A stretch of 64,000 nucleotides of DNA from Clostridia bacterium (lineage in GTDB: Bacteria; Bacillota; Clostridia; UBA1381; UBA9506): the NCBI GenBank assembly GCA_017415145.1, contig JAFQJE010000007.1:62001-126000 (forward strand), in the 5' to 3' direction. Below the pieces are notes generated by a model. That model had not been told where the DNA came from, searched no databases, and saw only the letters and a program-made list of their open reading frames with translations. Numbering within the stretch: position 1 is the first letter of the stretch; the number at the start of each line of letters is the position of its first letter. The translations under genes were made by a program, and so were the position numbers. Of this stretch, positions 1-64,000 are shown in pieces.

Positions 1-132
1 GAAAAGTCAATTTCAGACAAATTGCGTTCAACTCTCGGTATTGGTCCTAAGGTTTGTTTGGTTAATCCCAAATCCATTGAGCGTTCAGAGGGTAAAGCAA
101 AACGTGTAATTGATAAAAGAAAATTAAAATAA
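1..132 (+). CDS. Phenylacetate-CoA ligase-like protein, C-terminal end (partial)
   Basis: The window opens inside a plus-strand frame of 43 codons that ends with TAA at 130-132. The residues ([12 protein letters not shown], then [14 protein letters not shown]) match the C-terminal mini-domain of phenylacetate-CoA ligase (PaaK family), in which a lysine-rich tail closes the adenylation site. The family forms aryl-acetyl-CoA from arylacetate, ATP and CoA. The next gene, 16 bp downstream, encodes an ACT-domain protein, a pairing common in Clostridia, where it often accompanies indolepyruvate:ferredoxin oxidoreductase genes. Only the tail is visible, so the substrate cannot be judged. Confidence 0.75.
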
Positions 133-148
133 GAAAGGAAGAACCACT

Positions 149-571
149 ATGTTTATTAAACAGCTTTCTATCTTTGTTGAGAACAAATTCGGAAGACTTG
201 AGGCAATTATTGATGCTCTGTCAAAAGCAGATATTAACTTGCGTGCTCTTTCTCTGGCCGAAGCGGCTGACTATGGCGTTCTCCGTGTTATCGTAAATGA
301 TGCTGAAAAAGCAAAAAAGGCACTAAATGATATCGGAGTTATCGCAAAAATTACCGACGTTGTTGCAGTTTTCTTGGATGACCGTGCAGGCGGACTGGCT
401 TCTGTCCTTTCTATTTTGAAAAATGCCGAGATCAGTATTGAATATATGTATGCATTCTTAGGCAGAACAGAAGGAAAAGCCCTGATGGTACTAAAAGCAG
501 ACGATGAAGCAAAAACAGAAAAAGTCTTAACAGACAACGATATTCCAATGCTTAGTCAGGAAGATATCTAA
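149..571 (+). CDS. Tandem ACT-domain protein
   Basis: A 140-residue protein with two ACT folds, about residues 2-65 and 68-135. The first starts with KQLSIFVENKFGRL, the typical first strand and turn of an amino-acid-binding ACT domain, and the second repeats the pattern at VVAVFLDDRAGGLASV. No catalytic domain is attached, so it is probably a small ligand-binding regulator. An AAGGAAG ribosome site precedes the ATG. It is co-transcribed with the paaK-like gene upstream. ACT proteins in this position are inferred to sense an amino acid, probably aromatic or branched-chain, and to modulate the ligase or its partner oxidoreductase. The transcript ends at the hairpin at 581-613. Confidence 0.85.
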   Translation: MFIKQLSIFVENKFGRLEAIIDALSKADINLRALSLAEAADYGVLRVIVNDAEKAKKALNDIGVIAKITDVVAVFLDDRAGGLASVLSILKNAEISIEYMYAFLGRTEGKALMVLKADDEAKTEKVLTDNDIPMLSQEDI

Positions 572-580
572 TAAAGCAAT

Positions 581-613
581 AAAAAGGTGTGTCGCATTGC
601 GACACACCTTTTT
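581..613. terminator. Bidirectional intrinsic terminator
   Basis: A perfect 15-bp stem (AAAAAGGTGTGTCGC and its complement) around an ATT loop. It has A-runs on the left and T-runs on the right, so it can end transcription from both the ACT gene and the convergent acyl-CoA synthetase gene. Confidence 0.9.
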
Positions 614-618
614 ATTTA

Positions 619-2910
619 TTAAAGCTTATTTCTTATAATTTTACCGCTTGTTGTTTTTGGAAGTTCATCACGGAACTCAACAATTCTGGGATATTTGTAA
701 GGAGCCGTGTGCTCTTTTACATAGGTCTGAATTTCTTTCTTTAATTCCTCTGAAGGCATGGTATCCTTGGTAAGCACAATACTTGCCTTAACAACCTGTC
801 CACGAACAGGGTCAGGTGCTGCAGACACGCCACATTCCACAACGTAAGGAAGCTCCATAATAACACTTTCAATTTCGAAAGGTCCGATTCTGTAGCCTGA
901 TGACTTGATAACGTCATCAACTCTACCTACATAGTAATAGAATCCATCCTCATCACGATAGGCAACATCGCCTGTATGGTACATTCCATCATGCCAAACC
1001 GATTTTGTTTTTTCTTCGTCTTTATAGTAACCCTTAAATAATCCGCAGGGAACTTTTTTGTCTGTACGGATAACAATTTCACCGTTTTCACCTGTTTTAA
1101 CAGGATTGCCGTCAGCATCAACCAAATCTACATCATAAAGTGGAACAGGTTTACCCATAGCACCAAGTTTAAATGTATCGCCGCAAAGGTGACCGATTAC
1201 GCAGGTGGTTTCTGTCTGACCGAAGCCTTCCATAATACGGAGTCCCAATTGTGACTCAATCTGACGGAATACTTCAGGATTAAGTGCCTCGCCTGCCGTT
1301 GTTGTGTGCTGAACTGATGACATATCGTACTTTGTAATGTCCTCTTTTATGAGCATACGATACATGGTCGGCGGTGCACAGAAGGTTGTGATTTTGTATT
1401 TTGCAAACATAGGTAATATGTCTGCCGCATCAAACTTGTCAAAATCATATACGAATATTGCTGCCTCACATAACCACTGACCATAAATCTTACCCCAGGC
1501 AGCTTTTGCCCAGCCTGAGTCTGAGATTGTAAGGTGCAGACCTTCGGGGTCAACGCAGTGCCAGTAGTTCGCTGTGTGGAAATGTCCCAAGGGATATTTA
1601 TAGCTGTGAAGTGCCATTTTGGGATTGCCTGTTGTACCTGATGTGAAGTACATAAGCATATCATCGCCACCACAGGGAGCATCTTCGCGTCGCTCATATA
1701 CATCAGAAAATCTCTTAACCTCTTCGTCAAGATTTCTCCAGCCAGTGCGCTCACCATTTGCAATAAGCTTGTGCTTTAAGGTATCAATACCCTTTGCGCC
1801 CTCGTCTGCCTCTTCACACATTACGCCCTGAGCACTGCAGATTATTGCACTTACTTCTGCCGCTTCAAAGCGGTACTTGTAGTCATGAGCCTTTAAGAGG
1901 TTTGAAGCAGGGATTGCAACTGCACCAATCTTGTGAAGTGCTAAGAGTGATATCCAGAACTGGTAGTTACGGCGGAGAACAAGCATAACCTTGTCACCAC
2001 GTTTAATACCCAATGATTCAAAGTAGTTTGCATATCTTGCAGACTCACGTTTTAAGTCATTAAATGTAAATCTCTTTTCTGACTTGTCATTTGCAACGTG
2101 TAAGAGCGCTAGTCTTTCAGGCTCTTTGTCTGCAATTGCATCAATAATATCGAATGCGAAGTTGAATTTTTCTGTATTTTTAAAGTCAATTGCTGTAAGA
2201 CGACCATTTTCATCAACTGTTGTGTCAATGAAATTATGGTAGAGTCTGCCAGGCTTTCTGTGAACGCGAACAACCTTACCCTTGTTGGGATGCTTTTTCT
2301 CATCAATTGCCGCTTCACCCTTGCCGCCTGCCAAAACAATAGCATAAAACTCCATATCTTGTCCCCCTACGGCAATCATACCGTGAGGTGTTGATGAGTC
2401 GTAATAGATAGAGTCGCCAGGTCCTAAAACTTCTGTGTGGCTACCTATTTGAATTTTCATCTGACCTGAAATGACAATATCCAATTCCTGACCATTGTGG
2501 GCAGTAAGTTCTATTGCTTTTCTTTCTGCATCAGCATCATATTTACACTGAACGTAAAGAGGCTCTGAAACTCTGTCACGAAAATCCCCTGCAAGACCAT
2601 GGTAAACCATACCGTGTGCCTTCTGGATAACCGCACCCTGTCCTGCACGTGTAACTGTGTAGTGTTTAAGTTTAGGACTGCTACCTTCAATAATATCAGT
2701 AACGTTGACGTGAAAAGCAAGGGCACATCTGTAAATAAAGGCAAAACTTAGGTCGTGGTCGCCCGCTTCACAGGCAGCATACTCGGAAACGCTAACGCCC
2801 GTCAATTTTGCCATTGTTTCTTTTGAGATGCCCTCAATGTGACGAAGCTCACGAATACGTGAGGCAACTTCACCGATTTTTAAGTCAAGGCCTGTCATCT
2901 GTTCATCCAT
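619..2910 (-). CDS. HTH-cupin-acyl-CoA synthetase fusion (AMP-binding enzyme)
   Basis: A 763-residue protein with three parts: an XRE-type helix-turn-helix (about residues 8-60), a cupin barrel (about 125-200, HxP..H-like positions around TPHGMI) and a full acyl-CoA synthetase (about 240-763). The ligase shows the P-loop signature YFTSGTTGNPKMA, the GFGQTETT motif, the YHTGD motif and hinge, and the C-terminal catalytic lysine in PKTTSGKIIR. It should activate a carboxylic acid to its CoA thioester. The ATG at 2910 has an AAAGGA site 8 nt upstream; a GTG at 2931 is in frame but poorly placed. The HTH-cupin front resembles stand-alone MerR/XRE-cupin regulators, so the protein may both sense a ligand and catalyse. 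A T-box leader precedes it, which is unusual for this enzyme class. The substrate is unknown. Confidence 0.88.
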   Translation of the reverse strand: MDEQMTGLDLKIGEVASRIRELRHIEGISKETMAKLTGVSVSEYAACEAGDHDLSFAFIYRCALAFHVNVTDIIEGSSPKLKHYTVTRAGQGAVIQKAHGMVYHGLAGDFRDRVSEPLYVQCKYDADAERKAIELTAHNGQELDIVISGQMKIQIGSHTEVLGPGDSIYYDSSTPHGMIAVGGQDMEFYAIVLAGGKGEAAIDEKKHPNKGKVVRVHRKPGRLYHNFIDTTVDENGRLTAIDFKNTEKFNFAFDIIDAIADKEPERLALLHVANDKSEKRFTFNDLKRESARYANYFESLGIKRGDKVMLVLRRNYQFWISLLALHKIGAVAIPASNLLKAHDYKYRFEAAEVSAIICSAQGVMCEEADEGAKGIDTLKHKLIANGERTGWRNLDEEVKRFSDVYERREDAPCGGDDMLMYFTSGTTGNPKMALHSYKYPLGHFHTANYWHCVDPEGLHLTISDSGWAKAAWGKIYGQWLCEAAIFVYDFDKFDAADILPMFAKYKITTFCAPPTMYRMLIKEDITKYDMSSVQHTTTAGEALNPEVFRQIESQLGLRIMEGFGQTETTCVIGHLCGDTFKLGAMGKPVPLYDVDLVDADGNPVKTGENGEIVIRTDKKVPCGLFKGYYKDEEKTKSVWHDGMYHTGDVAYRDEDGFYYYVGRVDDVIKSSGYRIGPFEIESVIMELPYVVECGVSAAPDPVRGQVVKASIVLTKDTMPSEELKKEIQTYVKEHTAPYKYPRIVEFRDELPKTTSGKIIRNKL

Positions 2911-2962
2911 TTTATCAATTCCTTTCATCACGGGACGAATAAAGCTTGCTGTCGCTTACATT

Positions 2963-3228
2963 AAAAAACGCCCCAAAGAGATATTCTTTGAGACGAGATA
3001 TTTCCCGCGGTACCACTCAAATTGTGTAAATACACCACTTCAGACGCTAACACGCCCTATGCACTAACGCAGCCTTCTCGGAAAGGGTCTACTTGCAAAG
3101 ATGCTTTCTTCCTTTCAGCTCAGGAGCTACAACTCTGTCGTCTGCCTTATTGACTCGCACCAACCGCCAATTCTCTCAAAGGTTTCGTGATAGAGCACTC
3201 TCCGTCAACGCTTTTTTGTATGAAATTA
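2963..3228 (-). promoter_or_regulatory. T-box riboswitch leader of the acyl-CoA synthetase gene
   Basis: Read on the minus strand, the region has the T-box order. Stem I carries an AGAG/AGTG-type loop-E segment and a distal GGCGGTTGGTGC loop. The conserved T-box core GTGGTACCGCGGG lies at about 3017-3004, followed by a terminator (11-bp stem, six T) at 2995-2963. The specifier, by alignment to the 'codon, purine, CTCC' pattern, falls at 3130-3128 and reads GTA (Val), but the loop is short and the register is uncertain (UGU one base over). The leader begins just after a strong promoter and ends about 50 nt before the HTH-cupin-ligase start. Uncharged tRNA binding should permit read-through. 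Confidence 0.85.
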
Positions 3229-3233
3229 TTGTC

Positions 3234-3262
3234 ATAATACCACAAATACACCGATTTGTCAA
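3234..3262 (-). promoter_or_regulatory. Sigma-A promoter of the T-box leader
   Basis: Minus-strand TTGACA at 3262-3257 and TATTAT at 3239-3234 with a 17-bp spacer. Transcription should start near 3227, exactly at the beginning of the T-box stem I. Confidence 0.85.
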
Positions 3263-3325
3263 CATTTTTGAAAAAAAATATACTCAACCGAAAAAAATGT
3301 GATACAATATATATGGGTGATTATT

Positions 3326-3682
3326 ATGGTATTGATAGTTTGCACGGATACTTCAGGCGGAATGTCATTTAACAACCGCAGACTGAGCCGTGATGAAGAG
3401 GTAATAAAAAGAATAAAAAATCTTGCACCAAAGCTCTACATCAACGCATATTCTAAAGATTTATTTCCAGAGGCAACGGAAGGTTTAGGAGATGTTTATT
3501 TTGCAGAATTAGATTTGCCCGACTGCGTTCCTGATGAGATTTATCTTTTTAACTGGAACAGGTTATATCCCAAGGACTTAACATTTACTATTGATTTAAA
3601 CAACTACAAGCTTTTGTCAACGGAAGATTTTCGTGGTTCATCCCACGAAAAAATTACACTCAGCCATTACAGGAGGAAATAA
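3326..3682 (+). CDS. Conserved small protein of unknown function next to nuclease gene
   Basis: A 118-residue soluble protein from the ATG at 3326, which follows a weak GGTGA site; an earlier in-frame start at 3299 lacks a ribosome site. The N-terminus (LIVCTDTSGGMSFNNRRLSRDE) is highly conserved in a small clostridial family I recognise, sometimes labelled 'ribonuclease Z' by name transfer, although it lacks the HxHxDH metallo-beta-lactamase motif. The C-terminal half has an EIYLFNWNRLYP segment. It overlaps the ribosome site of the downstream nuclease lipoprotein (stop TAA directly abuts its ATG), so the two are translationally coupled. A related role is likely, but I cannot assign a function. 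Confidence 0.7.
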   Translation: MVLIVCTDTSGGMSFNNRRLSRDEEVIKRIKNLAPKLYINAYSKDLFPEATEGLGDVYFAELDLPDCVPDEIYLFNWNRLYPKDLTFTIDLNNYKLLSTEDFRGSSHEKITLSHYRRK

Positions 3683-4564
3683 ATGAAACGAATTTTATCA
3701 GTATTGCTTTGCAGTGCTTTGTGTATATCGCTGGTGTCCTGTACACCCATGAAAAATCTGAGCGTGCAAAAAACCTTAGAATACTACTCTTTAGATACAT
3801 TGCCTGAATATTCTGGAAAACCCTACGTTGCATTAAATGGCAACATTCCAAACCTTACAATAAGCCAAAAAGATTACACATCATACGAAGAATACTCCCC
3901 TTTAGATTTCTTGGGACGATGCGGCGAGTGTATTGCATCAATCGGTCATGATATTATGCCAACAGAAAAGCGTCAAAGCATAGGTTCTATAAAGCCCACA
4001 GGATGGCAGACTGCAAAGTATGATTTTGTAGACGGTAAATATCTTTATAACCGATGTCATTTAATCGGTTTTCAATTAACAGGGGAAAATGCCAATGAGT
4101 GCAACTTAATCACAGGCACACGGTCTATGAACACTCAAGGTATGCTACCCTTTGAAAACATGGTGGCGGACTATGTAAAAGAAACCAACAATCATGTTCT
4201 TTATCGTGTAACACCAGTCTACGAGGGTGACAACCTATTAGCATCCGGTGTCATTATGGAGGCATTATCTGTAGAAGACAAGGGTGCGGGAATTTCCTTT
4301 AACATTTACTGTTTTAATCGTGAACCCGGAGTTTTGATTGACTACAAAACAGGAAATAACCGACTTGATGAGGCTTATAAGGAAGACTTTTCCCAAAACC
4401 TAGGTGAATACGACTTTGTCATAAATATTGCATCAGACAAATTCCACCTTCCGCACTGCTCGGGCGTAACATCTATGAAAGCTACAAACAAAGAAGAATT
4501 TCGGGGAACAAGAAAAGAGTTAATACAAAAGGGATATAAACCCTGCGGTTCCTGTAAACCCTGA
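3683..4564 (+). CDS. Secreted DNA/RNA non-specific endonuclease lipoprotein
   Basis: A 293-residue protein with a lipoprotein signal (basic start, hydrophobic stretch, LVSC lipobox with Cys at about 20). The central domain (about 90-220) belongs to the EndA/NucA DNA/RNA non-specific endonuclease family. YNRCHLIGFQLTG replaces the DRGH catalytic segment, and NECNLITGTRSMN carries the metal-ligand Asn region. The last 50 residues form a second small domain (FHLPHCSGVTSM and PCGSCKP), a cysteine-containing module frequently appended to such nucleases in Firmicutes. The predicted product degrades nucleic acid at the cell surface. The ribosome site AGGAGG sits inside the end of the preceding gene. 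Catalytic activity is inferred from the family. Confidence 0.88.
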   Translation: MKRILSVLLCSALCISLVSCTPMKNLSVQKTLEYYSLDTLPEYSGKPYVALNGNIPNLTISQKDYTSYEEYSPLDFLGRCGECIASIGHDIMPTEKRQSIGSIKPTGWQTAKYDFVDGKYLYNRCHLIGFQLTGENANECNLITGTRSMNTQGMLPFENMVADYVKETNNHVLYRVTPVYEGDNLLASGVIMEALSVEDKGAGISFNIYCFNREPGVLIDYKTGNNRLDEAYKEDFSQNLGEYDFVINIASDKFHLPHCSGVTSMKATNKEEFRGTRKELIQKGYKPCGSCKP

Positions 4565-4641
4565 CGAATTACGATTTGAATTTGTTTATAGCCATAAGAT
4601 ATTATAATAAAATTGTCAAGAACAATCGTTGGCGGTGGATT

Positions 4642-4732
4642 ATGAAAAACATTTTGGCACAGCGATTAAAAGATTACAGACCTTTATAACGTTTCTTTAG
4701 ATTATTTAGCAGGCAGAACAGATAAAAAATAA
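4642..4732 (+). pseudogene. Remnant of an XRE-family HTH regulator (internal deletion)
   Basis: The ATG at 4642 begins MKNILAQRLKDYR, a typical first helix of small XRE regulators, and stops after 15 codons. In another frame, 4685-4732 encodes YNVSLDYLAGRTDKK and a stop, the standard end of the same domain. Everything between, including the recognition helices, is missing and the frame is shifted. This is best read as a regulator gene that lost its middle. The flanks look ordinary and a terminator follows directly. Confidence 0.75.
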
Positions 4733-4755
4733 AATCTCCCCAAAGGGGAGATTTT
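4731..4755. terminator. Bidirectional terminator
   Basis: An 11-bp perfect stem (AAAATCTCCCC and its complement, AAA loop) with A/T runs on both sides. It ends the asparagine-locus operon from the right and any read-through from the nuclease gene on the left. Confidence 0.88.
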
Positions 4756-5908
4756 ATTTTTTCAATTTTTCTTCCATTGCTTTTTTTAATTCTTCCACAT
4801 CACCTATGAGTTTCCCCTGAGCGTAGTCAGGCTTTCCGCCGCCTTTTCCTGAAAATTTTGCATTCAATTCTTTTACTATTTCTCTTACGTCTCGCTCTTT
4901 ACTTGCCACAACATACAAGTAGCCTTCCTCTGCTTCTGACAGTAAAATGCAAGTTTTTGCTCCTTGCTCCTGCAAGGAGTTCGCACAATGTCTTAATTCA
5001 TCGTATGTGAGGTTTTTAGTTATTGCATAAACGCTATCCCCTACATTTACAGGCTCAAGCTCTAAAAGTGCCAGACGTTTTGACATCTGTGCATTTTGAG
5101 TTTTCAGTGATAACAACTGTTCATTTTGCTTTACTACTGCGTCATTTACGGAAAATCTTGATGCAGAAAGTAGTCCCATAAGCTCTTTATTGGCTAAATT
5201 AAGAGAAGCGTAGTCTGAAAGTGCATTGATACCTGCAAGCATTTCAATTCTCGTGCCCTGCTTGTAGGAATACGCATTCACTATTTTGATTATGCCGATT
5301 TCTCCCGTACGGGCAACGTGCGGTGCACAACAGGCACAGGTGTCAATATCGCCTATTATGACAATTCTCGCATCATCGGAAAGCTCTATTTTACTGCGAA
5401 AATCAAGGTTTTCAAGTTCTTCCTTTGTAGGATATATTGCTTTAATTTCGAGATTTTTATAAATAGCCTGATTTGATAACAACTCAATACGTGCTATATC
5501 CTCTGCTGAAAGTGCCTTGTCAAGGTCGACTGTCATAAGTGTATCACTCATATGAAAGCCTACATTGGTACAATCAAAAAGTGTATGCGCTACACCCGAC
5601 ACTATATGCTCTCCAGAGTGACTCTGCATTCTGGAAAATCTCAGTTCCCAGTCAATAGCACACTCAACCTCTTTACCAACGGGAATTTCTTTATCTGTTG
5701 TATGAACTACAACACCGTTCTTTTCCTGAACATCAGTTACGGTGTTCCCGTCAATTGTGCCACAATCTGCACTTTGACCACCACCTTCGGGAAAAAACGC
5801 GGTTTTATCAAGGATAATTTCATATAAATTATCTTTCTTTCCACACGACACAACAGTCGCTGAAAATTCTTTGCAGTATGAATCATTTAAATATATCTTT
5901 TCTGTCAT
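4754..5908 (-). CDS. Alanyl-tRNA editing protein (AlaX-type with DHHA1 domain)
   Basis: A 384-residue stand-alone relative of the AlaRS C-terminal half. The N-terminal barrel (FFPEGGGQSAD) leads into the editing domain with the zinc motifs HSGEH and CxxxH-type CACCAPH. The C-terminus is a DHHA1 domain with the glycine motif SGKGGGKPDYAQG. Such proteins hydrolyse Ser-tRNA(Ala) or Gly-tRNA(Ala) in trans. The start at 5908 has an AGGTGA site that overlaps the stop of the asparaginase-family gene; an earlier in-frame start at 5932 would overlap that gene more. It is the last gene of the T-box-controlled operon, placing a mistranslation-correcting enzyme under the same signal as Asn-tRNA synthesis. 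Confidence 0.9.
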   Translation of the reverse strand: MTEKIYLNDSYCKEFSATVVSCGKKDNLYEIILDKTAFFPEGGGQSADCGTIDGNTVTDVQEKNGVVVHTTDKEIPVGKEVECAIDWELRFSRMQSHSGEHIVSGVAHTLFDCTNVGFHMSDTLMTVDLDKALSAEDIARIELLSNQAIYKNLEIKAIYPTKEELENLDFRSKIELSDDARIVIIGDIDTCACCAPHVARTGEIGIIKIVNAYSYKQGTRIEMLAGINALSDYASLNLANKELMGLLSASRFSVNDAVVKQNEQLLSLKTQNAQMSKRLALLELEPVNVGDSVYAITKNLTYDELRHCANSLQEQGAKTCILLSEAEEGYLYVVASKERDVREIVKELNAKFSGKGGGKPDYAQGKLIGDVEELKKAMEEKLKK

Positions 5909-5912
5909 TTTA

Positions 5913-6968
5913 TCACCTGTCAAAATATTCAAAATTGCATTCTGTGTGAATATATTCTTTTAAGCTTTCTTTATCATCAAAATATGAGTACGCAACTAAA
6001 AGCTTTGCATACGCCGCTTCGTTTGTCATACCATATAAAAAACCGATTCTTTTGCCATTTTCTGTCCTAAATTTAGAGATATCACTGACTGTGTGATAAA
6101 TTTCACCATAGTCCTTGGACGGTGCAAAAAAGCAGTCAACGCCCAACGCTGAGCACTTATCTATCAAATAAAGAATTGAGCGCTCTGAGGTCTTTTCTTC
6201 AACACAGGCAGTACCTGAATGATATGTGCCGTGCAAAATGGCAGAAAATCTTTTGTAATCGTATGCCCCATAGTTTATACCCACATAAGGGGTTATCATC
6301 AGGACGGAGTCTTTTAAGGTAAGCTTGTCTTTATCTATCATCACTCTTACCTTCTCACGCGGGAACACGCGGGAAATCTCGTTTATTTTTTCGCTATTGA
6401 TATTTGTAATATCTATAGCGCCTACACTGTGTAAATCCTCTGTATAGTTTTTACATTGTTCAAGTCTTGAGGCAATATGCAAAAGCATTCTGCCGTCAGA
6501 TATATTTTTGTACGCCACATATACATTGGGGACAATACCCTGACATATACATTCAACCGCTGCACGAAAGTTCGCATTACCATTTGTTTTGGGCAGTTCA
6601 AGACGGGCCTGAGCTGAAACTAAAAAAACGGGAATATCAGTATCTGCTAAAATCTGTGAAAAAAGTGCAGCGGAATACGCTAACGTGTCTGTCCCGTGTG
6701 CAAATAACACACCATCATAGTTGTCATTTTTTATGTGTTTTTTGTAAGTGTCAAGCACCCTGTTCCACTTATAAACAGTCAGGTTCTCACTCAATATGCA
6801 AAGGTTTTCTGTCATATTAAATTCTACGCAATCGCAATAGCGAGAATCAGATTTCTTAAAATTTTCTACAAGCTGCACTCCTGCTTTTTCACTGACTGAT
6901 AAAATGCCTTCATCATTCACTTCTGTACAAATAGTGCCGCCTACCAAAACTAACAAAATTTTCTTCAT
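5913..6968 (-). CDS. Asparaginase-family amidohydrolase (cytoplasmic)
   Basis: A 351-residue protein without signal peptide. The first catalytic Thr is in VGGTI (T12) and the second Thr-Asp pair is in AHGTDTLAY, the two hallmark sites of the L-asparaginase/GatD superfamily. The segment after SDGR, where E. coli-type enzymes show a TK motif carrying the catalytic Lys, reads instead HIASRLEQCKN, so substrate preference is uncertain. The known family reaction is release of ammonia from Asn or Gln. It lies in the same operon as AspRS-GatC, GatA and GatB, separated from gatB by a hairpin. An Asn-destroying enzyme under an Asn T-box is paradoxical, so an ammonia-donor role is possible (inference). 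Confidence 0.82.
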   Translation of the reverse strand: MKKILLVLVGGTICTEVNDEGILSVSEKAGVQLVENFKKSDSRYCDCVEFNMTENLCILSENLTVYKWNRVLDTYKKHIKNDNYDGVLFAHGTDTLAYSAALFSQILADTDIPVFLVSAQARLELPKTNGNANFRAAVECICQGIVPNVYVAYKNISDGRMLLHIASRLEQCKNYTEDLHSVGAIDITNINSEKINEISRVFPREKVRVMIDKDKLTLKDSVLMITPYVGINYGAYDYKRFSAILHGTYHSGTACVEEKTSERSILYLIDKCSALGVDCFFAPSKDYGEIYHTVSDISKFRTENGKRIGFLYGMTNEAAYAKLLVAYSYFDDKESLKEYIHTECNFEYFDR

Positions 6969-6986
6969 ATCTTCACCTATAACACA

Positions 6987-7010
6987 GCGGGAGTAATAAC
7001 TTACTCCCGC
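6987..7010 (-). other. Intra-operonic hairpin between gatB and the asparaginase-family gene
   Basis: A 10-bp perfect inverted repeat (GCGGGAGTAA, 4-nt loop, complement). No clean T-run follows on the minus strand (TGTGTTAT), so it is more likely a processing or partial-attenuation element than a full terminator. Confidence 0.6.
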
Positions 7011-7019
7011 CGCATTTTG

Positions 7020-8444
7020 CTAAGAATTTTCCAACTTTTTATCCAATATTTCTTTTATGATTGCAGGATCGCCTGCACCTTTTAATTCTTTCATACAAGC
7101 ACCGAAGAGCGCCTGCTTTGCCTTTTCCTTACCAGCCTTAAAGTCTGCAACCGCCTGAGGATTTTCTGCTATCTTCTGTGCAATAATTGCCTCAATCGCA
7201 GATGTGTCAACCTTACGGTCAAGACCTTGTGCCTTACAAAATTCAACAGGGTCAACATCCTGCTCGATAACTGCGATAAGAACTTTCTTGCCTGCAACAC
7301 GGTTGATGTCGCCTGAAGCTACCATCTTGATAATTGCAGCAAGTTTTTCAGCTGTAATTGTAAGGTCTGCTAAAGTTTTTCCGTCTTTACGCAGTACACC
7401 TGCACAGTCTGTTAATATCCAGGTTGCAGCATCTTTTGCGTTACATCCTAAAGCCACAGTATCATCTAAGAGCTTGCTTATCTTGTTGTTTGAAATAAGC
7501 ATATCGATTTCTTTGTCAGAAATACCGGCTTGCTTATAGTCTTCAGCCTTTTCGTCCACTGCTTCGGGCATTTCAGATTTGATCTTTTCTAACCACTCAT
7601 CGTCGATTACAATAGGCATAAGGTTTGCATCGGGGAAATAACGGTAGTCCGCTTCTGTTTCCTTGTTACGCATTGCAAAGGTTTTGCCTGATGCATCATC
7701 AAATCTTCTTGTTTCCTGAACAAGCTCTTCTGTTTCAAATTCAATTGCGTCAATATGACGTTGTGCCTCATACTGAATTGCCTTCTCAATTGCTTCAAAA
7801 GAGCTCATATTCTTGATTTCGGTACGAACACCATACTCTGTGCTTCCCTCAGGACGAACAGAAATGTTTACGTCACAACGCATAGCACCTTCTTCACATT
7901 CAGAAATACCACCTGAACGGAACATTGACTTTAATTTGTTAAGGTATAATACAACCTCTTCTGCACTGTGAAAATCAGGCTGTGTAACAATCTCAATCAA
8001 TGGAACACTTGTACGGTTAAAGTCTACAAAGCTTGATTTTCCGCCGTGAACAAGTTTACCTGCATCTTCTTCCATGTGAATCTGCTTGATGCGGATATCA
8101 CGCTTGCCTTTTGAAGTATTTAATGTCACGCAACCGTCTGTGCAGATGGGGTGATTAAGCTGTGTAATCTGGTATGCACATGGAAGGTCGGGATAATAAT
8201 AATTCTTCTTGTCAAATGTTGTGTATCTGTTGATGTTACAGTTAAGCATAAGACCTGCTGTTACTGCCAATTCTACTACACGCTTGTTCATAACGGGAAG
8301 CATACCGGGCATACCGCTGCAGGCAGGGCATACACAGTCATTAGGCTCATTCGCTTCTGAATGTCCGCCACAGGAGCAGAAAATCTTTGACTTTGTTTCT
8401 AACTCAACGTGGGTTTCAAGACCGATAACTATTTCGTAGTTCAT
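7020..8444 (-). CDS. gatB: Asp-tRNA(Asn)/Glu-tRNA(Gln) amidotransferase subunit B
   Basis: A 474-residue GatB of normal length. It begins YEIVIGLETHVELETKSKIFC and contains PNDCVCPACSGMPG, both signature regions, plus VDFNRTSVPLIEIVT in the kinase/cradle domain. The C-terminal tail (from about 325) is the helical YqeY-like tRNA-binding domain. GatB phosphorylates the aspartyl or glutamyl group on mischarged tRNA and completes amidation using ammonia delivered through a tunnel. All conserved regions look intact, in contrast to the adjacent GatA. A GGAGGG ribosome site sits at the end of gatA, with 2 bp between the genes. Confidence 0.97.
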   Translation of the reverse strand: MNYEIVIGLETHVELETKSKIFCSCGGHSEANEPNDCVCPACSGMPGMLPVMNKRVVELAVTAGLMLNCNINRYTTFDKKNYYYPDLPCAYQITQLNHPICTDGCVTLNTSKGKRDIRIKQIHMEEDAGKLVHGGKSSFVDFNRTSVPLIEIVTQPDFHSAEEVVLYLNKLKSMFRSGGISECEEGAMRCDVNISVRPEGSTEYGVRTEIKNMSSFEAIEKAIQYEAQRHIDAIEFETEELVQETRRFDDASGKTFAMRNKETEADYRYFPDANLMPIVIDDEWLEKIKSEMPEAVDEKAEDYKQAGISDKEIDMLISNNKISKLLDDTVALGCNAKDAATWILTDCAGVLRKDGKTLADLTITAEKLAAIIKMVASGDINRVAGKKVLIAVIEQDVDPVEFCKAQGLDRKVDTSAIEAIIAQKIAENPQAVADFKAGKEKAKQALFGACMKELKGAGDPAIIKEILDKKLENS

Positions 8445-8446
8445 AA

Positions 8447-9625
8447 TTATTTGCCCTCCTTTTCAACGCTTGCAGCAAGGCTTAGAAGTGTACCTTCAGA
8501 AAACGCCTTACCCATAAGCTGAACACCGCAAGAAACAAGTGCGGGTGTACCAATAAGGTTTGCAACTGATGTGAATACGCTCTCAGAATACACTTTGTTG
8601 AATGCATCTTTTATGTCGTATGCTTTATATTCAGTTTTTGAGCAAGCAGGTAAAAGAACTGCATCATACTCATTCATCAGCTTTGCAAATTTTTCTGAAA
8701 CAATTCTGCGTATTCTCAAGGATTTATCGTAGCAGTCTTTATAACGATTCTTAGATAATACGTCAGAACCATAAAGAATAACTGCTTTTGTCAAGAAATT
8801 AAATCCCTCTGTTCTTGAGTTTACATATAATTCGTCGATGTTTTTGAACTCTTTGGCACGGTGACCAAATTTTACACCATCATAACGTGATACGTTATTA
8901 CATGTTTCAGCACACATCAAAATCTGCCACGCTGTGTTTGCGATATCAAAGAAGTCGGCTGAAATTTCTTCAACAATTACGCCTGAAGACTTTAATGAAT
9001 CCGCAAAAGCTAAAACCTTTTTCTTCGTTTCTTCGTCTGCCTTTTCTAAAAGTTCTTTTACGATACAAACTTTTTTACCTTTTACGTCTTCAATATCATA
9101 TGCCACTTTTTCTTTTAAGCTTGTGCCGTCTTTTTCATCGTGGCCTGCGATAACGTTCATAATCTCAGCAATACCCAAAGCATCTTTTGCATAAACACCA
9201 ACCTGCTCGCCTGATGCTGCACAGGAAATTACGCCATAACGTGAAACTGTGCCGTAGGTAGGCTTTAAAAAGTCAACACCTGATACTGCTGCTGCTCTTC
9301 TTGTTGTACCGTTCATATCAACGCCAAGCGCCACCTTAACTTCGCCTGCTGCTACCAATTCTGCTGCGGCACCTTTCAATGTCTCGCACTTTTCAGCGTA
9401 GTATGAAAACTCGCCCAAAAGGTCAAGACCAAACTCGCCAACGTGTGTCTTTCCTGAAATTGTGTAGCCGTTTTTTTCAAGCCTTTCTACTGCTTCTGCA
9501 CTAAAAAGTGGTTTAAAGCCTTCTAAGATACGTGAACCAGCTGTAGCCTCTGTATCTTTTACCAAAATTGTATCATCAACAGCAATGTTGCCGCCCTTAT
9601 TTAATTCTTTTATATAGTATTTCAT
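8447..9625 (-). CDS. gatA: Short GatA-like amidotransferase subunit lacking the amidase serines
   Basis: A 392-residue protein that aligns with GatA from the catalytic-Lys region (ILVKDTEATAGSRIL) through to the C-terminus (IGTPALVSCG), but it is about 90 residues short. The N-terminal helical part is absent, and the loop that normally carries FAMGSS and GGSSGGS is replaced by unrelated sequence. The nucleophile segment GSDTGGSIRQPA reads GVDMNGTTRRAA, so Ser becomes Thr and the cis-Ser is gone. The Lys survives, as do KPTYGTVSRYG and NVIAGHD. It may be a structural subunit without glutaminase activity, or have altered chemistry. The frame is intact and uninterrupted, so this is not a fresh pseudogene. 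ATG at 9625 is preferred (GAGGTG upstream). Confidence 0.88.
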   Translation of the reverse strand: MKYYIKELNKGGNIAVDDTILVKDTEATAGSRILEGFKPLFSAEAVERLEKNGYTISGKTHVGEFGLDLLGEFSYYAEKCETLKGAAAELVAAGEVKVALGVDMNGTTRRAAAVSGVDFLKPTYGTVSRYGVISCAASGEQVGVYAKDALGIAEIMNVIAGHDEKDGTSLKEKVAYDIEDVKGKKVCIVKELLEKADEETKKKVLAFADSLKSSGVIVEEISADFFDIANTAWQILMCAETCNNVSRYDGVKFGHRAKEFKNIDELYVNSRTEGFNFLTKAVILYGSDVLSKNRYKDCYDKSLRIRRIVSEKFAKLMNEYDAVLLPACSKTEYKAYDIKDAFNKVYSESVFTSVANLIGTPALVSCGVQLMGKAFSEGTLLSLAASVEKEGK

Positions 9626-9635
9626 CAAACACACC

Positions 9636-11711
9636 TCACTTTACAAGTCTGGGAACAACCCAGCTGTCTTCACTGCGTTCAGGCGCACCCTCGAGAAGAG
9701 AATCTCTTGTAAATGGCTGCTTTCTTTCATCTTCACGCAGTACATTTGTCATAGGCATAACGTGTACCATTTCTTCTACATTTTCTGTATCTATATTCTT
9801 TAATGCAGCTTCATCATCTTTCATTGATGCAAAAATTCCCTGCATAACTGTTTCTTCTTCATCAGTTAACTCTAACTGGTTAAGCTGCTGCGCATTTGAA
9901 AATGTTGAACGCTTACCCTGAGCTTTGCTTGCTGTGGCTACGCCTGAGCCTGCATTTGCAAAAACAGCGCCGTTACCCAAAAGATGAACGTCTTCTAACT
10001 GCTGTTTTGTAACAAAGCTGGGAGCACCAAGCATTACATCCTGAGCGTTTCCGTTTAAGGGGAATGCAATAACGTCTAAGATTTTTTCTTCGTCTGTCAA
10101 TAGCATTACCATACGGTCAATACCCGGTGCCATACCGGCGTGGGGCGGAGCACCATACTGGAATGCTGTATACAAAGCATTAAAGCGTGCTTTTAATTCA
10201 TCTTCTGAATAGCCTGCAATCTCAAATGCTTTCTTCATTATATCAATATCGTGGTTACGAACCGCACCTGATGCCAACTCAATACCGTTACATACAAGGT
10301 CGTACTGGTAAGCAAGCACCTCTTCGGGGTCTTTTGTAAGGAGGGCATCCATTCCCCCCTGAGGCATTGAGAAGGGGTTGTGTGTAAAAATTGTTTCGCC
10401 TGTTTCTTCGTCATTTTCATACATCGGAAAATCAACTACAAAGCAGAACTCAAAAGCGTCGTCACGGATTAAATCGAGCTGTTCGGGTTTCGCAAGCCAG
10501 CTACGGATATGGCCAGCCTTTTTCTCTGTGTCGTTTTTCTTGTCGTCACAGATAAAGAACAGAGTTTCTCCCTCTTTAACGCCTGTGATTTTTATAATTT
10601 CTTCTTTCTTCGCATCTGTTAAGAACTTGGCAATAGGACCAGCGAATACACCGTCCTTTAATGTTATATAACCAAGACCGCCAAGGCCTACTTCAGCAGA
10701 GGTTGCAAACTTTAATGAATCTTCAAAGAATTTCTTTGATTTACCCTGACAGTCAGCAACAATACCACGAACAGGTTTTCCGCGGAATGCAGGGAACTCA
10801 ACATCAGAGAAAAATTCTGTCAAATCACAGATAATAAGCGGGTTACGAAGGTCAGGCTTATCTGAGCCGTACTTCATCATTGATTCTGCGTATGTGATAC
10901 GGCGGAAAGGCTTTTCTGTGATTTTTTTATTTGAAAATGTCTTGAATGTGTCGTAGATTACGTCTTCACAAACTTCCAAAACTTCGTCCTGTGTTGCAAA
11001 TGCCATTTCAAAATCTAACTGATAGAATTCACCGGGTGAACGGTCAGCTCTCGCATCTTCATCACGAAAGCACGGTGCCACCTGGAAGTATCTGTCAAAA
11101 CCTGACACCATGAGAAGCTGTTTGAACTGCTGAGGTGCCTGAGGAAGTGCATAGAACTTGCCCGGATGCTTACGGCTGGGAACCAAGAAGTCTCTTGCAC
11201 CTTCGGGTGATGATGCTGTAAGGATAGGAGTCTGCATATCAAGGAAGTTCTTTTCTTCCATTTTGTTACGAAGATGACGGATTATCTTTGAACGGATAAC
11301 CAGATTTTCGTGGTTTTTGGGATTACGTAAATCAAGGTAACGGTACTTTAAGCGAAGCTCATCCTTGCTTTGTCTTGATGCTCTTACTTCAAAGGGGAGC
11401 ATATTCTGGCTCTTGCCCAATACCTGTAAGGATTCTGCAACAAGCTCAACCTCACCTGTTGCAATTTTTTCATTTACTGTGTCGGGGTCACGCTTTTCGA
11501 CTTTACCGGAAACAGAAATAACAGTTTCGCGGTTTACGTTTGCTAAAAAGCTCTCATCATGAATAACAACCTGTGTAACACCGGTGTAGTCACGAAGGTC
11601 AATAAATATAACGCCACCGTGGTCACGCACAACGTCAACCCAGCCCGCAAGCTGAACGGTCTGACCGATATGTTTGTCACAGATGTCGTTACAGAATAGT
11701 GTTCTATACAT
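9636..11711 (-). CDS. aspS: Aspartyl-tRNA synthetase fused to GatC
   Basis: A 691-residue fusion. Residues 1 to about 590 are a complete bacterial-type AspRS: OB-fold anticodon domain (GWVDVVRDHGGVIFIDLRD), class II motif 2 (FRDEDARADRSPGEF), GAD insertion, and motif 3 (GAPPHAGMAPGIDRMVML). After a linker, residues about 612-691 match GatC, ending with NVLREDE, FTRDSLLEGAP and WVVPRLVK. The fusion physically joins Asp-tRNA formation to the amidotransferase subunit that bridges GatA and GatB, suggesting a permanent transamidosome. No separate gatC is seen nearby. The start at 11711 is 7 nt after AGGAGG; the upstream ATG at 11717 is too close to it. First gene after the Asn-specifier T-box. Confidence 0.95.
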   Translation of the reverse strand: MYRTLFCNDICDKHIGQTVQLAGWVDVVRDHGGVIFIDLRDYTGVTQVVIHDESFLANVNRETVISVSGKVEKRDPDTVNEKIATGEVELVAESLQVLGKSQNMLPFEVRASRQSKDELRLKYRYLDLRNPKNHENLVIRSKIIRHLRNKMEEKNFLDMQTPILTASSPEGARDFLVPSRKHPGKFYALPQAPQQFKQLLMVSGFDRYFQVAPCFRDEDARADRSPGEFYQLDFEMAFATQDEVLEVCEDVIYDTFKTFSNKKITEKPFRRITYAESMMKYGSDKPDLRNPLIICDLTEFFSDVEFPAFRGKPVRGIVADCQGKSKKFFEDSLKFATSAEVGLGGLGYITLKDGVFAGPIAKFLTDAKKEEIIKITGVKEGETLFFICDDKKNDTEKKAGHIRSWLAKPEQLDLIRDDAFEFCFVVDFPMYENDEETGETIFTHNPFSMPQGGMDALLTKDPEEVLAYQYDLVCNGIELASGAVRNHDIDIMKKAFEIAGYSEDELKARFNALYTAFQYGAPPHAGMAPGIDRMVMLLTDEEKILDVIAFPLNGNAQDVMLGAPSFVTKQQLEDVHLLGNGAVFANAGSGVATASKAQGKRSTFSNAQQLNQLELTDEEETVMQGIFASMKDDEAALKNIDTENVEEMVHVMPMTNVLREDERKQPFTRDSLLEGAPERSEDSWVVPRLVK

Positions 11712-11740
11712 AATCATACCTCCTGATTATTTTACAAAAT

Positions 11741-11961
11741 AAAAATCCCGGGAATACTCTTTAAGAATATTCCCGGGACGAGTAAACTAAAAATTACCCG
11801 CGGTGCCACCCGCTTTGATACAAAATGCATCCACTTTTTTATTAAGCTAGGTTCACTATGGAGTGTTCCCGCACTTACTACTCATCTTAATGCGCTCTCA
11901 GTCCATGACGCATACTCCCTGAAAGACTTTCCAAAAAAGCCGAGTCTCCATATTTAATATC
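11741..11961 (-). promoter_or_regulatory. T-box riboswitch, Asn specifier, upstream of aspS-gatC operon
   Basis: The minus-strand leader has GGGAGTATGCG (stem I 5' side with the AGTA loop-E element) and GGGAACACTCC on the 3' side, so the specifier triplet is AAC (Asn) at 11867-11865. The T-box core GGGTGGCACCGCGGG is at 11811-11797. The terminator has an 11-bp CCCGGG-rich stem at 11778-11746 followed by five T. Uncharged tRNA-Asn should stabilise the antiterminator and turn on aspS-gatC, gatA, gatB, the asparaginase-family gene and alaX. T-boxes are known ahead of clostridial tRNA-dependent Asn synthesis genes, which supports the reading. Confidence 0.93.
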
Positions 11962-11967
11962 ATGATA

Positions 11968-11996
11968 ATTATAACAAAAGGATATATCTTTGTCAA
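11968..11996 (-). promoter_or_regulatory. Sigma-A promoter of the Asn T-box operon
   Basis: Consensus TTGACA (11996-11991) and TATAAT (11973-11968) on the minus strand with a 17-bp spacer. Predicted transcription start near 11961. Confidence 0.92.
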
Positions 11997-12036
11997 TAAT
12001 ATTTTTGCCCCATATTTGGGATATTATTCACTCATA

Positions 12037-13371
12037 TTACGGATTTAATCTGTTAGGTCCGCGGAAGATAAACATTGCATCCTTGATGTGTAAGCCTAAA
12101 AGAAGCATTGTCATTCTGTCCACACCGATACCAAAGCCGCCGTGAGGAGGGCAACCATAGCGGAAGAACTCAAGATAAAATTCTACATCCTTTGCTAAAC
12201 CCTTTTCTTCTGCTTGTTTCGCGAGTATATCGTATCTGTGTTCACGCTGAGCACCTGTCGTGATTTCAACACCACGCCAGATAAGGTCATAGCCCATAGG
12301 TGTACCGTGTTCGTCTCTCATGTGATAAAAGGCTCTTTTTTCAGCGTCAAAATCTGTTACGAATAAAAATTCGTGGTCATAGTGCTTTTTAACCCACTCA
12401 AAGCTTAACTTCTCTGCTTCTGTAGAAAGATCTCCCTTTTCAGAATCGGGAACAGTGTAACCAAATTCCTTTTCTAAACCATCATATAATTCTGCGAGTG
12501 TTACAACAGGGAAAGGAAGCTTCGGAACAACTACTGGGATACCGAACATTTCTTCGATTTCTTTGCCGTATTTGTCTGCTACCTTTTCCAATGCATAGGT
12601 CAAAAGCTCTGCTTCTAGTTGCATTACATCACGATAGTCTTCAATATAGCTGAACTCAAGGTCAAAACCTGTGAATTCTGTTGTATGTTTGCTGGTGAAG
12701 GATTTTTCTGCACGAAAAACTGGACCAACTTCAAAGATTTTTTCAAATCCGCTTGCCATAGCCATCTGCTTATAGAACTGAGGGCTCTGTGCTAAATATG
12801 CGTTCCTATCAAAATACTTAACCTCAAAAACATCGGAACCACTCTCGGATGCTGCACCGATTAATTTAGGAGAGTGAATTTCGATAAATTCCTTGCCCAA
12901 TAAAAATTCACGCATTGCAGCAACGAACGCTGTCTGCACCTTGAACATAAGCTGATTTTCGTCTGTTCGCAAATCTATCCAGCGGAAATCAATTCTCTGG
13001 TCGATCGAAGAACGCTCAACTGCCTGCTTTTTCTTTGTTGCAGGAATTTCTTTTCTTGTGATGGGAAGAGCATCTGCCACACTTTCTACAAAAAGCTCAT
13101 CGGGAAGAATCTCAATACCACCCATCTTAACGTATTCGTTTTCTATAACCTTACCAACTACTGTAATAACGGAGTCGCCTGTTAAGATATCTAACGCTGC
13201 CTCCATTTCAGGATGCTGTTCTTTTTCTATTGTTACCTGAATTTTTCCTGTAATGTCTTTTAGCACGATAAATGCCATCGCTCTTGAATTACGGAAATTT
13301 TCAACGAAGCCCTGTACTTTAACAACTTCGCCTATATTGTTTTTAATGTCCCTTACATATGTTCTGTTCAT
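12037..13371 (-). CDS. aspS2: Archaeal-type aspartyl-tRNA synthetase (AspRS2, probably non-discriminating)
   Basis: A 444-residue class II synthetase. It lacks the bacterial GAD insertion and matches the archaeal/eukaryotic AspRS branch: GAASESGSDVFEVKYFDRN, YLAQSPQFYKQM, FRAEKSFTSKHTTEF (motif 2), YDLIWRGVEITTGAQR, and GCPPHGGFGIGVDRMTMLL (motif 3). Bacteria with this second AspRS typically use it to charge tRNA-Asn with Asp as substrate for GatCAB. That fits the gatA/gatB genes immediately downstream. An AsnRS identity was considered and rejected because the motif 3 and C-terminal GPNRLNP pattern is AspRS-like. GGAGG precedes the ATG, and the gene has its own promoter, so it is not dependent on the T-box. 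Confidence 0.9.
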   Translation of the reverse strand: MNRTYVRDIKNNIGEVVKVQGFVENFRNSRAMAFIVLKDITGKIQVTIEKEQHPEMEAALDILTGDSVITVVGKVIENEYVKMGGIEILPDELFVESVADALPITRKEIPATKKKQAVERSSIDQRIDFRWIDLRTDENQLMFKVQTAFVAAMREFLLGKEFIEIHSPKLIGAASESGSDVFEVKYFDRNAYLAQSPQFYKQMAMASGFEKIFEVGPVFRAEKSFTSKHTTEFTGFDLEFSYIEDYRDVMQLEAELLTYALEKVADKYGKEIEEMFGIPVVVPKLPFPVVTLAELYDGLEKEFGYTVPDSEKGDLSTEAEKLSFEWVKKHYDHEFLFVTDFDAEKRAFYHMRDEHGTPMGYDLIWRGVEITTGAQREHRYDILAKQAEEKGLAKDVEFYLEFFRYGCPPHGGFGIGVDRMTMLLLGLHIKDAMFIFRGPNRLNP

Positions 13372-13420
13372 TAGAATTCCTCCAAAATATGCATTTTTCC
13401 AAACATAACCATTCTATTGT

Positions 13421-13450
13421 ATTATATCATTAGTATATCCAACTTGTCAA
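13421..13450 (-). promoter_or_regulatory. Promoter of aspS2
   Basis: Minus-strand TTGACA (13450-13445) and TATAAT (13426-13421), 18-bp spacer, about 45 bp before the aspS2 ATG. Confidence 0.85.
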
Positions 13451-13452
13451 TT

Positions 13453-13478
13453 AAAAAAGCACCCGTTGGGTGCTTTTT
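13453..13478 (-). terminator. Terminator after the GerMN gene
   Basis: An 11-bp stem AAAAAGCACCC/GGGTGCTTTTT with a 3-nt loop and a T6 run on the minus strand. It is followed within a few bases by the aspS2 promoter. Confidence 0.88.
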
Positions 13479-13479
13479 A

Positions 13480-14397
13480 TCATTTCTTAATTATACTTGC
13501 ATCACGCATTATCGGCTCATTGATTACCATATGAACAAATTCATCACGTTTTTCGCCCTCAATCAGGAATTGCACGGAATCAATCGTGCCCAATTCTGTC
13601 AATGAATTTACAACCGAATATACTGTCAGTGTTTCTCCTGCTGTGCCGCCCTGATATTTATTTACAAATTCTTTTGACAGGTTGACAAAGCAAACGCCAT
13701 TCTTTGTTTCTACGGAAATCACTTTGGTTTCTGTAGGTATAATACCTATGCTTCCTGCGTTTTTAGGACCCTTTATAAGTTCTTCAACGATTGCTTTTTC
13801 TACTGTGCTGGCTGCTGCCACTTCAACCTCTCGGGATTCAGATGAAAGTCCGTCACCCATGTCGTTTGCAAAATACAGTAACACCTTTGCTTTTGTGCTT
13901 TCTGCCTTGCCCTCGCCTACTACGTCACTTTCCATAATGACACCTAAAGGTTTCCCGTCACTACCCATTGCCTCCATGCCGTCAACCAAGATGCTTACAC
14001 CTGAAATAAAATCAAGTGAGCACAAGGTTTTTGCCACTGCAGCAGGTGCTAAGGCATTTCTTAATTCGTCAAATTCTTCAAATTCATCAGAAAAATCAAC
14101 AACTGCAATTTCGTCCTTAATGGTTACGGAATTAAGCTGCGTTCCGTCGCATAGGGGACTTAATTTTCCCTTAGGAGGATTGAGCAGCTGTTCAATCAGG
14201 TACTTTACCTGAGTCTTCTTGGATGAATCGGGCAATGTTACAATAGCTTCCACCAGGGCTGAGCCATTGCCCTCAATATAATATACAGAAGCCGTGTCCT
14301 CTAATGACGCGTCACGCCCTCCCAAAAATGTACATCCTGACAGAAGAATAATAACCGAAAGGAGTGCTATTAAAGATACGCTTAAAAATCTTTTCAT
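13480..14397 (-). CDS. GerMN-domain lipoprotein (GerM-like)
   Basis: A 305-residue lipoprotein: basic start, hydrophobic segment, LLSGC lipobox (Cys22). Two GerMN repeats follow, roughly residues 60-160 and 195-295. Each has the pattern 'EALIxGP...IP..T.V..V...NGV..V.LS.EF' (compare LIEQLLNPPKGKLSPLCDGT with IVEELIKGPKNAGSIGIIPT). GerM is a sporulation and germination protein involved in engulfment and cortex assembly. In non-sporulating bacteria the domain occurs in surface proteins, but spoVM and spoIIE elsewhere in the window support a sporulation role. The gene is apparently monocistronic, with a terminator directly downstream. Confidence 0.88.
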   Translation of the reverse strand: MKRFLSVSLIALLSVIILLSGCTFLGGRDASLEDTASVYYIEGNGSALVEAIVTLPDSSKKTQVKYLIEQLLNPPKGKLSPLCDGTQLNSVTIKDEIAVVDFSDEFEEFDELRNALAPAAVAKTLCSLDFISGVSILVDGMEAMGSDGKPLGVIMESDVVGEGKAESTKAKVLLYFANDMGDGLSSESREVEVAAASTVEKAIVEELIKGPKNAGSIGIIPTETKVISVETKNGVCFVNLSKEFVNKYQGGTAGETLTVYSVVNSLTELGTIDSVQFLIEGEKRDEFVHMVINEPIMRDASIIKK

Positions 14398-14472
14398 ATC
14401 AATACCTTCTTTCGTGCGTATTTCTCTACTATAATTCTACCATCAATATATTAAAAAACAATAACAATAGTA

Positions 14473-15357
14473 TTAAATTTGATGAACTAAGTATTTTTTT
14501 ACATAGCCCTCTTTAATTCCCTTGTCACTTACATATATTTTATCTGCACCAAAATATCTGCCGATTGCCGAGTATATGGCAAGTCCCGGGCAGATTGTAT
14601 ACTTTCTTTTAGGAACAGCTTTTTCAAAAAGAGAAATAGAAGCTTCGTCGGAAATGAATGTATCAAGCATGCATTCCACGCCAACAACACTTAAGCTTTC
14701 ACTATTTAAAACAAGCTTTGAAAGTTTTTTAGCTGCCCTTACTCCTCCGCCCACCAGACACAGGCAATCCGCCCTTACGCTATGAAGAGCTTCATTACTT
14801 TTAATATATTCTAAAATTTCTGATTTAATAGCATCTGTTTCCTCTTTTGTGGGAATTTCTCCTGCTACAAAGTTTTTATATGCCTTTAAAGACCCCAAAG
14901 GAATGGATTGTGTGGCTATGGTTTTTCCGTTTTCAAAAAGTATTATCTCAGAAGAGCCTCCGCCCACATCAGCCATAACTCCTGATTTGACGCAGAAATC
15001 CTCAATAGCTCCTAAAAAACTCAATTCCGCCTCGTCTGTACCCGAGAGCACTTCCAGAGCAACACCCGTCTTTTCCTTTACTTTTTCTGTTATATACGAA
15101 CAGTTTTTCGCATTTCTTATAGCAGCTGTTGCAAAAACATGAAACTCTGCTCCATACTCCTGTGCAATATTTTTGTGATGAAGTATAGCATCACAGCACG
15201 CGTCAATTCCTGCATCAGTTAGTGCGTTATCCTCAATATGACCTGCAAGATTTGCAAAAACCGCCTCGGTGTAAAGTTCGCACAGAGTATCGTTTTCCCA
15301 TTGATAAACGGACATACGTATTGTATTTGAGCCTGTGTCGACAACCGCGTAATTCAT
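14473..15357 (-). CDS. Ppx/GppA family phosphatase
   Basis: A 294-residue protein of the exopolyphosphatase/pppGpp phosphohydrolase family. The ASKHA phosphate-1 loop VDTGSNTIRMSVY is at the N-terminus, the phosphate-2 loop ADVGGGSSEIILF at about 134, and VGGGVRAAKKLS at about 205. It is shorter than E. coli Ppx and GppA, lacking their C-terminal HD-type domains, so it is the minimal two-domain form. It may hydrolyse polyphosphate or pppGpp. It lies 9 bp downstream of the hemolysin III gene, with a GGAGGAG ribosome site, in the same operon. Specific activity cannot be assigned from sequence. Confidence 0.9.
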   Translation of the reverse strand: MNYAVVDTGSNTIRMSVYQWENDTLCELYTEAVFANLAGHIEDNALTDAGIDACCDAILHHKNIAQEYGAEFHVFATAAIRNAKNCSYITEKVKEKTGVALEVLSGTDEAELSFLGAIEDFCVKSGVMADVGGGSSEIILFENGKTIATQSIPLGSLKAYKNFVAGEIPTKEETDAIKSEILEYIKSNEALHSVRADCLCLVGGGVRAAKKLSKLVLNSESLSVVGVECMLDTFISDEASISLFEKAVPKRKYTICPGLAIYSAIGRYFGADKIYVSDKGIKEGYVKKYLVHQI

Positions 15358-15366
15358 AATCTCCTC

Positions 15367-16041
15367 CTACATAACAAAAAGCAATATAGCAAGAAAATGA
15401 ACAATACTTGCCAATACTACAAAAATGTGAAATACAGAATGGATATATTTCTTCTTACTGCCGAAGGCGTAGAATATAGCACCTATGGAATAAAGAATAC
15501 CGCCTGCCAAAATCATATTCATACCAAAAGCACCTACCGCCTGCCACGCAGGTTTTGCCGCAACTATAATGCACCAGCCCATACCGAGATAGCATATCAT
15601 GGAAAATACGCTGTATTTTTTCAAATCAATGGAATTAAGAACAATCCCTAAAGCGGCCAGCCCCCAGATAACTCCAAATATTGTCCAACCAAGAACAGGA
15701 GAATACTCCCGTAAAGAGCATAAAGAAATTGGTGTATATGTACCTGCAATCAGCAAAAATATAGAACAGTGGTCTATAACCTGAAATACTTTTTTTGCCG
15801 TAAGGTGAGGGCGTAATCCGTGATAAATGCTTGACATGGTGTATAAAACTATCATGGTTGCGCCGTAAATTGCACCTGACACAACGCCGTATACGTTTCC
15901 ACGTACTGCCGCAAAAACAACACAAAGTACCAGCGCCACAACCCCCAGTGCACCGCCTACAATGTGTGATGTCATATTAAAAATTTCTTCGCCTTTTGTA
16001 TATGAGGGCAGAATTCTCTCTGCCAGTTTTGTACGCTCCAT
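15367..16041 (-). CDS. Hemolysin III family membrane protein (PAQR-like)
   Basis: A 224-residue protein with seven predicted membrane helices. It carries the family's metal-binding residues in EEIFNMTSHIVGG, the SIYHGL motif, the FQVIDHCSIFLLIAGTYTP segment and the closing HSVFHIFV. Members are homologous to adiponectin and progestin receptors and are called hemolysin III; several are thought to be ceramidase-like hydrolases or to affect membrane homeostasis. ATG at 16041 is preferred because GGAG lies 7 nt upstream; an ATG at 16053 has no ribosome site. A sigma-A promoter precedes it and ppx/gppA follows. Confidence 0.9.
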   Translation of the reverse strand: MERTKLAERILPSYTKGEEIFNMTSHIVGGALGVVALVLCVVFAAVRGNVYGVVSGAIYGATMIVLYTMSSIYHGLRPHLTAKKVFQVIDHCSIFLLIAGTYTPISLCSLREYSPVLGWTIFGVIWGLAALGIVLNSIDLKKYSVFSMICYLGMGWCIIVAAKPAWQAVGAFGMNMILAGGILYSIGAIFYAFGSKKKYIHSVFHIFVVLASIVHFLAILLFVM

Positions 16042-16074
16042 AAATAGCTCCATTTCATTTTATTTGTACGTATT

Positions 16075-16104
16075 ATTGTAACAGTTAAAAAACTTGTCTG
16101 TCAA
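16075..16104 (-). promoter_or_regulatory. Promoter of the hemolysin III-ppx operon
   Basis: Minus-strand TTGACA (16104-16099) and TACAAT (16080-16075) with an 18-bp spacer. Confidence 0.8.
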
Positions 16105-16147
16105 GGATTTTTAAGCCTTATTCAAAAAACGTTCAAAAAAGATTTTA

Positions 16148-16177
16148 TTGACATTGCCCGCACTTTTATAGTATAAT
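16148..16177 (+). promoter_or_regulatory. Promoter of tRNA-Thr
   Basis: TTGACA (16148-16153) and TATAAT (16172-16177) with an 18-bp spacer, 20 bp ahead of the mature tRNA 5' end. Confidence 0.88.
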
Positions 16178-16196
16178 GTACCAGTAATTTAAAAGT

Positions 16197-16272
16197 GCTG
16201 GTGTGGCTCAGTCGGTAGAGCAGCTGATTCGTAATCAGCAGATCGTCGGTTCAAGTCCGATCACCAGCTCCA
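16197..16272 (+). tRNA. tRNA-Thr (anticodon CGT)
   Basis: A cloverleaf that pairs throughout: acceptor GCTGGTG/CACCAGC, D-arm GCTC/GAGC, anticodon stem GCTGA/TCAGC with loop TTCGTAA (anticodon CGT, reads ACG), and T-arm GTCGG/CCGAT (one G-T pair) around TTCAAGT. CCA is genomically encoded at 16270-16272. It is a single gene with its own promoter and terminator, not part of an rRNA or tRNA array. Confidence 0.97.
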
Positions 16273-16274
16273 CG

Positions 16275-16306
16275 TCGGAACAAGTTTCGCTTGTTCCGAT
16301 TTTTTA
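16275..16306 (+). terminator. Terminator of tRNA-Thr
   Basis: A 10-bp stem TCGGAACAAG/CTTGTTCCGA around TTTCG, followed by a seven-T run. Confidence 0.92.
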
Positions 16307-16543
16307 TACAAAAAAATCAGTCACTCGCTTCTTTTGTTCCTCCTTTTTCGTAAAAAGCCACACTCGGCTCATCTGTTCGGTTGCAAGCGCCCTCTCGACG
16401 ATTCGCTGTCGCTATCACCTTTTTACGATGTTTTACAGGGGTGGTCTGTATTTTTTAGTTTTTAGTCAATTGGGACTTGAAGGGGCGTCTTCACAAAACA
16501 ATTCTCGATAAATTCTCGGTAGCCATAAAGCAGATAAAACGTA
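16307..16543. other. Non-coding spacer with a long-range inverted repeat
   Basis: The spacer between tRNA-Thr and the gdhA promoter has no convincing gene. It contains a 9-bp inverted repeat CGTAAAAAG (16349-16357) / CTTTTTACG (16419-16427) enclosing a GC-rich stretch with a smaller CGAC..GTCG hairpin. No ribosome site or codon pattern is apparent. Confidence 0.5.
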
Positions 16544-16572
16544 TTGACTTATTTTTTTGTGTTTGATATAAT
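16544..16572 (+). promoter_or_regulatory. Promoter of gdhA
   Basis: TTGACT (16544-16549) and TATAAT (16567-16572) with a 17-bp spacer, 35 bp before the gdhA ATG. Confidence 0.85.
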
Positions 16573-16606
16573 ATTTGTTGTTATTTTTTCAGAAAGCGGT
16601 GATTAA

Positions 16607-17950
<1,344 letters not shown>

Positions 17951-18006
17951 GACGGCTTCAAAAAAAGTGCATAAACGTTCAAAACAACAACATTTTTAAA
18001 AAAACG

Positions 18007-18036
18007 AAGGCACTCGGTTTTCCGAGTGCCTTTTTA
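18007..18036 (+). terminator. Terminator of gdhA
   Basis: An 11-bp stem AAGGCACTCGG/CCGAGTGCCTT with a TTTT loop, then a T-run. It is also the left hairpin of composite intergenic repeat A. Confidence 0.9.
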
Positions 18037-18053
18037 TTTATGTTTTGAACTCA

Positions 18054-18283
18054 AACAAACCGAACCACTCGGCGTGCGGAAAATCATACTCCGCTAATCA
18101 GATTCGCATAACGCGAATCCTTAACGCTCCGTAGCTTTTCCTTTTTCAAAAAATGGTTATTGACCATTTTTTGAGAGAGACGCAGTAGCGTAACGAGCCA
18201 ACTATTTCTGTTTTACAGAAATATAGCGAATGGAGCATAGTGCGGCGAGCATTCGGGGCTCACCCCTGCGGGTTCGGTTTGTT
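18054..18283. repeat. Intergenic palindromic element A (RACAAAC family)
   Basis: A 230-bp element bounded by a perfect 13-bp inverted repeat AACAAACCGAACC / GGTTCGGTTTGTT. Inside are several hairpins, including GATTCGC..GCGAATC, CAAAAAATGGT..ACCATTTTTTG, TATTTCTG..CAGAAATA and GGGG..CCCC. It has no open reading frame with a ribosome site. It sits between the convergent gdhA and transporter genes, flanked by a terminator on each side. The outer arms and the trailing ATTCTGCATC are shared with the element at 62460-62536, and the arm type with that at 31812-31878. Confidence 0.7.
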
Positions 18284-18317
18284 TATTCTGCATCTTTTTT
18301 TGAGAGCCTTAGTATGC

Positions 18318-18351
18318 AATAAATCACACAGAAACTTCTGTGTGATTTATT
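18318..18351 (-). terminator. Hairpin ending the dnaE-transporter transcript
   Basis: A 16-bp stem AATAAATCACACAGAA and its complement with a 2-nt loop, directly beyond the transporter stop. AT-rich outer bases stand in for a T-run. Right-hand hairpin of composite A. Confidence 0.75.
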
Positions 18352-18359
18352 CATTTATT

Positions 18360-19250
18360 CTATTTTCTAATTTTTTCAGGCAACTGAACCAACACAATTG
18401 CTACAAACATAAGTACACATCCTGCAATCTGAGAGATGCTCATGGCTTCATGTAGAATTATCCATCCTGAGATTGCCGCAAACACTGACTCCAATGACAT
18501 AATAATTGATGCAGAGGTTGGTTCTGCGTACCTCTGTCCTATAACCTGCAGAGTGTACGCAACGCCACAGGACATAACACCTGAGTAAAGAAGTGCCGTT
18601 GTACAGGATAAAATGCTTTCCATATCAGGTGTTTCAAGTATGAACATTAAAATTGCATTTATTGTGCCTGCCACCAGAAACTGCGTACAGGAAAGCTTTA
18701 GTCCGTCAACCTCTGATACAATTTTATCAATGCACAATATCTGCCCTGCAAAAAATACCGCACAAAGAACTGTCAAACCATCACCAAGATTATATGAAAC
18801 ACTTTCACCGAAAAGGCACAAAAAATACATTCCCAAAATGGCAGTCAGTATTCCTATGACCATTTTTCCTGTAATCTTTTTGCCCACAAAAATCCCGATA
18901 ATTGCTACAAATATTATGTACAGAGCCGTCAAAAAACCGCTTTTTGCCGTTGTGGTGTACTGCAAACCATAAGTCTGAAGAGTCTGTGCCACGCACAAAA
19001 ACACACCGCACAAAACTCCGTATCTTAAGAGCTTTTTCATGTCGGTTTTTTTGTATGTGCCCTGCCTTTTCTTGGTCTTATCAAGAATAAATATCACAGG
19101 AAGCAGCACCATACCACCCATTAGGGTTCTGATGCCCATAAATGTATTGGGACCGATATATTCCATACCCACACTTTGAGCAACAAAGGACATGCCCCAG
19201 ATGATTGCCGTAATCAGTAAAATAATATTTCCTTTTAATTTTTTATTCAC
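18360..19250 (-). CDS. EamA/DMT-family transporter
   Basis: A 296-residue protein with ten predicted membrane helices in two EamA repeats, about residues 8-140 and 150-290. The N-terminus IILLITAIIWGMSFVAQ is the classic start of the drug/metabolite transporter superfamily. It uses a GTG start with GGAG 6 nt upstream. The gene is 15 bp downstream of dnaE and probably co-transcribed. The substrate is not predictable; members export amino acids, nucleosides or other metabolites. A second, distinct paralogue is at 38731-39603. Confidence 0.88.
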   Translation of the reverse strand: MNKKLKGNIILLITAIIWGMSFVAQSVGMEYIGPNTFMGIRTLMGGMVLLPVIFILDKTKKRQGTYKKTDMKKLLRYGVLCGVFLCVAQTLQTYGLQYTTTAKSGFLTALYIIFVAIIGIFVGKKITGKMVIGILTAILGMYFLCLFGESVSYNLGDGLTVLCAVFFAGQILCIDKIVSEVDGLKLSCTQFLVAGTINAILMFILETPDMESILSCTTALLYSGVMSCGVAYTLQVIGQRYAEPTSASIIMSLESVFAAISGWIILHEAMSISQIAGCVLMFVAIVLVQLPEKIRK

Positions 19251-19265
19251 TTAGATCTCCTTCGT

Positions 19266-22200
19266 CTATTTTAATACTACACATTCTGCACCAAGTGTTT
19301 TGGTGAGTTCTGACATTAATTCATCATTTTTTTCTACCCAAAGATTCTTTGGTGCTATAACTGTCTTTTTGTTCTCTGCATAGTGAATATATACAGGGAT
19401 ATTCCCTGAATACTTTGAAAGTATTGGTTTTATCCGTTCTACTAAAAACTCTTTTCCTATGCAGATTTTTAAAAACAGTTTTTTCTCTGCCTTTAATTCC
19501 TTTGAAACTTTAGGAATTTCTATTTTTTCAACCTTTGCTCCGTGTACCAATGGTTCTACGTTGTCGCAGAGAATTTTCGGTTCTTCATCTTCGCGAAAAC
19601 TCAGTTTACCTGAAACAATCAACGCTGTGTCTTCCGTCAGATACTTTCTTGCACGGTCAAACACAGTGGGAAAAACAATAATCTCTGCCTGACCTGTTAA
19701 GTCCTCGGCAGTGATAAAAGCCATCATTTTATTGCTCTTTGTTATCTTTGTTTTAATGGCTGATACAAGCACACATACCGTTACAGGCATTCCGTCATAG
19801 AGCCCTGCTGATTCTTCATCATCAATTAAATCTGCAAAGGTCATTGTGGAAATATCCGCAATTTCTCTAGAATATTCATTTAATGGGTGACCTGAGATAT
19901 AGTACCCGATACTCTCTTTTTCGTATTTTAAAAGTTCTTTTGGGGAAAGCTCAGGTAAATCTTTGGGCGTGCGACTATCTAAGAATACATCCTCATCATT
20001 ACCAAAAAGATTTATCTGTCCTTCAATATTTCTCTTTAAATCATCAGAATATGAATCAATTATACTTTCAAATTCTGAAAGCAGATACGAGCGCTTCTCG
20101 CCCAGAGAATCAAAAGCTCCTGCTTTTATCAAATACTCGTGAACACGCTTGGTAACGCCAAGCTTTATTGTTCTTTTTGCAAAGTCTTTATATGATTTAT
20201 ATTCACCGTTTTTCTCACGTTCTGCAACTAACCCGTCGACACAGCCAACACCTACATTCTTTATAACTGCAAGTCCAAATCTTACATCACCCGACTGCAC
20301 TGCAAAACCTGTAACACTCTTGTTTATATCAGGGGGCAATATTTTAATACCCATACGGGTAGCCTCGGCTGAGTACTTTGCCACCTTTTCAGGACTATCC
20401 AAAACTGAAGAAAGAAGTGCCGCCATATACTGAGCAGGATAAAAATGCTTTAGGTATGCGGTCTGATATGTCACAAAAGCATAGGCAGCAGCGTGAGATT
20501 TGTTGAATGCATACTGCGCAAAATCCATCATTTCATCAAATATGGCATCAGCAACGTTTTCTGCCACACCGCGACGGACAGCACCGTCAACAATCACATT
20601 ACCATCATCATCTGTAATGCCATGAATAAAGTTTTTGCGTTCTGCTATCATTACATCTTCTTTTTTCTTACTCATTGCACGGCGAACAAGATCTGCCCTG
20701 CCCAAAGAATAGCCGCCCATCTTTCGCACAATCTCCATAACCTGCTCCTGATACACCATACAGCCGTAGGTTACGTTTAGTATAGGCTCTAAAATTTCGT
20801 GTTTATATTTAACTTTCTCAGGGTTTTCCTTATTGGCAACATATCGCGGAATCTGGTCCATAGGGCCGGGGCGGTAAAGAGAAATTCCCGCAATTATATC
20901 TTCTATACTCTCAGGCTTTAATTCTTTCATAAACTGCTTCATTCCGGCACTTTCAAGCTGGAAAACACCTTCTGTTTCGCCCCTGCCTATCATTTCATAA
21001 ACACCGGGTTCTGAAAGGCTGATTGCATCTATGTCAATATCCTCGCCTGTTGAAGCCTTTATAATATTTAATGCATCTTTAATAATCCCAAGATTGCGAA
21101 GACCTAAAAAGTCCATCTTCAAAAGACCGAGTTCCTCGACTGTGTCCTTAGGGAACTGAGTAATTACAACATCATCATTTTTTTGCAAAGGAAGATATTC
21201 CGTTACAGGTTCTTTCGCTATAACTACACCTGCTGCGTGCGTACCCGCATTACGGATAAGCCCCTCCAGCTTTATAGCGTCATCGATAAGTTCTTTTGCA
21301 ATAGCGTCAGTTTCATATCTCGCCCTCATGTCAGGATTTAATTCTAATGCCTTTTGTATGGTCATTTTCAGGTCAAAGGGTATCATTTTGGCAATGGAGT
21401 CTGTGTCGGCATATGACACATCCAAGACTCTGCCCACATCACGAATTGCGTTCTTTGCCTTCATTTTGTTAAAGGTTATAATCTGGCATACTCTTTCTCT
21501 TCCGTACTTTTCCACAACATAATCTATAACTCTCTGTCTGTCTTCGTTACAGAAGTCAACATCAATATCAGGCATAGACACACGTTCAGGGTTTAAAAAC
21601 CGCTCAAAAATAAGACCATAACGTATGGGGTCAATGTTTGTGATTTCTAAGCAATAGCTGACAATACTGCCCGCAGCAGAGCCTCTTCCGGGGCCTACGG
21701 GAATCCCGTTGTCTTTTGCGTATTTTATAAAATCCCACACTATTAAGAAGTAATCAACATATCCCATACTGCGGATTACATCAAGTTCAAAATCAAGGCG
21801 TTCCTTCGCCTCACGATTTTCTCCATAGCGGCGAGTCAATCCCTCTTCGCAAAGTTGTTTTAAGTACTCATAAGATGTCATTCCATCAGGTACATCGTAC
21901 TGGGGAAGTTTTAAAACTCCAAACTCAAATGTAACATTACACTTTTCCGCGATTTTTTCTGTATTGGATATAGTCTCCGGAATTGCTCCGAAAAGCTCAT
22001 TCATTTCTTCTTCGCTCTTTAAGTAAAATTCATCTGTTTCAAACGCCATTCGGTCGGTATCACTCACCTTTCGGTTCGTCTGAATGCACATCAATAAATC
22101 CTGATATTTTGCATCATCTTTTTCGATATAGTGAACGTCATTTGTGGCAACAAGACCAATGTTATATTCATTTGCAAGGCGGATTATGCCTGCATTTGCT

Positions 22201-22748
22201 TTTTTCTGCTCGGGGATTGCGTGATTCTGTATTTCTAAATAAAAATCTTCTCCAAAAAGTGCGTGGTATTTTTCGACTAAAGCTCGTGCGTGGGCGTCTT
22301 CGTCTGCCAGTATTGCCCGAGGAATTTCGCCCGCAAGACATGCAGACATACAGATAAGTCCCTCGTGGTACTGCTCTATTACAGAGTAATCCACTCTTGG
22401 TTTATAATAAAAGCCGTCCATCCAACCTTTTGACACAATTTTGGTCAGGTTTTTGTAACCCTCATTGTCCTTTGCAATTAAAACAAGATGGTGGGTAGTG
22501 TTTCCGTTATCATGGGATTTTTCGCTCAGATCACGGGCAGCAACATAAACCTCACAACCAATTAAGGGTTTAATCCCCTGTGCATTACACTCTTTATAAA
22601 AATCAATTACACCGCACATATTGCCGTGGTCAGTGATGGCAAGTGCTGTCATTCCAAGTTCCTTTGCACGAGAAACAAGCCCATGGATTCGGCACGCGCC
22701 GTCCAAAAAGCTGAACTCTGTATGTACGTGTAAATGAACAAAACCCAT
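19266..22748 (-). CDS. dnaE: DNA polymerase III subunit alpha
   Basis: A 1160-residue replicative polymerase of the DnaE class. It starts GFVHLHVHTEFSFLDGA, the PHP domain with His residues in HxH order. The polymerase core carries PVGPGRGSAAGSIVSYCL and PDIDVDFCNEDR, giving the catalytic Asp pair, then AGTHAAGVVI. The C-terminal part has the helix-hairpin-helix, an OB-fold (about 960-1050) and a tail. The start at 22748 has GGGAGG 7 nt upstream; an in-frame GTG at 22763 is less well placed. Together with PolC, elsewhere in Firmicutes genomes, it primes and extends lagging-strand synthesis. The transporter gene follows in the same transcript. Confidence 0.97.
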   Translation of the reverse strand: MGFVHLHVHTEFSFLDGACRIHGLVSRAKELGMTALAITDHGNMCGVIDFYKECNAQGIKPLIGCEVYVAARDLSEKSHDNGNTTHHLVLIAKDNEGYKNLTKIVSKGWMDGFYYKPRVDYSVIEQYHEGLICMSACLAGEIPRAILADEDAHARALVEKYHALFGEDFYLEIQNHAIPEQKKANAGIIRLANEYNIGLVATNDVHYIEKDDAKYQDLLMCIQTNRKVSDTDRMAFETDEFYLKSEEEMNELFGAIPETISNTEKIAEKCNVTFEFGVLKLPQYDVPDGMTSYEYLKQLCEEGLTRRYGENREAKERLDFELDVIRSMGYVDYFLIVWDFIKYAKDNGIPVGPGRGSAAGSIVSYCLEITNIDPIRYGLIFERFLNPERVSMPDIDVDFCNEDRQRVIDYVVEKYGRERVCQIITFNKMKAKNAIRDVGRVLDVSYADTDSIAKMIPFDLKMTIQKALELNPDMRARYETDAIAKELIDDAIKLEGLIRNAGTHAAGVVIAKEPVTEYLPLQKNDDVVITQFPKDTVEELGLLKMDFLGLRNLGIIKDALNIIKASTGEDIDIDAISLSEPGVYEMIGRGETEGVFQLESAGMKQFMKELKPESIEDIIAGISLYRPGPMDQIPRYVANKENPEKVKYKHEILEPILNVTYGCMVYQEQVMEIVRKMGGYSLGRADLVRRAMSKKKEDVMIAERKNFIHGITDDDGNVIVDGAVRRGVAENVADAIFDEMMDFAQYAFNKSHAAAYAFVTYQTAYLKHFYPAQYMAALLSSVLDSPEKVAKYSAEATRMGIKILPPDINKSVTGFAVQSGDVRFGLAVIKNVGVGCVDGLVAEREKNGEYKSYKDFAKRTIKLGVTKRVHEYLIKAGAFDSLGEKRSYLLSEFESIIDSYSDDLKRNIEGQINLFGNDEDVFLDSRTPKDLPELSPKELLKYEKESIGYYISGHPLNEYSREIADISTMTFADLIDDEESAGLYDGMPVTVCVLVSAIKTKITKSNKMMAFITAEDLTGQAEIIVFPTVFDRARKYLTEDTALIVSGKLSFREDEEPKILCDNVEPLVHGAKVEKIEIPKVSKELKAEKKLFLKICIGKEFLVERIKPILSKYSGNIPVYIHYAENKKTVIAPKNLWVEKNDELMSELTKTLGAECVVLK

Positions 22749-22779
22749 AATAACCTCCCGCACATTTTACTGCTATTTT

Positions 22780-22808
22780 ATTCTATCATTAGCTATCTGA
22801 AAAATCAA
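22780..22808 (-). promoter_or_regulatory. Promoter of dnaE
   Basis: Minus-strand TTGATT (22808-22803) and TAGAAT (22785-22780), 17-bp spacer. Confidence 0.65.
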
Positions 22809-22839
22809 CATTTTTCTGCTTATTTTTTCTCAAGTTCGA

Positions 22840-22868
22840 TTGACTTTTTACTTATAACAATGTATAAT
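22840..22868 (+). promoter_or_regulatory. Promoter of the yhbY operon
   Basis: TTGACT (22840-22845) and TATAAT (22863-22868) with a 17-bp spacer, followed by an AT-rich leader of about 60 bp to yhbY. Confidence 0.85.
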
Positions 22869-22934
22869 ATTATAGAATAGGCTGAATGTAATTTCGGCAT
22901 TTTAAATTTTTGATTTTTTAAAGAGGCATAAATT

Positions 22935-23246
22935 ATGGTAACAAAAGAAAATATAACAGGCAAACAACGTGCATATCTGCGTTCACTGGCAAACAAAGTT
23001 CCCGCTATTTTTCAGATTGGAAAAGAGGGAATTTCACCTAACTTAATCAAGCAACTGTCTGATGCCCTAACGGCACGTGAACTGATAAAAATTCACGTTT
23101 TGGAAAACTGTGAACTTTCTGCCCGCGAAGCAAGCGATGAGTTATCAGACATCCTAGAGGCGATACCTGTACAGACTATCGGTTCTAAAGTTGTTCTCTA
23201 CCGCCGTTCAGACGATGAGAAAAAACGAACAATTGTTATAAAATAA
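22935..23246 (+). CDS. yhbY: YhbY-type RNA-binding protein
   Basis: A 103-residue single CRS1/YhbY (CRM) domain. It shows the characteristic LRSLANKVPAIFQIGKEG segment with the GxxG-like loop and LIKIHVLENCELSAREA. It binds pre-50S ribosomal particles and helps assemble the large subunit. It is the first gene of an operon with nadD, yqeK-rsfS, leuS and lepA, an order common in Firmicutes for yhbY-nadD-yqeK-rsfS. The AAAGAGG site precedes the ATG. Confidence 0.93.
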   Translation: MVTKENITGKQRAYLRSLANKVPAIFQIGKEGISPNLIKQLSDALTARELIKIHVLENCELSAREASDELSDILEAIPVQTIGSKVVLYRRSDDEKKRTIVIK

Positions 23247-23257
23247 CAGGAGGCACT

Positions 23258-23866
23258 ATGGATAAAATCGGTCTTTTCGGCGGAACGTTTGACCCGCCAC
23301 ACTCAGGACATATAGAGCTTGCCAAAAAGGTTTTGGGTGATTTTGGTTTGTCCCGAATCATTTTTATTCCTGCAGGGAATCCCCCTCACAAGCAAGACAA
23401 AAAAAAGACCGACAAAATCCACCGCTACGAAATGGTCAAGTTGGCAATCAAAGGTGTTAAAGAATTTTACGTTTCGGATTTTGATATAAAGAACGAAGAA
23501 CCAAATTACTCCTACAAAACCGTAGACCATTTTAAGCACGAATTCCCCGATTGTGAAATTTACTTTATTATTGGTGCTGATTCATTCCGCGATTTACCCC
23601 TGTGGAAAAATTACAGGGAATTGCTGACAATGTGTCATTTTATCGTGGTGGCGCGCCCAGGCGTGGAAAAAGAAGACTATTACAAAAAGTTTTCCGGTGA
23701 CGAGCCTGTGCCATCAGTATTTTTTATAGAGGATTTTTCTTATGATTTGTCCTCAACAGAGTTACGAGAACAAATTCCCCAAGGTACTTTCTGCGAAAAA
23801 GACCTGCCTGACGGAGTTTTGGAATATATAGCAAAAAACAATCTATACCCTAAGGAGTCGTTATGA
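23258..23866 (+). CDS. nadD: Nicotinate-nucleotide adenylyltransferase
   Basis: A 202-residue nucleotidyltransferase. GLFGGTFDPPHSGH contains the (H/T)xGH ATP-binding signature near residue 8, and the C-terminal SSTELRE is the ISSTxIR-type motif. It makes deamido-NAD from nicotinate mononucleotide and ATP. An AGGAGG site lies 5 nt before the ATG. The stop overlaps the next start (ATGA), so translation of nadD and the yqeK-rsfS fusion is coupled. Confidence 0.96.
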   Translation: MDKIGLFGGTFDPPHSGHIELAKKVLGDFGLSRIIFIPAGNPPHKQDKKKTDKIHRYEMVKLAIKGVKEFYVSDFDIKNEEPNYSYKTVDHFKHEFPDCEIYFIIGADSFRDLPLWKNYRELLTMCHFIVVARPGVEKEDYYKKFSGDEPVPSVFFIEDFSYDLSSTELREQIPQGTFCEKDLPDGVLEYIAKNNLYPKESL

Positions 23867-24810
23867 CTAAAGAACAGATGAAAGAAAAATTAGGCGAGCT
23901 TTTAACTGACCACCGCTATTCCCACTCATTGGGCGTTGTGGAAACTGCAGTGAAAATGGCAGAAATTTTCGGAGCAAATGTTGAAAAAACTGAAATAGCA
24001 GCACTACTTCACGATTGTGCAAAGCAGATTCCCCACACCACACAGCTTGAAATGTGCAAAGAGTACGGAATACCTCTAGACGAAGTCAAGGAAAAAGAAT
24101 TAGGTCTGCTCCATGCAGAACTTGGTGCATATATGGCAGAGCGTGATTTCGGAATAACAGATACTGAGATTTTAGATGCAATCCGTTACCACACCTTAGG
24201 GCGTGAGCGAATGACTACAATGGAAAAAATCCTCTATCTTGCAGATATTGTTGAACCAAACAGAAAAGAATTTGAGGGTTTGGCAGAACTTCGCCAGTTG
24301 TGTTTTAAAGATTTAGACCGTGCCCTGCTTTATGGTTTCGGACTTACGATTTCCCACACAAACAGACGCGGACACATACTGCATAATCAAACGATAGATG
24401 CTGAAAAATATATAAGAGAAAAACTTCGCAAGGAGGAAAATATTTTGGATCAGGAAAATGCATTTGAAAAAGCGGCTTTAGCCGTTAAGGTTTTAGATAA
24501 AAAGAAAGCGGCAGACGTAAAGCTACTCAAGGTTTCAGACCTTACAATACTTGCAGATTATTTTATAATTTGCTCAGCAGGGTCTTCTACTCAGGTAAAA
24601 GCATTAGCAGATAACGTTGAAGACGAGTTCGCAAAGGAAGGTATCCATCCAATCGCAAAAGAAGGTAAGGGCGGAAACGAGTGGATGTTACTCGACTACG
24701 GCGATGTTATAATTCATATCTTTTACAAAGAAATGCGTGAGTTCTACGGACTTGACAAGCTCTGGAACGATGCACAAAGTATTGACATAAATGCAATAAC
24801 AGCAGAATAA
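23863..24810 (+). CDS. YqeK HD phosphohydrolase fused to ribosomal silencing factor RsfS
   Basis: A 315-residue continuous frame. Residues 1-190 are YqeK: His in HSLGVVETA, HD in LLHDCAKQI, and the downstream YHTLG and LYLADIVEP motifs. YqeK hydrolyses diadenosine tetraphosphate symmetrically. Residues about 197-315 are RsfS/YbeB: ILADYFIICSAGSSTQVKALA and EWMLLDYGDVIIHIF, the dimeric factor that blocks subunit joining. The two are normally adjacent separate genes. Here no stop separates them, yet a perfect AAGGAGG followed by an in-frame TTG at codon 195 sits at the junction, so a free RsfS could also be produced. Confidence 0.93.
   Translation: MTKEQMKEKLGELLTDHRYSHSLGVVETAVKMAEIFGANVEKTEIAALLHDCAKQIPHTTQLEMCKEYGIPLDEVKEKELGLLHAELGAYMAERDFGITDTEILDAIRYHTLGRERMTTMEKILYLADIVEPNRKEFEGLAELRQLCFKDLDRALLYGFGLTISHTNRRGHILHNQTIDAEKYIREKLRKEENILDQENAFEKAALAVKVLDKKKAADVKLLKVSDLTILADYFIICSAGSSTQVKALADNVEDEFAKEGIHPIAKEGKGGNEWMLLDYGDVIIHIFYKEMREFYGLDKLWNDAQSIDINAITAE
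24430..24447 (+). promoter_or_regulatory. Internal ribosome-binding site and TTG start for rsfS within the fusion
   Basis: AAGGAGG at 24430-24436, 8 nt before an in-frame TTG at 24445, exactly where the RsfS domain begins. It may be the retained start of an originally separate gene, and would let free RsfS be made alongside the fusion. Confidence 0.6.
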
Positions 24811-24825
24811 CAACGGAGGTTCATC

Positions 24826-27237
24826 ATGGAATACAATTATAAACAAATCGAGAAAAAATGGCAGGAAAAATGGTATAAAGAGAATACATTTAAAGCTAGT
24901 GACGATTTCACAAAACCTAAGTTTTACGGTCTTGTAGAATTTCCCTACCCCTCAGGTCAGGGTTTGCACGTAGGTCATCCCAGAAGCTACACTGCTTTGG
25001 ATATCATTGCACGCAAAAAGAGATTAGAGGGCTACAATGTTCTCTACCCCATGGGTTGGGACGCATTTGGTCTGCCTACTGAAAACTTTGCTATAAAGAA
25101 TAAAATTCATCCTAAAATAGTTACAGAAAACAATATCGCTAACTTCAAGCGTCAGCTTAAGAGTATTGGTTTTTCTTTTGACTGGACCAAGGAAGTTTCC
25201 ACAACAGACGAGCGTTACTACAAGTGGACTCAGTGGATTTTCCTGCAGTTATTTAAGCGCGGTCTTGCCTACAAGCAGGAAATGCCCATTAACTGGTGCA
25301 CAAGCTGTAAGGTAGGTTTAGCTAACGAGGAAGTTGTAAACGGCGTTTGTGAGCGTTGCGGCAGCGAGGTTGTACAAAAAAACAAGAGTCAGTGGATGTT
25401 AAAGATTACAGAATATGCTGAACGTCTTATCTCTGACTTAGAAGAGTTAGACTACATCGAAAAGGTTAAAATTCAGCAGAAAAACTGGATCGGAAAATCT
25501 GAAGGTGCAGAGGTTGACTTTAAGCTTTCAGGCATTGATTATACATTAACTGTTTACACAACACGTGCAGACACACTATTTGGTGCAACATATATGGTTG
25601 TATCACCCGAGCACGAGTTACTCACAAAATTTGCCGACAAAATCGAAAACATCGATGAGGTTCGTGCATATCAGGTTGAGGCTGCTAAGAAGTCCGAATT
25701 TGAAAGAACTGAGCTTTCAAAAGAAAAGACAGGCGTAAAACTTCAAGGTCTTTCTGCAGTTAACCCCGTAAACAACAAAGAAATTCCCCTATTTATTTCA
25801 GACTATGTATTAACAAGCTATGGTACAGGTGCTATTATGGCTGTTCCTGCACACGATGACCGCGACTGGGAGTTTGCAAAGAAATTCAATCTCCCCATCA
25901 TTGAGGTTGTTGCAGGCGGAGAAAACGTACAGGAAGCTGCTTTTACTGATATTTATTCAGGCAAAATGATAAACTCTGAATTCTTAAACGGTTTGGAAGT
26001 TAAAGACGCTATTGCTAAAATGATTGCCTACTTAGAAGAGCGTGGCATCGGCAAGAAAAAGGTTAACTACAAGCTCCGTGACTGGGTATTCTCACGTCAG
26101 AGATACTGGGGCGAACCTATTCCGCTCATCTACTGTGAAAAGTGCGGTTGGGTTCCCGTTCCCGAATCAGAGCTTCCTTTGACATTGCCCGAAACAGATA
26201 ACTTTGAACCTGGTGAAAACGGCGAATCACCTTTAGCTAAAATGACAGACTGGGTTAATACAACCTGTCCCTGCTGTGGTGGCAAGGCACAACGTGAAAC
26301 CGATACAATGCCTCAGTGGGCAGGTTCATCATGGTATTTCTTAAGATACATTGACCCTGAAAATGATTCTGCTATTGCCGCAACAGAAAAGCTTAACTAC
26401 TGGTTGCCCGTAGACTGGTACAACGGCGGTATGGAGCATACAACACTCCACCTGTTGTATTCACGTTTCTGGCACAAATTCTTATATGATATCGGTGTAG
26501 TATCAACTCCTGAACCTTATGCTAAGCGTACCTCACACGGTATGATTTTAGGCGAAAACGGCGAAAAAATGTCAAAATCACGTGGAAACGTAGTAAATCC
26601 TGATGATATGGTAGAAGATTTCGGTGCTGATACTTTCAGAACCTACGAAATGTTTATCGGCGCATTCGACCAGTCAACACCCTGGTCAATCAACGGCGTT
26701 AAGGGTTGCTTCCGCTTTATCGAACGTGTGTGGAACTTACAGGACATCTTAACAGATGAAGAAGGTTACAGTACTGACTTTGAAAAGGCTATGCACAAAA
26801 CTATCAAAAAGGTTACAGAAGACTACGATAAAATGAAGTTTAATACAGCGATTGCAGCTTTAATGGCGTTAATCAACGACATTTACAAAAAAGGTTCAAT
26901 CACACGCGGTGAGTTAAAAACATTTATCACACTCTTAAACCCCGCTGCTCCCCACTTAACAGAAGAAATGTGGGAACGTGCAAACTTTGGCGGTTGCTTA
27001 AACGAAACAGACTGGCCCAAGTATGATGAGGCAAAATGTGTTGATGACACAGTTGAAATCGTTGCACAGATTAACGGCAAGGTTAAAGACAAGATTATGA
27101 TTCCTGCTGACATTTCAAGAGAAGAAATGGAGCGTGTGGCATTGGAAAATGAAAAAATTGTCGCTTTAATTGAGGGTAAGCAAGTTCTCAAAGTTATTTG
27201 CGTACCCGGAAAATTAGTAAACATTGTTGTAAAATAA
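24826..27237 (+). CDS. leuS: Leucyl-tRNA synthetase
   Basis: An 803-residue class I synthetase. The HIGH motif reads HVGH in [15 protein letters not shown], the KMSKS motif is in [16 protein letters not shown], and the CP1 editing domain lies about 225-415 with [19 protein letters not shown]. Zinc-type cysteines are visible in [17 protein letters not shown]. Length fits bacterial LeuRS. It charges tRNA-Leu and edits norvaline and isoleucine products. No T-box precedes it: only 15 bp separate it from the rsfS end, so it depends on the operon promoter. Confidence 0.98.
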
Positions 27238-27248
27238 CGGAGAAATAA

Positions 27249-29051
27249 ATGGACAAAAAAAACATCAGAAATTTTTCTATAATTGCACATATCGACCACG
27301 GCAAGTCCACCCTTGCTGACCGTCTTCTAGAAAAGACAGGCACTATGACCGAGCGTGAAATGGAAAGCCAGGTTTTGGATAATATGGACCTTGAGCGTGA
27401 ACGTGGTATCACTATCAAAGCCCGTGCGGTAAGGCTTTTGTACAAAGCCTCCGACGGCGAAGAATATGTGCTCAACTTAATAGATACACCGGGACACGTA
27501 GATTTTAACTACGAGGTTTCACGTTCTTTGGCTGCTTGTGAAGGTGCAATCTTGGTTGTTGACGCATCTCAAGGTATTGAGGCACAGACTTTAGCTAACA
27601 CTTACCTTGCACTTGACCACAACTTAGAGATTATGCCTGTAATCAACAAAATTGATTTGCCTGCCGCACACCCTGAGATGGTAATTGAAGAAATCGAAAA
27701 CGTAATCGGCATTCCGGCTGAGGACGCCCCTCAGATTTCTGCTAAGAATGGAATTAATATTGAGTCTGTTTTAGAGCAGATTGTGCAGATTATTCCTGAA
27801 CCCAAGGGCGACGAAACTGCACCCCTAAAGGCATTGATTTTTGACAGTGTGTACGACGCATATAAGGGTGTAATCATATACTTCCGTGTATTTGACGGCT
27901 CGGTAAAACCCGGGGATAAAATTCACTTAATGGCAACAGGTGCAGAATTTGACGTTGTGGAAGTAGGATATCTAAACCCCTTAGGCTTTTTAAAGAGCAA
28001 TAAGGTTTCAGCAGGCGAGGTAGGATATTTGACCGCTGCAATCAAGAGCGTATCTGATACCCGTGTGGGTGATACAATCACTCTTGCAAACAGAAAAGCA
28101 CCCAAGGCTCTGCCTGGTTACAAACAGGTAAACCCCATGGTTTACTGCGGTGTGTACCCTGCAGATGGTGCAAAATACGGAGATTTGCGTGACGCTTTGG
28201 CTAAACTCCAGTTAAATGATGCATCTCTTTCTTACGAGCCTGAAACATCTGTGGCTTTAGGCTTTGGTTTCCGTTGCGGATTTTTAGGACTTTTACACAT
28301 GGAAATCATTCAGGAACGACTCGAGCGTGAATATAATCTGGATCTTGTCACAACTGCCCCCGGTGTTATTTATAAGGTTATGAAAACAAACGGAGAGATG
28401 GTGGAGATTTCTAACCCCTCAAATCTTCCCGACGGCAGTGAAATAGAATATATGGAAGAGCCTGTGGTTAATGCTGACATTATGTGTCCCACAGAATTTA
28501 TCGGAAATATAATGGAGCTTTGTCAGGATCGCCGCGGTGTTTATAAAAATACAACTTATATAGATTCAACACGTGCACAGCTTCACTACGAGCTTCCTCT
28601 TAATGAAATAATTTATGATTTTTTTGATGCATTAAAGTCAAAATCCAAAGGCTATGCATCATTTGACTATGAGCTTGCAGGATATAAAAAATCTCAGCTT
28701 GTAAAACTCGATATACTCTTAAACGGAGAAATGGTGGATGCTCTTTCCTTCATCGTCCATTCAACCAAGGCCTACACAAGAGGCAGGAAAATCGCCGAAA
28801 AATTAAAAGAAAGTATTCCCCGTCAGCTTTTTGAAATTCCCATTCAGGCGGCAATCGGCACGAAGGTCATTGCAAGAGAAACAGTAAAAGCTATGAGAAA
28901 AGACGTACTTGCCAAGTGCTACGGCGGTGATATAACACGTAAAAAAAAGCTTCTTGAAAAGCAGAAAGAAGGCAAGAAACGAATGCGTCAGGTAGGTTCT
29001 GTGGAAGTACCTCAGGAGGCATTTATGTCAGTACTTAAATTAGACGAGTAG
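27249..29051 (+). CDS. lepA: Elongation factor 4 (LepA)
   Basis: A 600-residue translational GTPase. It has the G1 loop [16 protein letters not shown], switch region [15 protein letters not shown]3 DTPGHVDF and G4 NKIDLP, followed by the EF-G-like domains and the LepA-specific C-terminal domain with [23 protein letters not shown]. It promotes back-translocation and ribosome biogenesis under stress. The ribosome site is GGAG, 6 nt before the ATG. The stop is immediately followed by the hemW start. Confidence 0.98.
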
Positions 29052-30164
29052 GTGAAGGTTTTGCGAGGGCTATATATTCACATTCCCTTTTGTATAAAAA
29101 AATGCGAATATTGTGATTTTGTGTCCTTTTCTGACTGCTATCATAAAAAGGCAGCTTATTTGTCTGCGCTGACAGAGGAAATGAAAATCTACCGTGGCGA
29201 GGCAGTTGACACTGTGTACATCGGCGGCGGTACGCCTACGTCACTTACAACTCAGGGACTTGAATTTTTAATGGAAAACATCTTCCGTTATTTTGATGTG
29301 GCAGACGATGCTGAGATTACTATGGAATGTAACCCCGGTACCTGTAATTTAGAAAAGCTAAAAGCTCTTCGTACTGCAGGTGTAAATCGCTTAAGCATCG
29401 GTGTACAGTCCTTTAACGACACTGAGCTTGCAACAATCGGCAGAATTCACTCGTCAAATGACGCCATTTCCTGTGCGGTTGACGCAAAATTTGCAGGCTT
29501 TAAAAATATAAGCTTAGATATTATGTTCGGTCTACCCAACCAGACGACAGAAACTCTTCGTGATACGCTTATCAAGGCGTTTTCAGCGGGGGTTAATCAC
29601 ATTTCCTGCTACAGTCTTATTTTAGAAGAGGGAACACCTCTCTTTGAACGAGTACGTACAAGACAGCTCTATCTTCCCTCGGAAGATGCAGAGGTGCAGA
29701 TGTATGATGTGGCCTGTGATATGCTTGAAAAATCAGGCTACCACCAGTACGAAATCTCAAATTTTGCACGCTCAGGGTTTGAATCCCGCCACAACCTAAA
29801 ATACTGGGATTGTACAGAATATATCGGTTGCGGATGTGCGGCACACTCTTATTACAACAATCAGCGTTACACCAATACAACCGATTTAGATGAATACATC
29901 GCGTCTCCTCTAAAGAAATATGACGTAACGGGATTGTCTATCCGTGACAAGATGAGCGAATTCATGTTTTTAGGTCTGAGGAAAACCAAAGGTGTATCTG
30001 CAAAGGATTTTGAATCTAGATTTGGCTCAACCTTTTATTTTGAATTTAACGAACCTATAAAAAAATATTTAGACCTGGGACTCCTTGAAAAGGGCGGAGA
30101 TTTCCTGCGGTTTACCCCCGAGGGTTTGCGTCTTTCCAATACGGTCTTGTGTGAATTTGTGTGA
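29052..30164 (+). CDS. hemW: HemW-type radical SAM protein (heme chaperone)
   Basis: A 370-residue radical SAM enzyme. LYIHIPFCIKKCEYCDF holds the CxxxCxxC cluster motif near residue 12, and GGGTPTSL follows. The first residues resemble HemW, not HemN, whose N-terminal extension is absent. HemW binds heme and supports anaerobic energy metabolism; older annotations call it coproporphyrinogen III oxidase. The annotated GTG at 29052 abuts the lepA stop. A TTG three codons later (29061) has a better-spaced AGGTG site and could be the true start. lepA-hemW adjacency is common in Firmicutes. Confidence 0.93.
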   Translation: MKVLRGLYIHIPFCIKKCEYCDFVSFSDCYHKKAAYLSALTEEMKIYRGEAVDTVYIGGGTPTSLTTQGLEFLMENIFRYFDVADDAEITMECNPGTCNLEKLKALRTAGVNRLSIGVQSFNDTELATIGRIHSSNDAISCAVDAKFAGFKNISLDIMFGLPNQTTETLRDTLIKAFSAGVNHISCYSLILEEGTPLFERVRTRQLYLPSEDAEVQMYDVACDMLEKSGYHQYEISNFARSGFESRHNLKYWDCTEYIGCGCAAHSYYNNQRYTNTTDLDEYIASPLKKYDVTGLSIRDKMSEFMFLGLRKTKGVSAKDFESRFGSTFYFEFNEPIKKYLDLGLLEKGGDFLRFTPEGLRLSNTVLCEFV

Positions 30165-30173
30165 GGTGCTATT

Positions 30174-31748
30174 ATGCATTACAAAGTAAGCAACTTAAAA
30201 TTATCTATAACTTCGTCACAAGACGAAGTTTTTTGTGTTGCTCAAAATCAATTAGGTTTGTCAAATTCCGATGTGATTTCACGTAAAATTTTAAGAAAAT
30301 CAGTTGACGCACGGCACAAGCAGGTTGATTTTATATATTCTGTTCTAATTGAAACCAATAAAAAAGTTACAACCAGCGACAACGTTGTACAAGTTGAAAT
30401 AAAAGAGGAAGACCCCATCGTTTTCGGCACAGAAACACTCCTGCACAGACCTGTCATTGTGGGTTTTGGTCCCTGCGGAATGTTTTGTGCACTCACCTTG
30501 GCAAGACAGGGCTATCGTCCCATTGTTATTGAACGAGGTGCGAAAGTTGATGAACGAACAAAAAAAATTGAGCATTTCTGGGCAACAGGCGAGCTTGATA
30601 CTAATACAAACGTTCAGTTCGGTGAAGGCGGTGCAGGAACATTTTCTGACGGAAAGCTGACCTGCAGAAACGGGGACCCCTTAATTGACGGAATATTACA
30701 GGATTTTGTAAATCACGGTGCTCCTGAAGATATTCTATACTCATCACTACCCCATATAGGCACAGATATTTTAAAATCAGTTGTAAAATCAATAAGAGAA
30801 GAAATCATCGCATTAGGTGGTGCAATTTTATTTAATACTGCAGTTTGTGATATAAATATAACCAATTCTCGAATAACGTCACTCTCACTTTCTGATGGCA
30901 ACCAGCTCCCCTGTCAGATTTGCGTTTTTGCAATAGGTCACAGTGCAAGAGATACCTATGAAATGCTCTATAAAAAAGGTCTTAAAATGATAGCTAAGAC
31001 CTTTTCTGTGGGTGTTCGTGCAGAACATCTGCAAAGGGATATTGACGAGGCTCTATATGGTGATTTTGCAGGACATCCATCACTTGGCGCTGCAAGCTAT
31101 AAAGTTTCCTGCCGTGAAAACAACATTGGTTGCTACAGCTTTTGTATGTGCCCGGGCGGAACAATTGTTACCGCAAGTTCAGAAGAGGGTATGGTTGTTG
31201 TGAATGGTATGAGCAATCGCGCAAGAGATAACAAAAATTCCAATAGCGCTATTTGTATAAACGTAACAGAAAAAGATTTTGGTAAAAACCCAATGGATGC
31301 AATAGAGTTTCAACGTGACTTAGAAAGACGTGCATATTCTTTAGGTGGTAGCAACTACTCTGCTCCCGTACAGACTCTTGGCGACTATATAGACGGGGTT
31401 AAAACCACCTTTTTAGGCAAAGTTTCTCCCAGCGTTACAGGCTGTTTTGAATTTGCTGATTTAAATAATCTGTTCACCCCGCATTTTAACTCATTCTTAA
31501 AACGCAGTTTCAGAGAATTTGACAAAAAGATTCACGGCTTTGCAAATCGTGATACTATCCTAACAGGAGTAGAGACAAGAACCTCTGCACCTGTAAGAAT
31601 TTTGCGAAATGATGATTTCATTTCTGGGAGCGTAGAAGGTCTTATGCCCGCAGGCGAAGGTGCAGGATATGCAGGCGGCATTATGAGTGCCGCGGTAGAC
31701 GGCGTAAAGTGTGCAGTAAAAATCATGAATAAATATAAACCATCATAA
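30174..31748 (+). CDS. FAD-dependent dehydrogenase of the COG2509 type
   Basis: A 524-residue flavoprotein. After an N-terminal domain of about 90 residues there is a dinucleotide fold, RPVIVGFGPCGMFCALTLARQG, with an ERG segment, then QFGEGGAGTFSDGKLT and a C-terminal TRTSAPVRI and PAGEGAGYAGGI. This pattern is typical of the 'uncharacterised FAD-dependent dehydrogenase' family found widely in Firmicutes. The substrate is not known. GAGGTG precedes the ATG. It is the last gene of the yhbY operon before a terminator hairpin. Confidence 0.9.
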   Translation: MHYKVSNLKLSITSSQDEVFCVAQNQLGLSNSDVISRKILRKSVDARHKQVDFIYSVLIETNKKVTTSDNVVQVEIKEEDPIVFGTETLLHRPVIVGFGPCGMFCALTLARQGYRPIVIERGAKVDERTKKIEHFWATGELDTNTNVQFGEGGAGTFSDGKLTCRNGDPLIDGILQDFVNHGAPEDILYSSLPHIGTDILKSVVKSIREEIIALGGAILFNTAVCDINITNSRITSLSLSDGNQLPCQICVFAIGHSARDTYEMLYKKGLKMIAKTFSVGVRAEHLQRDIDEALYGDFAGHPSLGAASYKVSCRENNIGCYSFCMCPGGTIVTASSEEGMVVVNGMSNRARDNKNSNSAICINVTEKDFGKNPMDAIEFQRDLERRAYSLGGSNYSAPVQTLGDYIDGVKTTFLGKVSPSVTGCFEFADLNNLFTPHFNSFLKRSFREFDKKIHGFANRDTILTGVETRTSAPVRILRNDDFISGSVEGLMPAGEGAGYAGGIMSAAVDGVKCAVKIMNKYKPS

Positions 31749-31783
31749 ACAGAAGGCACACGGTAATACCGTGTGCCTTCTGT
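31749..31783 (+). terminator. Terminator hairpin after the FAD dehydrogenase gene
   Basis: A perfect 16-bp stem ACAGAAGGCACACGGT and complement with a 3-nt loop. No T-run follows, only GGGGTGG, so it may need other factors or act as a 3' stabiliser. Left hairpin of composite repeat B. Confidence 0.7.
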
Positions 31784-31811
31784 TGGGGTGGACGGAAAAT
31801 AGCACAGATTG

Positions 31812-31878
31812 GACAAACCAGACCCGTAGGGGTGTTCCCCGAAGTCGTATCATGGTACGACGAGTGGTCTGGTTTGTT
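31812..31878. repeat. Intergenic palindromic element B (RACAAAC family)
   Basis: A 67-bp element with 12-bp arms ACAAACCAGACC / GGTCTGGTTTGT, and inner hairpins GGGG-TGTT-CCCC and GTCGTA..TACGAC. It lies between the convergent FAD dehydrogenase and rubrerythrin genes, flanked on each side by a terminator-like hairpin. Much shorter than element A but with the same arm core. Confidence 0.65.
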
Positions 31879-31900
31879 CAAAACACAAGGCAATAAAACA

Positions 31901-31930
31901 GAAGAAATTCGTCAAATGGCGAATTTCTTC
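31901..31930 (-). terminator. Terminator after rubrerythrin
   Basis: An 11-bp stem GAAGAAATTCG and its complement around an 8-nt loop. On the minus strand it is followed by TGTTTTATT. Confidence 0.75.
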
Positions 31931-32027
31931 ATTTGTTTTTATCTTATTTTATCTTTGCAGATACAACTTAAAGGCTTTATTATGAGAGTTATTGCCTTTT
32001 GTGGTGTGTGCATTTTGCTACACCCGC

Positions 32028-32555
32028 TTATGACATCTTTACTTCAAAATATCCCGTAGGGTGGCTACATACAGGGCATTTTTCAGGAGCTTGTTTTCCT
32101 TTGTGAACATGACCGCAATTTGCACAAATCCACTCTACTTCTACGTCCTTTATATAAACCTTTTGCTCTTCTACTTCTTTTAAAACCTTCAAAAATCTTG
32201 CTTCGTGTTCTTCTTCAATTTTTGCAACCAACTTAAACAGTGCTGCGATTTTGGCAAAGCCCTCCTCCTCGGCTATACGGGCAAATTCAGGATACATATG
32301 GGTATGCTCCGCATTTTCTCCTGCAGCGGCGGCCGCTAAGTTTTCCTGTGTACTTCCTATACCGCTCAGTTCTTCAAACCAGCGCTTCGCATGCGCTCGT
32401 TCGTTGTCTGCTGTCGCCTGAAATATTGCAGCAATACTGTGACAACCTTCTTCTCTTGCACGACTTGCAAAGAATGTGTACTTATTCCTCGCCTGTGATT
32501 CTCCCGCAAAAGCGGTAATCAAATTCTGTTCCGTTTTTGAACCTTTTAATTCCAT
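32028..32555 (-). CDS. rbr: Rubrerythrin
   Basis: A 175-residue rubrerythrin. The diiron four-helix domain carries ExxY...E-type ligands (FAGESQARNKY, DNERAHAKRW, KIEEEHEARF), and the C-terminal rubredoxin-like domain has two CxxC pairs (CANCGH and CPVCSH). It reduces hydrogen peroxide in anaerobes. AGGAGGAG precedes the ATG. The promoter shares its -35 region with the divergent membrane-protein gene. This is typical oxidative-stress defence for a strict anaerobe. Confidence 0.97.
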   Translation of the reverse strand: MELKGSKTEQNLITAFAGESQARNKYTFFASRAREEGCHSIAAIFQATADNERAHAKRWFEELSGIGSTQENLAAAAAGENAEHTHMYPEFARIAEEEGFAKIAALFKLVAKIEEEHEARFLKVLKEVEEQKVYIKDVEVEWICANCGHVHKGKQAPEKCPVCSHPTGYFEVKMS

Positions 32556-32609
32556 AAAGCATCTCTCCTCCTTTAGTGATTGTACTGATTATTTCCAACT
32601 TTTTCTCAT

Positions 32610-32638
32610 TTTATACCAAGGTGCTCAATACTTGACAA
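32610..32638 (-). promoter_or_regulatory. Promoter of rubrerythrin
   Basis: Minus-strand TTGTCA (32638-32633) and TATAAA (32615-32610) with a 17-bp spacer. The -35 overlaps that of the divergent promoter. Confidence 0.7.
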
Positions 32639-32660
32639 TCTCTTTTGAAAAATATATAAT
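32632..32660 (+). promoter_or_regulatory. Promoter of the propeller-like membrane protein gene
   Basis: TTGACA (32632-32637) and TATAAT (32655-32660) with a 17-bp spacer. The hexamer sits in TTGACAA, which also gives TTGTCA on the other strand. Confidence 0.8.
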
Positions 32661-32697
32661 TAATCTGTTAAGAATTAGGCTTTAGGGAGGTGTTATA

Positions 32698-34482
32698 ATG
32701 GAAGAAAACAAAAACTTTGGCAATGAGTCTTTTGGTATCCCCAAAGACTACACAAAAAAGCAAAAGTTCAACCTGATTAAATTAATTTTTTACATTATTG
32801 TAGTTGCCATAGTATGTGTTGTGGGCTATCGCGGTTATAAAACTGCAACCGACCACTTACTGCCTACTGTTACATTTGATAAAACACAGCAGCCGCTGAT
32901 TTACCAAAGGCTCTCCGATATAACACTAAAGACTGCAAAAAACCAAAGCTATACCGCAGGAAGTGTTACAGGCCATATTGACTCACAAGTCAAAGTTGCC
33001 CAAAAAGGTACAACTGTTTTTTATATATCAGAAGACAACAACCTGTGTGTAAGCACACTTTCCGACGGACAAATCATGAGTGAAGAAATTATTTTAGACT
33101 CTTCTGTCACAGATTTTAAAATAAACCCCGACGGCAAATTTGTAGTTTACCGCAGAGGTGATATGCTCTGTGTATCAGACCTTGTCTCCTCAAAAGTTAT
33201 TGCCAACGGCGTTAAAGACTACTACCTGAGCAAAAACAACCAGAAAATTATTTTTTACAAGTCAGATAAGTCCATCTATACCTGCGGCACTTCCCGTGGC
33301 GAAACGCCCGTTTTAATTGATACAAACGTAACTAAAATTGTTTCCGATAAAAGCGATTATACGGTTATGTACTATATAAAAGACTCTATCCTTTACAAAA
33401 AAGAATTCGACTCTCCACGCATTATCATGGCAGAAAATGTAATTGATGCAATCATGCTTGGCGATTTTGTTTACTTTACAACGGAAGAACTTTACGAAAA
33501 GCGTTTTACTGAGATTTTTTATGATGATACCGCCACAAAAGACGCAAAGCTTTCATATCCCAAGCCTGATGACTTCACATACACTCAGAGTGGGGCTACC
33601 CTTTTTGATGCCGAAGGCTATCAGAAAGCTGTAACAGAATATGAGCACAAAATCATGCGTGATGCCATCCGCAAAAACTATACTGAAAACCCCGCTAAGG
33701 TCAACGGGTATTCTTTGTATCTTTGTGAGCACAACACCAACAGGCGTGTAGATACATACCTCGAGTCACCCTATCTTACCTATAACACCTGTCACGATGC
33801 GATACTTTACAAAAGATACGACAACGACATATACAGACCTAAAACAAGTAAGCTCTCCTCTTTAGCGGAGGCAAACGACGATATCGTCTCTTCTCTTGCT
33901 ACGCAGATGGATGTGGATATGTATCTTTTAAGAAAGAATAAGCTACCCTACCAGGCATTTGAAGAATTTCCCGACGGACCTGTCATTATTTCTTTGGATG
34001 TCAGATTCATCTATTGTATAGAAAATGAAAAGGACGGATACGGCGAGCTTATACGCTATGAGATAACCAACAAAAATCTACGAGGCCGCAAGGTTATTGC
34101 AAAAGATATTTCTGATTACTATGTAGACGGTGCAGACTCCTCTACTGCTATCGCTTTTTCAGGAGACCGTCTTGGGATTTTTACTGATGGCAAATTCACC
34201 CATCTGTCCGATAAATCCTGCCGTGAATTTTTCTATGTTGATGGAGCGTTTTTCTATTTTGACGATTACGACTATACTTTGAAAACCGGTACACTCAAAA
34301 CATTCAGAAACGGCAAATCCTCAGTGGTAGACAACGGTGTCAGAGAATTTAACGTGCGCAACTACAACACTGTTTCATATATTAAAAATTACAACCCTGA
34401 TATGAACGTTGGGAACCTCTATGTAAAAAGTGGCAGAGTAAAGAAAAAAGAGGACATATGTGTAGCTGCTATAATCAACTAA
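32698..34482 (+). CDS. Membrane-anchored protein with probable propeller-like extracellular domain
   Basis: A 594-residue protein of unknown function. One membrane helix at about residues 28-48 follows a short charged cytoplasmic N-terminus, so the rest is outside the cell. The long extracellular part has repeated beta-rich stretches with the pattern 'aromatic-Y-x-D...GKFVVYRRGD', suggesting a TolB/WD-like beta-propeller (for example SVTDFKINPDGKFVVYRR), but I cannot count blades reliably. No catalytic motif is seen. GGGAGG lies 7 nt ahead of the ATG. It is followed by another single-pass membrane protein with its own promoter. Confidence 0.75.
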   Translation: MEENKNFGNESFGIPKDYTKKQKFNLIKLIFYIIVVAIVCVVGYRGYKTATDHLLPTVTFDKTQQPLIYQRLSDITLKTAKNQSYTAGSVTGHIDSQVKVAQKGTTVFYISEDNNLCVSTLSDGQIMSEEIILDSSVTDFKINPDGKFVVYRRGDMLCVSDLVSSKVIANGVKDYYLSKNNQKIIFYKSDKSIYTCGTSRGETPVLIDTNVTKIVSDKSDYTVMYYIKDSILYKKEFDSPRIIMAENVIDAIMLGDFVYFTTEELYEKRFTEIFYDDTATKDAKLSYPKPDDFTYTQSGATLFDAEGYQKAVTEYEHKIMRDAIRKNYTENPAKVNGYSLYLCEHNTNRRVDTYLESPYLTYNTCHDAILYKRYDNDIYRPKTSKLSSLAEANDDIVSSLATQMDVDMYLLRKNKLPYQAFEEFPDGPVIISLDVRFIYCIENEKDGYGELIRYEITNKNLRGRKVIAKDISDYYVDGADSSTAIAFSGDRLGIFTDGKFTHLSDKSCREFFYVDGAFFYFDDYDYTLKTGTLKTFRNGKSSVVDNGVREFNVRNYNTVSYIKNYNPDMNVGNLYVKSGRVKKKEDICVAAIIN

Positions 34483-34489
34483 ATTTTGC

Positions 34490-34518
34490 TTTACATTGGC
34501 TTTTGTTTATGGTACAAT
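34490..34518 (+). promoter_or_regulatory. Promoter before the acidic/proline-rich protein and tsaE operon
   Basis: TTTACA (34490-34495) and TACAAT (34513-34518), 17-bp spacer. It could drive tsaE, tsaB, rpiB and the deaminase gene as well. Confidence 0.65.
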
Positions 34519-34565
34519 TGAGCTATAAAGGGTTATATTTTATGAAATGACAGGAGGAAATGAAA

Positions 34566-35162
34566 ATGAGAAGAACCGGCAGAAGATTTAGTGAAGACTT
34601 CCTTGAAGAAAACAACGAAGAAATAACCTACGAGGATTACGAATCAACCGAATCCGAAGAACCAGAATACGAGGAGTATATTGACCTTTCTGACCTTCAG
34701 GACGATACATCTGAAGAACCTGAGAAAAAAGGCTCATCACCTCTCAAAAAGACAGGAAAAATATTAATAATTATTTTAGTACTTATTGCTTTGTTCTTTG
34801 CCTCTGCAAAGATTACTGAAATCATACTTGACCACAACGAGGAGCCTGCATCCTATGGTAATGATGCTCCCGATATGGATGAGGATTTTGATAAAATTAT
34901 AGACGAAGATGATGATATAATCACTGATACAAATATTCCCGATGTGTTGGGCGGCGAAGACGATGGTGCAGATTATATGCCGGAGCCTACGGAAAAACCT
35001 GAAGAGACTCCTTCACCTTCAGAAACTCCTTCTACATCTCCCGCACCTTCAACAACGCCCGAAGTGTCTCCCAAACCTTCGGAGACTCCTGCACCTTCGA
35101 CTGCTCCTACTCCGTCAGAAGCACCGAAGCCTGCTATAAAGCCGGGTAATCCCGCAGCATAA
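34566..35162 (+). CDS. Single-pass membrane protein with acidic head and Pro/Ser/Thr-rich tail
   Basis: A 198-residue protein. A strongly acidic cytoplasmic head (runs of Glu, Asp, Tyr) is followed by one membrane helix at about 64-82, a second acidic patch, and a low-complexity tail rich in Pro, Ser, Thr and Glu with repeated 'PSETP/PAPST' units, ending in PAA. The tail resembles cell-wall spanning linkers. No domain or enzymatic motif is visible. ATG at 34566 is preferred because its spacing from AGGAGG is 8 nt; the ATG at 34560 is only 2 nt away. The stop overlaps the tsaE start by one base. Confidence 0.75.
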   Translation: MRRTGRRFSEDFLEENNEEITYEDYESTESEEPEYEEYIDLSDLQDDTSEEPEKKGSSPLKKTGKILIIILVLIALFFASAKITEIILDHNEEPASYGNDAPDMDEDFDKIIDEDDDIITDTNIPDVLGGEDDGADYMPEPTEKPEETPSPSETPSTSPAPSTTPEVSPKPSETPAPSTAPTPSEAPKPAIKPGNPAA

Positions 35163-35575
35163 TGGCAAAATATATATCACATTCTGCAGAAGATACCACG
35201 CGTATCGCCGCAGAATTTGCTCATAATTTAACCCCTGGAGATGTGGTACTTCTCTATGGTGAAATGGGCGTAGGAAAAACTGTATTTACGAATGGTCTGT
35301 GTCGGGCTCTTGGTGCGTGCGATTTCGCCACAAGCCCGACATTTACTGTAGTAAATGAATACGACGGCGGAGATTTTCCTGTTTATCACTTTGATATGTA
35401 CCGCATAGAGGACGAAGATGAGCTCTATGAGCTTGGCTTTGACGACTACCTAAACGCAGGCGGTGTATGCATCATTGAATGGCCCGAAAATATACCAAAC
35501 TGGCTGCCTAAGAAAAATATCCGTGTGGATATTTCAAAGGACAGCGAAACCTCAAGAACCATTGATATTAAATAA
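35162..35575 (+). CDS. tsaE: tRNA threonylcarbamoyladenosine synthesis ATPase TsaE
   Basis: A 137-residue P-loop ATPase. Walker A is GEMGVGKT at about residue 33. SPTFTVVNEY and HFDMYRI are the characteristic TsaE segments, and CIIEWPE is the Walker B-like end. With TsaB and TsaD it makes the universal t6A37 tRNA modification; tsaD is not in the window. The start codon overlaps the stop of the preceding membrane protein gene. Confidence 0.96.
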   Translation: MAKYISHSAEDTTRIAAEFAHNLTPGDVVLLYGEMGVGKTVFTNGLCRALGACDFATSPTFTVVNEYDGGDFPVYHFDMYRIEDEDELYELGFDDYLNAGGVCIIEWPENIPNWLPKKNIRVDISKDSETSRTIDIK

Positions 35576-35584
35576 GGAGAAATT

Positions 35585-36274
35585 ATGTTAGTTCTGGGTA
35601 TTGACTCCTCATCAAACGCTGCAACTGTTGCAGTTGTCCGCGATGGTGAGTTGTTATGCGAATATACACAAAATCAAAAAAAGACTCACTCTGTCAAAAT
35701 GCTTCCCATGATTGAGGCTATGCTTTCTGACCTTGACCTTAACCTATCAGACATTGACGTTTTTGCCTGCGGAATAGGTCCAGGGTCATTTACAGGAGTG
35801 CGAATCGGCGGTGCTACTGTACGCGGTTTTGCAGATACATTGAATCGCCCTTGCGTTGCAATAACTTCGCTTGCTGCATTATATGACAATGTGAAATATT
35901 TTGACGGGACAGTTTTTGCTTTAGTTTTTGCAAGAGAAGGAGAATGCTATACTGCCGTATATGAAAACGGAGAGGAGATTGTCGCTCCCTGCGTAATGAC
36001 GATTGATGACATTGTCACTTTGGCCAAAGATAAGAAATGCATCTTTGTAGGCGATGGTGCCATTGCAAACTACGAAATCCTATCCGGGATTGAAAATTCC
36101 ACAATAGCCGAAACACGTCACAATATAATTTCGGCAGGTGCCATAGCACTTCTCGGCTACTACAAAGCTATCACGGGGGATGTGGGTACATCTTCTGTCA
36201 TTGCTCCCCTGTATTTAAGAAAATCACAGGCAGAGCGTGAATACGACGAAAAACATAAATCGGAGGATAAATAA
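35585..36274 (+). CDS. tsaB: tRNA threonylcarbamoyladenosine synthesis protein TsaB
   Basis: A 229-residue ASKHA protein. It starts LGIDSSSNAATVAV and has the IGPGSFTGVRIG signature. TsaB scaffolds TsaD and TsaE in t6A synthesis. The C-terminal end (from about 200) is short and lysine-rich. It follows tsaE by 9 bp with an AAGGAG site, and its stop abuts the rpiB ATG. RimI, often the next gene in other bacteria, is absent here. Confidence 0.95.
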   Translation: MLVLGIDSSSNAATVAVVRDGELLCEYTQNQKKTHSVKMLPMIEAMLSDLDLNLSDIDVFACGIGPGSFTGVRIGGATVRGFADTLNRPCVAITSLAALYDNVKYFDGTVFALVFAREGECYTAVYENGEEIVAPCVMTIDDIVTLAKDKKCIFVGDGAIANYEILSGIENSTIAETRHNIISAGAIALLGYYKAITGDVGTSSVIAPLYLRKSQAEREYDEKHKSEDK

Positions 36275-36712
36275 ATGAAAGTTGTTATAGGTTCAGACCA
36301 CGGCGGATTTGAATTAAAAGAGGTTTTAAAAAACTATTTGGAAGAAAAGGGTTTCTGTGTTACAGACGTAGGTTGCTATGATACAGCTTCAGTTGATTAC
36401 CCCGATATTGCTGAAAAAGCCTGTGAAAAAGTGCTATCCGGCGAATGTGGCTGGGGAGTCTTGGTGTGCGGTACAGGTATTGGTATCTCAATAGCTGCAA
36501 ACAAGGTGCGTGGTATACGTTGTGCCCTTGTTTCAAACGAATATTCTGCCGAAATGACAAAACGCCATAACAACTCAAATATGCTGGCATTAGGAGGAAG
36601 AGTTACAGGTCCTGACCTTGCTAAAAATATTTTAAACGCATATATTTCTGCCGAATTTGAAGGTGGCAGACACCAGTCAAGAATTGATAAAATTAAAGCT
36701 ATAGAGGGTTAA
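36275..36712 (+). CDS. rpiB: Ribose-5-phosphate isomerase B
   Basis: A 145-residue RpiB/LacAB family enzyme. IGSDHGGFELKE is at the N-terminus, and the active-site Cys is in VCGTGIGISIAANK. It interconverts ribose-5-phosphate and ribulose-5-phosphate in the pentose phosphate pathway. GGAGG lies 7 nt before the ATG. It sits 3 bp before the deaminase gene, giving a nucleotide-metabolism pair. Confidence 0.95.
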   Translation: MKVVIGSDHGGFELKEVLKNYLEEKGFCVTDVGCYDTASVDYPDIAEKACEKVLSGECGWGVLVCGTGIGISIAANKVRGIRCALVSNEYSAEMTKRHNNSNMLALGGRVTGPDLAKNILNAYISAEFEGGRHQSRIDKIKAIEG

Positions 36713-36715
36713 ATT

Positions 36716-37195
36716 ATGACTGACAGACGTGATAAAATCAATTATTATTTAGATATAGCACAGACTGTTGCAGAACGCAGCACGTGTCTTCGCCGTTGCT
36801 ACGGCGCAATCATTGTAAACCACGACGAAATAATTTCAACAGGCTATAACGGTGCTCCCCGCGGACGTAAAAACTGCATTGATTTAGGTCGCTGCATAAG
36901 AGAGGAATTAAAAATTCCCTCAGGGGAACGTTATGAGTTATGCCGTTCTGTTCACGCAGAACAAAACTGCATAATTTCTGCCTCACGCCGTGACATGATA
37001 GGGGCAACCTTATATCTTGCCTGTGTCAGCGGTGCAACAGGTGAATTAATGAGCGGCACAAACAGCTGCTCCATGTGTAAGCGTGCCATTATAAATGCAG
37101 GCATTTGTTATGTTATAATCCGTGACACAGATACAGAATACCGTGTAATTGACGTAAACGACTGGATTGAAAACGACGATTCATTATTTGAATAG
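36716..37195 (+). CDS. dCMP deaminase (ComEB-like)
   Basis: A 159-residue cytidine/deoxycytidylate deaminase. The zinc site is formed by VHAEQNC (His and catalytic Glu) and CSMCKRAI (two Cys), with an N-terminal NGAPRG substrate segment. It probably converts dCMP to dUMP for thymidylate synthesis. The family is annotated comEB in Bacillus, where it lies with competence genes; no competence genes are adjacent here. The operon ends at the terminator at 37233-37260. Confidence 0.9.
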   Translation: MTDRRDKINYYLDIAQTVAERSTCLRRCYGAIIVNHDEIISTGYNGAPRGRKNCIDLGRCIREELKIPSGERYELCRSVHAEQNCIISASRRDMIGATLYLACVSGATGELMSGTNSCSMCKRAIINAGICYVIIRDTDTEYRVIDVNDWIENDDSLFE

Positions 37196-37232
37196 TTAGT
37201 ACATTATAGGTAAAAATAATATAGCAAATTTA

Positions 37233-37260
37233 TGCGATTGCAATTTTTGTTGCAATCGCA
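37233..37260 (+). terminator. Terminator after the deaminase gene
   Basis: An 11-bp stem TGCGATTGCAA and complement with a T-rich loop, then CTTTATT. Confidence 0.8.
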
Positions 37261-37290
37261 CTTTATTATCAGCAACAAGGAGGTGGCAAA

Positions 37291-37860
37291 GTGAATGACA
37301 TTATAAAAAGAGTTAAATCAGGAGACATCGAGGCTTTTTCTCTACTTGTGTCAGCCCATGAACAAAGAGCAATAAACTTTGCCTACCGTATGTTAAAAGA
37401 TTCAAATGATGCAGAAGACGCCACACAGGAGGCTTTCCTGCGTGCTTTTGATAAAATAAATACCTTCCGCGAGGACTCATCATTTACAACCTGGTTCTTT
37501 ACTATTTTAAACAATATCTGTCTTGATATGCTGAGAAAACGTTCAAAAAGAGCTGATACCATAAGCATTCATCAGTCAGACCCAAACGATGATGAATATG
37601 AATTGCAGATTGAAGATACTTCAGCAGGGCCTTATGAAAATTTGCAAAAAAAGGCGGCGGCGGAAACCTTAGAGGAAGCGCTGTCCCTTTTGTCTGAAGA
37701 ACATCGTGCAATAATTACTCTTCGTGATATAAACGATTTTGAATATGATGAGATTTCAAAAATTCTCGGCATATCTCTGGGAACAGTAAAGTCAAGGTTA
37801 TCCCGAGCACGATTTGCTCTGCGTAAAATTTTAGAAAAAAACAAGGAACTTTTCTTATAA
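37291..37860 (+). CDS. ECF-type RNA polymerase sigma factor
   Basis: A 189-residue sigma-70 family protein with region 2 (FAYRMLKDSNDAEDATQEAFLRAF, then WFFTILNNICLDMLRKRSKR) and region 4 (ITLRDINDFEYDEISKILGISLGTVKSRLSRA). No region 3 is present, so it is an extracytoplasmic-function sigma of the RpoE/SigW type. GTG start with AAGGAGG ahead. The next gene encodes a membrane anti-sigma factor 34 bp away, the usual arrangement. Confidence 0.95.
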   Translation: MNDIIKRVKSGDIEAFSLLVSAHEQRAINFAYRMLKDSNDAEDATQEAFLRAFDKINTFREDSSFTTWFFTILNNICLDMLRKRSKRADTISIHQSDPNDDEYELQIEDTSAGPYENLQKKAAAETLEEALSLLSEEHRAIITLRDINDFEYDEISKILGISLGTVKSRLSRARFALRKILEKNKELFL

Positions 37861-37894
37861 AAATTCGTCATTTTTAGTAGAAAGGAGTAGCGCT

Positions 37895-38713
37895 ATGAAA
37901 GAAAGTTGCAAAGACATAGTAGATTTGATTCCACTGTACATTGACAACGCACTTGAAGATGACATAAATAGCAAAGTGAAAGAGCACTTAAAATATTGCA
38001 AAGACTGTAATCAGGAATTTTTGTTTTTATCAAAGATTTCAAACACTTTGCAGAAAATTCCCGACGTGAGTGTTTCTGAAAATTTTCATAAAAACCTCAT
38101 GGCAAAGGTTGCAGAGCAACAGTCTAAAAAACGTACAAGACGTATCGTACTTTTACGTCGCAGTAGCGCAGGAGTGGCTGCAGCAGCGGTTGTTGCATTG
38201 TCAGTTGTAAGCTTTTCTAATTTAAACAACACGAAAACTGACATTGATTCCACCAACTACTCAGTTGCACCTACATCTGATGCAATAAGTGTTCCTGTGG
38301 ATGAACCTGTCTCATCAGTCCAGAACAAAGAAAGTACACCCCCTACTGCAGGAACAGAAGAGAAGGTCATCAAAGATATATCCTATGACTCCTTTGTTGA
38401 TAACAACACTGCTCCCCCAAGTGGCGGAAGTACTGCAAAAGACATACCTGCTGCATCTCCAACTTTACCCGCTGAGGAAAGCGTCGGTGATGTTGCAGTT
38501 ATATGCGACGATTTGACCTGTATGAAGGCAGTGATCACACTTGACGATACGAATCGCGATGCAGTAATGGAAATTTTATCCCAGTACGAAAAGGACGATA
38601 CCGGCTACCTGATCCCCGATATAAACAATGTTTTGCGAAAAATTGCAGAACAGGGAATACAGGTACAGACAGAAAGTTGTGATCTTGCACACAATTACAT
38701 TATAATAAAATAA
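37895..38713 (+). CDS. Anti-sigma factor with zf-HC2 domain
   Basis: A 272-residue transmembrane protein. Residues 1-40 carry the zinc anti-sigma motif (Cys5, then HLKYCKDC with HxxxCxxC). A membrane helix is at about 87-107, preceded by a basic KKRTRR stretch. The outside part has a low-complexity Ser/Thr/Pro linker and a C-terminal globular domain (about 180-272) of no known family. It should hold the upstream sigma factor inactive until an envelope signal is sensed. GGAG precedes the ATG. Confidence 0.9.
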   Translation: MKESCKDIVDLIPLYIDNALEDDINSKVKEHLKYCKDCNQEFLFLSKISNTLQKIPDVSVSENFHKNLMAKVAEQQSKKRTRRIVLLRRSSAGVAAAAVVALSVVSFSNLNNTKTDIDSTNYSVAPTSDAISVPVDEPVSSVQNKESTPPTAGTEEKVIKDISYDSFVDNNTAPPSGGSTAKDIPAASPTLPAEESVGDVAVICDDLTCMKAVITLDDTNRDAVMEILSQYEKDDTGYLIPDINNVLRKIAEQGIQVQTESCDLAHNYIIIK

Positions 38714-38742
38714 AAAGAAGAGTAGCTCGGCTACTCTTCTTT
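38714..38742. terminator. Bidirectional terminator
   Basis: A 13-bp perfect stem AAAGAAGAGTAGC and complement with a TCG loop. It is shared by the anti-sigma gene and the convergent transporter gene, whose stop lies inside it. Confidence 0.88.
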
Positions 38743-39603
38743 ACTTTTGCTAAGTAAAAATACTGCAAACAATATCAGGACTATTCCCGTTGTTGATGCT
38801 ATGCTCAATCTTTCACCAAGAATAACCACGCTGAAAATCGTGGCTGCCATGGGCTCTAAAATTCCCAGTGTAGTTGCCGTACCTGCAGGGATTGTTTTGA
38901 GAGCTATTGTATAGATAAAATATGGCAAAAAACAGGTTACTGCTGAAAGTCCTGCCATCAGAAGAATTGTGTGAGGATTTTCCATTGCAACGGTAACAAT
39001 TCCCTGTGGTTTCGAAAAAACCATGGCAAGCATGCCACTTGTCAAAAAGCAGTAAAATGTTGCTGTGGATGGATTAAGCGTTTTTCTCATCTGTATTTTG
39101 GTCAAAATATTATAAGCACTATAAGCTATACCTGATAAAAGCCCCAATAATATGCCAATTATGTTTACCTTTAACCCGCCTACTATTCCCGAAACCAGTG
39201 CACAACCAACAATCATAAGTACAAGGGACACTGTTTTTTGCGGGGTAAGCTTTTCACCTAAAAAAGCAACAGAATATATCATTACAAATATAGGTGCAGT
39301 AAACATAAGCACTACTGCAGTAGAAACAGATGTCATCTGCATTGATGTAAAATAACAACTTTGAGTGCAGAACATAGAAATACCGCCTAAAGCATACAAT
39401 ACCAGTTGCTCTGCAGAGACACGAAATAGCCTTTTATTACTTACAAATATGTAAATTCCCATAAATATAGCTGCACCCATAGCACGGATTGCAGTCATTT
39501 GCAACGATGTAAGTCCATAGGGTGCCAGAAAGTTCACAAACAACCCTGATGTGCCCCACATCACACTTGCCAAGACTATAAAAAGATATGCTTTTGTTTT
39601 CAT
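38731..39603 (-). CDS. EamA/DMT-family transporter (second copy)
   Basis: A 290-residue protein with ten membrane helices in two EamA repeats; it begins AYLFIVLASVMWGTSGLFVN. It has low similarity to the transporter at 18360-19250, so the two are not recent duplicates. GGGAGG precedes the ATG by about 8 nt. The C-terminus overlaps the shared terminator. No co-transcribed partner; substrate unknown. Confidence 0.9.
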   Translation of the reverse strand: MKTKAYLFIVLASVMWGTSGLFVNFLAPYGLTSLQMTAIRAMGAAIFMGIYIFVSNKRLFRVSAEQLVLYALGGISMFCTQSCYFTSMQMTSVSTAVVLMFTAPIFVMIYSVAFLGEKLTPQKTVSLVLMIVGCALVSGIVGGLKVNIIGILLGLLSGIAYSAYNILTKIQMRKTLNPSTATFYCFLTSGMLAMVFSKPQGIVTVAMENPHTILLMAGLSAVTCFLPYFIYTIALKTIPAGTATTLGILEPMAATIFSVVILGERLSIASTTGIVLILFAVFLLSKSKEE

Positions 39604-39660
39604 TTTTTACCTCCCGGAAATAATGAGTTTATTTTAATATCTGCATCGTTTTTTGTCAAT

Positions 39661-39695
39661 AAAAATACTGAACGTACAAACCTGCAGTATTTTTT
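39661..39695 (-). terminator. Terminator after the M4 peptidase gene
   Basis: AATACTG/CAGTATT stem with a long loop and a T-run on the minus strand. The paired part is only about 9 bp, so it is moderate support. Confidence 0.6.
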
Positions 39696-39698
39696 ATA

Positions 39699-41477
39699 TT
39701 ATTGTTCAAAACTTTCATTGAGACCCTGTTCTGACAGGCCCATCATCTCAACACCTGTTGCTATCGCCGTCTGCGTTAAACCATCTATTTTCCCTTCCTC
39801 AAGCATTGAAAGGGCGACACAATTAAGTATCTGATAAAGCTCAGTAAAATCTGTATGCTGTGTCATTGTACAAGCAACACGTAACCAGTATTCAGATAAG
39901 GTATTTATATCTTTAATATAGTCTGCTGTAAACTGCCCCATATGGGAAACAACTGTACTATAAGCATAACAACTCTGCAAATTTGTAATGTTTACCGCAC
40001 CCGAGGTGGTCATGTAGTATCCGTTCGAAGGAACTGCCATATCCCGTTCCCCATGCTTCCAGTCTGCAGTGCCATTTTGTTTCATCTCTGCTAATTCTGC
40101 AAAAATATCTGCCATACCTTCCACGATTGCAGCATTTTCATTGAGTGCCTTTGTGCCCTTGACTCCTGAAATATTTTGCATTACGCCATGTGCGTACTCA
40201 TGAACAACTGTGTTATAGTCTATTTCCCCCTGTGTAAGGTCCTCACGGAAAAACATCAGCTTGCCGTTTGTATAAAGTGCATTGCCTGTAGGAATTTTAT
40301 CGGAAACGTATTGATTCGAATTTATATAAACCTTAAATCCCGTTCCCTTACCGTCAAGTCCCTTCCAACCAAACTGTGTGTTAAAGAAATTGTATGCACG
40401 ATCAACAGCATCCTTCACGCTGGCAACATAGGGAGACGTATTACCCGATGTAATATCAGATATTTGTATTTTATCTTCTGCAATGGTGCTTTTTTCATCG
40501 TTCCATTTGAATTTATCATTTACTGTAGCAATTTCATAGATATAGCTTTCTTCGGTGTTCTGAGTCTCTTCTGTTACTTCATTTTCAAAGCTTGATGTGG
40601 CAATAACACCTATTCCGCCGCCACCTACTGCATCAACAAACACATCGTATGCATTGTACTCATCAAGTCTGTTATAGCCCGAAACATTTGCAACGTATGC
40701 AAGATAAGTTTTGCCGTTTGTATTTGTTACTGTTTTTTGCACAGGTGTTACATTTACCCCTGACACGATAACATACTCATCCGGCAATTTGCTTACATAA
40801 TCCACAATGGCATTTTCTGCCGTTGCCTTATCAATTGTGTGTGCTGCCGTAAGTCCTTGTGTGGTAACGTATGCACAGTTGTAGCTGATTGGTGTACCGT
40901 CATCACGTGCTGAAATAACCGCCTCTCCTCCGTATACAGGAATACCCTGATACACCTGACGAAAACGATATATTGTGCCGCCCGAAAATTCTATCTTTTT
41001 ATCAAATTCGTATTCGTTATCAACATCTGCAAATTCCATAGTCTGCTGACCTGAGGTAATTGCTGCCTTTGCAGACACTTCGTCGGTAATGGGAGTACCC
41101 GTAAAATTAATGCCTGTAAAAGTTTTTCTGAGTTCTCCCTCAATTGCTGATGTGCTAGGTGTAACTACCTCTTCTTTGCCCAGAACACCTGTATAAATCA
41201 GAGCTCCTACAACAACGCCTGCTAAAATAGTCACAACTAAAATAACTGCTATGGCAATTTTTGCCCTTTTTAATTTGTTTTCCTCACGTTTTTGCTTTTT
41301 TTCTTTTTTCTTTTTGTCCTTTGCCTGAAGCTTTGAAATTTTGTCAAAATCATCGTGAAGTTCGGGCATTGCATCTATCATTTCATCTGTACGGAGTCCC
41401 TCTGTTACTTCTTTGCCGCAGCCCTTACATATATTACTGTTCTTTTTTATCTTTTTGCCACAAAATCTGCATTTCAT
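39699..41477 (-). CDS. Membrane-tethered thermolysin-like (M4) metallopeptidase with N-terminal zinc ribbon
   Basis: A 592-residue protein of unusual design. Residues 1-20 are a cytoplasmic zinc ribbon (Cys3, Cys6, Cys17, Cys20). A Lys-rich charged stretch (about 50-70) and one membrane helix (about 72-95) follow. Outside is a FTP/PepSY-like propeptide region (about 150-310) and an M4 catalytic domain with HEYAH at 426-430 and the third zinc ligand in VEGMAD (Glu453). The usual His-bearing GGVHxNSG segment reads GAVNITNLQSC, so the transition-state His is not where expected. Secreted M4 enzymes normally carry a signal peptide; here the signal is replaced by a permanent anchor. No downstream partner. 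Proteolytic activity is inferred. Confidence 0.9.
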   Translation of the reverse strand: MKCRFCGKKIKKNSNICKGCGKEVTEGLRTDEMIDAMPELHDDFDKISKLQAKDKKKKEKKQKREENKLKRAKIAIAVILVVTILAGVVVGALIYTGVLGKEEVVTPSTSAIEGELRKTFTGINFTGTPITDEVSAKAAITSGQQTMEFADVDNEYEFDKKIEFSGGTIYRFRQVYQGIPVYGGEAVISARDDGTPISYNCAYVTTQGLTAAHTIDKATAENAIVDYVSKLPDEYVIVSGVNVTPVQKTVTNTNGKTYLAYVANVSGYNRLDEYNAYDVFVDAVGGGGIGVIATSSFENEVTEETQNTEESYIYEIATVNDKFKWNDEKSTIAEDKIQISDITSGNTSPYVASVKDAVDRAYNFFNTQFGWKGLDGKGTGFKVYINSNQYVSDKIPTGNALYTNGKLMFFREDLTQGEIDYNTVVHEYAHGVMQNISGVKGTKALNENAAIVEGMADIFAELAEMKQNGTADWKHGERDMAVPSNGYYMTTSGAVNITNLQSCYAYSTVVSHMGQFTADYIKDINTLSEYWLRVACTMTQHTDFTELYQILNCVALSMLEEGKIDGLTQTAIATGVEMMGLSEQGLNESFEQ

Positions 41478-41573
41478 ATATTACATCTCCTTTGAGAACA
41501 TATTCTAACCGTTATATTTTATCAAAAATGTACTATTCTGTCAAATTTTTACCCACTTAATTAAAAATAAATT

Positions 41574-41600
41574 AAAAAAACGGGCTAGTGCCCGTTTTTT
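41574..41600 (-). terminator. Terminator after the ECF S component gene
   Basis: An 11-bp stem AAAAAACGGGC/GCCCGTTTTTT with a 4-nt loop and T-run on the minus strand. Confidence 0.88.
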
Positions 41601-42075
41601 AAAATTCAATATTTGTCTTTTTGAACACACCCATTAATAAAAGTCCCACAACAATTCCTGCTGTTGCCTGAACAATGTTTGGTGCTACATTCACTAAAGA
41701 AGCACCAAATCCGTATAAAAATCCTTCAAATACGTAGTAGCCTGCTACCATTACTGCCTCTGCTACTATTGCACTTATGATTTTCTTTGTTTTCTTTGAC
41801 AGGACACAGGCTATTAATGCCACTGCACCCTTTATCAAAAATGTAGCAGGTACATATACCATATATCCGTAAAATAAATCTGCAAGTGCGGAACCTACCG
41901 CCGCTGCCAAAAAGCCGTACACAGGTCCAAGGAACCAACCGCACAAAAGTACTACGCCGTCCCCTAAATTTATGTATCCTGACAAGGGTGACGGGATTTT
42001 AATTACCATAGTAGCAACACAAACTAATGATGCTAAAAGTGCAGAAAATACTATTTTTTTTGTTTTGTTTACCAT
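41599..42075 (-). CDS. ECF transporter S component
   Basis: A 158-residue membrane protein with six helices. The motif NLGDGVVLLCGWFLGPVYGFLAAAVGSALADL is a family hallmark (quoted region 38-69, ends only shown: NLGDG and GSALADL). Such S components bind a vitamin or its precursor and dock with a shared EcfAAT module. The closest family resemblance is to the ECF-riboflavin/HmpT-type group, but substrate cannot be assigned. ATG at 42075 follows GAGGTG by 6 nt; an upstream GTG is less likely. It is co-transcribed with the phosphodiesterase gene 11 bp upstream. No riboswitch precedes the pair. Confidence 0.88.
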   Translation of the reverse strand: MVNKTKKIVFSALLASLVCVATMVIKIPSPLSGYINLGDGVVLLCGWFLGPVYGFLAAAVGSALADLFYGYMVYVPATFLIKGAVALIACVLSKKTKKIISAIVAEAVMVAGYYVFEGFLYGFGASLVNVAPNIVQATAGIVVGLLLMGVFKKTNIEF

Positions 42076-42086
42076 TATGATCACCT

Positions 42087-42623
42087 CTAAATTTTGTATT
42101 GTTTTACTATTTTTCCTTCAAAATCCTTCCACAAAAATACGCCATCTTCAAAAATCATATATCCGTGATGGCTGTCCTCCTTCGGAATGGACACAGAACC
42201 GGGGTTTATGTAGGTGTAATTTTCGTGTTCTGTCACTTTAGGCACATGGGTGTGTCCGTGTAGTAATACATCAAACTTACCATCAGGAAGCTTTTCTTCG
42301 TTATATACGTGACCATGAGTTGCAAAAATCAACACTCCGTCATCAATCAAAGCGAAATCGTCCATAATGAAAAAATCAAGCACCATTTGGTCAACCTCAG
42401 CATCACAGTTGCCGCGAACACATAGAATACGGTCCTTTTCCTCATTTAAAAGGAGGATTACCTTTTTAGGATTGTAATCACGGGGCAAATCATTTCTCGG
42501 TCCGTGATATAATATATCGCCAAGCAGGAGCATTTTATCCGCCTGCTCACGCTTGTAAGCCTCTATCATTTTTTCAGCATAGTATGCACTTCCGTGAATA
42601 TCCGATGCTATAAACCATTTCAT
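42087..42623 (-). CDS. YfcE-type metallophosphoesterase
   Basis: A 178-residue calcineurin-like phosphodiesterase from the ATG at 42623, which has GAGGTG 6 nt upstream; the longer in-frame extension to 42671 has no ribosome site. Metal-binding motifs are seen in order: IASDIHG, LLGDILYHG, GNCD, ATHGHVY and LHGHTHVP. The family hydrolyses phosphodiesters or small nucleotides; E. coli YfcE acts on artificial substrates and its physiological one is uncertain. First gene of a two-gene operon with the ECF S component. Confidence 0.92.
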   Translation of the reverse strand: MKWFIASDIHGSAYYAEKMIEAYKREQADKMLLLGDILYHGPRNDLPRDYNPKKVILLLNEEKDRILCVRGNCDAEVDQMVLDFFIMDDFALIDDGVLIFATHGHVYNEEKLPDGKFDVLLHGHTHVPKVTEHENYTYINPGSVSIPKEDSHHGYMIFEDGVFLWKDFEGKIVKQYKI

Positions 42624-42737
42624 AGTGTTCACCTCGTTAAATAGTATACTCTTTTTTTGTTTCTGTGTCAATAAATCTATCCGTTAAATATGTATTTTCT
42701 TTATATTTTCTGACTAAAATATTCCTGAGGTGATAAT

Positions 42738-43694
42738 ATGTGTACAGCAGTACATTTCAATAATTTTTTCGGCAGAAATTTAGACCTTGACATATCCTAC
42801 AACGAGCAGGTCATACTTACTCCCAGAAATTACCCCTTTACTTTTAAAGCTTTAGAAAAACTACCCACACACCTGGCAATTATAGGTATCGGAACCTCTT
42901 CTGATGGGTACCCTCTTTATTACGATGGGATGAACGAGGCAGGACTTGCTATGGCGGGACTCAATTTCCCAGGGAACGCTCACTATTTCCCTGTGTGCCA
43001 TGGCGCTGATAACATCGCTCCGTTTGAGTTAATTCCATATATTCTGGGCAGGTGCGAAAGTGTTTGCGATGCAAAAAAACTTTTGTCACGAATAAATATA
43101 GCAGATATAAGTTTTTCACAAAAATTTCCTAATTCTCCCCTCCATTGGATGATTTCTGACAAACAAAGTTCTATCGTCGCAGAACAAACAAAAGAGGGAC
43201 TTAAAATCCATGACAATCCCGTTGGTATACTTACAAATAGCCCCACCTTTGATTTTCATCTGACAAATCTCACAAATTATATAAACATTACTTCACAAGA
43301 GCCCCAAAACCGTTTCAGCCAAAAATTAAACCTGTCACCTTACAGTCGTGGCATGGGCGGAATTGGCATACCTGGGGATTTGTCCTCTGCATCTCGTTTT
43401 GTGCGTGCATCCTTTACTTTGCTGAATTCTTCTGAGTGTAATCTTAGTCAGTTTTTTCACATCTTAGGCAATGTTGCACAACAAAAGGGAGCCGTCCACG
43501 TTGGCAACAGCTATGAATACACTCTATATTCTTCCTGTTGCGATATGGAACATCTTGTGTATTATTACACCACTTATGAAAACCCTGCCATATCTGCAGT
43601 ATATTTAAATTCCGAAAACCTTGACAGCAGTAATCTGATAATATACCCCATAGGGAAGGACCTATATATAAATCATGTAAATAAAAGAACCTGA
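42738..43694 (+). CDS. Choloylglycine hydrolase family enzyme (bile salt hydrolase / penicillin acylase type)
   Basis: A 318-residue Ntn-hydrolase. The N-terminal Met-Cys gives a mature catalytic Cys2, and the conserved residues appear in FGRNLDLD (Arg, Asp), GMNEAGLAMAGLNFPG (Asn), GILTNSP (Asn) and SSASRFVRASF (Arg). Length is typical. The enzymes deconjugate bile salts or acyl-amides; which substrate is favoured cannot be told from the sequence, though the family is a marker of intestinal habitat. There is no signal peptide, so it acts in the cytoplasm. The start follows GAGGTG. Single gene with terminator at 43689-43713. Confidence 0.9.
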   Translation: MCTAVHFNNFFGRNLDLDISYNEQVILTPRNYPFTFKALEKLPTHLAIIGIGTSSDGYPLYYDGMNEAGLAMAGLNFPGNAHYFPVCHGADNIAPFELIPYILGRCESVCDAKKLLSRINIADISFSQKFPNSPLHWMISDKQSSIVAEQTKEGLKIHDNPVGILTNSPTFDFHLTNLTNYINITSQEPQNRFSQKLNLSPYSRGMGGIGIPGDLSSASRFVRASFTLLNSSECNLSQFFHILGNVAQQKGAVHVGNSYEYTLYSSCCDMEHLVYYYTTYENPAISAVYLNSENLDSSNLIIYPIGKDLYINHVNKRT

Positions 43695-43713
43695 GCCAAG
43701 CTCAGGTCCTTTT
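43689..43713. terminator. Terminator between bile-salt-hydrolase-type gene and subtilase gene
   Basis: An 8-bp stem ACCTGAGC/GCTCAGGT with a 3-nt loop, then CCTTTTTATTTT on the plus strand. It overlaps the last bases of the plus-strand CDS. Confidence 0.8.
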
Positions 43714-46700
43714 TATTTTGAATATGCATCGCATATGGGAACAATATTTGTTAAGTCTTTCCAAAAGAAAAGCTTGTAGCTTTTTCCATCGTACTCAGTT
43801 AAATCAAACTCTACTGTATCATATCCGTCAATTTTAACAGCATTTTCTGAAAGCTTTTTAAAGTCTGTCATTCTTCCGCCTTCGTATACCGCTATCATGC
43901 ACATACCCTCTAATGTTTTATGAGTGTTATTGGTGTATGTAGCCATGCTGTCTTTTACTTCTATACCAATATGAGGCAAAAGCTCGGTCATATTAAACGC
44001 ACAATCATATACAAAGTAGTGCAAATTATTTAATACACCTATGTCAAATTCAGCAGAAGCTTCTGTGTTCTTAATATAGGCATCACTATAATACCATTCA
44101 TCCTGATATTCGCCCATCACCGTTATTGCACCTACTCCGTAATCGTCAGAGACCGCAAGATAAACATAGTCGCCATCAGTTTTATTGCTTACATAGATAT
44201 CCGAAATAACAGGCGGTGTGTTGTCATTTATAACATTTATTGTAAATGTTTGCTTGTTTTTTCCCTCGGTATCATAGGGCAATCTGAGTTCTACTGTTAT
44301 CACCGATACGTCAGATAAATCTTGCAATACTGTATCCTCAAGATAATATCCCAAATCGTGCTGTTTGTTGATAAATCCATCCTCTACAACGGTCTTCCCG
44401 TCAAATTTTACCGTCATAAATGCGTTTCTTACAGGATTTGCAAAAACTGCCACAGGTATCTGTGCAACGGTGCTTTCAACTCTGTCTGATATAGGCATAA
44501 CTATCTGTGAGTTTTCCTTCAAAATCTGTGCAGGAGGCATAAATCCGTCATCGGACAAGCCTGTTATAGAGAAAAAATCTAAAAACCTCTTTTCATTCAT
44601 TATGGGAAGCTTTGACCAGTCGCCGTAGAACCCTGAAAAAGGGATACCTACATCACAGTTATCTGCCCCTAAAAGTGTCACTTTTCCATCAACAAAAAAT
44701 CCGTTTGTCATCGCAACACTTAAGTATTCTATGTCCTCATCAGACAGGGTTACATCAATTGAAACCTCAGTCTCCCCATTAGCGGGTACTGTTACTTCTG
44801 TTATCCCTTTAATGGTTGCATCGAGCTTTTTCAAACCATCAAAAACTGTAATATCACCTATTCTGCAATAATTATCAGTAGATAATTCGACTTCTGCAGA
44901 ATCAAAAGTAACGTCAGTATCACCTAAATTATGGACCATAAAGCTTACTGTGAAATTCTTAGTTAAGTCAGCCCCTAAATTTACTCTTGAATAATCCGAA
45001 TTTATACCTGTCAGGTAAACATCTGTACTCATGGCATTTTCTAAATTTATAAGACCTGAGCCTACTTTTCTGGGAGAAGCTAAAACGCCATTTGAATCAT
45101 AAACTGTCTTTGCTGTAGATGCTAAAAGCTTTTTAATCAGTCTCACTTTTTCTGCACCAGTATATTCGGGAAATTCCTTTTCCACATATTTACGCATCAG
45201 TGCTGTTGCACCTGAAATATGGGGTGTTGCCATAGACGTACCCGATTTGTACATATATCCGTTCTGGTAAAGTGTTGCAGAAAAAATATTTCCGCCCGGA
45301 GCCGCAACATCAATAGATATGTCAAGGCTATCGGCATATCCATATGCACTGTAATCACTCACACAACATCCATCATCACTCTTGAGTATCTCTTTTGAGT
45401 TCGTAAATTTTAATGACTCCGCTCTGTTATCTGATATTTTTCTCCCTGTTGCTTTTGTAACCGTAAGTACAGGGATGACAGCATTTGATATAGCCCCATA
45501 TGATAAATCATTGTTTGTATTAATAGCAATGACTACTCCTGTAGCACCGCCATTTTTTGCTCTTGAGTAGTATGTGCCTATACCCTCCGGTGAATCTGCC
45601 TTATGGGGCATTGTAATAAAAGCAATTTTCCCGTAGATATCTGCCGCACCAAAGTCAGCTGCTCTTCCGTTTCCGCAATCTATAACCTCAGTCAAGTCAA
45701 AGCCTGTATCTGCACCGTGTGACACGCATTTGTACTTGTTATTAAGATTATCCTCAAGGTAAACAAAATCCACATATTCATTCTGCACCGAACCGACTTT
45801 TGTTGTGGTAAGATAACTTCTGTTGTCTGCTGTGCTATAATCTATATCCTGTGTCTTGATGTTATCTCCTTTATCCCAGTTACCTGCAGCATATATAACA
45901 GAAATGCCTGCATTTTCAGCATTCTTTGCCACCTCTGCAAACAACTCCAGCTCGTCTGCATTTTCACTTCGATGTTGTCTTCCAAGGCTCAGATTTATTA
46001 CATCTGCATCAAATTTTACTGCATCTTCCATGGCCGCAAGAACAATATCTGCAGGTGCCATTCCTGTAGCTTTATCAAATACACCAAAAAATAATATTTG
46101 TGCCTCAGGTGCAACACCGCTTATATGATATTTTTCGTTTATAAGCACCTTGCCGCCTGCCGCAATACCTGCAACATGTGCCCCGTGATTCTGTGCAGAA
46201 GAAACATCTGTGCTGTTTTCAAAATAATTATATGCAAATGGTATTTTCGCACTATAGTATGCGTTATCGGCTGTAGCACTTACATTTAATCCTTTTTCGC
46301 TTATAACAGTTTTTATATCATCTTTTGAATATCTCACACCAGCCTCATCTGTCAAGCTATAGTATGTGTGTTGAGGCAAAATTGCAGTATCCAACACAGC
46401 AATAGCCGTACCTTTACCGCTGTAACCTTTATCATACGCCGCCTGGGTGTTCATCATGTTTCCAGAACTGATGTCCGCAGGTGACGACGTTGTGCTCTCA
46501 TCTGTTTTAATAACGGATAAATCTTCAACCGCAACTCCATCTGCAACAGGCTCGATTATCGCATATGTTTCATTTTTAATAACCGCTTTTACTCCGTCAA
46601 TTTTTTTAATTTCTTCGGCAGTTCTTGCGTCGACATTTATGGTAAAGCCATTTAATACATCTGTGTAGGTGTATGTTCTTTCTCTGTTCCTCAAAGAAAA

Positions 46701-46934
46701 GAATGATGCACCACCTGTAATCTGTGCTTTTATCTCTGCCTGAAGCGCAATGAGCGCCTCACGATACACATCGTCGTCTGTCCCGTAAAAGGTTACACGT
46801 TCAGGAGAATGAACTGCCGGTGCATCTAAAACTACTATGTATGTATTTTTTTCGACTGTTTCTCTTGCTGAAACCGCTGTCATACAGGAAACAATCATTG
46901 CCAGGCTTAGTATAATTGACAAAATTCTTTTCAT
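43713..46934 (-). CDS. Secreted subtilisin-like serine protease (S8) with inhibitor I9 and PA domains
   Basis: A 1073-residue secreted protease. It has a signal peptide (about 1-24), an I9-type propeptide (about 30-130), and the catalytic domain with Asp182 (AIAVLDTAIL), His in NHGAHVAGIA and Ser in SGTSMATPHISG. A PA-like insert lies between the His and Ser sites (about 400-490, with GYSDKIAFITMPHK-like strands). The C-terminal third (about 620-1073) is beta-rich, of the Fn3-like kind found in C5a-peptidase relatives. No LPXTG anchor or S-layer homology is seen, so release or non-covalent binding is likely. It is unlinked to a transporter. Probable nutritional or surface protease. Confidence 0.92.
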   Translation of the reverse strand: MKRILSIILSLAMIVSCMTAVSARETVEKNTYIVVLDAPAVHSPERVTFYGTDDDVYREALIALQAEIKAQITGGASFFSLRNRERTYTYTDVLNGFTINVDARTAEEIKKIDGVKAVIKNETYAIIEPVADGVAVEDLSVIKTDESTTSSPADISSGNMMNTQAAYDKGYSGKGTAIAVLDTAILPQHTYYSLTDEAGVRYSKDDIKTVISEKGLNVSATADNAYYSAKIPFAYNYFENSTDVSSAQNHGAHVAGIAAGGKVLINEKYHISGVAPEAQILFFGVFDKATGMAPADIVLAAMEDAVKFDADVINLSLGRQHRSENADELELFAEVAKNAENAGISVIYAAGNWDKGDNIKTQDIDYSTADNRSYLTTTKVGSVQNEYVDFVYLEDNLNNKYKCVSHGADTGFDLTEVIDCGNGRAADFGAADIYGKIAFITMPHKADSPEGIGTYYSRAKNGGATGVVIAINTNNDLSYGAISNAVIPVLTVTKATGRKISDNRAESLKFTNSKEILKSDDGCCVSDYSAYGYADSLDISIDVAAPGGNIFSATLYQNGYMYKSGTSMATPHISGATALMRKYVEKEFPEYTGAEKVRLIKKLLASTAKTVYDSNGVLASPRKVGSGLINLENAMSTDVYLTGINSDYSRVNLGADLTKNFTVSFMVHNLGDTDVTFDSAEVELSTDNYCRIGDITVFDGLKKLDATIKGITEVTVPANGETEVSIDVTLSDEDIEYLSVAMTNGFFVDGKVTLLGADNCDVGIPFSGFYGDWSKLPIMNEKRFLDFFSITGLSDDGFMPPAQILKENSQIVMPISDRVESTVAQIPVAVFANPVRNAFMTVKFDGKTVVEDGFINKQHDLGYYLEDTVLQDLSDVSVITVELRLPYDTEGKNKQTFTINVINDNTPPVISDIYVSNKTDGDYVYLAVSDDYGVGAITVMGEYQDEWYYSDAYIKNTEASAEFDIGVLNNLHYFVYDCAFNMTELLPHIGIEVKDSMATYTNNTHKTLEGMCMIAVYEGGRMTDFKKLSENAVKIDGYDTVEFDLTEYDGKSYKLFFWKDLTNIVPICDAYSK

Positions 46935-47006
46935 CTGTCTTCTTCCCTTCGGAAAATTATTCGTATAAATTTTATCATATTATCCTGAGTTTTTCAATAC
47001 AAAAAC

Positions 47007-47047
47007 AAATAGACTCTGACAAATAAGTGATTTGCCAAAGTCTATTT
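47007..47047 (-). terminator. Terminator after the DHHW-protein gene
   Basis: A long imperfect stem AAATAGACTxTGxCAAAT and its complement around a 5-nt loop, then TGTTTTTG on the minus strand. Confidence 0.75.
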
Positions 47048-47061
47048 ATAATTTCTTTTCA

Positions 47062-48162
47062 CTATTTTATAGCTAAACTGCTATTTAGAAGCGACGTGCT
47101 GTACAAAAACAAAACATCTGCACCGCTAAAGTCCACAAGATTGCCCAAAAGTCCGCTCTGTACATACCTTGTGTCAATGAGTGTTATTTTGTCATAACCC
47201 TTTAAAAACAACGGGGCAATAGATGACCCAAAAGAATCTCTGAAAAGTATCAGGTGATTTTCCTGATTACCTGACGATTTTTCTATGGTTACCAACGGCA
47301 TCGCACCTGATAAAAACATTTCATATGGGTCTTTGCTTGACGCCTTGTCCATGTTGTACATATCTCCTACTTTGGGCATACCTGTATCATAATAAGTTAC
47401 AATAGCATTATTAAGCGTGTCATTTGTCAGATACTTTATGGTATCAGCAGGAATATTTAGTGCATACTGTCCGCTATATACACCGCGGAACGGAAAATCT
47501 GAGGTGTTTTCATTGTAACTGCCGCCGTTTATACCTTTTCCCATTACATTCAATAAGCGGTCTGCTATATCTGTGATTTTTTCCTGTCTCCAGTGAGTGT
47601 CTGTGTTGTAGTAGTCATCAGCAGATAACAAATCATAAATATCCACATACTCCATAAAATCAACTTTTGACTTCATTCTATGGGCAAACCCTTTATAATC
47701 TAAAGAGGGATAACCGTTTTTTTCTGCAATAAACATATTTTTATCTGGAATAATTGAAAAGTAGATTTTGTTATCCTTTAAATACGTATCACGAAGATAG
47801 GTAAATCTCGCGGCTGCGTGGTCCATCATTTTTTCATTTTCCTGTTCGTCAATTTTTGAGATATGTCCGCCCATATAGAAAAGTCCGTTATTCTCTGCTT
47901 TTCCTAAGATAACAGTTGAAAATGCAGCTTTGATTTTACGCATTAATTCACGCATGGGGAATTGGTCAGTTGTATAGCTTTCAAAGCCTTTTGAAAACTC
48001 CCCAGTTGCAATTGTTTCTGCAGAAGTTTTTGGAAACTGTGCCAGTTCACGACGTTCAGCGTCTGAATACTGTGTATCAGGCTTTGCAAGACACACGGAG
48101 GAAACTGTTATCAAAAACACTGAAAAAACAATTACTGAAACTATATTCTTTATATTTTTCAT
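47062..48162 (-). CDS. DHHW-family protein (AlgX/AlgJ-like acetylation partner)
   Basis: A 366-residue exported protein with an N-terminal membrane/signal segment, a SGNH-like fold and the diagnostic NTDTHW motif. The other conserved points, an RDSFG motif near the end and ERRELAQFP at the start of the mature part, match the DHHW family. It lies immediately downstream of an MBOAT acyltransferase gene (11 bp). In alginate and other systems this pair O-acetylates an extracellular polysaccharide. The polysaccharide here is unknown. Start at 48162 has GGAGG 6 nt upstream; ATG at 48165 is only 3 nt away. Confidence 0.92.
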   Translation of the reverse strand: MKNIKNIVSVIVFSVFLITVSSVCLAKPDTQYSDAERRELAQFPKTSAETIATGEFSKGFESYTTDQFPMRELMRKIKAAFSTVILGKAENNGLFYMGGHISKIDEQENEKMMDHAAARFTYLRDTYLKDNKIYFSIIPDKNMFIAEKNGYPSLDYKGFAHRMKSKVDFMEYVDIYDLLSADDYYNTDTHWRQEKITDIADRLLNVMGKGINGGSYNENTSDFPFRGVYSGQYALNIPADTIKYLTNDTLNNAIVTYYDTGMPKVGDMYNMDKASSKDPYEMFLSGAMPLVTIEKSSGNQENHLILFRDSFGSSIAPLFLKGYDKITLIDTRYVQSGLLGNLVDFSGADVLFLYSTSLLNSSLAIK

Positions 48163-48173
48163 CATTTACCTCC

Positions 48174-49571
48174 CTAGAATCTGAAATATAAAAACGGATT
48201 AAACGAGCCGTCTGCAAGATATGCAGTTGCTATAATTACCAACATCAAAAGCACGGGAATTTCTAAAATTTCAATTATTATTCCTACTTTTGTGGCACGC
48301 AACTTGTCGTACAATGTTTTTAAAAGTGGCGTTGAACATACTGCAGCCACCAGTATTACTGTGGCATAATTTTTAATCGCAAAGACCACACCTTCTGATA
48401 CGAGCGGTATATCCCCTGCTCCAAAGAGTCCGCCTGCTCGAATTACAGCCTCCTGTAGCCCGTTTCCTGAAAAGATCACAAAGGATACTGCCACTAAAAA
48501 CAATGTGTATATATGAGATATGACCTTTGATTTTTGTAAAAAGCCTTTAAAGAAGAATTTCTCTATTGTTAAAAACACAAAGAAGAAAAGTCCCCACATG
48601 ATAAAATTCCATTCTGCTCCATGCCAAAAGCCTGTCAAAAACCATACCGTCAGTAAATTAAAAACAAGTCTTCCCTTGCCTACACGGCTGCCTCCCATGG
48701 GAAAATATACATAATCCCTGAACCATGAGCCTAAGGATATATGCCATCTCCTCCAGAATTCTGTAATGCTTTTTGATATAAAGGGATATCGGAAATTCTC
48801 CAAAAACTCAAATCCAAAAATCTTTCCAAGTCCGATTGCCATATCAGAATATCCTGAAAAATCAAAATAAATCTGAAGAGTGTAGGAAACTGCAAACAAC
48901 CAAAAATACATAACCGATAAATCGCCGCTACTATAAAATCCCTCGCAAAGCTCTCCCAAGGTATTTGCTAGGATTATCTTTTTTGACAGACCGCAAACGA
49001 ATCTTTTTATACCCTCTGCCGCCTTGTCAAAAGAATGCAGACGACTATCCAGTTGCTCTGCCACGTCTTTGTATCTTACAATAGGTCCTGCAATAAGCTG
49101 AGGGAACAATGCGATGTAGGTAGCTAAGGTAATCGGGTTTTTCTGAGCTGCAACCTCACCTCTGTACACATCCACCGAATAACTCAGGATCTGAAATGTA
49201 TAAAAACTGATACCAATAGGGAGCACAATGTTTAAAGCAGGTGTTACGATACCTGTAAGACGTGCAAAATTTTCTACAAAAAAGCCTGCATATTTAAAGT
49301 ACAAAAGTCCTGAGAGTGTGCCGATGATTGATACTGTCAGGTATATTTTCTTTGCCCTTTTGCTTTGAGCTTTTCCTATAATGAGGCCGAAACAATAATT
49401 CCACACAATGGTTGCAAGCATCAAAAATACACACTTAGGCTCACCCCATGCGTAAAACAAGAGGCTTGCAAGTAGTAAAACTACATTTTTAAGCTTTTTT
49501 GGTGCAATAAAATACAATATCAGCACCAAGGGCAGAAAATAATATAAAAATGTGATACTCGAAAAGAGCAT
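48174..49571 (-). CDS. MBOAT-family O-acyltransferase (AlgI-like)
   Basis: A 465-residue multi-pass membrane protein. SITEFWRRWHISLGSWFRDYVY and LTGFWHGAEWNF carry the invariant His of the MBOAT family. Length and the Dlt/Alg-like topology fit alginate O-acetylation protein AlgI. It probably transfers acetyl groups across the membrane to the DHHW protein encoded downstream, which acetylates a surface polymer. An AGGAGAG site precedes the ATG. No polysaccharide synthesis genes are adjacent, so the acceptor is unknown. Confidence 0.94.
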   Translation of the reverse strand: MLFSSITFLYYFLPLVLILYFIAPKKLKNVVLLLASLLFYAWGEPKCVFLMLATIVWNYCFGLIIGKAQSKRAKKIYLTVSIIGTLSGLLYFKYAGFFVENFARLTGIVTPALNIVLPIGISFYTFQILSYSVDVYRGEVAAQKNPITLATYIALFPQLIAGPIVRYKDVAEQLDSRLHSFDKAAEGIKRFVCGLSKKIILANTLGELCEGFYSSGDLSVMYFWLFAVSYTLQIYFDFSGYSDMAIGLGKIFGFEFLENFRYPFISKSITEFWRRWHISLGSWFRDYVYFPMGGSRVGKGRLVFNLLTVWFLTGFWHGAEWNFIMWGLFFFVFLTIEKFFFKGFLQKSKVISHIYTLFLVAVSFVIFSGNGLQEAVIRAGGLFGAGDIPLVSEGVVFAIKNYATVILVAAVCSTPLLKTLYDKLRATKVGIIIEILEIPVLLMLVIIATAYLADGSFNPFLYFRF

Positions 49572-49592
49572 AAAAAACTCTCCTTTATAAAA

Positions 49593-49620
49593 AAGCGGGC
49601 AGATAGAAATCTGCTCGCTT
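49593..49620 (-). terminator. Terminator after the lipoprotein gene
   Basis: A 12-bp stem with one G-T pair (AAGCGGGCAGAT / ATCTGCTCGCTT), 4-nt loop and a T-run on the minus strand. Confidence 0.82.
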
Positions 49621-49629
49621 AATTTTTAA

Positions 49630-50289
49630 TTACTCTTCGAAAGCTTTGGGGCACATTACAAAGAATACCTTGTTTCCAACAACGCCTGTAACCATTTCCT
49701 CCGCCTCAACGCAAATCTGCCAACGCTTGTTTGCATTCTTTTTAAGATTTGCAGCAAAGTCGGAAGCAGATACGCCATCTTCTACTTCAAACACGTAGCC
49801 GATGAATGCAATGGAACCCATCATAGGACCAAATGTTGCACCTGATTTGAATCCTTTGACTTCATAGTTGTCAAAACCTGCCAAAAGTCCTGGTTCAACC
49901 TCCATTGCACCTGCCATAAAGGGAAGTCCGCCGCCATTTGCAAATGATTCTGCAATTGATAGGGGTGTTCCTGAATTTGCTTTCTTATTAAACTCTGCTA
50001 AAAGCTTTGTGCCAACTGTTTTTGGCTCATCTTGAGGCTTTTCTGTAGGCTTTTCAGAAGGTTTAGCACTTTCTTGAGGCTTCTCAGACGGAGCTGTTGA
50101 AGGCTTTTGGCTCTCTGAGGGTGTTTCCTGTTTGTCCTCTGTAGTAACATCTCCTGTTTCATCGTTTTCAACGGGTGTTTCCACGTTTTCAACAGGGGGT
50201 GTGCTATCTTCGGGGTTTTCTGTTTTTCCGCAAGCGATAACGGATGTTGCCATTACCAATACTAAAAGTAATGCTAAGATTTTTTTCAT
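49630..50289 (-). CDS. Lipoprotein with charged linker and unknown C-terminal domain
   Basis: A 219-residue lipoprotein: signal segment with VIACG lipobox, then a long low-complexity linker (about 25-85) rich in Glu, Pro, Ser, Thr and Lys with 'KPSEKP/EKPTEKP' units. The C-terminal domain (about 92-219) resembles a small alpha-beta protein (ESFANGGGLPFM, GVSASDFAANLKKNANKRWQIC); I do not recognise a family. ATG at 50289 is the likely start because the hydrophobic signal begins there. The upstream 150 bp hold a structured leader. Confidence 0.85.
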   Translation of the reverse strand: MKKILALLLVLVMATSVIACGKTENPEDSTPPVENVETPVENDETGDVTTEDKQETPSESQKPSTAPSEKPQESAKPSEKPTEKPQDEPKTVGTKLLAEFNKKANSGTPLSIAESFANGGGLPFMAGAMEVEPGLLAGFDNYEVKGFKSGATFGPMMGSIAFIGYVFEVEDGVSASDFAANLKKNANKRWQICVEAEEMVTGVVGNKVFFVMCPKAFEE

Positions 50290-50436
50290 ACTTATCTTTA
50301 CCTTTCTACCCACAAAATATTAAAGCTAACCTTTCGTGGGCGAAAAAGGATGCTTGAATTTCAAACCTTATCTAAGTATGCCTTTGGCACAACATACTCC
50401 TTAATAATTATACTAAATAAAGAGTACGATGTCAAT
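50290..50436 (-). other. Structured 5' leader region of the lipoprotein gene
   Basis: The minus-strand leader holds GTATG..CATAC and CCCAC..GTGGG hairpins between a TATAAT-like element (near 50411) and the lipoprotein start. It matches no riboswitch class I recognise (purine, preQ1, c-di-GMP, T-box, TPP and SAM were considered). Confidence 0.4.
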
Positions 50437-50465
50437 AAAAAAAGGAATGCAAAGCATTCCTTTTA
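50437..50465 (-). terminator. Terminator after glgP
   Basis: A 10-11-bp stem AAAAGGAATGC/GCATTCCTTTT with a 3-nt loop and T-run on the minus strand. Confidence 0.85.
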
Positions 50466-50466
50466 A

Positions 50467-52866
50467 TTACTTAACCGGTTTGGTTTTCCATATTCCTTCT
50501 GCATAATCTGTTACACTTCTGTCAGATGCAAACATTCCTGCATTTGCAATGTTTTTAAGTGACATCTTTGTAAACCTGTCGGCATCTTTATATGCTTCGT
50601 TCACTCTGTCGTGAGCCGCACAATATGACTCAAAGTCTGCCAGATTCATATAGGGATCAGAATTCACTAAATAATTATAGATTGACTCAAAGTTCTTGCC
50701 AGGTATACCATCCTTGATAAAGTCAACAACTCTCTTTATTCTCGGCCTTCCCTCATAGTAGCTTCTGGGGTTGTAGTGACGCGCAAGTTCCGACACCTCA
50801 GGTGTGCTCATACCGAAGATAAAGATGTTATCCTCACCTACGCACTCATAAATTTCAACGTTAGCACCGTCCATAGTACCGAGCGTTACCGCTCCGTTTA
50901 TCATAAGCTTCATATTACCTGTACCTGAAGCTTCTTTTCCTGCCTGAGAAATCTGTTCACTGATGTCTGCTGCAGGAATAATGATTTCAGCCAGTGATAC
51001 TTTGTAGTCTGCAATGAATACAACCTTCATATAATCTCTTACATCAGGGTCACGTTCAATCATGTCTGAGAGTGCACAGATTAAACGAATAATTTCTTTT
51101 GCCATATAGTAGCCGGCACTGGCCTTCGCTGCAAAAATAAACGTCTTTGGAGCAGGGCGATGACCGTCATACTTGATACGCAGGTAAAGGTCAACAATAT
51201 GCATTGCATTAAGCAACTGACGCTTGTACTCATGGAGTCTTTTTACCTGAATGTCAAAGAGGGAATCACAGTTAAGCTCTATACCATTTTTCTTTGAAAC
51301 ATATTCTGCAAGGCGTTTTTTGTTTGCTTTTTTGATTTCACGCAACGCCGCTAAAACTTCCTTGTCGTCAACAAAATCATTGAATTTTTCGATGTTTTCA
51401 AGGCTCTTTTTGAAGCCGTCGCCAATTTTTTCGGTCAACAATTCTGACAACAACGGATTCGCCTGACAGAGCCAGCGTCTGTGTGTGATACCGTTTGTTA
51501 CGTTTGTGAATTTATCAGGATATACACAGTTAAAGTCGCGGAATGTATCTGCTTTTAAAATCTCAGAGTGGAGCTTTGATACACCATTTACACTGTAGCT
51601 GCCTGCAATACACAGGTTCGCCATCTTAACCATACCGCCCTCAATGATTGCCATGCTGTTGATGTTCGCACCAAGCTCTGCATGGTGTTCGTAAATATAT
51701 GAACAGAATCTACGGTTGATTTCTTCGATGATTGTGTATATTCTGGGAAGGTGGGATTTTACCAAATCAACAGACCATTTCTCCAACGCCTCGCTCATAA
51801 CCGTATGGTTTGTATATGCAAGTGACGCTGCAGTAATTTCCCATGCCGCATCCCATTTATAATCGTAATCGTCCATTAATATTCTCATTAATTCAGGAAC
51901 GCAAAGTGAGGGATGTGTGTCGTTTATGTGAATAACAACCTTATCGGAAAAATTATCAAATGTGCCGTATCTGGCAAAGTGCTTCTTTGTAATTTGCTGC
52001 AATGAGGCACTTACGAAGAAATACTGCTGCTTTAGACGCAATGACTTGCCTTCATAGGTGTTGTCAGCAGGATATAAAACCTTAGAAATTGAAGATGCAA
52101 TAGCCTCATTTTCTGTAGATTTTACATATTCTCCCTTAGAGAAAAGGTCCATATTAAAGCCTGATGCTGATTTTGCACTCCAAAGGCGGAGATTGTTTAC
52201 AGCCTCTGTGTCGTATCCTGAAATAAACAGGTCATAGGGAGTAGCTAATACACTTACATAATCTGTGTGCTCTGTAACAAGACCGTTTTCTGTCCAGTTT
52301 TCGTGCACGTTACCAAAAAATCTTACCTCAACCTCTTCATCATGTCTGGGATTTAACCAGTAACCTGCTTTATCTATCCAGCTGTCGGGGAATTCGTTCT
52401 GCCAGCCGTCAATAATTACCTGCTTGAATATTCCAAATTCGTAACGGATTGAAAAACCTGTTACGGGATACCCCAATGTAGTCAGTGAATCCATGTAGCA
52501 AGATGCAAGTCTGCCGAGACCACCGTTACCTAAACCTGCGTCAGGCTCCATTTCATAAAAATCTTCTATGTCGTAGCCAGCATTTTTAAGGTGTTTTGCT
52601 ACATCTTCTTCTACACCTAAATTCCACAGGTTGTTTTTTAGGGATGTTCCCACCAAAAACTCCATGGACATATAATAAACCTGCTTTGCTTCCTGCTCTT
52701 TTACTTTTTTAGTAAAAGCAGAACGCTTTTCTTTAAGCGCTAAATTGGTTGCAGTCATTAAAGCTTCATATACCTGACGGGGGTTTGCAGATGTCAGGTC
52801 GCTGCCGAAATTTACTTCCATAATTTTGTCTAAATTTGTAATAATATTTTGCGATAACTTGTTCAT
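50467..52866 (-). CDS. glgP: Glycogen/alpha-glucan phosphorylase
   Basis: A 799-residue GT35 phosphorylase. PLP-lysine region GKEASGTGNMKLMINGAVTLG is present (Lys in GTGNMK), as are MEFLVGTSLKNN and GNGGLGRLASCYMDS near the N-terminus. It releases glucose-1-phosphate from alpha-1,4-glucan ends. Length is standard for bacterial GlgP. It is last in the glgB-glgC-glgD-glgA-glgP operon, giving both synthesis and breakdown in one transcript, and lies 9 bp after glgA. Confidence 0.98.
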   Translation of the reverse strand: MNKLSQNIITNLDKIMEVNFGSDLTSANPRQVYEALMTATNLALKEKRSAFTKKVKEQEAKQVYYMSMEFLVGTSLKNNLWNLGVEEDVAKHLKNAGYDIEDFYEMEPDAGLGNGGLGRLASCYMDSLTTLGYPVTGFSIRYEFGIFKQVIIDGWQNEFPDSWIDKAGYWLNPRHDEEVEVRFFGNVHENWTENGLVTEHTDYVSVLATPYDLFISGYDTEAVNNLRLWSAKSASGFNMDLFSKGEYVKSTENEAIASSISKVLYPADNTYEGKSLRLKQQYFFVSASLQQITKKHFARYGTFDNFSDKVVIHINDTHPSLCVPELMRILMDDYDYKWDAAWEITAASLAYTNHTVMSEALEKWSVDLVKSHLPRIYTIIEEINRRFCSYIYEHHAELGANINSMAIIEGGMVKMANLCIAGSYSVNGVSKLHSEILKADTFRDFNCVYPDKFTNVTNGITHRRWLCQANPLLSELLTEKIGDGFKKSLENIEKFNDFVDDKEVLAALREIKKANKKRLAEYVSKKNGIELNCDSLFDIQVKRLHEYKRQLLNAMHIVDLYLRIKYDGHRPAPKTFIFAAKASAGYYMAKEIIRLICALSDMIERDPDVRDYMKVVFIADYKVSLAEIIIPAADISEQISQAGKEASGTGNMKLMINGAVTLGTMDGANVEIYECVGEDNIFIFGMSTPEVSELARHYNPRSYYEGRPRIKRVVDFIKDGIPGKNFESIYNYLVNSDPYMNLADFESYCAAHDRVNEAYKDADRFTKMSLKNIANAGMFASDRSVTDYAEGIWKTKPVK

Positions 52867-52875
52867 TCTTTTTCC

Positions 52876-54303
52876 TTACCTTGATAATATTTCTTTATAA
52901 ATTTCTATATATTCTTTTGCGGGTTTTTCCCAGCTGTAATCATCACACATTGCATTTTTGCGAAGTGCACGCCATGCGGGTTTATTGTGGAAAAGTCCTA
53001 TTCCGCGATTGATTGCATCTAGCATATCGTAAGCATTAAAGCTCTGGAAAGTTACGCCCTTGCCCTCCTTGGTGGAAGGATTGTATGCAGGCACAGTGTC
53101 GTTAAGACCGCCTACTGTATGAACTATGGGTACTGTTCCGTAACGCATTGCAATCAATTGAGAAAGACCGCAGGGCTCGGATTTTGAGGGCATCAAAAAC
53201 ATATCTGCACCTGCATAAATCTTTTGTGCCATAGCTCCTGAAAAACCAATATATCCACGGACCTTGTCATGACACCTGTTTTCCCAGTCGTGGAAGAAGT
53301 TCTCATAGTGAGCATATCCTGTACCCAAAACTATAAGCTGCATATCAAGCTTTTCAATTTCCTCGGCAACCTGACATATTAACTCTATACCCTTCTGGTC
53401 GGTAAGTCTTGTTACCATACCGATAAGAGGAATATCGTTGTTAACCTCCAGTCCCATTTCCCTTTGAAGAGCTTTTTTGTTCATTGATTTGAAGCGAATA
53501 GTTTCATAGTTATAATTTTTATATATGGCACTATCTGTTTCAGGATTAAATATATCCGTATCAATGCCGTTGATTACTCCTCGAAGCTTATATCGTCTGG
53601 GAATCAAAATATTGTGTAACCCGTGAGAATGGGCATCACTTAAGATTTCCTCAGCATAGGTGTTACTTACCGTTGTCACCATATCACAGGACTCAATTGC
53701 ACCTTTTAAGAGGTTGATATTTCCGTCATACATTAAAAGAGAACGGAAATTGACATCAAGACCAAATATACTGCCTAAAATTATAGGATTGTATTTTCCC
53801 TGAAATTCGATATTATGGATGGATAACACCGTCTTTATATTTCGGTAACGCATATCCTCTCTGTAAAACGCCTCTAAATAAACAGGCAGTAGTGCTGTCT
53901 GCCAGTCATTTACATGGATAACATCAGGGAAAAAGTCTATTAAATTCAAAACATCTAAAACTGCCTTAGAGAAAAATGCAAAGCGCTCCGAGTCGTCATA
54001 TTCGCCATAAATCTGACTTCTTGAAAAATACTGCTCATTGTCAATAAAGTAATATGTTACATTACCTATTGTTGCACGAAATACTCCGCAGTAAGTTTTT
54101 CTCCAACTTATTGTCACATAAAAATTATCTATAAATTCCATCTGTGATTTTAATGTATGGGGAATATCAGAATACAAAGGCATAATAACACGGGCATCAA
54201 TACCCTGCTCCGCTACTGCCTTGGGCAGTGCACCAAGCACATCACCCAGACCGCCCGTTTTTAAAAAAGGCGCTGCTTCTGATGTAGCAAATAATACTTT
54301 CAT
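52876..54303 (-). CDS. glgA: Glycogen synthase (ADP-glucose type)
   Basis: A 475-residue GT5 synthase. KTGGLGDVLGALP at the N-terminus is the ADP-glucose-binding KxGGL motif, and SEPCGLSQLIAMRYGT near the C-terminus is the catalytic EPCGL region. It extends alpha-1,4-glucan from ADP-glucose. A TTG at 54306 is alternative start; ATG at 54303 is preferred by convention, and both share GGAG. Confidence 0.97.
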   Translation of the reverse strand: MKVLFATSEAAPFLKTGGLGDVLGALPKAVAEQGIDARVIMPLYSDIPHTLKSQMEFIDNFYVTISWRKTYCGVFRATIGNVTYYFIDNEQYFSRSQIYGEYDDSERFAFFSKAVLDVLNLIDFFPDVIHVNDWQTALLPVYLEAFYREDMRYRNIKTVLSIHNIEFQGKYNPIILGSIFGLDVNFRSLLMYDGNINLLKGAIESCDMVTTVSNTYAEEILSDAHSHGLHNILIPRRYKLRGVINGIDTDIFNPETDSAIYKNYNYETIRFKSMNKKALQREMGLEVNNDIPLIGMVTRLTDQKGIELICQVAEEIEKLDMQLIVLGTGYAHYENFFHDWENRCHDKVRGYIGFSGAMAQKIYAGADMFLMPSKSEPCGLSQLIAMRYGTVPIVHTVGGLNDTVPAYNPSTKEGKGVTFQSFNAYDMLDAINRGIGLFHNKPAWRALRKNAMCDDYSWEKPAKEYIEIYKEILSR

Positions 54304-54390
54304 CAAATTTTCACTCCTTGCTACACATTATTATACCAAAAAACGTTTTTTTCGTCTATTGGCATATTTCCTAAAAGGTTCGACCGTTTT

Positions 54391-55503
54391 TTACACGGTT
54401 TTGCCCTTATTAACAACCACAGGTAGTGTTTTCGTTCCTTTTATTTCCTGAGATTGCGTAATTGTGGCATTCTTGTCAACTATTACATAATCCAAAGATG
54501 CATTTTCTTCAATAACAGAATTCTGCATTACAACAGAATTTGAAATTTTAGCACCAGCCAAAACTTTTACGTTTCTAAAAATGATACTGTTTGTAACTTC
54601 CCCGTCAATAACGCATCCATCTGCCACATAGCAGTTTTTAACCTTGGCATTATCTCCATATTTTGTGGGAACAGAGTCCTTTGTGCGGGTTAAAATTGGC
54701 TGATGTGACGAAAAAATTTCGCGTCTTACGTCTTTTTTCAGCATATCAAGATTTGCTGACAAATAATCTTCCAGACCCTCCATAATTTTAAAATATCCAT
54801 TATGGTGGTATGCATGAATATTCAGCTCGTCAAATTTCTTTGCAATAACATCTTTTTTAAAGGTTCTCCAGCCGTAGCTCACACCATGGTCAATCAATGC
54901 ATAAAGAAGAGATTTTTCCATAATGAAAATATCTTTTGCAATATACTTTTCCTCATTATTTGGAGTCGTGTGAATAATTGCTCTTGTAACCTTGCCGGTT
55001 TCATCTATGGTAAGCTCTGTATCGCTGTCGGCAGGTACGCCTTTAGTACACAAAACAGTAATATCAGCACCTGTTGAAATATGCTCCTCAAACATTTTAT
55101 TAAAGTCGATATTTGCAACCATATCAGCACTTGCAATAACGCAGTACTCAGGAAGCATACTGTCGATATAGCCGTGTACACTCTTTAATATTTCAAATTG
55201 ATTGTCGTTGTATGAAAAATCTGTAGTGGCAAAGGGTGTTAAAATTTTCAAACCACCATTTTTGCGGTCTAAGTCCCAATCCTTGCCCCAGCCTAAATGG
55301 TCCATTAATGAACCGTATTTGCTTTTTGTTATAATTCCTATATTGTGAACAGATGCTCCCACCAGGGATGAAAGCATAAAATCTATAAGTCTGTATCTTG
55401 CACCAAAAGGAACAGAAGCCACTGTTCTTTTGCCTGAAAGCTCACCAAGTCCTGTTCCTCTGCTGTTGTATGCGTCTGTAAATAATATACAAAATGCGTT
55501 CAT
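54391..55503 (-). CDS. glgD: Glucose-1-phosphate adenylyltransferase subunit GlgD
   Basis: A 370-residue nucleotidyltransferase-like protein with left-handed beta-helix C-terminus. The start at 55503 begins MNAFCILFTDAYNSRG; the longer reading to 55623 runs through the end of glgC in another frame and is not real. Compared with GlgC it lacks the GGxGxRL ATP loop and carries GTGLGELSGKRT instead, as usual for the regulatory GlgD subunit. It partners GlgC to make ADP-glucose. Confidence 0.94.
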   Translation of the reverse strand: MNAFCILFTDAYNSRGTGLGELSGKRTVASVPFGARYRLIDFMLSSLVGASVHNIGIITKSKYGSLMDHLGWGKDWDLDRKNGGLKILTPFATTDFSYNDNQFEILKSVHGYIDSMLPEYCVIASADMVANIDFNKMFEEHISTGADITVLCTKGVPADSDTELTIDETGKVTRAIIHTTPNNEEKYIAKDIFIMEKSLLYALIDHGVSYGWRTFKKDVIAKKFDELNIHAYHHNGYFKIMEGLEDYLSANLDMLKKDVRREIFSSHQPILTRTKDSVPTKYGDNAKVKNCYVADGCVIDGEVTNSIIFRNVKVLAGAKISNSVVMQNSVIEENASLDYVIVDKNATITQSQEIKGTKTLPVVVNKGKTV

Positions 55504-55529
55504 GTAGTCCACTCCGTTTCTTGTCTTAA

Positions 55530-56738
55530 TTATCGGCACTCGCCGGGAGCTAGCATTTCTTTCGGCAGAACCTTTTGTCCTGCACGAACCCGTGCTCCCT
55601 GACCTATTACGGCAATTCCCCACTTGTCGCGGTCGGGGTAGCCTTCAGGAGGAGCACCAACCACTGCACCCTCTTCAATTACTGCGTCATCTGCAATAAT
55701 TGCATACTGAACCTTGGCACCTGACTCGATTTTTACATTTCTCATAACAACAGAGTAGTCAATCTCAGCTCCCTCTGCCGCCTCAACATCAGAAAACAGT
55801 ATGGAATTATTAACAGTTGCTTCCACATCGCAACCTTCCGTAATCATGGAGTTTACGATGTTTGCGCTTTCCCCGATATAATGGGGTGTGGTAAGTGAGT
55901 GTCTGCAATAAATACGCCACAAGGGGTCACTTAAATTAAGCGGAATTGTGGGATTTAACAGGTCCATATTTGCTTCCCATAAGTTATCTACTGTACCAAC
56001 ATCCTTCCAGTAGCCGTCAAAGGGGTAAGCAAACATACGCTCGCCCGCATTCAACATATTGGGAATAATGTTTTTACCGAAGTCATTTGATGAATCAGGA
56101 TTAGCCTCATCCTCTATCATATATTTTTTAAGCTTTTCCCATGTGAAAATATACACGCCCATTGAAGCCTTTGTTGATTTGGGAACTTTGGGTTTTTCTT
56201 CAAATTCATAAATGGAAAAATCTTCGTTGGTATTCATAATACCGAATGCTGATGCCTGATCAATAGGTACATCCATAACTGCAATTGTGGCATCTGCACC
56301 TTTTTCTTTGTGGAATTTCAACATCTTGTCGTAATCCATTTTATATACGTGGTCTCCTGATAAAATTAAAACAAACTCGGGACAATACTGCTCAATAAAT
56401 TCAATATTCTGATAAATTGCATTTGCCGTGCCTTTGTACCACTGACCATCTGAACCTGTAACGTAAGGGGGTAATACCTGAATACCTCCGTTCATACGGT
56501 CTAAGTCCCAGGGCTGACCTGTACCGATATAAGCATTTAATTCCAGAGGTTTATACTGTGTAAGTACACCAACCGTATCAATGCCCGAGTTTGTGCAGTT
56601 AGATAACGTAAAGTCAATAATACGGTACTTGCCTCCGAAGGGAACGGCAGGCTTGGCGCGGCTTGATGTAAGTACGTAAAGTCTGCTGCCCTGACCACCA
56701 GCAAGCAACATGGCAATCATTTCTTTTTTTAGTTTCAT
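55530..56738 (-). CDS. glgC: Glucose-1-phosphate adenylyltransferase catalytic subunit
   Basis: A 402-residue ADP-glucose pyrophosphorylase. N-terminal [13 protein letters not shown] is the nucleotide loop, [15 protein letters not shown] the substrate loop, and [14 protein letters not shown] the metal-binding Asp region; a beta-helix domain follows. It commits glucose-1-phosphate to glycogen synthesis, with GlgD forming a heteromer. AGGAGG sits 7 nt before the ATG. Confidence 0.97.
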
Positions 56739-56765
56739 AATTGGGCCTCCTAATCTATAGTCATA

Positions 56766-58661
56766 TTATTTTTTGCTTACTCTTTTATTAGGTTTTCTTT
56801 TGTAAAAATAAATTGTGGAAAAAGGCGGTAAGGTCAAAGATACATAATAGTCTTTGCCGTTAAATTCTCCGCGTTTTGCGGATACTTTACCGTTTTTAAT
56901 TCCGCTTCCGCCAAATTCTTCATCGTCAGTCGAAAAAACCTCAGTATATACACCCGGACTTTTTACTCCTATTTTGTAATTTTCCTGTTTTACTGATGAA
57001 AAGTTTGATACGCACAACACAGAATTTCCCGCAACATCAAAACGCTGAAAGGCGATGACATTGTTTGTATTGTCGTCTACCGTCGACCAGGAAAATCCGT
57101 CCCAGCTATTGTCTTGCTGACTCATGGCGGGTGTCTTTATATAGAAATTACAAAGTGCTTTGGTAAACTCCTGTTGTTTTTTATGGCTGTCGTAAGAAAG
57201 CAGACTCCAGTCAAGCTCTGCTTCTTCATTCCATTCTATAAATTGTCCGAATTCAGAACCCATGAACAAAAGCTTTTTACCCGGGTGTGCATACATATAT
57301 CCCAGGTATGCCCGTAAATTCTTAAATTTATCCTCATATTCTCCGGGCATTTTAGAAAGCAATGAACGTTTTCCGTGAACAACCTCATCGTGAGAAAGAG
57401 GAAGTACAAAGTTTTCAGAAAAAGCATAGGTCATAGAAAATGTCAGCTTGTCATGAACACCTTTACGGAAAAAGGGGTCCTGCTCCATATAAAGCAGGGA
57501 ATCATTCATCCAGCCCATATTCCATTTGTAGTTAAAGCCCAAGCCCCCTACGTCTGTGGGATAAGTAACCAAAGGCCATGCGGTTGACTCCTCAGCTATC
57601 ATCATTACTCCCGGATGAGCTAAAAATACACGCTCGTTTAATTTCTGCAGAAATTCTTTTGCCTCTAAATTTCCGTTTCCGCCGTATCGGTTTGGTGTCC
57701 ATTCGCCGTCTTTTTTTCCGTAATCAAGATATAGCATGGATGCCACCGCATCTACACGGAGACCGTCAATATGATATTTTTCTAACCAGTAACACGCATT
57801 GGAAATAAGGAAACACTTTACCTCGTTTTTAGAATAGTCAAAAATTCTTGTACCCCAGTCCGGATGCTCACGTTTTTTGGGGTCAGAGTATTCATAACAA
57901 CTTGTGCCGTCAAAATCGGCTAACCCTTGTGCATCTTTTGGAAAATGTGCAGGCACCCAGTCTAAAATGACACCGATTCCCGCCTTGTGACACTTATCAA
58001 CAAACGCCATAAACTCCTTGGGTGTGCCATATCGGGACGTTGGAGCAAAATAACCTGTAACCTGATAACCCCAGGACTTATCGTAGGGGTATTCACTCAT
58101 GGGCATAAGCTCTATGTGCGTAAATCCCATTTCCTTAACATACGGGATTAATTCCTCCGCCATTTTATCATAATTAAAACATTCTCCGTCCGTATAACGC
58201 TTCCATGAGCCGAAGTGCATTTCATATATGTTTACAGGGCGTGAAAAATCATTCCCGCAACGTTTATTCATCCAGGTTTTATCGCCCCAGCGGTAACCGT
58301 CAATATTATAAACTTTTGATGCAGTACCGGGGCGGGTTTCACTGTGAAATGCGTAAGGGTCTGCCTTGTGTAAAATTTTCCCATACTGAGTTTTTATAAC
58401 AAATTTGTAGGAGTCAAATTCCGAAATTCCGTCAATAATACACTCATAAATACCGCCGTTAGTTATTCTGTATGCTTCGTGGGCAAAATCATTCCAATCG
58501 CAAAAATCGCCTGTAACAAACACCTGAGAAGCATTAGGTGCCCATACGCGGAAAGCACACTTTCCGTCGTCTGACAAATGTGCACCTAAATAGTCGTATG
58601 AGCAATAGTTTGTTCCCTCATGAAACAGATATTCTGCTAAACTATAATCTTTATCATTCAT
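56766..58661 (-). CDS. glgB: 1,4-alpha-glucan branching enzyme
   Basis: A 631-residue GH13_9 branching enzyme with a CBM48 N-terminal domain (about 30-115; CAFRVWAPNASQVFVTGDF). The catalytic GH13 sites are GLRVDAVASM (nucleophile Asp), AEEST (acid Glu) and LSHDEVVHGKRS. It adds alpha-1,6 branches. First gene of the operon; GGAGG precedes the ATG. A possible extended -10 (TGC TATACT) lies upstream at about 58715-58725, but I did not find a strong -35. Confidence 0.97.
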   Translation of the reverse strand: MNDKDYSLAEYLFHEGTNYCSYDYLGAHLSDDGKCAFRVWAPNASQVFVTGDFCDWNDFAHEAYRITNGGIYECIIDGISEFDSYKFVIKTQYGKILHKADPYAFHSETRPGTASKVYNIDGYRWGDKTWMNKRCGNDFSRPVNIYEMHFGSWKRYTDGECFNYDKMAEELIPYVKEMGFTHIELMPMSEYPYDKSWGYQVTGYFAPTSRYGTPKEFMAFVDKCHKAGIGVILDWVPAHFPKDAQGLADFDGTSCYEYSDPKKREHPDWGTRIFDYSKNEVKCFLISNACYWLEKYHIDGLRVDAVASMLYLDYGKKDGEWTPNRYGGNGNLEAKEFLQKLNERVFLAHPGVMMIAEESTAWPLVTYPTDVGGLGFNYKWNMGWMNDSLLYMEQDPFFRKGVHDKLTFSMTYAFSENFVLPLSHDEVVHGKRSLLSKMPGEYEDKFKNLRAYLGYMYAHPGKKLLFMGSEFGQFIEWNEEAELDWSLLSYDSHKKQQEFTKALCNFYIKTPAMSQQDNSWDGFSWSTVDDNTNNVIAFQRFDVAGNSVLCVSNFSSVKQENYKIGVKSPGVYTEVFSTDDEEFGGSGIKNGKVSAKRGEFNGKDYYVSLTLPPFSTIYFYKRKPNKRVSKK

Positions 58662-58840
58662 TGTTTTTCCTCCGTGGACCTGGATATAACCAATTTAATA
58701 TCATCTATAGTATAGCATACCACTTTACAAAAATAAAGTGTTTTGTTATATTTTAATAATATTTTTATATTTTTTGTGAAAAATTTATAAAAAATTACTA
58801 AATTTTTGTCGAATATTAAAATTATGAAAAATTCAACTCA

Positions 58841-58869
58841 TTGACAAAATACAATATTAGTAGTATTCT
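58841..58869 (+). promoter_or_regulatory. Promoter of the GH13 alpha-glucan hydrolase gene
   Basis: TTGACA (58841-58846) and TATTCT (58864-58869), 17-bp spacer. The transcript should start near 58876, only a few bases before the open frame. Confidence 0.8.
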
Positions 58870-58881
58870 TTTTATAGTAGT

Positions 58882-60768
58882 GTGGCAAAACTCGAACTTC
58901 ATATGCAGTTCGAGTTCTGTCACACCAATTTATCCCGAGGCGGTGCAAGCTTGCAAAGAATAATTTATAACTCCAAAGACGTTCAATACAAATCTCTTTT
59001 TGGAGCGTTATCAACCAATAAAAAATGTACTTTTAATATAGACATTCATAAATCAGAAAACCCTACAGGTGCAACTCTTTGTGTAAGAGCAGATGAATCC
59101 AGCGATATTCTGAGTTTTTCCATGGTACACAACGAAACTCACGGGGATTATATGCGTTTTTCCTGTGATGTTTCCTTTGATATGACAGGGCTTTACTTCT
59201 ATCGTTTTGAATTTAGTTGCCCCGAGGGCATCCGTTTCTGCGGAGTGCGCAATGGTGAGGCTTTTGTTGAGGATTGGCTTGACGAATGGCAATTAACCGT
59301 CTATGACGAAAGCTTCGATACCCCCAATTGGGCAAAAAACAAAGTGATGTATCAGATTTTTCCCGATAGATTTTGCCGTAGTAATAATTATATGTACAAC
59401 CCTGCAAAAAATGAACGCGAAATTGTGGACAACTGGTGTGCCACCCCTAAAAATCAGGGAAAAGACTTTTTCATGGGGAATATTGAGGGAATTATAGAAA
59501 GACTTCCCTTTATAAAGGAAATGGGAGTAGACATAATTTATTTAAACCCCATCTTTGAAAGTCCTGAAAACCATCGTTACAGTACAGCCAATTACCTAAA
59601 CATAGATCCCTATCTTGGTACAAACGAAGACTTCAAACGATTATGTCATGAGGCAGAAAAGCTTAATATAAAGATTATCCTAGACGGAGTTTTCAGTCAC
59701 ACAGGTGCAGACAGTGTATATTTTAATAAATATGGTCACTATGACAGCATTGGCGCTTGTCAAGGAGAGCACTCTCCCTATTATAAATGGTATAATTTCA
59801 ACGAACACGGCTATGAATGCTGGTGGGGTTTTGAAAATTTACCCAATGTAAACGAGACACACCCCGACTATATGGAATTTATCACAGGAGAGCATGGAGT
59901 GCTGAATTTTTGGCAAAACATGGGTACATCAGGCTGGAGACTCGATGTAGCAGACGAACTGCCAGATGAATTTATAGACGCTCTCCGCCATCGTGTGAAA
60001 AGCACAGATCCTGATGCTTTGATTATCGGCGAAGTGTGGGAGGATGCTACCTGCAAGTTTGCCTATGGCATACGCCGCCGCTATCTCTTGGGCAAACAGC
60101 TTGACAGCGTTATGAACTATCCCTGGCGTACAGCAATTATTGAATATATAAAGACGGGCAACGCACAAGCCTTCAAAGACACCATTCTTTCCATTGAAGA
60201 AAACTATCCAAAGCCTGCCATAGACTGTCTGATGAATATAATATCTACTCACGACACGGAAAGAATTATAAATGCCACAGGAGTTTTACAAAGAATAGAA
60301 AGAAACCAGGCAGAGCACTACCAACTATCAGAAGAAGAATGGCAAAGAGGTATAGAAGGTGCTATGGCTGCAATATTTTTGCTATTTTCCCTGCCGGGTA
60401 TTGCCTGTATATATTACGGCGATGAGGTTGGAGCCGAAGGATTTTCAGACCCATATTGCCGCAAAGGTTATCCATACGGCAATGAAAATACCGATATTTT
60501 AAATATGGTAAAAACACTAAGTAAGCTGAGAAAAGCATATCCCGATGCATTTTCTTCGTTAATAAATGAATTTAATATATCAGAAACTGCACTCTCCTTC
60601 CGCCGTGGCGACCTGATTTTTGCAATAAATATGGGAGAAAAAGACGAAAATGTTAAAATTTCAGGAGAATTTGTAATAATTTTCGGCGAAAACTCAGGCG
60701 AAATTGTTAATGAAGTATTAACAATACCTAAAAAAACATATAGCATTTTAGTCTCAAAAAGCCGTTAA
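58882..60768 (+). CDS. GH13 cyclomaltodextrinase/neopullulanase-type alpha-glucan hydrolase
   Basis: A 628-residue GH13_20-like enzyme. It has an N-terminal CBM34-like beta domain (about 10-135), then the catalytic barrel with DRFCRSN, DGVFSHTG, catalytic Asp355 (GWRLDVADE), acid Glu384 (GEVWED) and Asp458 (STHDTE). There is no signal peptide, so it works inside the cell on maltodextrin or glycogen fragments, next to the glycogen operon. The start is uncertain: GTG at 58882 and ATG at 58903 both lack a Shine-Dalgarno sequence, unlike nearly all other genes here. A terminator overlaps the stop. Confidence 0.9.
   Translation: MAKLELHMQFEFCHTNLSRGGASLQRIIYNSKDVQYKSLFGALSTNKKCTFNIDIHKSENPTGATLCVRADESSDILSFSMVHNETHGDYMRFSCDVSFDMTGLYFYRFEFSCPEGIRFCGVRNGEAFVEDWLDEWQLTVYDESFDTPNWAKNKVMYQIFPDRFCRSNNYMYNPAKNEREIVDNWCATPKNQGKDFFMGNIEGIIERLPFIKEMGVDIIYLNPIFESPENHRYSTANYLNIDPYLGTNEDFKRLCHEAEKLNIKIILDGVFSHTGADSVYFNKYGHYDSIGACQGEHSPYYKWYNFNEHGYECWWGFENLPNVNETHPDYMEFITGEHGVLNFWQNMGTSGWRLDVADELPDEFIDALRHRVKSTDPDALIIGEVWEDATCKFAYGIRRRYLLGKQLDSVMNYPWRTAIIEYIKTGNAQAFKDTILSIEENYPKPAIDCLMNIISTHDTERIINATGVLQRIERNQAEHYQLSEEEWQRGIEGAMAAIFLLFSLPGIACIYYGDEVGAEGFSDPYCRKGYPYGNENTDILNMVKTLSKLRKAYPDAFSSLINEFNISETALSFRRGDLIFAINMGEKDENVKISGEFVIIFGENSGEIVNEVLTIPKKTYSILVSKSR
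58891..58914 (+). promoter_or_regulatory. Hairpin at the start of the GH13 gene enclosing an ATG
   Basis: A perfect inverted repeat CTCGAACT / AGTTCGAG (10 bp when the flanking AA/TT is counted) whose 8-nt loop contains ATG at 58903-58905. It lies at the very 5' end of the predicted mRNA. Confidence 0.65.
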
Positions 60769-60794
60769 ATACAAGCTTTTTGAGGCTTTTTCTT
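60753..60794 (+). terminator. Terminator of the GH13 gene
   Basis: A 10-bp stem CTCAAAAAGC/GCTTTTTGAG spanning the stop codon, followed by GCTTTTTCTTTT. Confidence 0.8.
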
Positions 60795-60825
60795 TTCCCG
60801 TAACAAGAAATTAACAAAAAAAGAC

Positions 60826-60854
60826 TTGATTTTTTTCTTAATATGTTGTATATT
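60826..60854 (+). promoter_or_regulatory. Promoter of the M23 peptidase gene
   Basis: TTGATT (60826-60831) and TATATT (60849-60854), 17-bp spacer; the leader runs about 85 bp to the ATG. Confidence 0.6.
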
Positions 60855-60945
60855 GTATTTAACAACTTTGTAATAATTTCGTAATTGTTGCATAGGATGT
60901 TAACGTAGTCAGTTGACTAACGTAAAAAAAATCAAGGGTGGTTCC

Positions 60946-62352
60946 ATGTTAGAAAATTTTAATTCAGTGCTGGCAAATACCACTCACGCACTGAAACGAT
61001 ACGCAAAGCGTGCATTTGCTATCAGAAAAACAAAGACCTACGGGTTAAGAAAAAAGAGTCGTATGTCCGCGGCAATCGTATCAGTTTCGTTTATAATTGG
61101 CCTTGCCGCATTTGCTTCGAATTACAGTATAGGTTATACAGTAAAGGTTGACGATAAAATTGTAGGTACTGTTCCTACAAAAACTGAGTATTACCAAGTT
61201 TTGGATGAAGTAAAATCAGAAGTAGAAACAATCTCAAATATTGAGTTTGCTCCTAAAGCTTCAGAGGAATTCTCCGTGGAAATTATAAGCAAAGACAACT
61301 TCACTGAGAAAAAAGAACTTGCAGAAAACTTAAAAGCAACCTCAGAAGAAATGGAAGAAGCATACGTTATTACTGCAGATGGTGAATTTGTCGCTGCACT
61401 GTTTAACGAAGAAGACGCTCACAAGTTAGTGGACAATTACTTAGAAGACTTCGACGCTGAAGAAAACATTACCGTTTCATTCTCTCCCGAAGTTCTCATT
61501 GAATTAAGCTACGCTCCCAGAGGCGAAATCATTGATTTTGATACCGCAGAAAGGAAATTTTCACTGGGCGAATGCTTCAAACATACTGTAGCCGCAGAGG
61601 AAACTGCCGAAACCATAGCCGAGCAGTACGGCATCACAAAAGAAAAACTCCTTACAGACAACGGTGTTACAGAAATTTGCCAGGGCATGGTATTATCTGT
61701 ATATACAGGCAATCCCATTATACCCATCAAAACCGTAGAATATATCAACGGCGAAATTGACATTCCTTTTGAAATTACGGAAACAGAAGACGATACAGTT
61801 TACGAAGGACAAACAAGGATTTTAACAAAGGGTAAAGATGGCAAAAAATTCCTGAATGCTTATATTACAAGAGTAAACGGTATTATCACTCAGGAAAATA
61901 TTATTGAGTCAGAAATTATATCAGAGCCCGTTACACAGGTTCAGGTAAGAGGAACGAAAACTCCTCCCCCATCTCACGGAACAGGAGAATTTATAATGCC
62001 CACCAGCGGAAGACTTTCTTCCACATACGGCAGACGTTGGGGAAGAACCCACGCAGGCATTGATTTGGCAGCTGCAACAGGTACACCGATTTTTGCTGCT
62101 GACAACGGCATTGTGGTTGAGTCTGAATACCAAAGCAACGGCTATGGTAACATTATAAAAATTGACCATCAGAACGGCTTTGTAACCTATTACGCACACT
62201 GCTCTGCTTTGTATGTGAAAGCAGGAGATGTTGTTGCAAAAGGCGACAAAATCGCCGCAATCGGTAACACAGGCCGCTCAACAGGACCTCACCTCCATTT
62301 TGAAATAAGAAAAGACGGTAATCACCAGAACCCGTTCAACTTTATAAAGTAA
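60946..62352 (+). CDS. Membrane-anchored M23 peptidoglycan endopeptidase with LysM and G5 domains
   Basis: A 468-residue protein anchored by one membrane helix (about 40-62) after a basic N-terminus. Outside come a linker, a LysM domain (about 215-260; TAETIAEQYGITKEKLL), a G5-type domain (about 265-345) and a C-terminal LytM/M23 peptidase with GRRWGRTHAGIDLA (HxxxD ligands), YGNIIKIDH and GPHLHFE. The enzyme probably cleaves stem-peptide crosslinks. Similar proteins act in spore cortex or division remodelling; spoVM and spoIIE nearby suggest, but do not prove, a sporulation link. Start at 60946 follows AAGGGTGG. Confidence 0.93.
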   Translation: MLENFNSVLANTTHALKRYAKRAFAIRKTKTYGLRKKSRMSAAIVSVSFIIGLAAFASNYSIGYTVKVDDKIVGTVPTKTEYYQVLDEVKSEVETISNIEFAPKASEEFSVEIISKDNFTEKKELAENLKATSEEMEEAYVITADGEFVAALFNEEDAHKLVDNYLEDFDAEENITVSFSPEVLIELSYAPRGEIIDFDTAERKFSLGECFKHTVAAEETAETIAEQYGITKEKLLTDNGVTEICQGMVLSVYTGNPIIPIKTVEYINGEIDIPFEITETEDDTVYEGQTRILTKGKDGKKFLNAYITRVNGIITQENIIESEIISEPVTQVQVRGTKTPPPSHGTGEFIMPTSGRLSSTYGRRWGRTHAGIDLAAATGTPIFAADNGIVVESEYQSNGYGNIIKIDHQNGFVTYYAHCSALYVKAGDVVAKGDKIAAIGNTGRSTGPHLHFEIRKDGNHQNPFNFIK

Positions 62353-62411
62353 TTTTGAAATACTGTTGCATTTAACGCAGACCGTCAAAAACAAGACAGT
62401 TCAAAAAAACG

Positions 62412-62440
62412 AAAGAACTCAGCATCGCCGAGTTCTTTTG
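62412..62440 (+). terminator. Terminator after the M23 peptidase gene
   Basis: A 9-bp stem AAAGAACTC/GAGTTCTTT with a 9-nt loop, then TGTTTTTA. It aligns with the gdhA terminator region of composite A, including the leading AAAAAAACGAA. Confidence 0.8.
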
Positions 62441-62459
62441 TTTTTACGTTTTTGACTAT

Positions 62460-62536
62460 GAACAAACCTCACCTCTCAGCGTACCTATGTACGCTTTCGG
62501 GTAACCCTCAGGCAATGCCTGCGGTTCAGTTTGTCC
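62460..62536. repeat. Intergenic palindromic element C (RACAAAC family)
   Basis: A 77-bp element bounded by GAACAAAC / GTTTGTCC (arms imperfect further in), with inner hairpins AGCGTAC-CTAT-GTACGCT, GGGTAACCC and CAGGCAATGCCTG. It is followed by ATTCTGCATC, as in element A. It lies between the convergent M23 peptidase and spoVM genes. Confidence 0.65.
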
Positions 62537-62563
62537 ATTCTGCATCTAAATCCAATCAGTCTC

Positions 62564-62603
62564 CTAAAAGAGGGTTGTCGCTAAAGCGACAACCCTCTTT
62601 TAG
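62564..62603 (-). terminator. Terminator after spoVM
   Basis: An 18-bp perfect stem CTAAAAGAGGGTTGTCGC and complement with a TAAA loop, overlapping the spoVM stop codon. It ends the minus-strand transcript. Confidence 0.85.
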
Positions 62604-62680
62604 TCTTCTTTTTTAATTTTAAATATACTCCGCAACAATCCCGTCAACGCCTTAGGGCATTTCAAAACAACAATCTTCAT
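62600..62680 (-). CDS. spoVM: Stage V sporulation protein M
   Basis: A 26-residue peptide, MKIVVLKCPKALTGLLRSI then FKIKKED, matching clostridial SpoVM in length and in the Pro-containing amphipathic helix with basic end. SpoVM recognises convex membrane and anchors SpoIVA for spore-coat assembly. Bacillus SpoVM is also 26 residues. GGGAGG lies 7 nt before the ATG. It is too short for ordinary gene calling and would often be missed. It is 22 bp downstream of the small hydrophobic protein gene, itself downstream of spoIIE-like. Confidence 0.85.
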   Translation of the reverse strand: MKIVVLKCPKALTGLLRSIFKIKKED

Positions 62681-62702
62681 AAGATTACCTCCCGATTATG
62701 TA

Positions 62703-62849
62703 CTAACAGCACAATATACAACACGCAACGAAGATGAGTATGGCAGCAAGCATCACCACAAGCCACATGGCAGGAAGTATCAACCCCGCAAAAAGTCCAA
62801 AAGCAAAAATACCTGCCCCCACTGCCAACAATCTGCAAGTCATATGCAT
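62703..62849 (-). CDS. 48-residue hydrophobic membrane protein
   Basis: A 48-residue protein starting MHMTCRLLAVGAGIFAFGLFAG, with two closely spaced hydrophobic segments separated by a Pro-Ala-Met turn and a Cys-rich end (CCILCC). GGAGGTG lies 7 nt before the ATG, a strong site. I do not recognise the family. Position between spoIIE-like and spoVM genes suggests expression in sporulation. An alternative longer frame over the same bases (62677-62928) has a composition that looks non-coding. Confidence 0.6.
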   Translation of the reverse strand: MHMTCRLLAVGAGIFAFGLFAGLILPAMWLVVMLAAILIFVACCILCC

Positions 62850-62903
62850 TTTGCTCACCTCCATCGCTTCTATACTGCATTATATGCAGCATATAAAAAT
62901 GTG

Positions 62904-64000
62904 TTAGTGAGTTTTTGCGATTTTGCAAACACAGACAGTCATATCATCTGTAGCTATCCCGCCTGAACGTATAAGTGCTCTGTTCAAAATCTGTTCTGCC
63001 TGTTCCTTCGGTGATTCTTCTGAATTTATCAATGGAAATATTTCATTTCTTTCCCCTTTATCGAGTACATCTGTAACACCATCTGATGCCATTACTAAAA
63101 TATCATTGTCCTGAGCATATTTTATATGAAAATCTGCTTCTACCACAGGAATAAGTCCCGCAGGCAAAGAGGTTGACGTAACGGAAATATCTTCTTTTCC
63201 TTTTTTCATATATGACGACGCAGCACCCGTCTTTACAAACTCAATCATCCCCGAATACAGATTTATAACACACAAATCTACTGTAGCAAAGGTTTCCCTG
63301 TCTGCATTTGCCATTAAAATACTGTTAATAAGACGTACGCAAGTCTCACCCTTAATTCCTGATGACAAAAGTTTTTTGGTAAGACTTATAACTACACTGC
63401 TCTGAAAATTTGCATATTCTCCGCTACCCATTCCATCTGACAGAATTATAGCATGACGCCCCGGTGCAAAGGAAAATTCTGCACAACAATCACCACATAT
63501 CTGAGAGTGTTTTCTGGCTTTAGTGCAAATATCTAAAGACACATAAAACTCAGGCCTTTGGTAAAAGACCAGAACGTTATTCCCAAGCTTTTCTGAAACC
63601 ATTTCCACCTCAAAAACCTCAGATAGTGCCTCGCACATTTTTTCTGTACATTCCCCCGTTCTGTATACAGGCTGATGAAGTTCTACCAAAAAGCCTTCGT
63701 CTGATATTATTCTAAGTTCTGTGCACGATACACCTATTCTGTCAAGGGCAGTTAAAATTTTTCTTTCCAGCTCAGGCGCATACAGAAGCTTTTTTTCTAA
63801 ATTCTGCTTCAGGTTTTCAAGTATCATAGATATATTTTTAAACTGTTCTGCTACCAGTTTCTTACTTTCCCTGACCTTGCCTGACCACATTTTTGTAACC
63901 TTTAGTGATTCGAAATTTTTGGAAAGTTCAGACACAAAGCTTTCACATCTTATACACATCTGAGAAAATTCCTTAGGTACATCCTTTTGGCCCAATATGT
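62904..64000 (-). CDS. spoIIE: SpoIIE-like PP2C protein phosphatase (partial, N-terminus outside window)
   Basis: The frame is open to the window edge, so only the C-terminal 365 codons are seen. The visible part has a coiled region with Cys pair CIRCESF, a middle regulatory region, and a PP2C/SpoIIE catalytic domain from about 160: HAIILSDGMGSGEYA with metal-binding Asp, FATVDLCVINLYSG, GAASSYMKK, and ILVMASDGVTDVLD with GGIATDDMTVCV at the end. SpoIIE dephosphorylates SpoIIAA to activate sigma-F in the forespore and helps place the polar septum. The membrane-spanning N-terminal half would lie to the right of the window. Confidence 0.9.
   Translation of the reverse strand, partial: ILGQKDVPKEFSQMCIRCESFVSELSKNFESLKVTKMWSGKVRESKKLVAEQFKNISMILENLKQNLEKKLLYAPELERKILTALDRIGVSCTELRIISDEGFLVELHQPVYRTGECTEKMCEALSEVFEVEMVSEKLGNNVLVFYQRPEFYVSLDICTKARKHSQICGDCCAEFSFAPGRHAIILSDGMGSGEYANFQSSVVISLTKKLLSSGIKGETCVRLINSILMANADRETFATVDLCVINLYSGMIEFVKTGAASSYMKKGKEDISVTSTSLPAGLIPVVEADFHIKYAQDNDILVMASDGVTDVLDKGERNEIFPLINSEESPKEQAEQILNRALIRSGGIATDDMTVCVCKIAKTH

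Follow-up and report, generated by a model that had tools for sequence, protein, structure and literature searches.

For most bacteria the amidotransferase GatCAB is indispensable, and it has been described as taking ammonia from glutamine via its GatA subunit. The operon reported here lies on the minus strand of a 64,000-nucleotide stretch of a Clostridia genome (hereafter the window, in which all coordinates are given). It resembles GatCAB and the bacterial Asn transamidosome (2df4, 3h0l, 3kfu, and 4wj3) in possessing GatB, GatC together with AspRS, and a subunit with the GatA fold, but unlike in those systems its GatA lacks both the glutaminase triad and the N-terminus, and AspRS and GatC form one single chain. 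Fusion of AspRS and GatC is, as a kind, already known from the bifunctional AspRS/GatC family NF009460 (NCBIfam; PRK12820), with which the window protein shares the same two parts in one polypeptide, although it scores 451, well short of the 1379 cutoff. In the archaeal GatDE, an asparaginase-type subunit (GatD) feeds a GatB-like one (GatE). The operon is preceded by a T-box leader RNA; in class I T-boxes (RF00230), a kink-turn and an AGUA/GAA loop-E motif are usual but not universal. A two-codon T-box, for Asn and Glu, has been reported upstream of the Clostridium acetobutylicum transamidation operon (Saad et al. 2013, as described in PMC4052509).

The leader is a compact variant of the known T-box kind, and the larger finding is not the leader itself but a conserved Asn-tRNA amidotransferase whose glutaminase-dead GatA is often the only GatA of the genome. 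We consider it fairly probable that the locus combines a T-box for tRNA-Asn, a two-step pathway to Asn-tRNA, and a structural GatA, with ammonia coming from elsewhere.

An operon with a degenerate GatA

The first gene encodes a fused bacterial-type AspRS-GatC of 693 aa (9636-11717, with a start more likely at 11711 according to the ribosome site), whose GatC domain spans residues 617-688 (9654-9869; PF02686, E-value 1.2e-11; TIGR00135 above its cutoff). It is followed by a degenerate gatA (8447-9634, 395 aa; hereafter GatA*), by gatB (7020-8444, 474 aa) with its active-site residues retained, and by genes for an asparaginase/GatD-like protein (5913-6968, 351 aa) and an AlaX-like alanyl-tRNA editing protein (4754-5932, 392 aa; PF07973 and PF02272 above their cutoffs). 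A hairpin usable as terminator on either strand (4724-4762) closes the operon. The initial annotation had described the content as Asn-tRNA synthesis, an asparaginase-family enzyme, and AlaX; the genes it listed are right, but the list was incomplete, as it missed that an AspRS-GatC fusion comes first and that gatA is devoid of catalytic residues. The asparaginase-like gene is an occasional member, with its catalytic Lys substituted, and AlaX a common one that adjoins gatB in many loci. The AlaX-like protein has a SAD-type editing domain (HxxxH as HSGEH, CxxxH as CCAPH) and reaches 151.7 bits against the AlaXM model NF040865, under the cutoff of 300; it seems to be a co-transcribed editing enzyme and not part of the mechanism.

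Compared with Aquifex aeolicus GatA, the window GatA* has Asp in place of the catalytic Lys, lacks the loop carrying the cis-Ser, and has Thr in place of the nucleophile; it scores 275.6 bits against the GatA equivalog model TIGR00132, whose cutoff is 481. These losses recur in 59 degenerate GatA sequences, a few of them duplicates, comprising 55 GatA* and 4 members of a second clade. The catalytic Lys is Asp or Glu in 59/59 and the cis-Ser loop (GGSSGGS) is deleted throughout, while the nucleophile column holds Ala, Ser, or Thr in GatA* and Lys or Arg in the second clade. A Ser does occupy that column in 24 of the 55 GatA*, yet without the Lys and the cis-Ser. By comparison, the triad is intact in 60/60 canonical GatAs. 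A smaller alignment gave the same contrast, with Asp or Glu in 53/53 GatA* and 56/56 canonical sequences intact. GatA* is monophyletic in the GatA tree (no outgroup root), as is the accompanying GatB (GatB*) in the GatB tree. Since dN/dS between the window and a related locus (L066) is 0.10 for GatA*, which indicates purifying selection (0.04 for GatB and 0.07 for AspRS-GatC), GatA* is not a decaying gene. Its AlphaFold model (pLDDT 83.7) has GatA 2df4 as the closest fold (TM 0.84), so that GatA* is predicted to retain the amidase fold. In the part of the literature that we covered, we found no report of an inactive GatA or an ammonia-dependent GatCAB.

In GatB*, residue 89 (Lys88 in S. aureus numbering), an invariant Lys in canonical GatB that we take to line the ammonia tunnel, is Cys in 98% of sequences. 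Of the active protein, 73 of the 92 positions invariant in canonical GatB are kept, including E10, H12, E125/E126, E151, and N193, and so are the ATP and metal residues (residue roles according to PMC4027206).

A second AspRS, of archaeal type, is encoded upstream of the operon promoter (12037-13371, minus strand). Unlike its sister genera, the genus of the window has no usual 595-aa AspRS and possesses GlnRS, which within the family is present only in this genus. As a possible mark of AspRS discrimination we looked at the His/Leu residue in RDHGG/RNLGG; Leu occurs also in genomes with a single AspRS, which has to act on tRNA-Asn. A GC-rich hairpin without U-run (GCGGGAGUAA-GUU-AUUACUCCCGC, 6987-7010, minus strand) lies between gatB and the asparaginase-like gene and may reduce expression of the two genes that follow it; the next clear terminator is the one 3' of alaX.

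Ammonia supply and distribution

No AsnRS (TIGR00457) was detected above cutoff in any of the 20 genomes of the window's family, nor any AsnB above cutoff in its own genome; therefore, tRNA-Asn must be charged with Asp and then amidated. A candidate AsnRS fragment on one contig of that genome (C35) turned out to be the end of LysRS. In the two-step pathway that we propose, AspRS, fused to GatC, would first load Asp onto tRNA-Asn, and GatB would then activate and amidate the resulting Asp-tRNA-Asn. GatA*, with its fold kept and its glutaminase residues gone, is probably a structural subunit, and the ammonia would have a source other than GatA, free ammonium of the gut being the likeliest. We infer both the formation of a complex and the use of ammonia as donor. 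Many GatA* genomes derive from the ruminant gut, an environment rich in ammonium, and free ammonium would be the simplest source. Yeast GatFAB uses NH4Cl in vitro, and a truncated form without a scaffolding piece does so better (PMC4027206).

An alternative source would be the asparaginase/GatD-like protein, which might replace the GatA glutaminase by splitting Asn (or Gln) and handing the ammonia to GatB, much as in archaeal GatDE; cleavage of imported Asn would also yield Asp, and thus both substrates in the absence of AsnRS. Its gene belongs to the same operon, where it lies 52 nt behind gatB and shares 20 nt with alaX, it is under purifying selection (dN/dS 0.055, window versus L066), and it occurs near GatA* operons in several families (L066, L067, L075, L083, L093, and L243). 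Profile comparison matches the protein nearly full length to asparaginases and archaeal GatD (GatD 1zq1, E-value 5e-21), and the Thr of the GGTI motif and the Thr-Asp of the HGTD motif of type I asparaginases are present. However, the gene is absent beside most GatA* operons and, in a distant alignment, most members have Arg and two have Asn or His in place of the catalytic Lys; the first alignments had placed Gln or Glu at this position, where the profile alignment puts Arg. An apparent fusion of GatB with the asparaginase-like protein (L067) is an assembly gap, namely a run of N. In contrast with archaeal GatDE, there is no GatE here and the substrate would be Asp-tRNA-Asn. We regard this source of ammonia as unlikely.

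Still less probable, in our opinion, is that GatA* remains a glutaminase working through other residues. Its predicted amidase fold and the 148 columns conserved at 95% or more, which include the replacing Asp and a D-x-N-G-x-x-R-R segment, could suggest so, but two clades have lost the Lys, deleted the cis-Ser loop, and lost or varied the nucleophile, and we know of no amidase of the GatA class that works without the Lys, cis-Ser, and Ser residues. Ammonia borrowed from a canonical GatA is not the general answer either, because in most genomes with a degenerate GatA none was found. Eight other GatA* genomes of the window's family do encode a canonical gatCAB as well. No canonical GatA was found in the three metagenome-assembled genomes (MAGs) of the window's genus, its own genome included (54-85% complete), nor any GatA above cutoff in 14/14 GatA* genomes outside the family, of which six reach a completeness of 90% or more. 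In the second clade, no further GatA was found in G192 and G260 (99% complete) or in G400, and G355 has one above cutoff. Overall, although most genomes surveyed are incomplete MAGs, the degenerate GatA is the only one found in most of those that carry it, eight of which are at least 90% complete.

GatA* occurs in 13 of 391 genomes spread over the class, belonging to eight families, and the leader is detected in 11 of the 13 with a covariance model of its Stem I (R1). It is also present in two further families of the window's own order (G078 and G092). In the second clade (L235-L238, families f10 and f52) the genes follow the same order and AspRS is unfused, and in its GatA the Lys is replaced by Asp or Glu, the loop is deleted, and the Ser is replaced by Lys or Arg. 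A related T-box and gene order accompany an intact GatA in family f29 (L239-L242), and two loci (L243 and L244) combine GatA* with AspRS and GatC unfused. A simple order of events would start from a T-box operon with an active GatA, followed by loss of the glutaminase and then by fusion of aspS and gatC. In f29, related T-boxes also precede either a bacterial-type or an archaeal-type AspRS, together with an intact gatCAB (L230-L234), so that the leader has been conserved while the type of AspRS following it changed. L122:3400-8645 holds a distant AspRS-GatC fusion (41% identity), with an intact GatA and a T-box that has a UGGU bulge and a loop reading GAACAUC.

We see the chances as evenly balanced that in a widespread lineage of Clostridia, from the gut and elsewhere, all Asn-tRNA is made by a naturally glutaminase-free, ammonia-dependent GatCAB with a conserved pseudoenzyme GatA, covalently joined AspRS and GatC, and a compact tRNA-Asn T-box that controls its level. 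If true, tRNA amidation would be separable from glutamine hydrolysis in nature, in analogy to the ammonia- and glutamine-dependent asparagine synthetases, and these bacteria would offer a natural system for studying the roles of GatA beyond hydrolysis and the ammonia route to GatB.

The tRNA and the signal probably read by the leader

Upstream of the operon we identified a sigma-70 promoter, TTGACA-17-TATAAT with an extended -10 TG (11968-11996; 12/12 matches), and a leader of about 220 nt running from a likely start at about 11961 to the end of the terminator U-run at 11741, all on the minus strand. Its Stem I (11854-11958; 108.9 bits with R1) carries the AAC specifier (11865-11867) within a small internal loop, GAACA, of the RNAalifold structure. 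It also carries CAGGGA, the counterpart of the AG bulge (11916-11921; alignment columns 38-43), and a distal loop (11896-11907), placed by alignment and consensus structure. Then come a Stem III hairpin (11817-11831, from sequence reading and the Rfam alignment), the antiterminator (11774-11813, from the Rfam alignment) with the T-box bulge UGGC (11805-11808), which is complementary to the GCCA end of tRNA-Asn (G73), and a strong intrinsic terminator at the 3' end (11741-11779) made of 16 pairs (11779-11745) and a U-run. Antiterminator and terminator have a CCCG in common and are mutually exclusive. The leader has a fold z-score of -4.05, and 0/200 shuffles fold equally well. With all these elements in place between 11961 and 11741, the T-box recognized by the initial annotation is confirmed, and its AAC (Asn) specifier ahead of an Asn-tRNA synthesis operon is supported, as AAC is present in 33/33 leaders and the UGGC bulge in 32/33.

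We infer that the leader functions as a T-box, binding tRNA and acting by antitermination: the AAC would pair with the anticodon GUU of tRNA-Asn, and the uncharged GCCA end with UGGC, which would stabilize the antiterminator and allow transcription of the operon. The tRNA-Asn of the same genome decodes AAC and has G73 and a U1-A72 pair. Recognition of a second tRNA had also been suggested, and the C. acetobutylicum two-codon T-box, as far as the citing description goes, would be a precedent for a leader that senses both Asn and Glu tRNAs. A GAA triplet does overlap the AAC (11866-11868), the two being contained in GGGAAC in 30/33 leaders. However, the remaining 3/33 read GGCAAC, the GAA having become GCA in L069, L071, and L105, and likewise in three deeper relatives (L226, L227, and L229), whereas all six keep AAC; furthermore, both tRNA-Glu genes of the genome have A73, a mismatch to UGGC. 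Two conserved codons with two bulge-compatible tRNAs were thus not found in this leader, and sensing of both tRNAs is very improbable. Since GAA is lost in six relatives and both tRNA-Glu have A73, we read the leader, from its sequence, as an Asn-only switch, and consider sensing of tRNA-Glu unlikely.

As for the inducer, Asn starvation, as formerly assumed, is probably the wrong signal, because with no AsnRS above cutoff in the 20 genomes of the family free Asn would be unable to charge tRNA-Asn. The switch should instead report uncharged tRNA-Asn, that is, a shortage of Asp or of AspRS, while Asp-tRNA-Asn, which would accumulate under ammonia shortage, is charged and should not induce.

A compact Stem I

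The same leader precedes the same genes in nearly all loci of relatives with sufficient upstream sequence, which are MAGs from the ruminant gut and other Clostridia; only L073 departs from this, with unrelated sequence above the T-box core that may stem from a misjoined assembly. The consensus structure of 32 homologues from RNAalifold is a single long Stem I made of four helices. Over its 24 pairs, 97.0% of the cells are paired, versus 90.6% in shuffles, with 13 pairs and 71 cells changed on both sides versus 6.5 and 20.5, values that 0/500 shuffles reach in either case. In slid controls, with partners moved by 1-3 columns, pairing falls to 22-52%. Within the base stem itself, two pairs alternate between G-C and A-U (in 8 and 14 sequences). 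Above it, the internal loop that contains the codon opposes AC to GAACA (2 and 5 nt).

R1 also gives weak matches to canonical T-boxes within the same order, most of them upstream of thrS; these score 80-128 bits in Rfam and have an AG bulge of similar sequence in the same place and a distal loop in common with the leader. The idea of a Stem I devoid of the elbow-binding module was dropped in view of these matches; given the elements in common, the upper, elbow-binding part of Stem I looks ordinary, while its lower part is compact. Neither a kink-turn nor the AGUA/GAA loop-E motif was found around the specifier, judging by sequence. The strand facing the codon in the specifier loop, on the 5' side, is AC instead of AGUA. 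A kink-turn would have no space, since just 6-10 nt separate the end of the -10 box from the base-stem AGAC in most relatives, against 20 nt in the window. The leader is thus like class I T-boxes (RF00230) in its Stem I specifier, AG bulge, distal loop, Stem III, UGGN bulge, and antiterminator/terminator switch. It is unlike them, for example those before thrS in the same order, in having no room for a kink-turn, no AGUA, and a specifier loop of 2 + 5 nt, and in scoring about half the RF00230 cutoff. This compact specifier region may be of value for structural work.

When checked with a covariance model, as had been proposed, the leader matches the Rfam T-box family with 48.8 bits (E-value 6e-10), below the gathering score of 93, and two relatives (L184 and L185) score 53.5 and 45.4 bits. 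The low score results from the compact variant of Stem I, and Rfam at its cutoff consequently omits the leader, the gathering score being a detection cutoff and not a functional feature. That 48.8 bits against a cutoff of 93 betrays a decayed, non-functional T-box is hardly credible in view of the strong covariation in Stem I, the perfect promoter, the constancy of specifier and UGGC, and the occurrence of the leader in several families. T-box surveys that rely on the Rfam cutoff can therefore overlook an entire branch.

The window contains a second T-box (2986-3217, minus strand, 97 bits), located before a gene encoding an HTH-cupin-acyl-CoA synthetase protein (2931-619, MbcS-like). Its loop, UUGUA, and its UGGU bulge would suit Val (GUA) or Leu (UUG), both with A73 tRNAs, and it could tie the uptake of branched-chain acids to the need for branched-chain amino acids.
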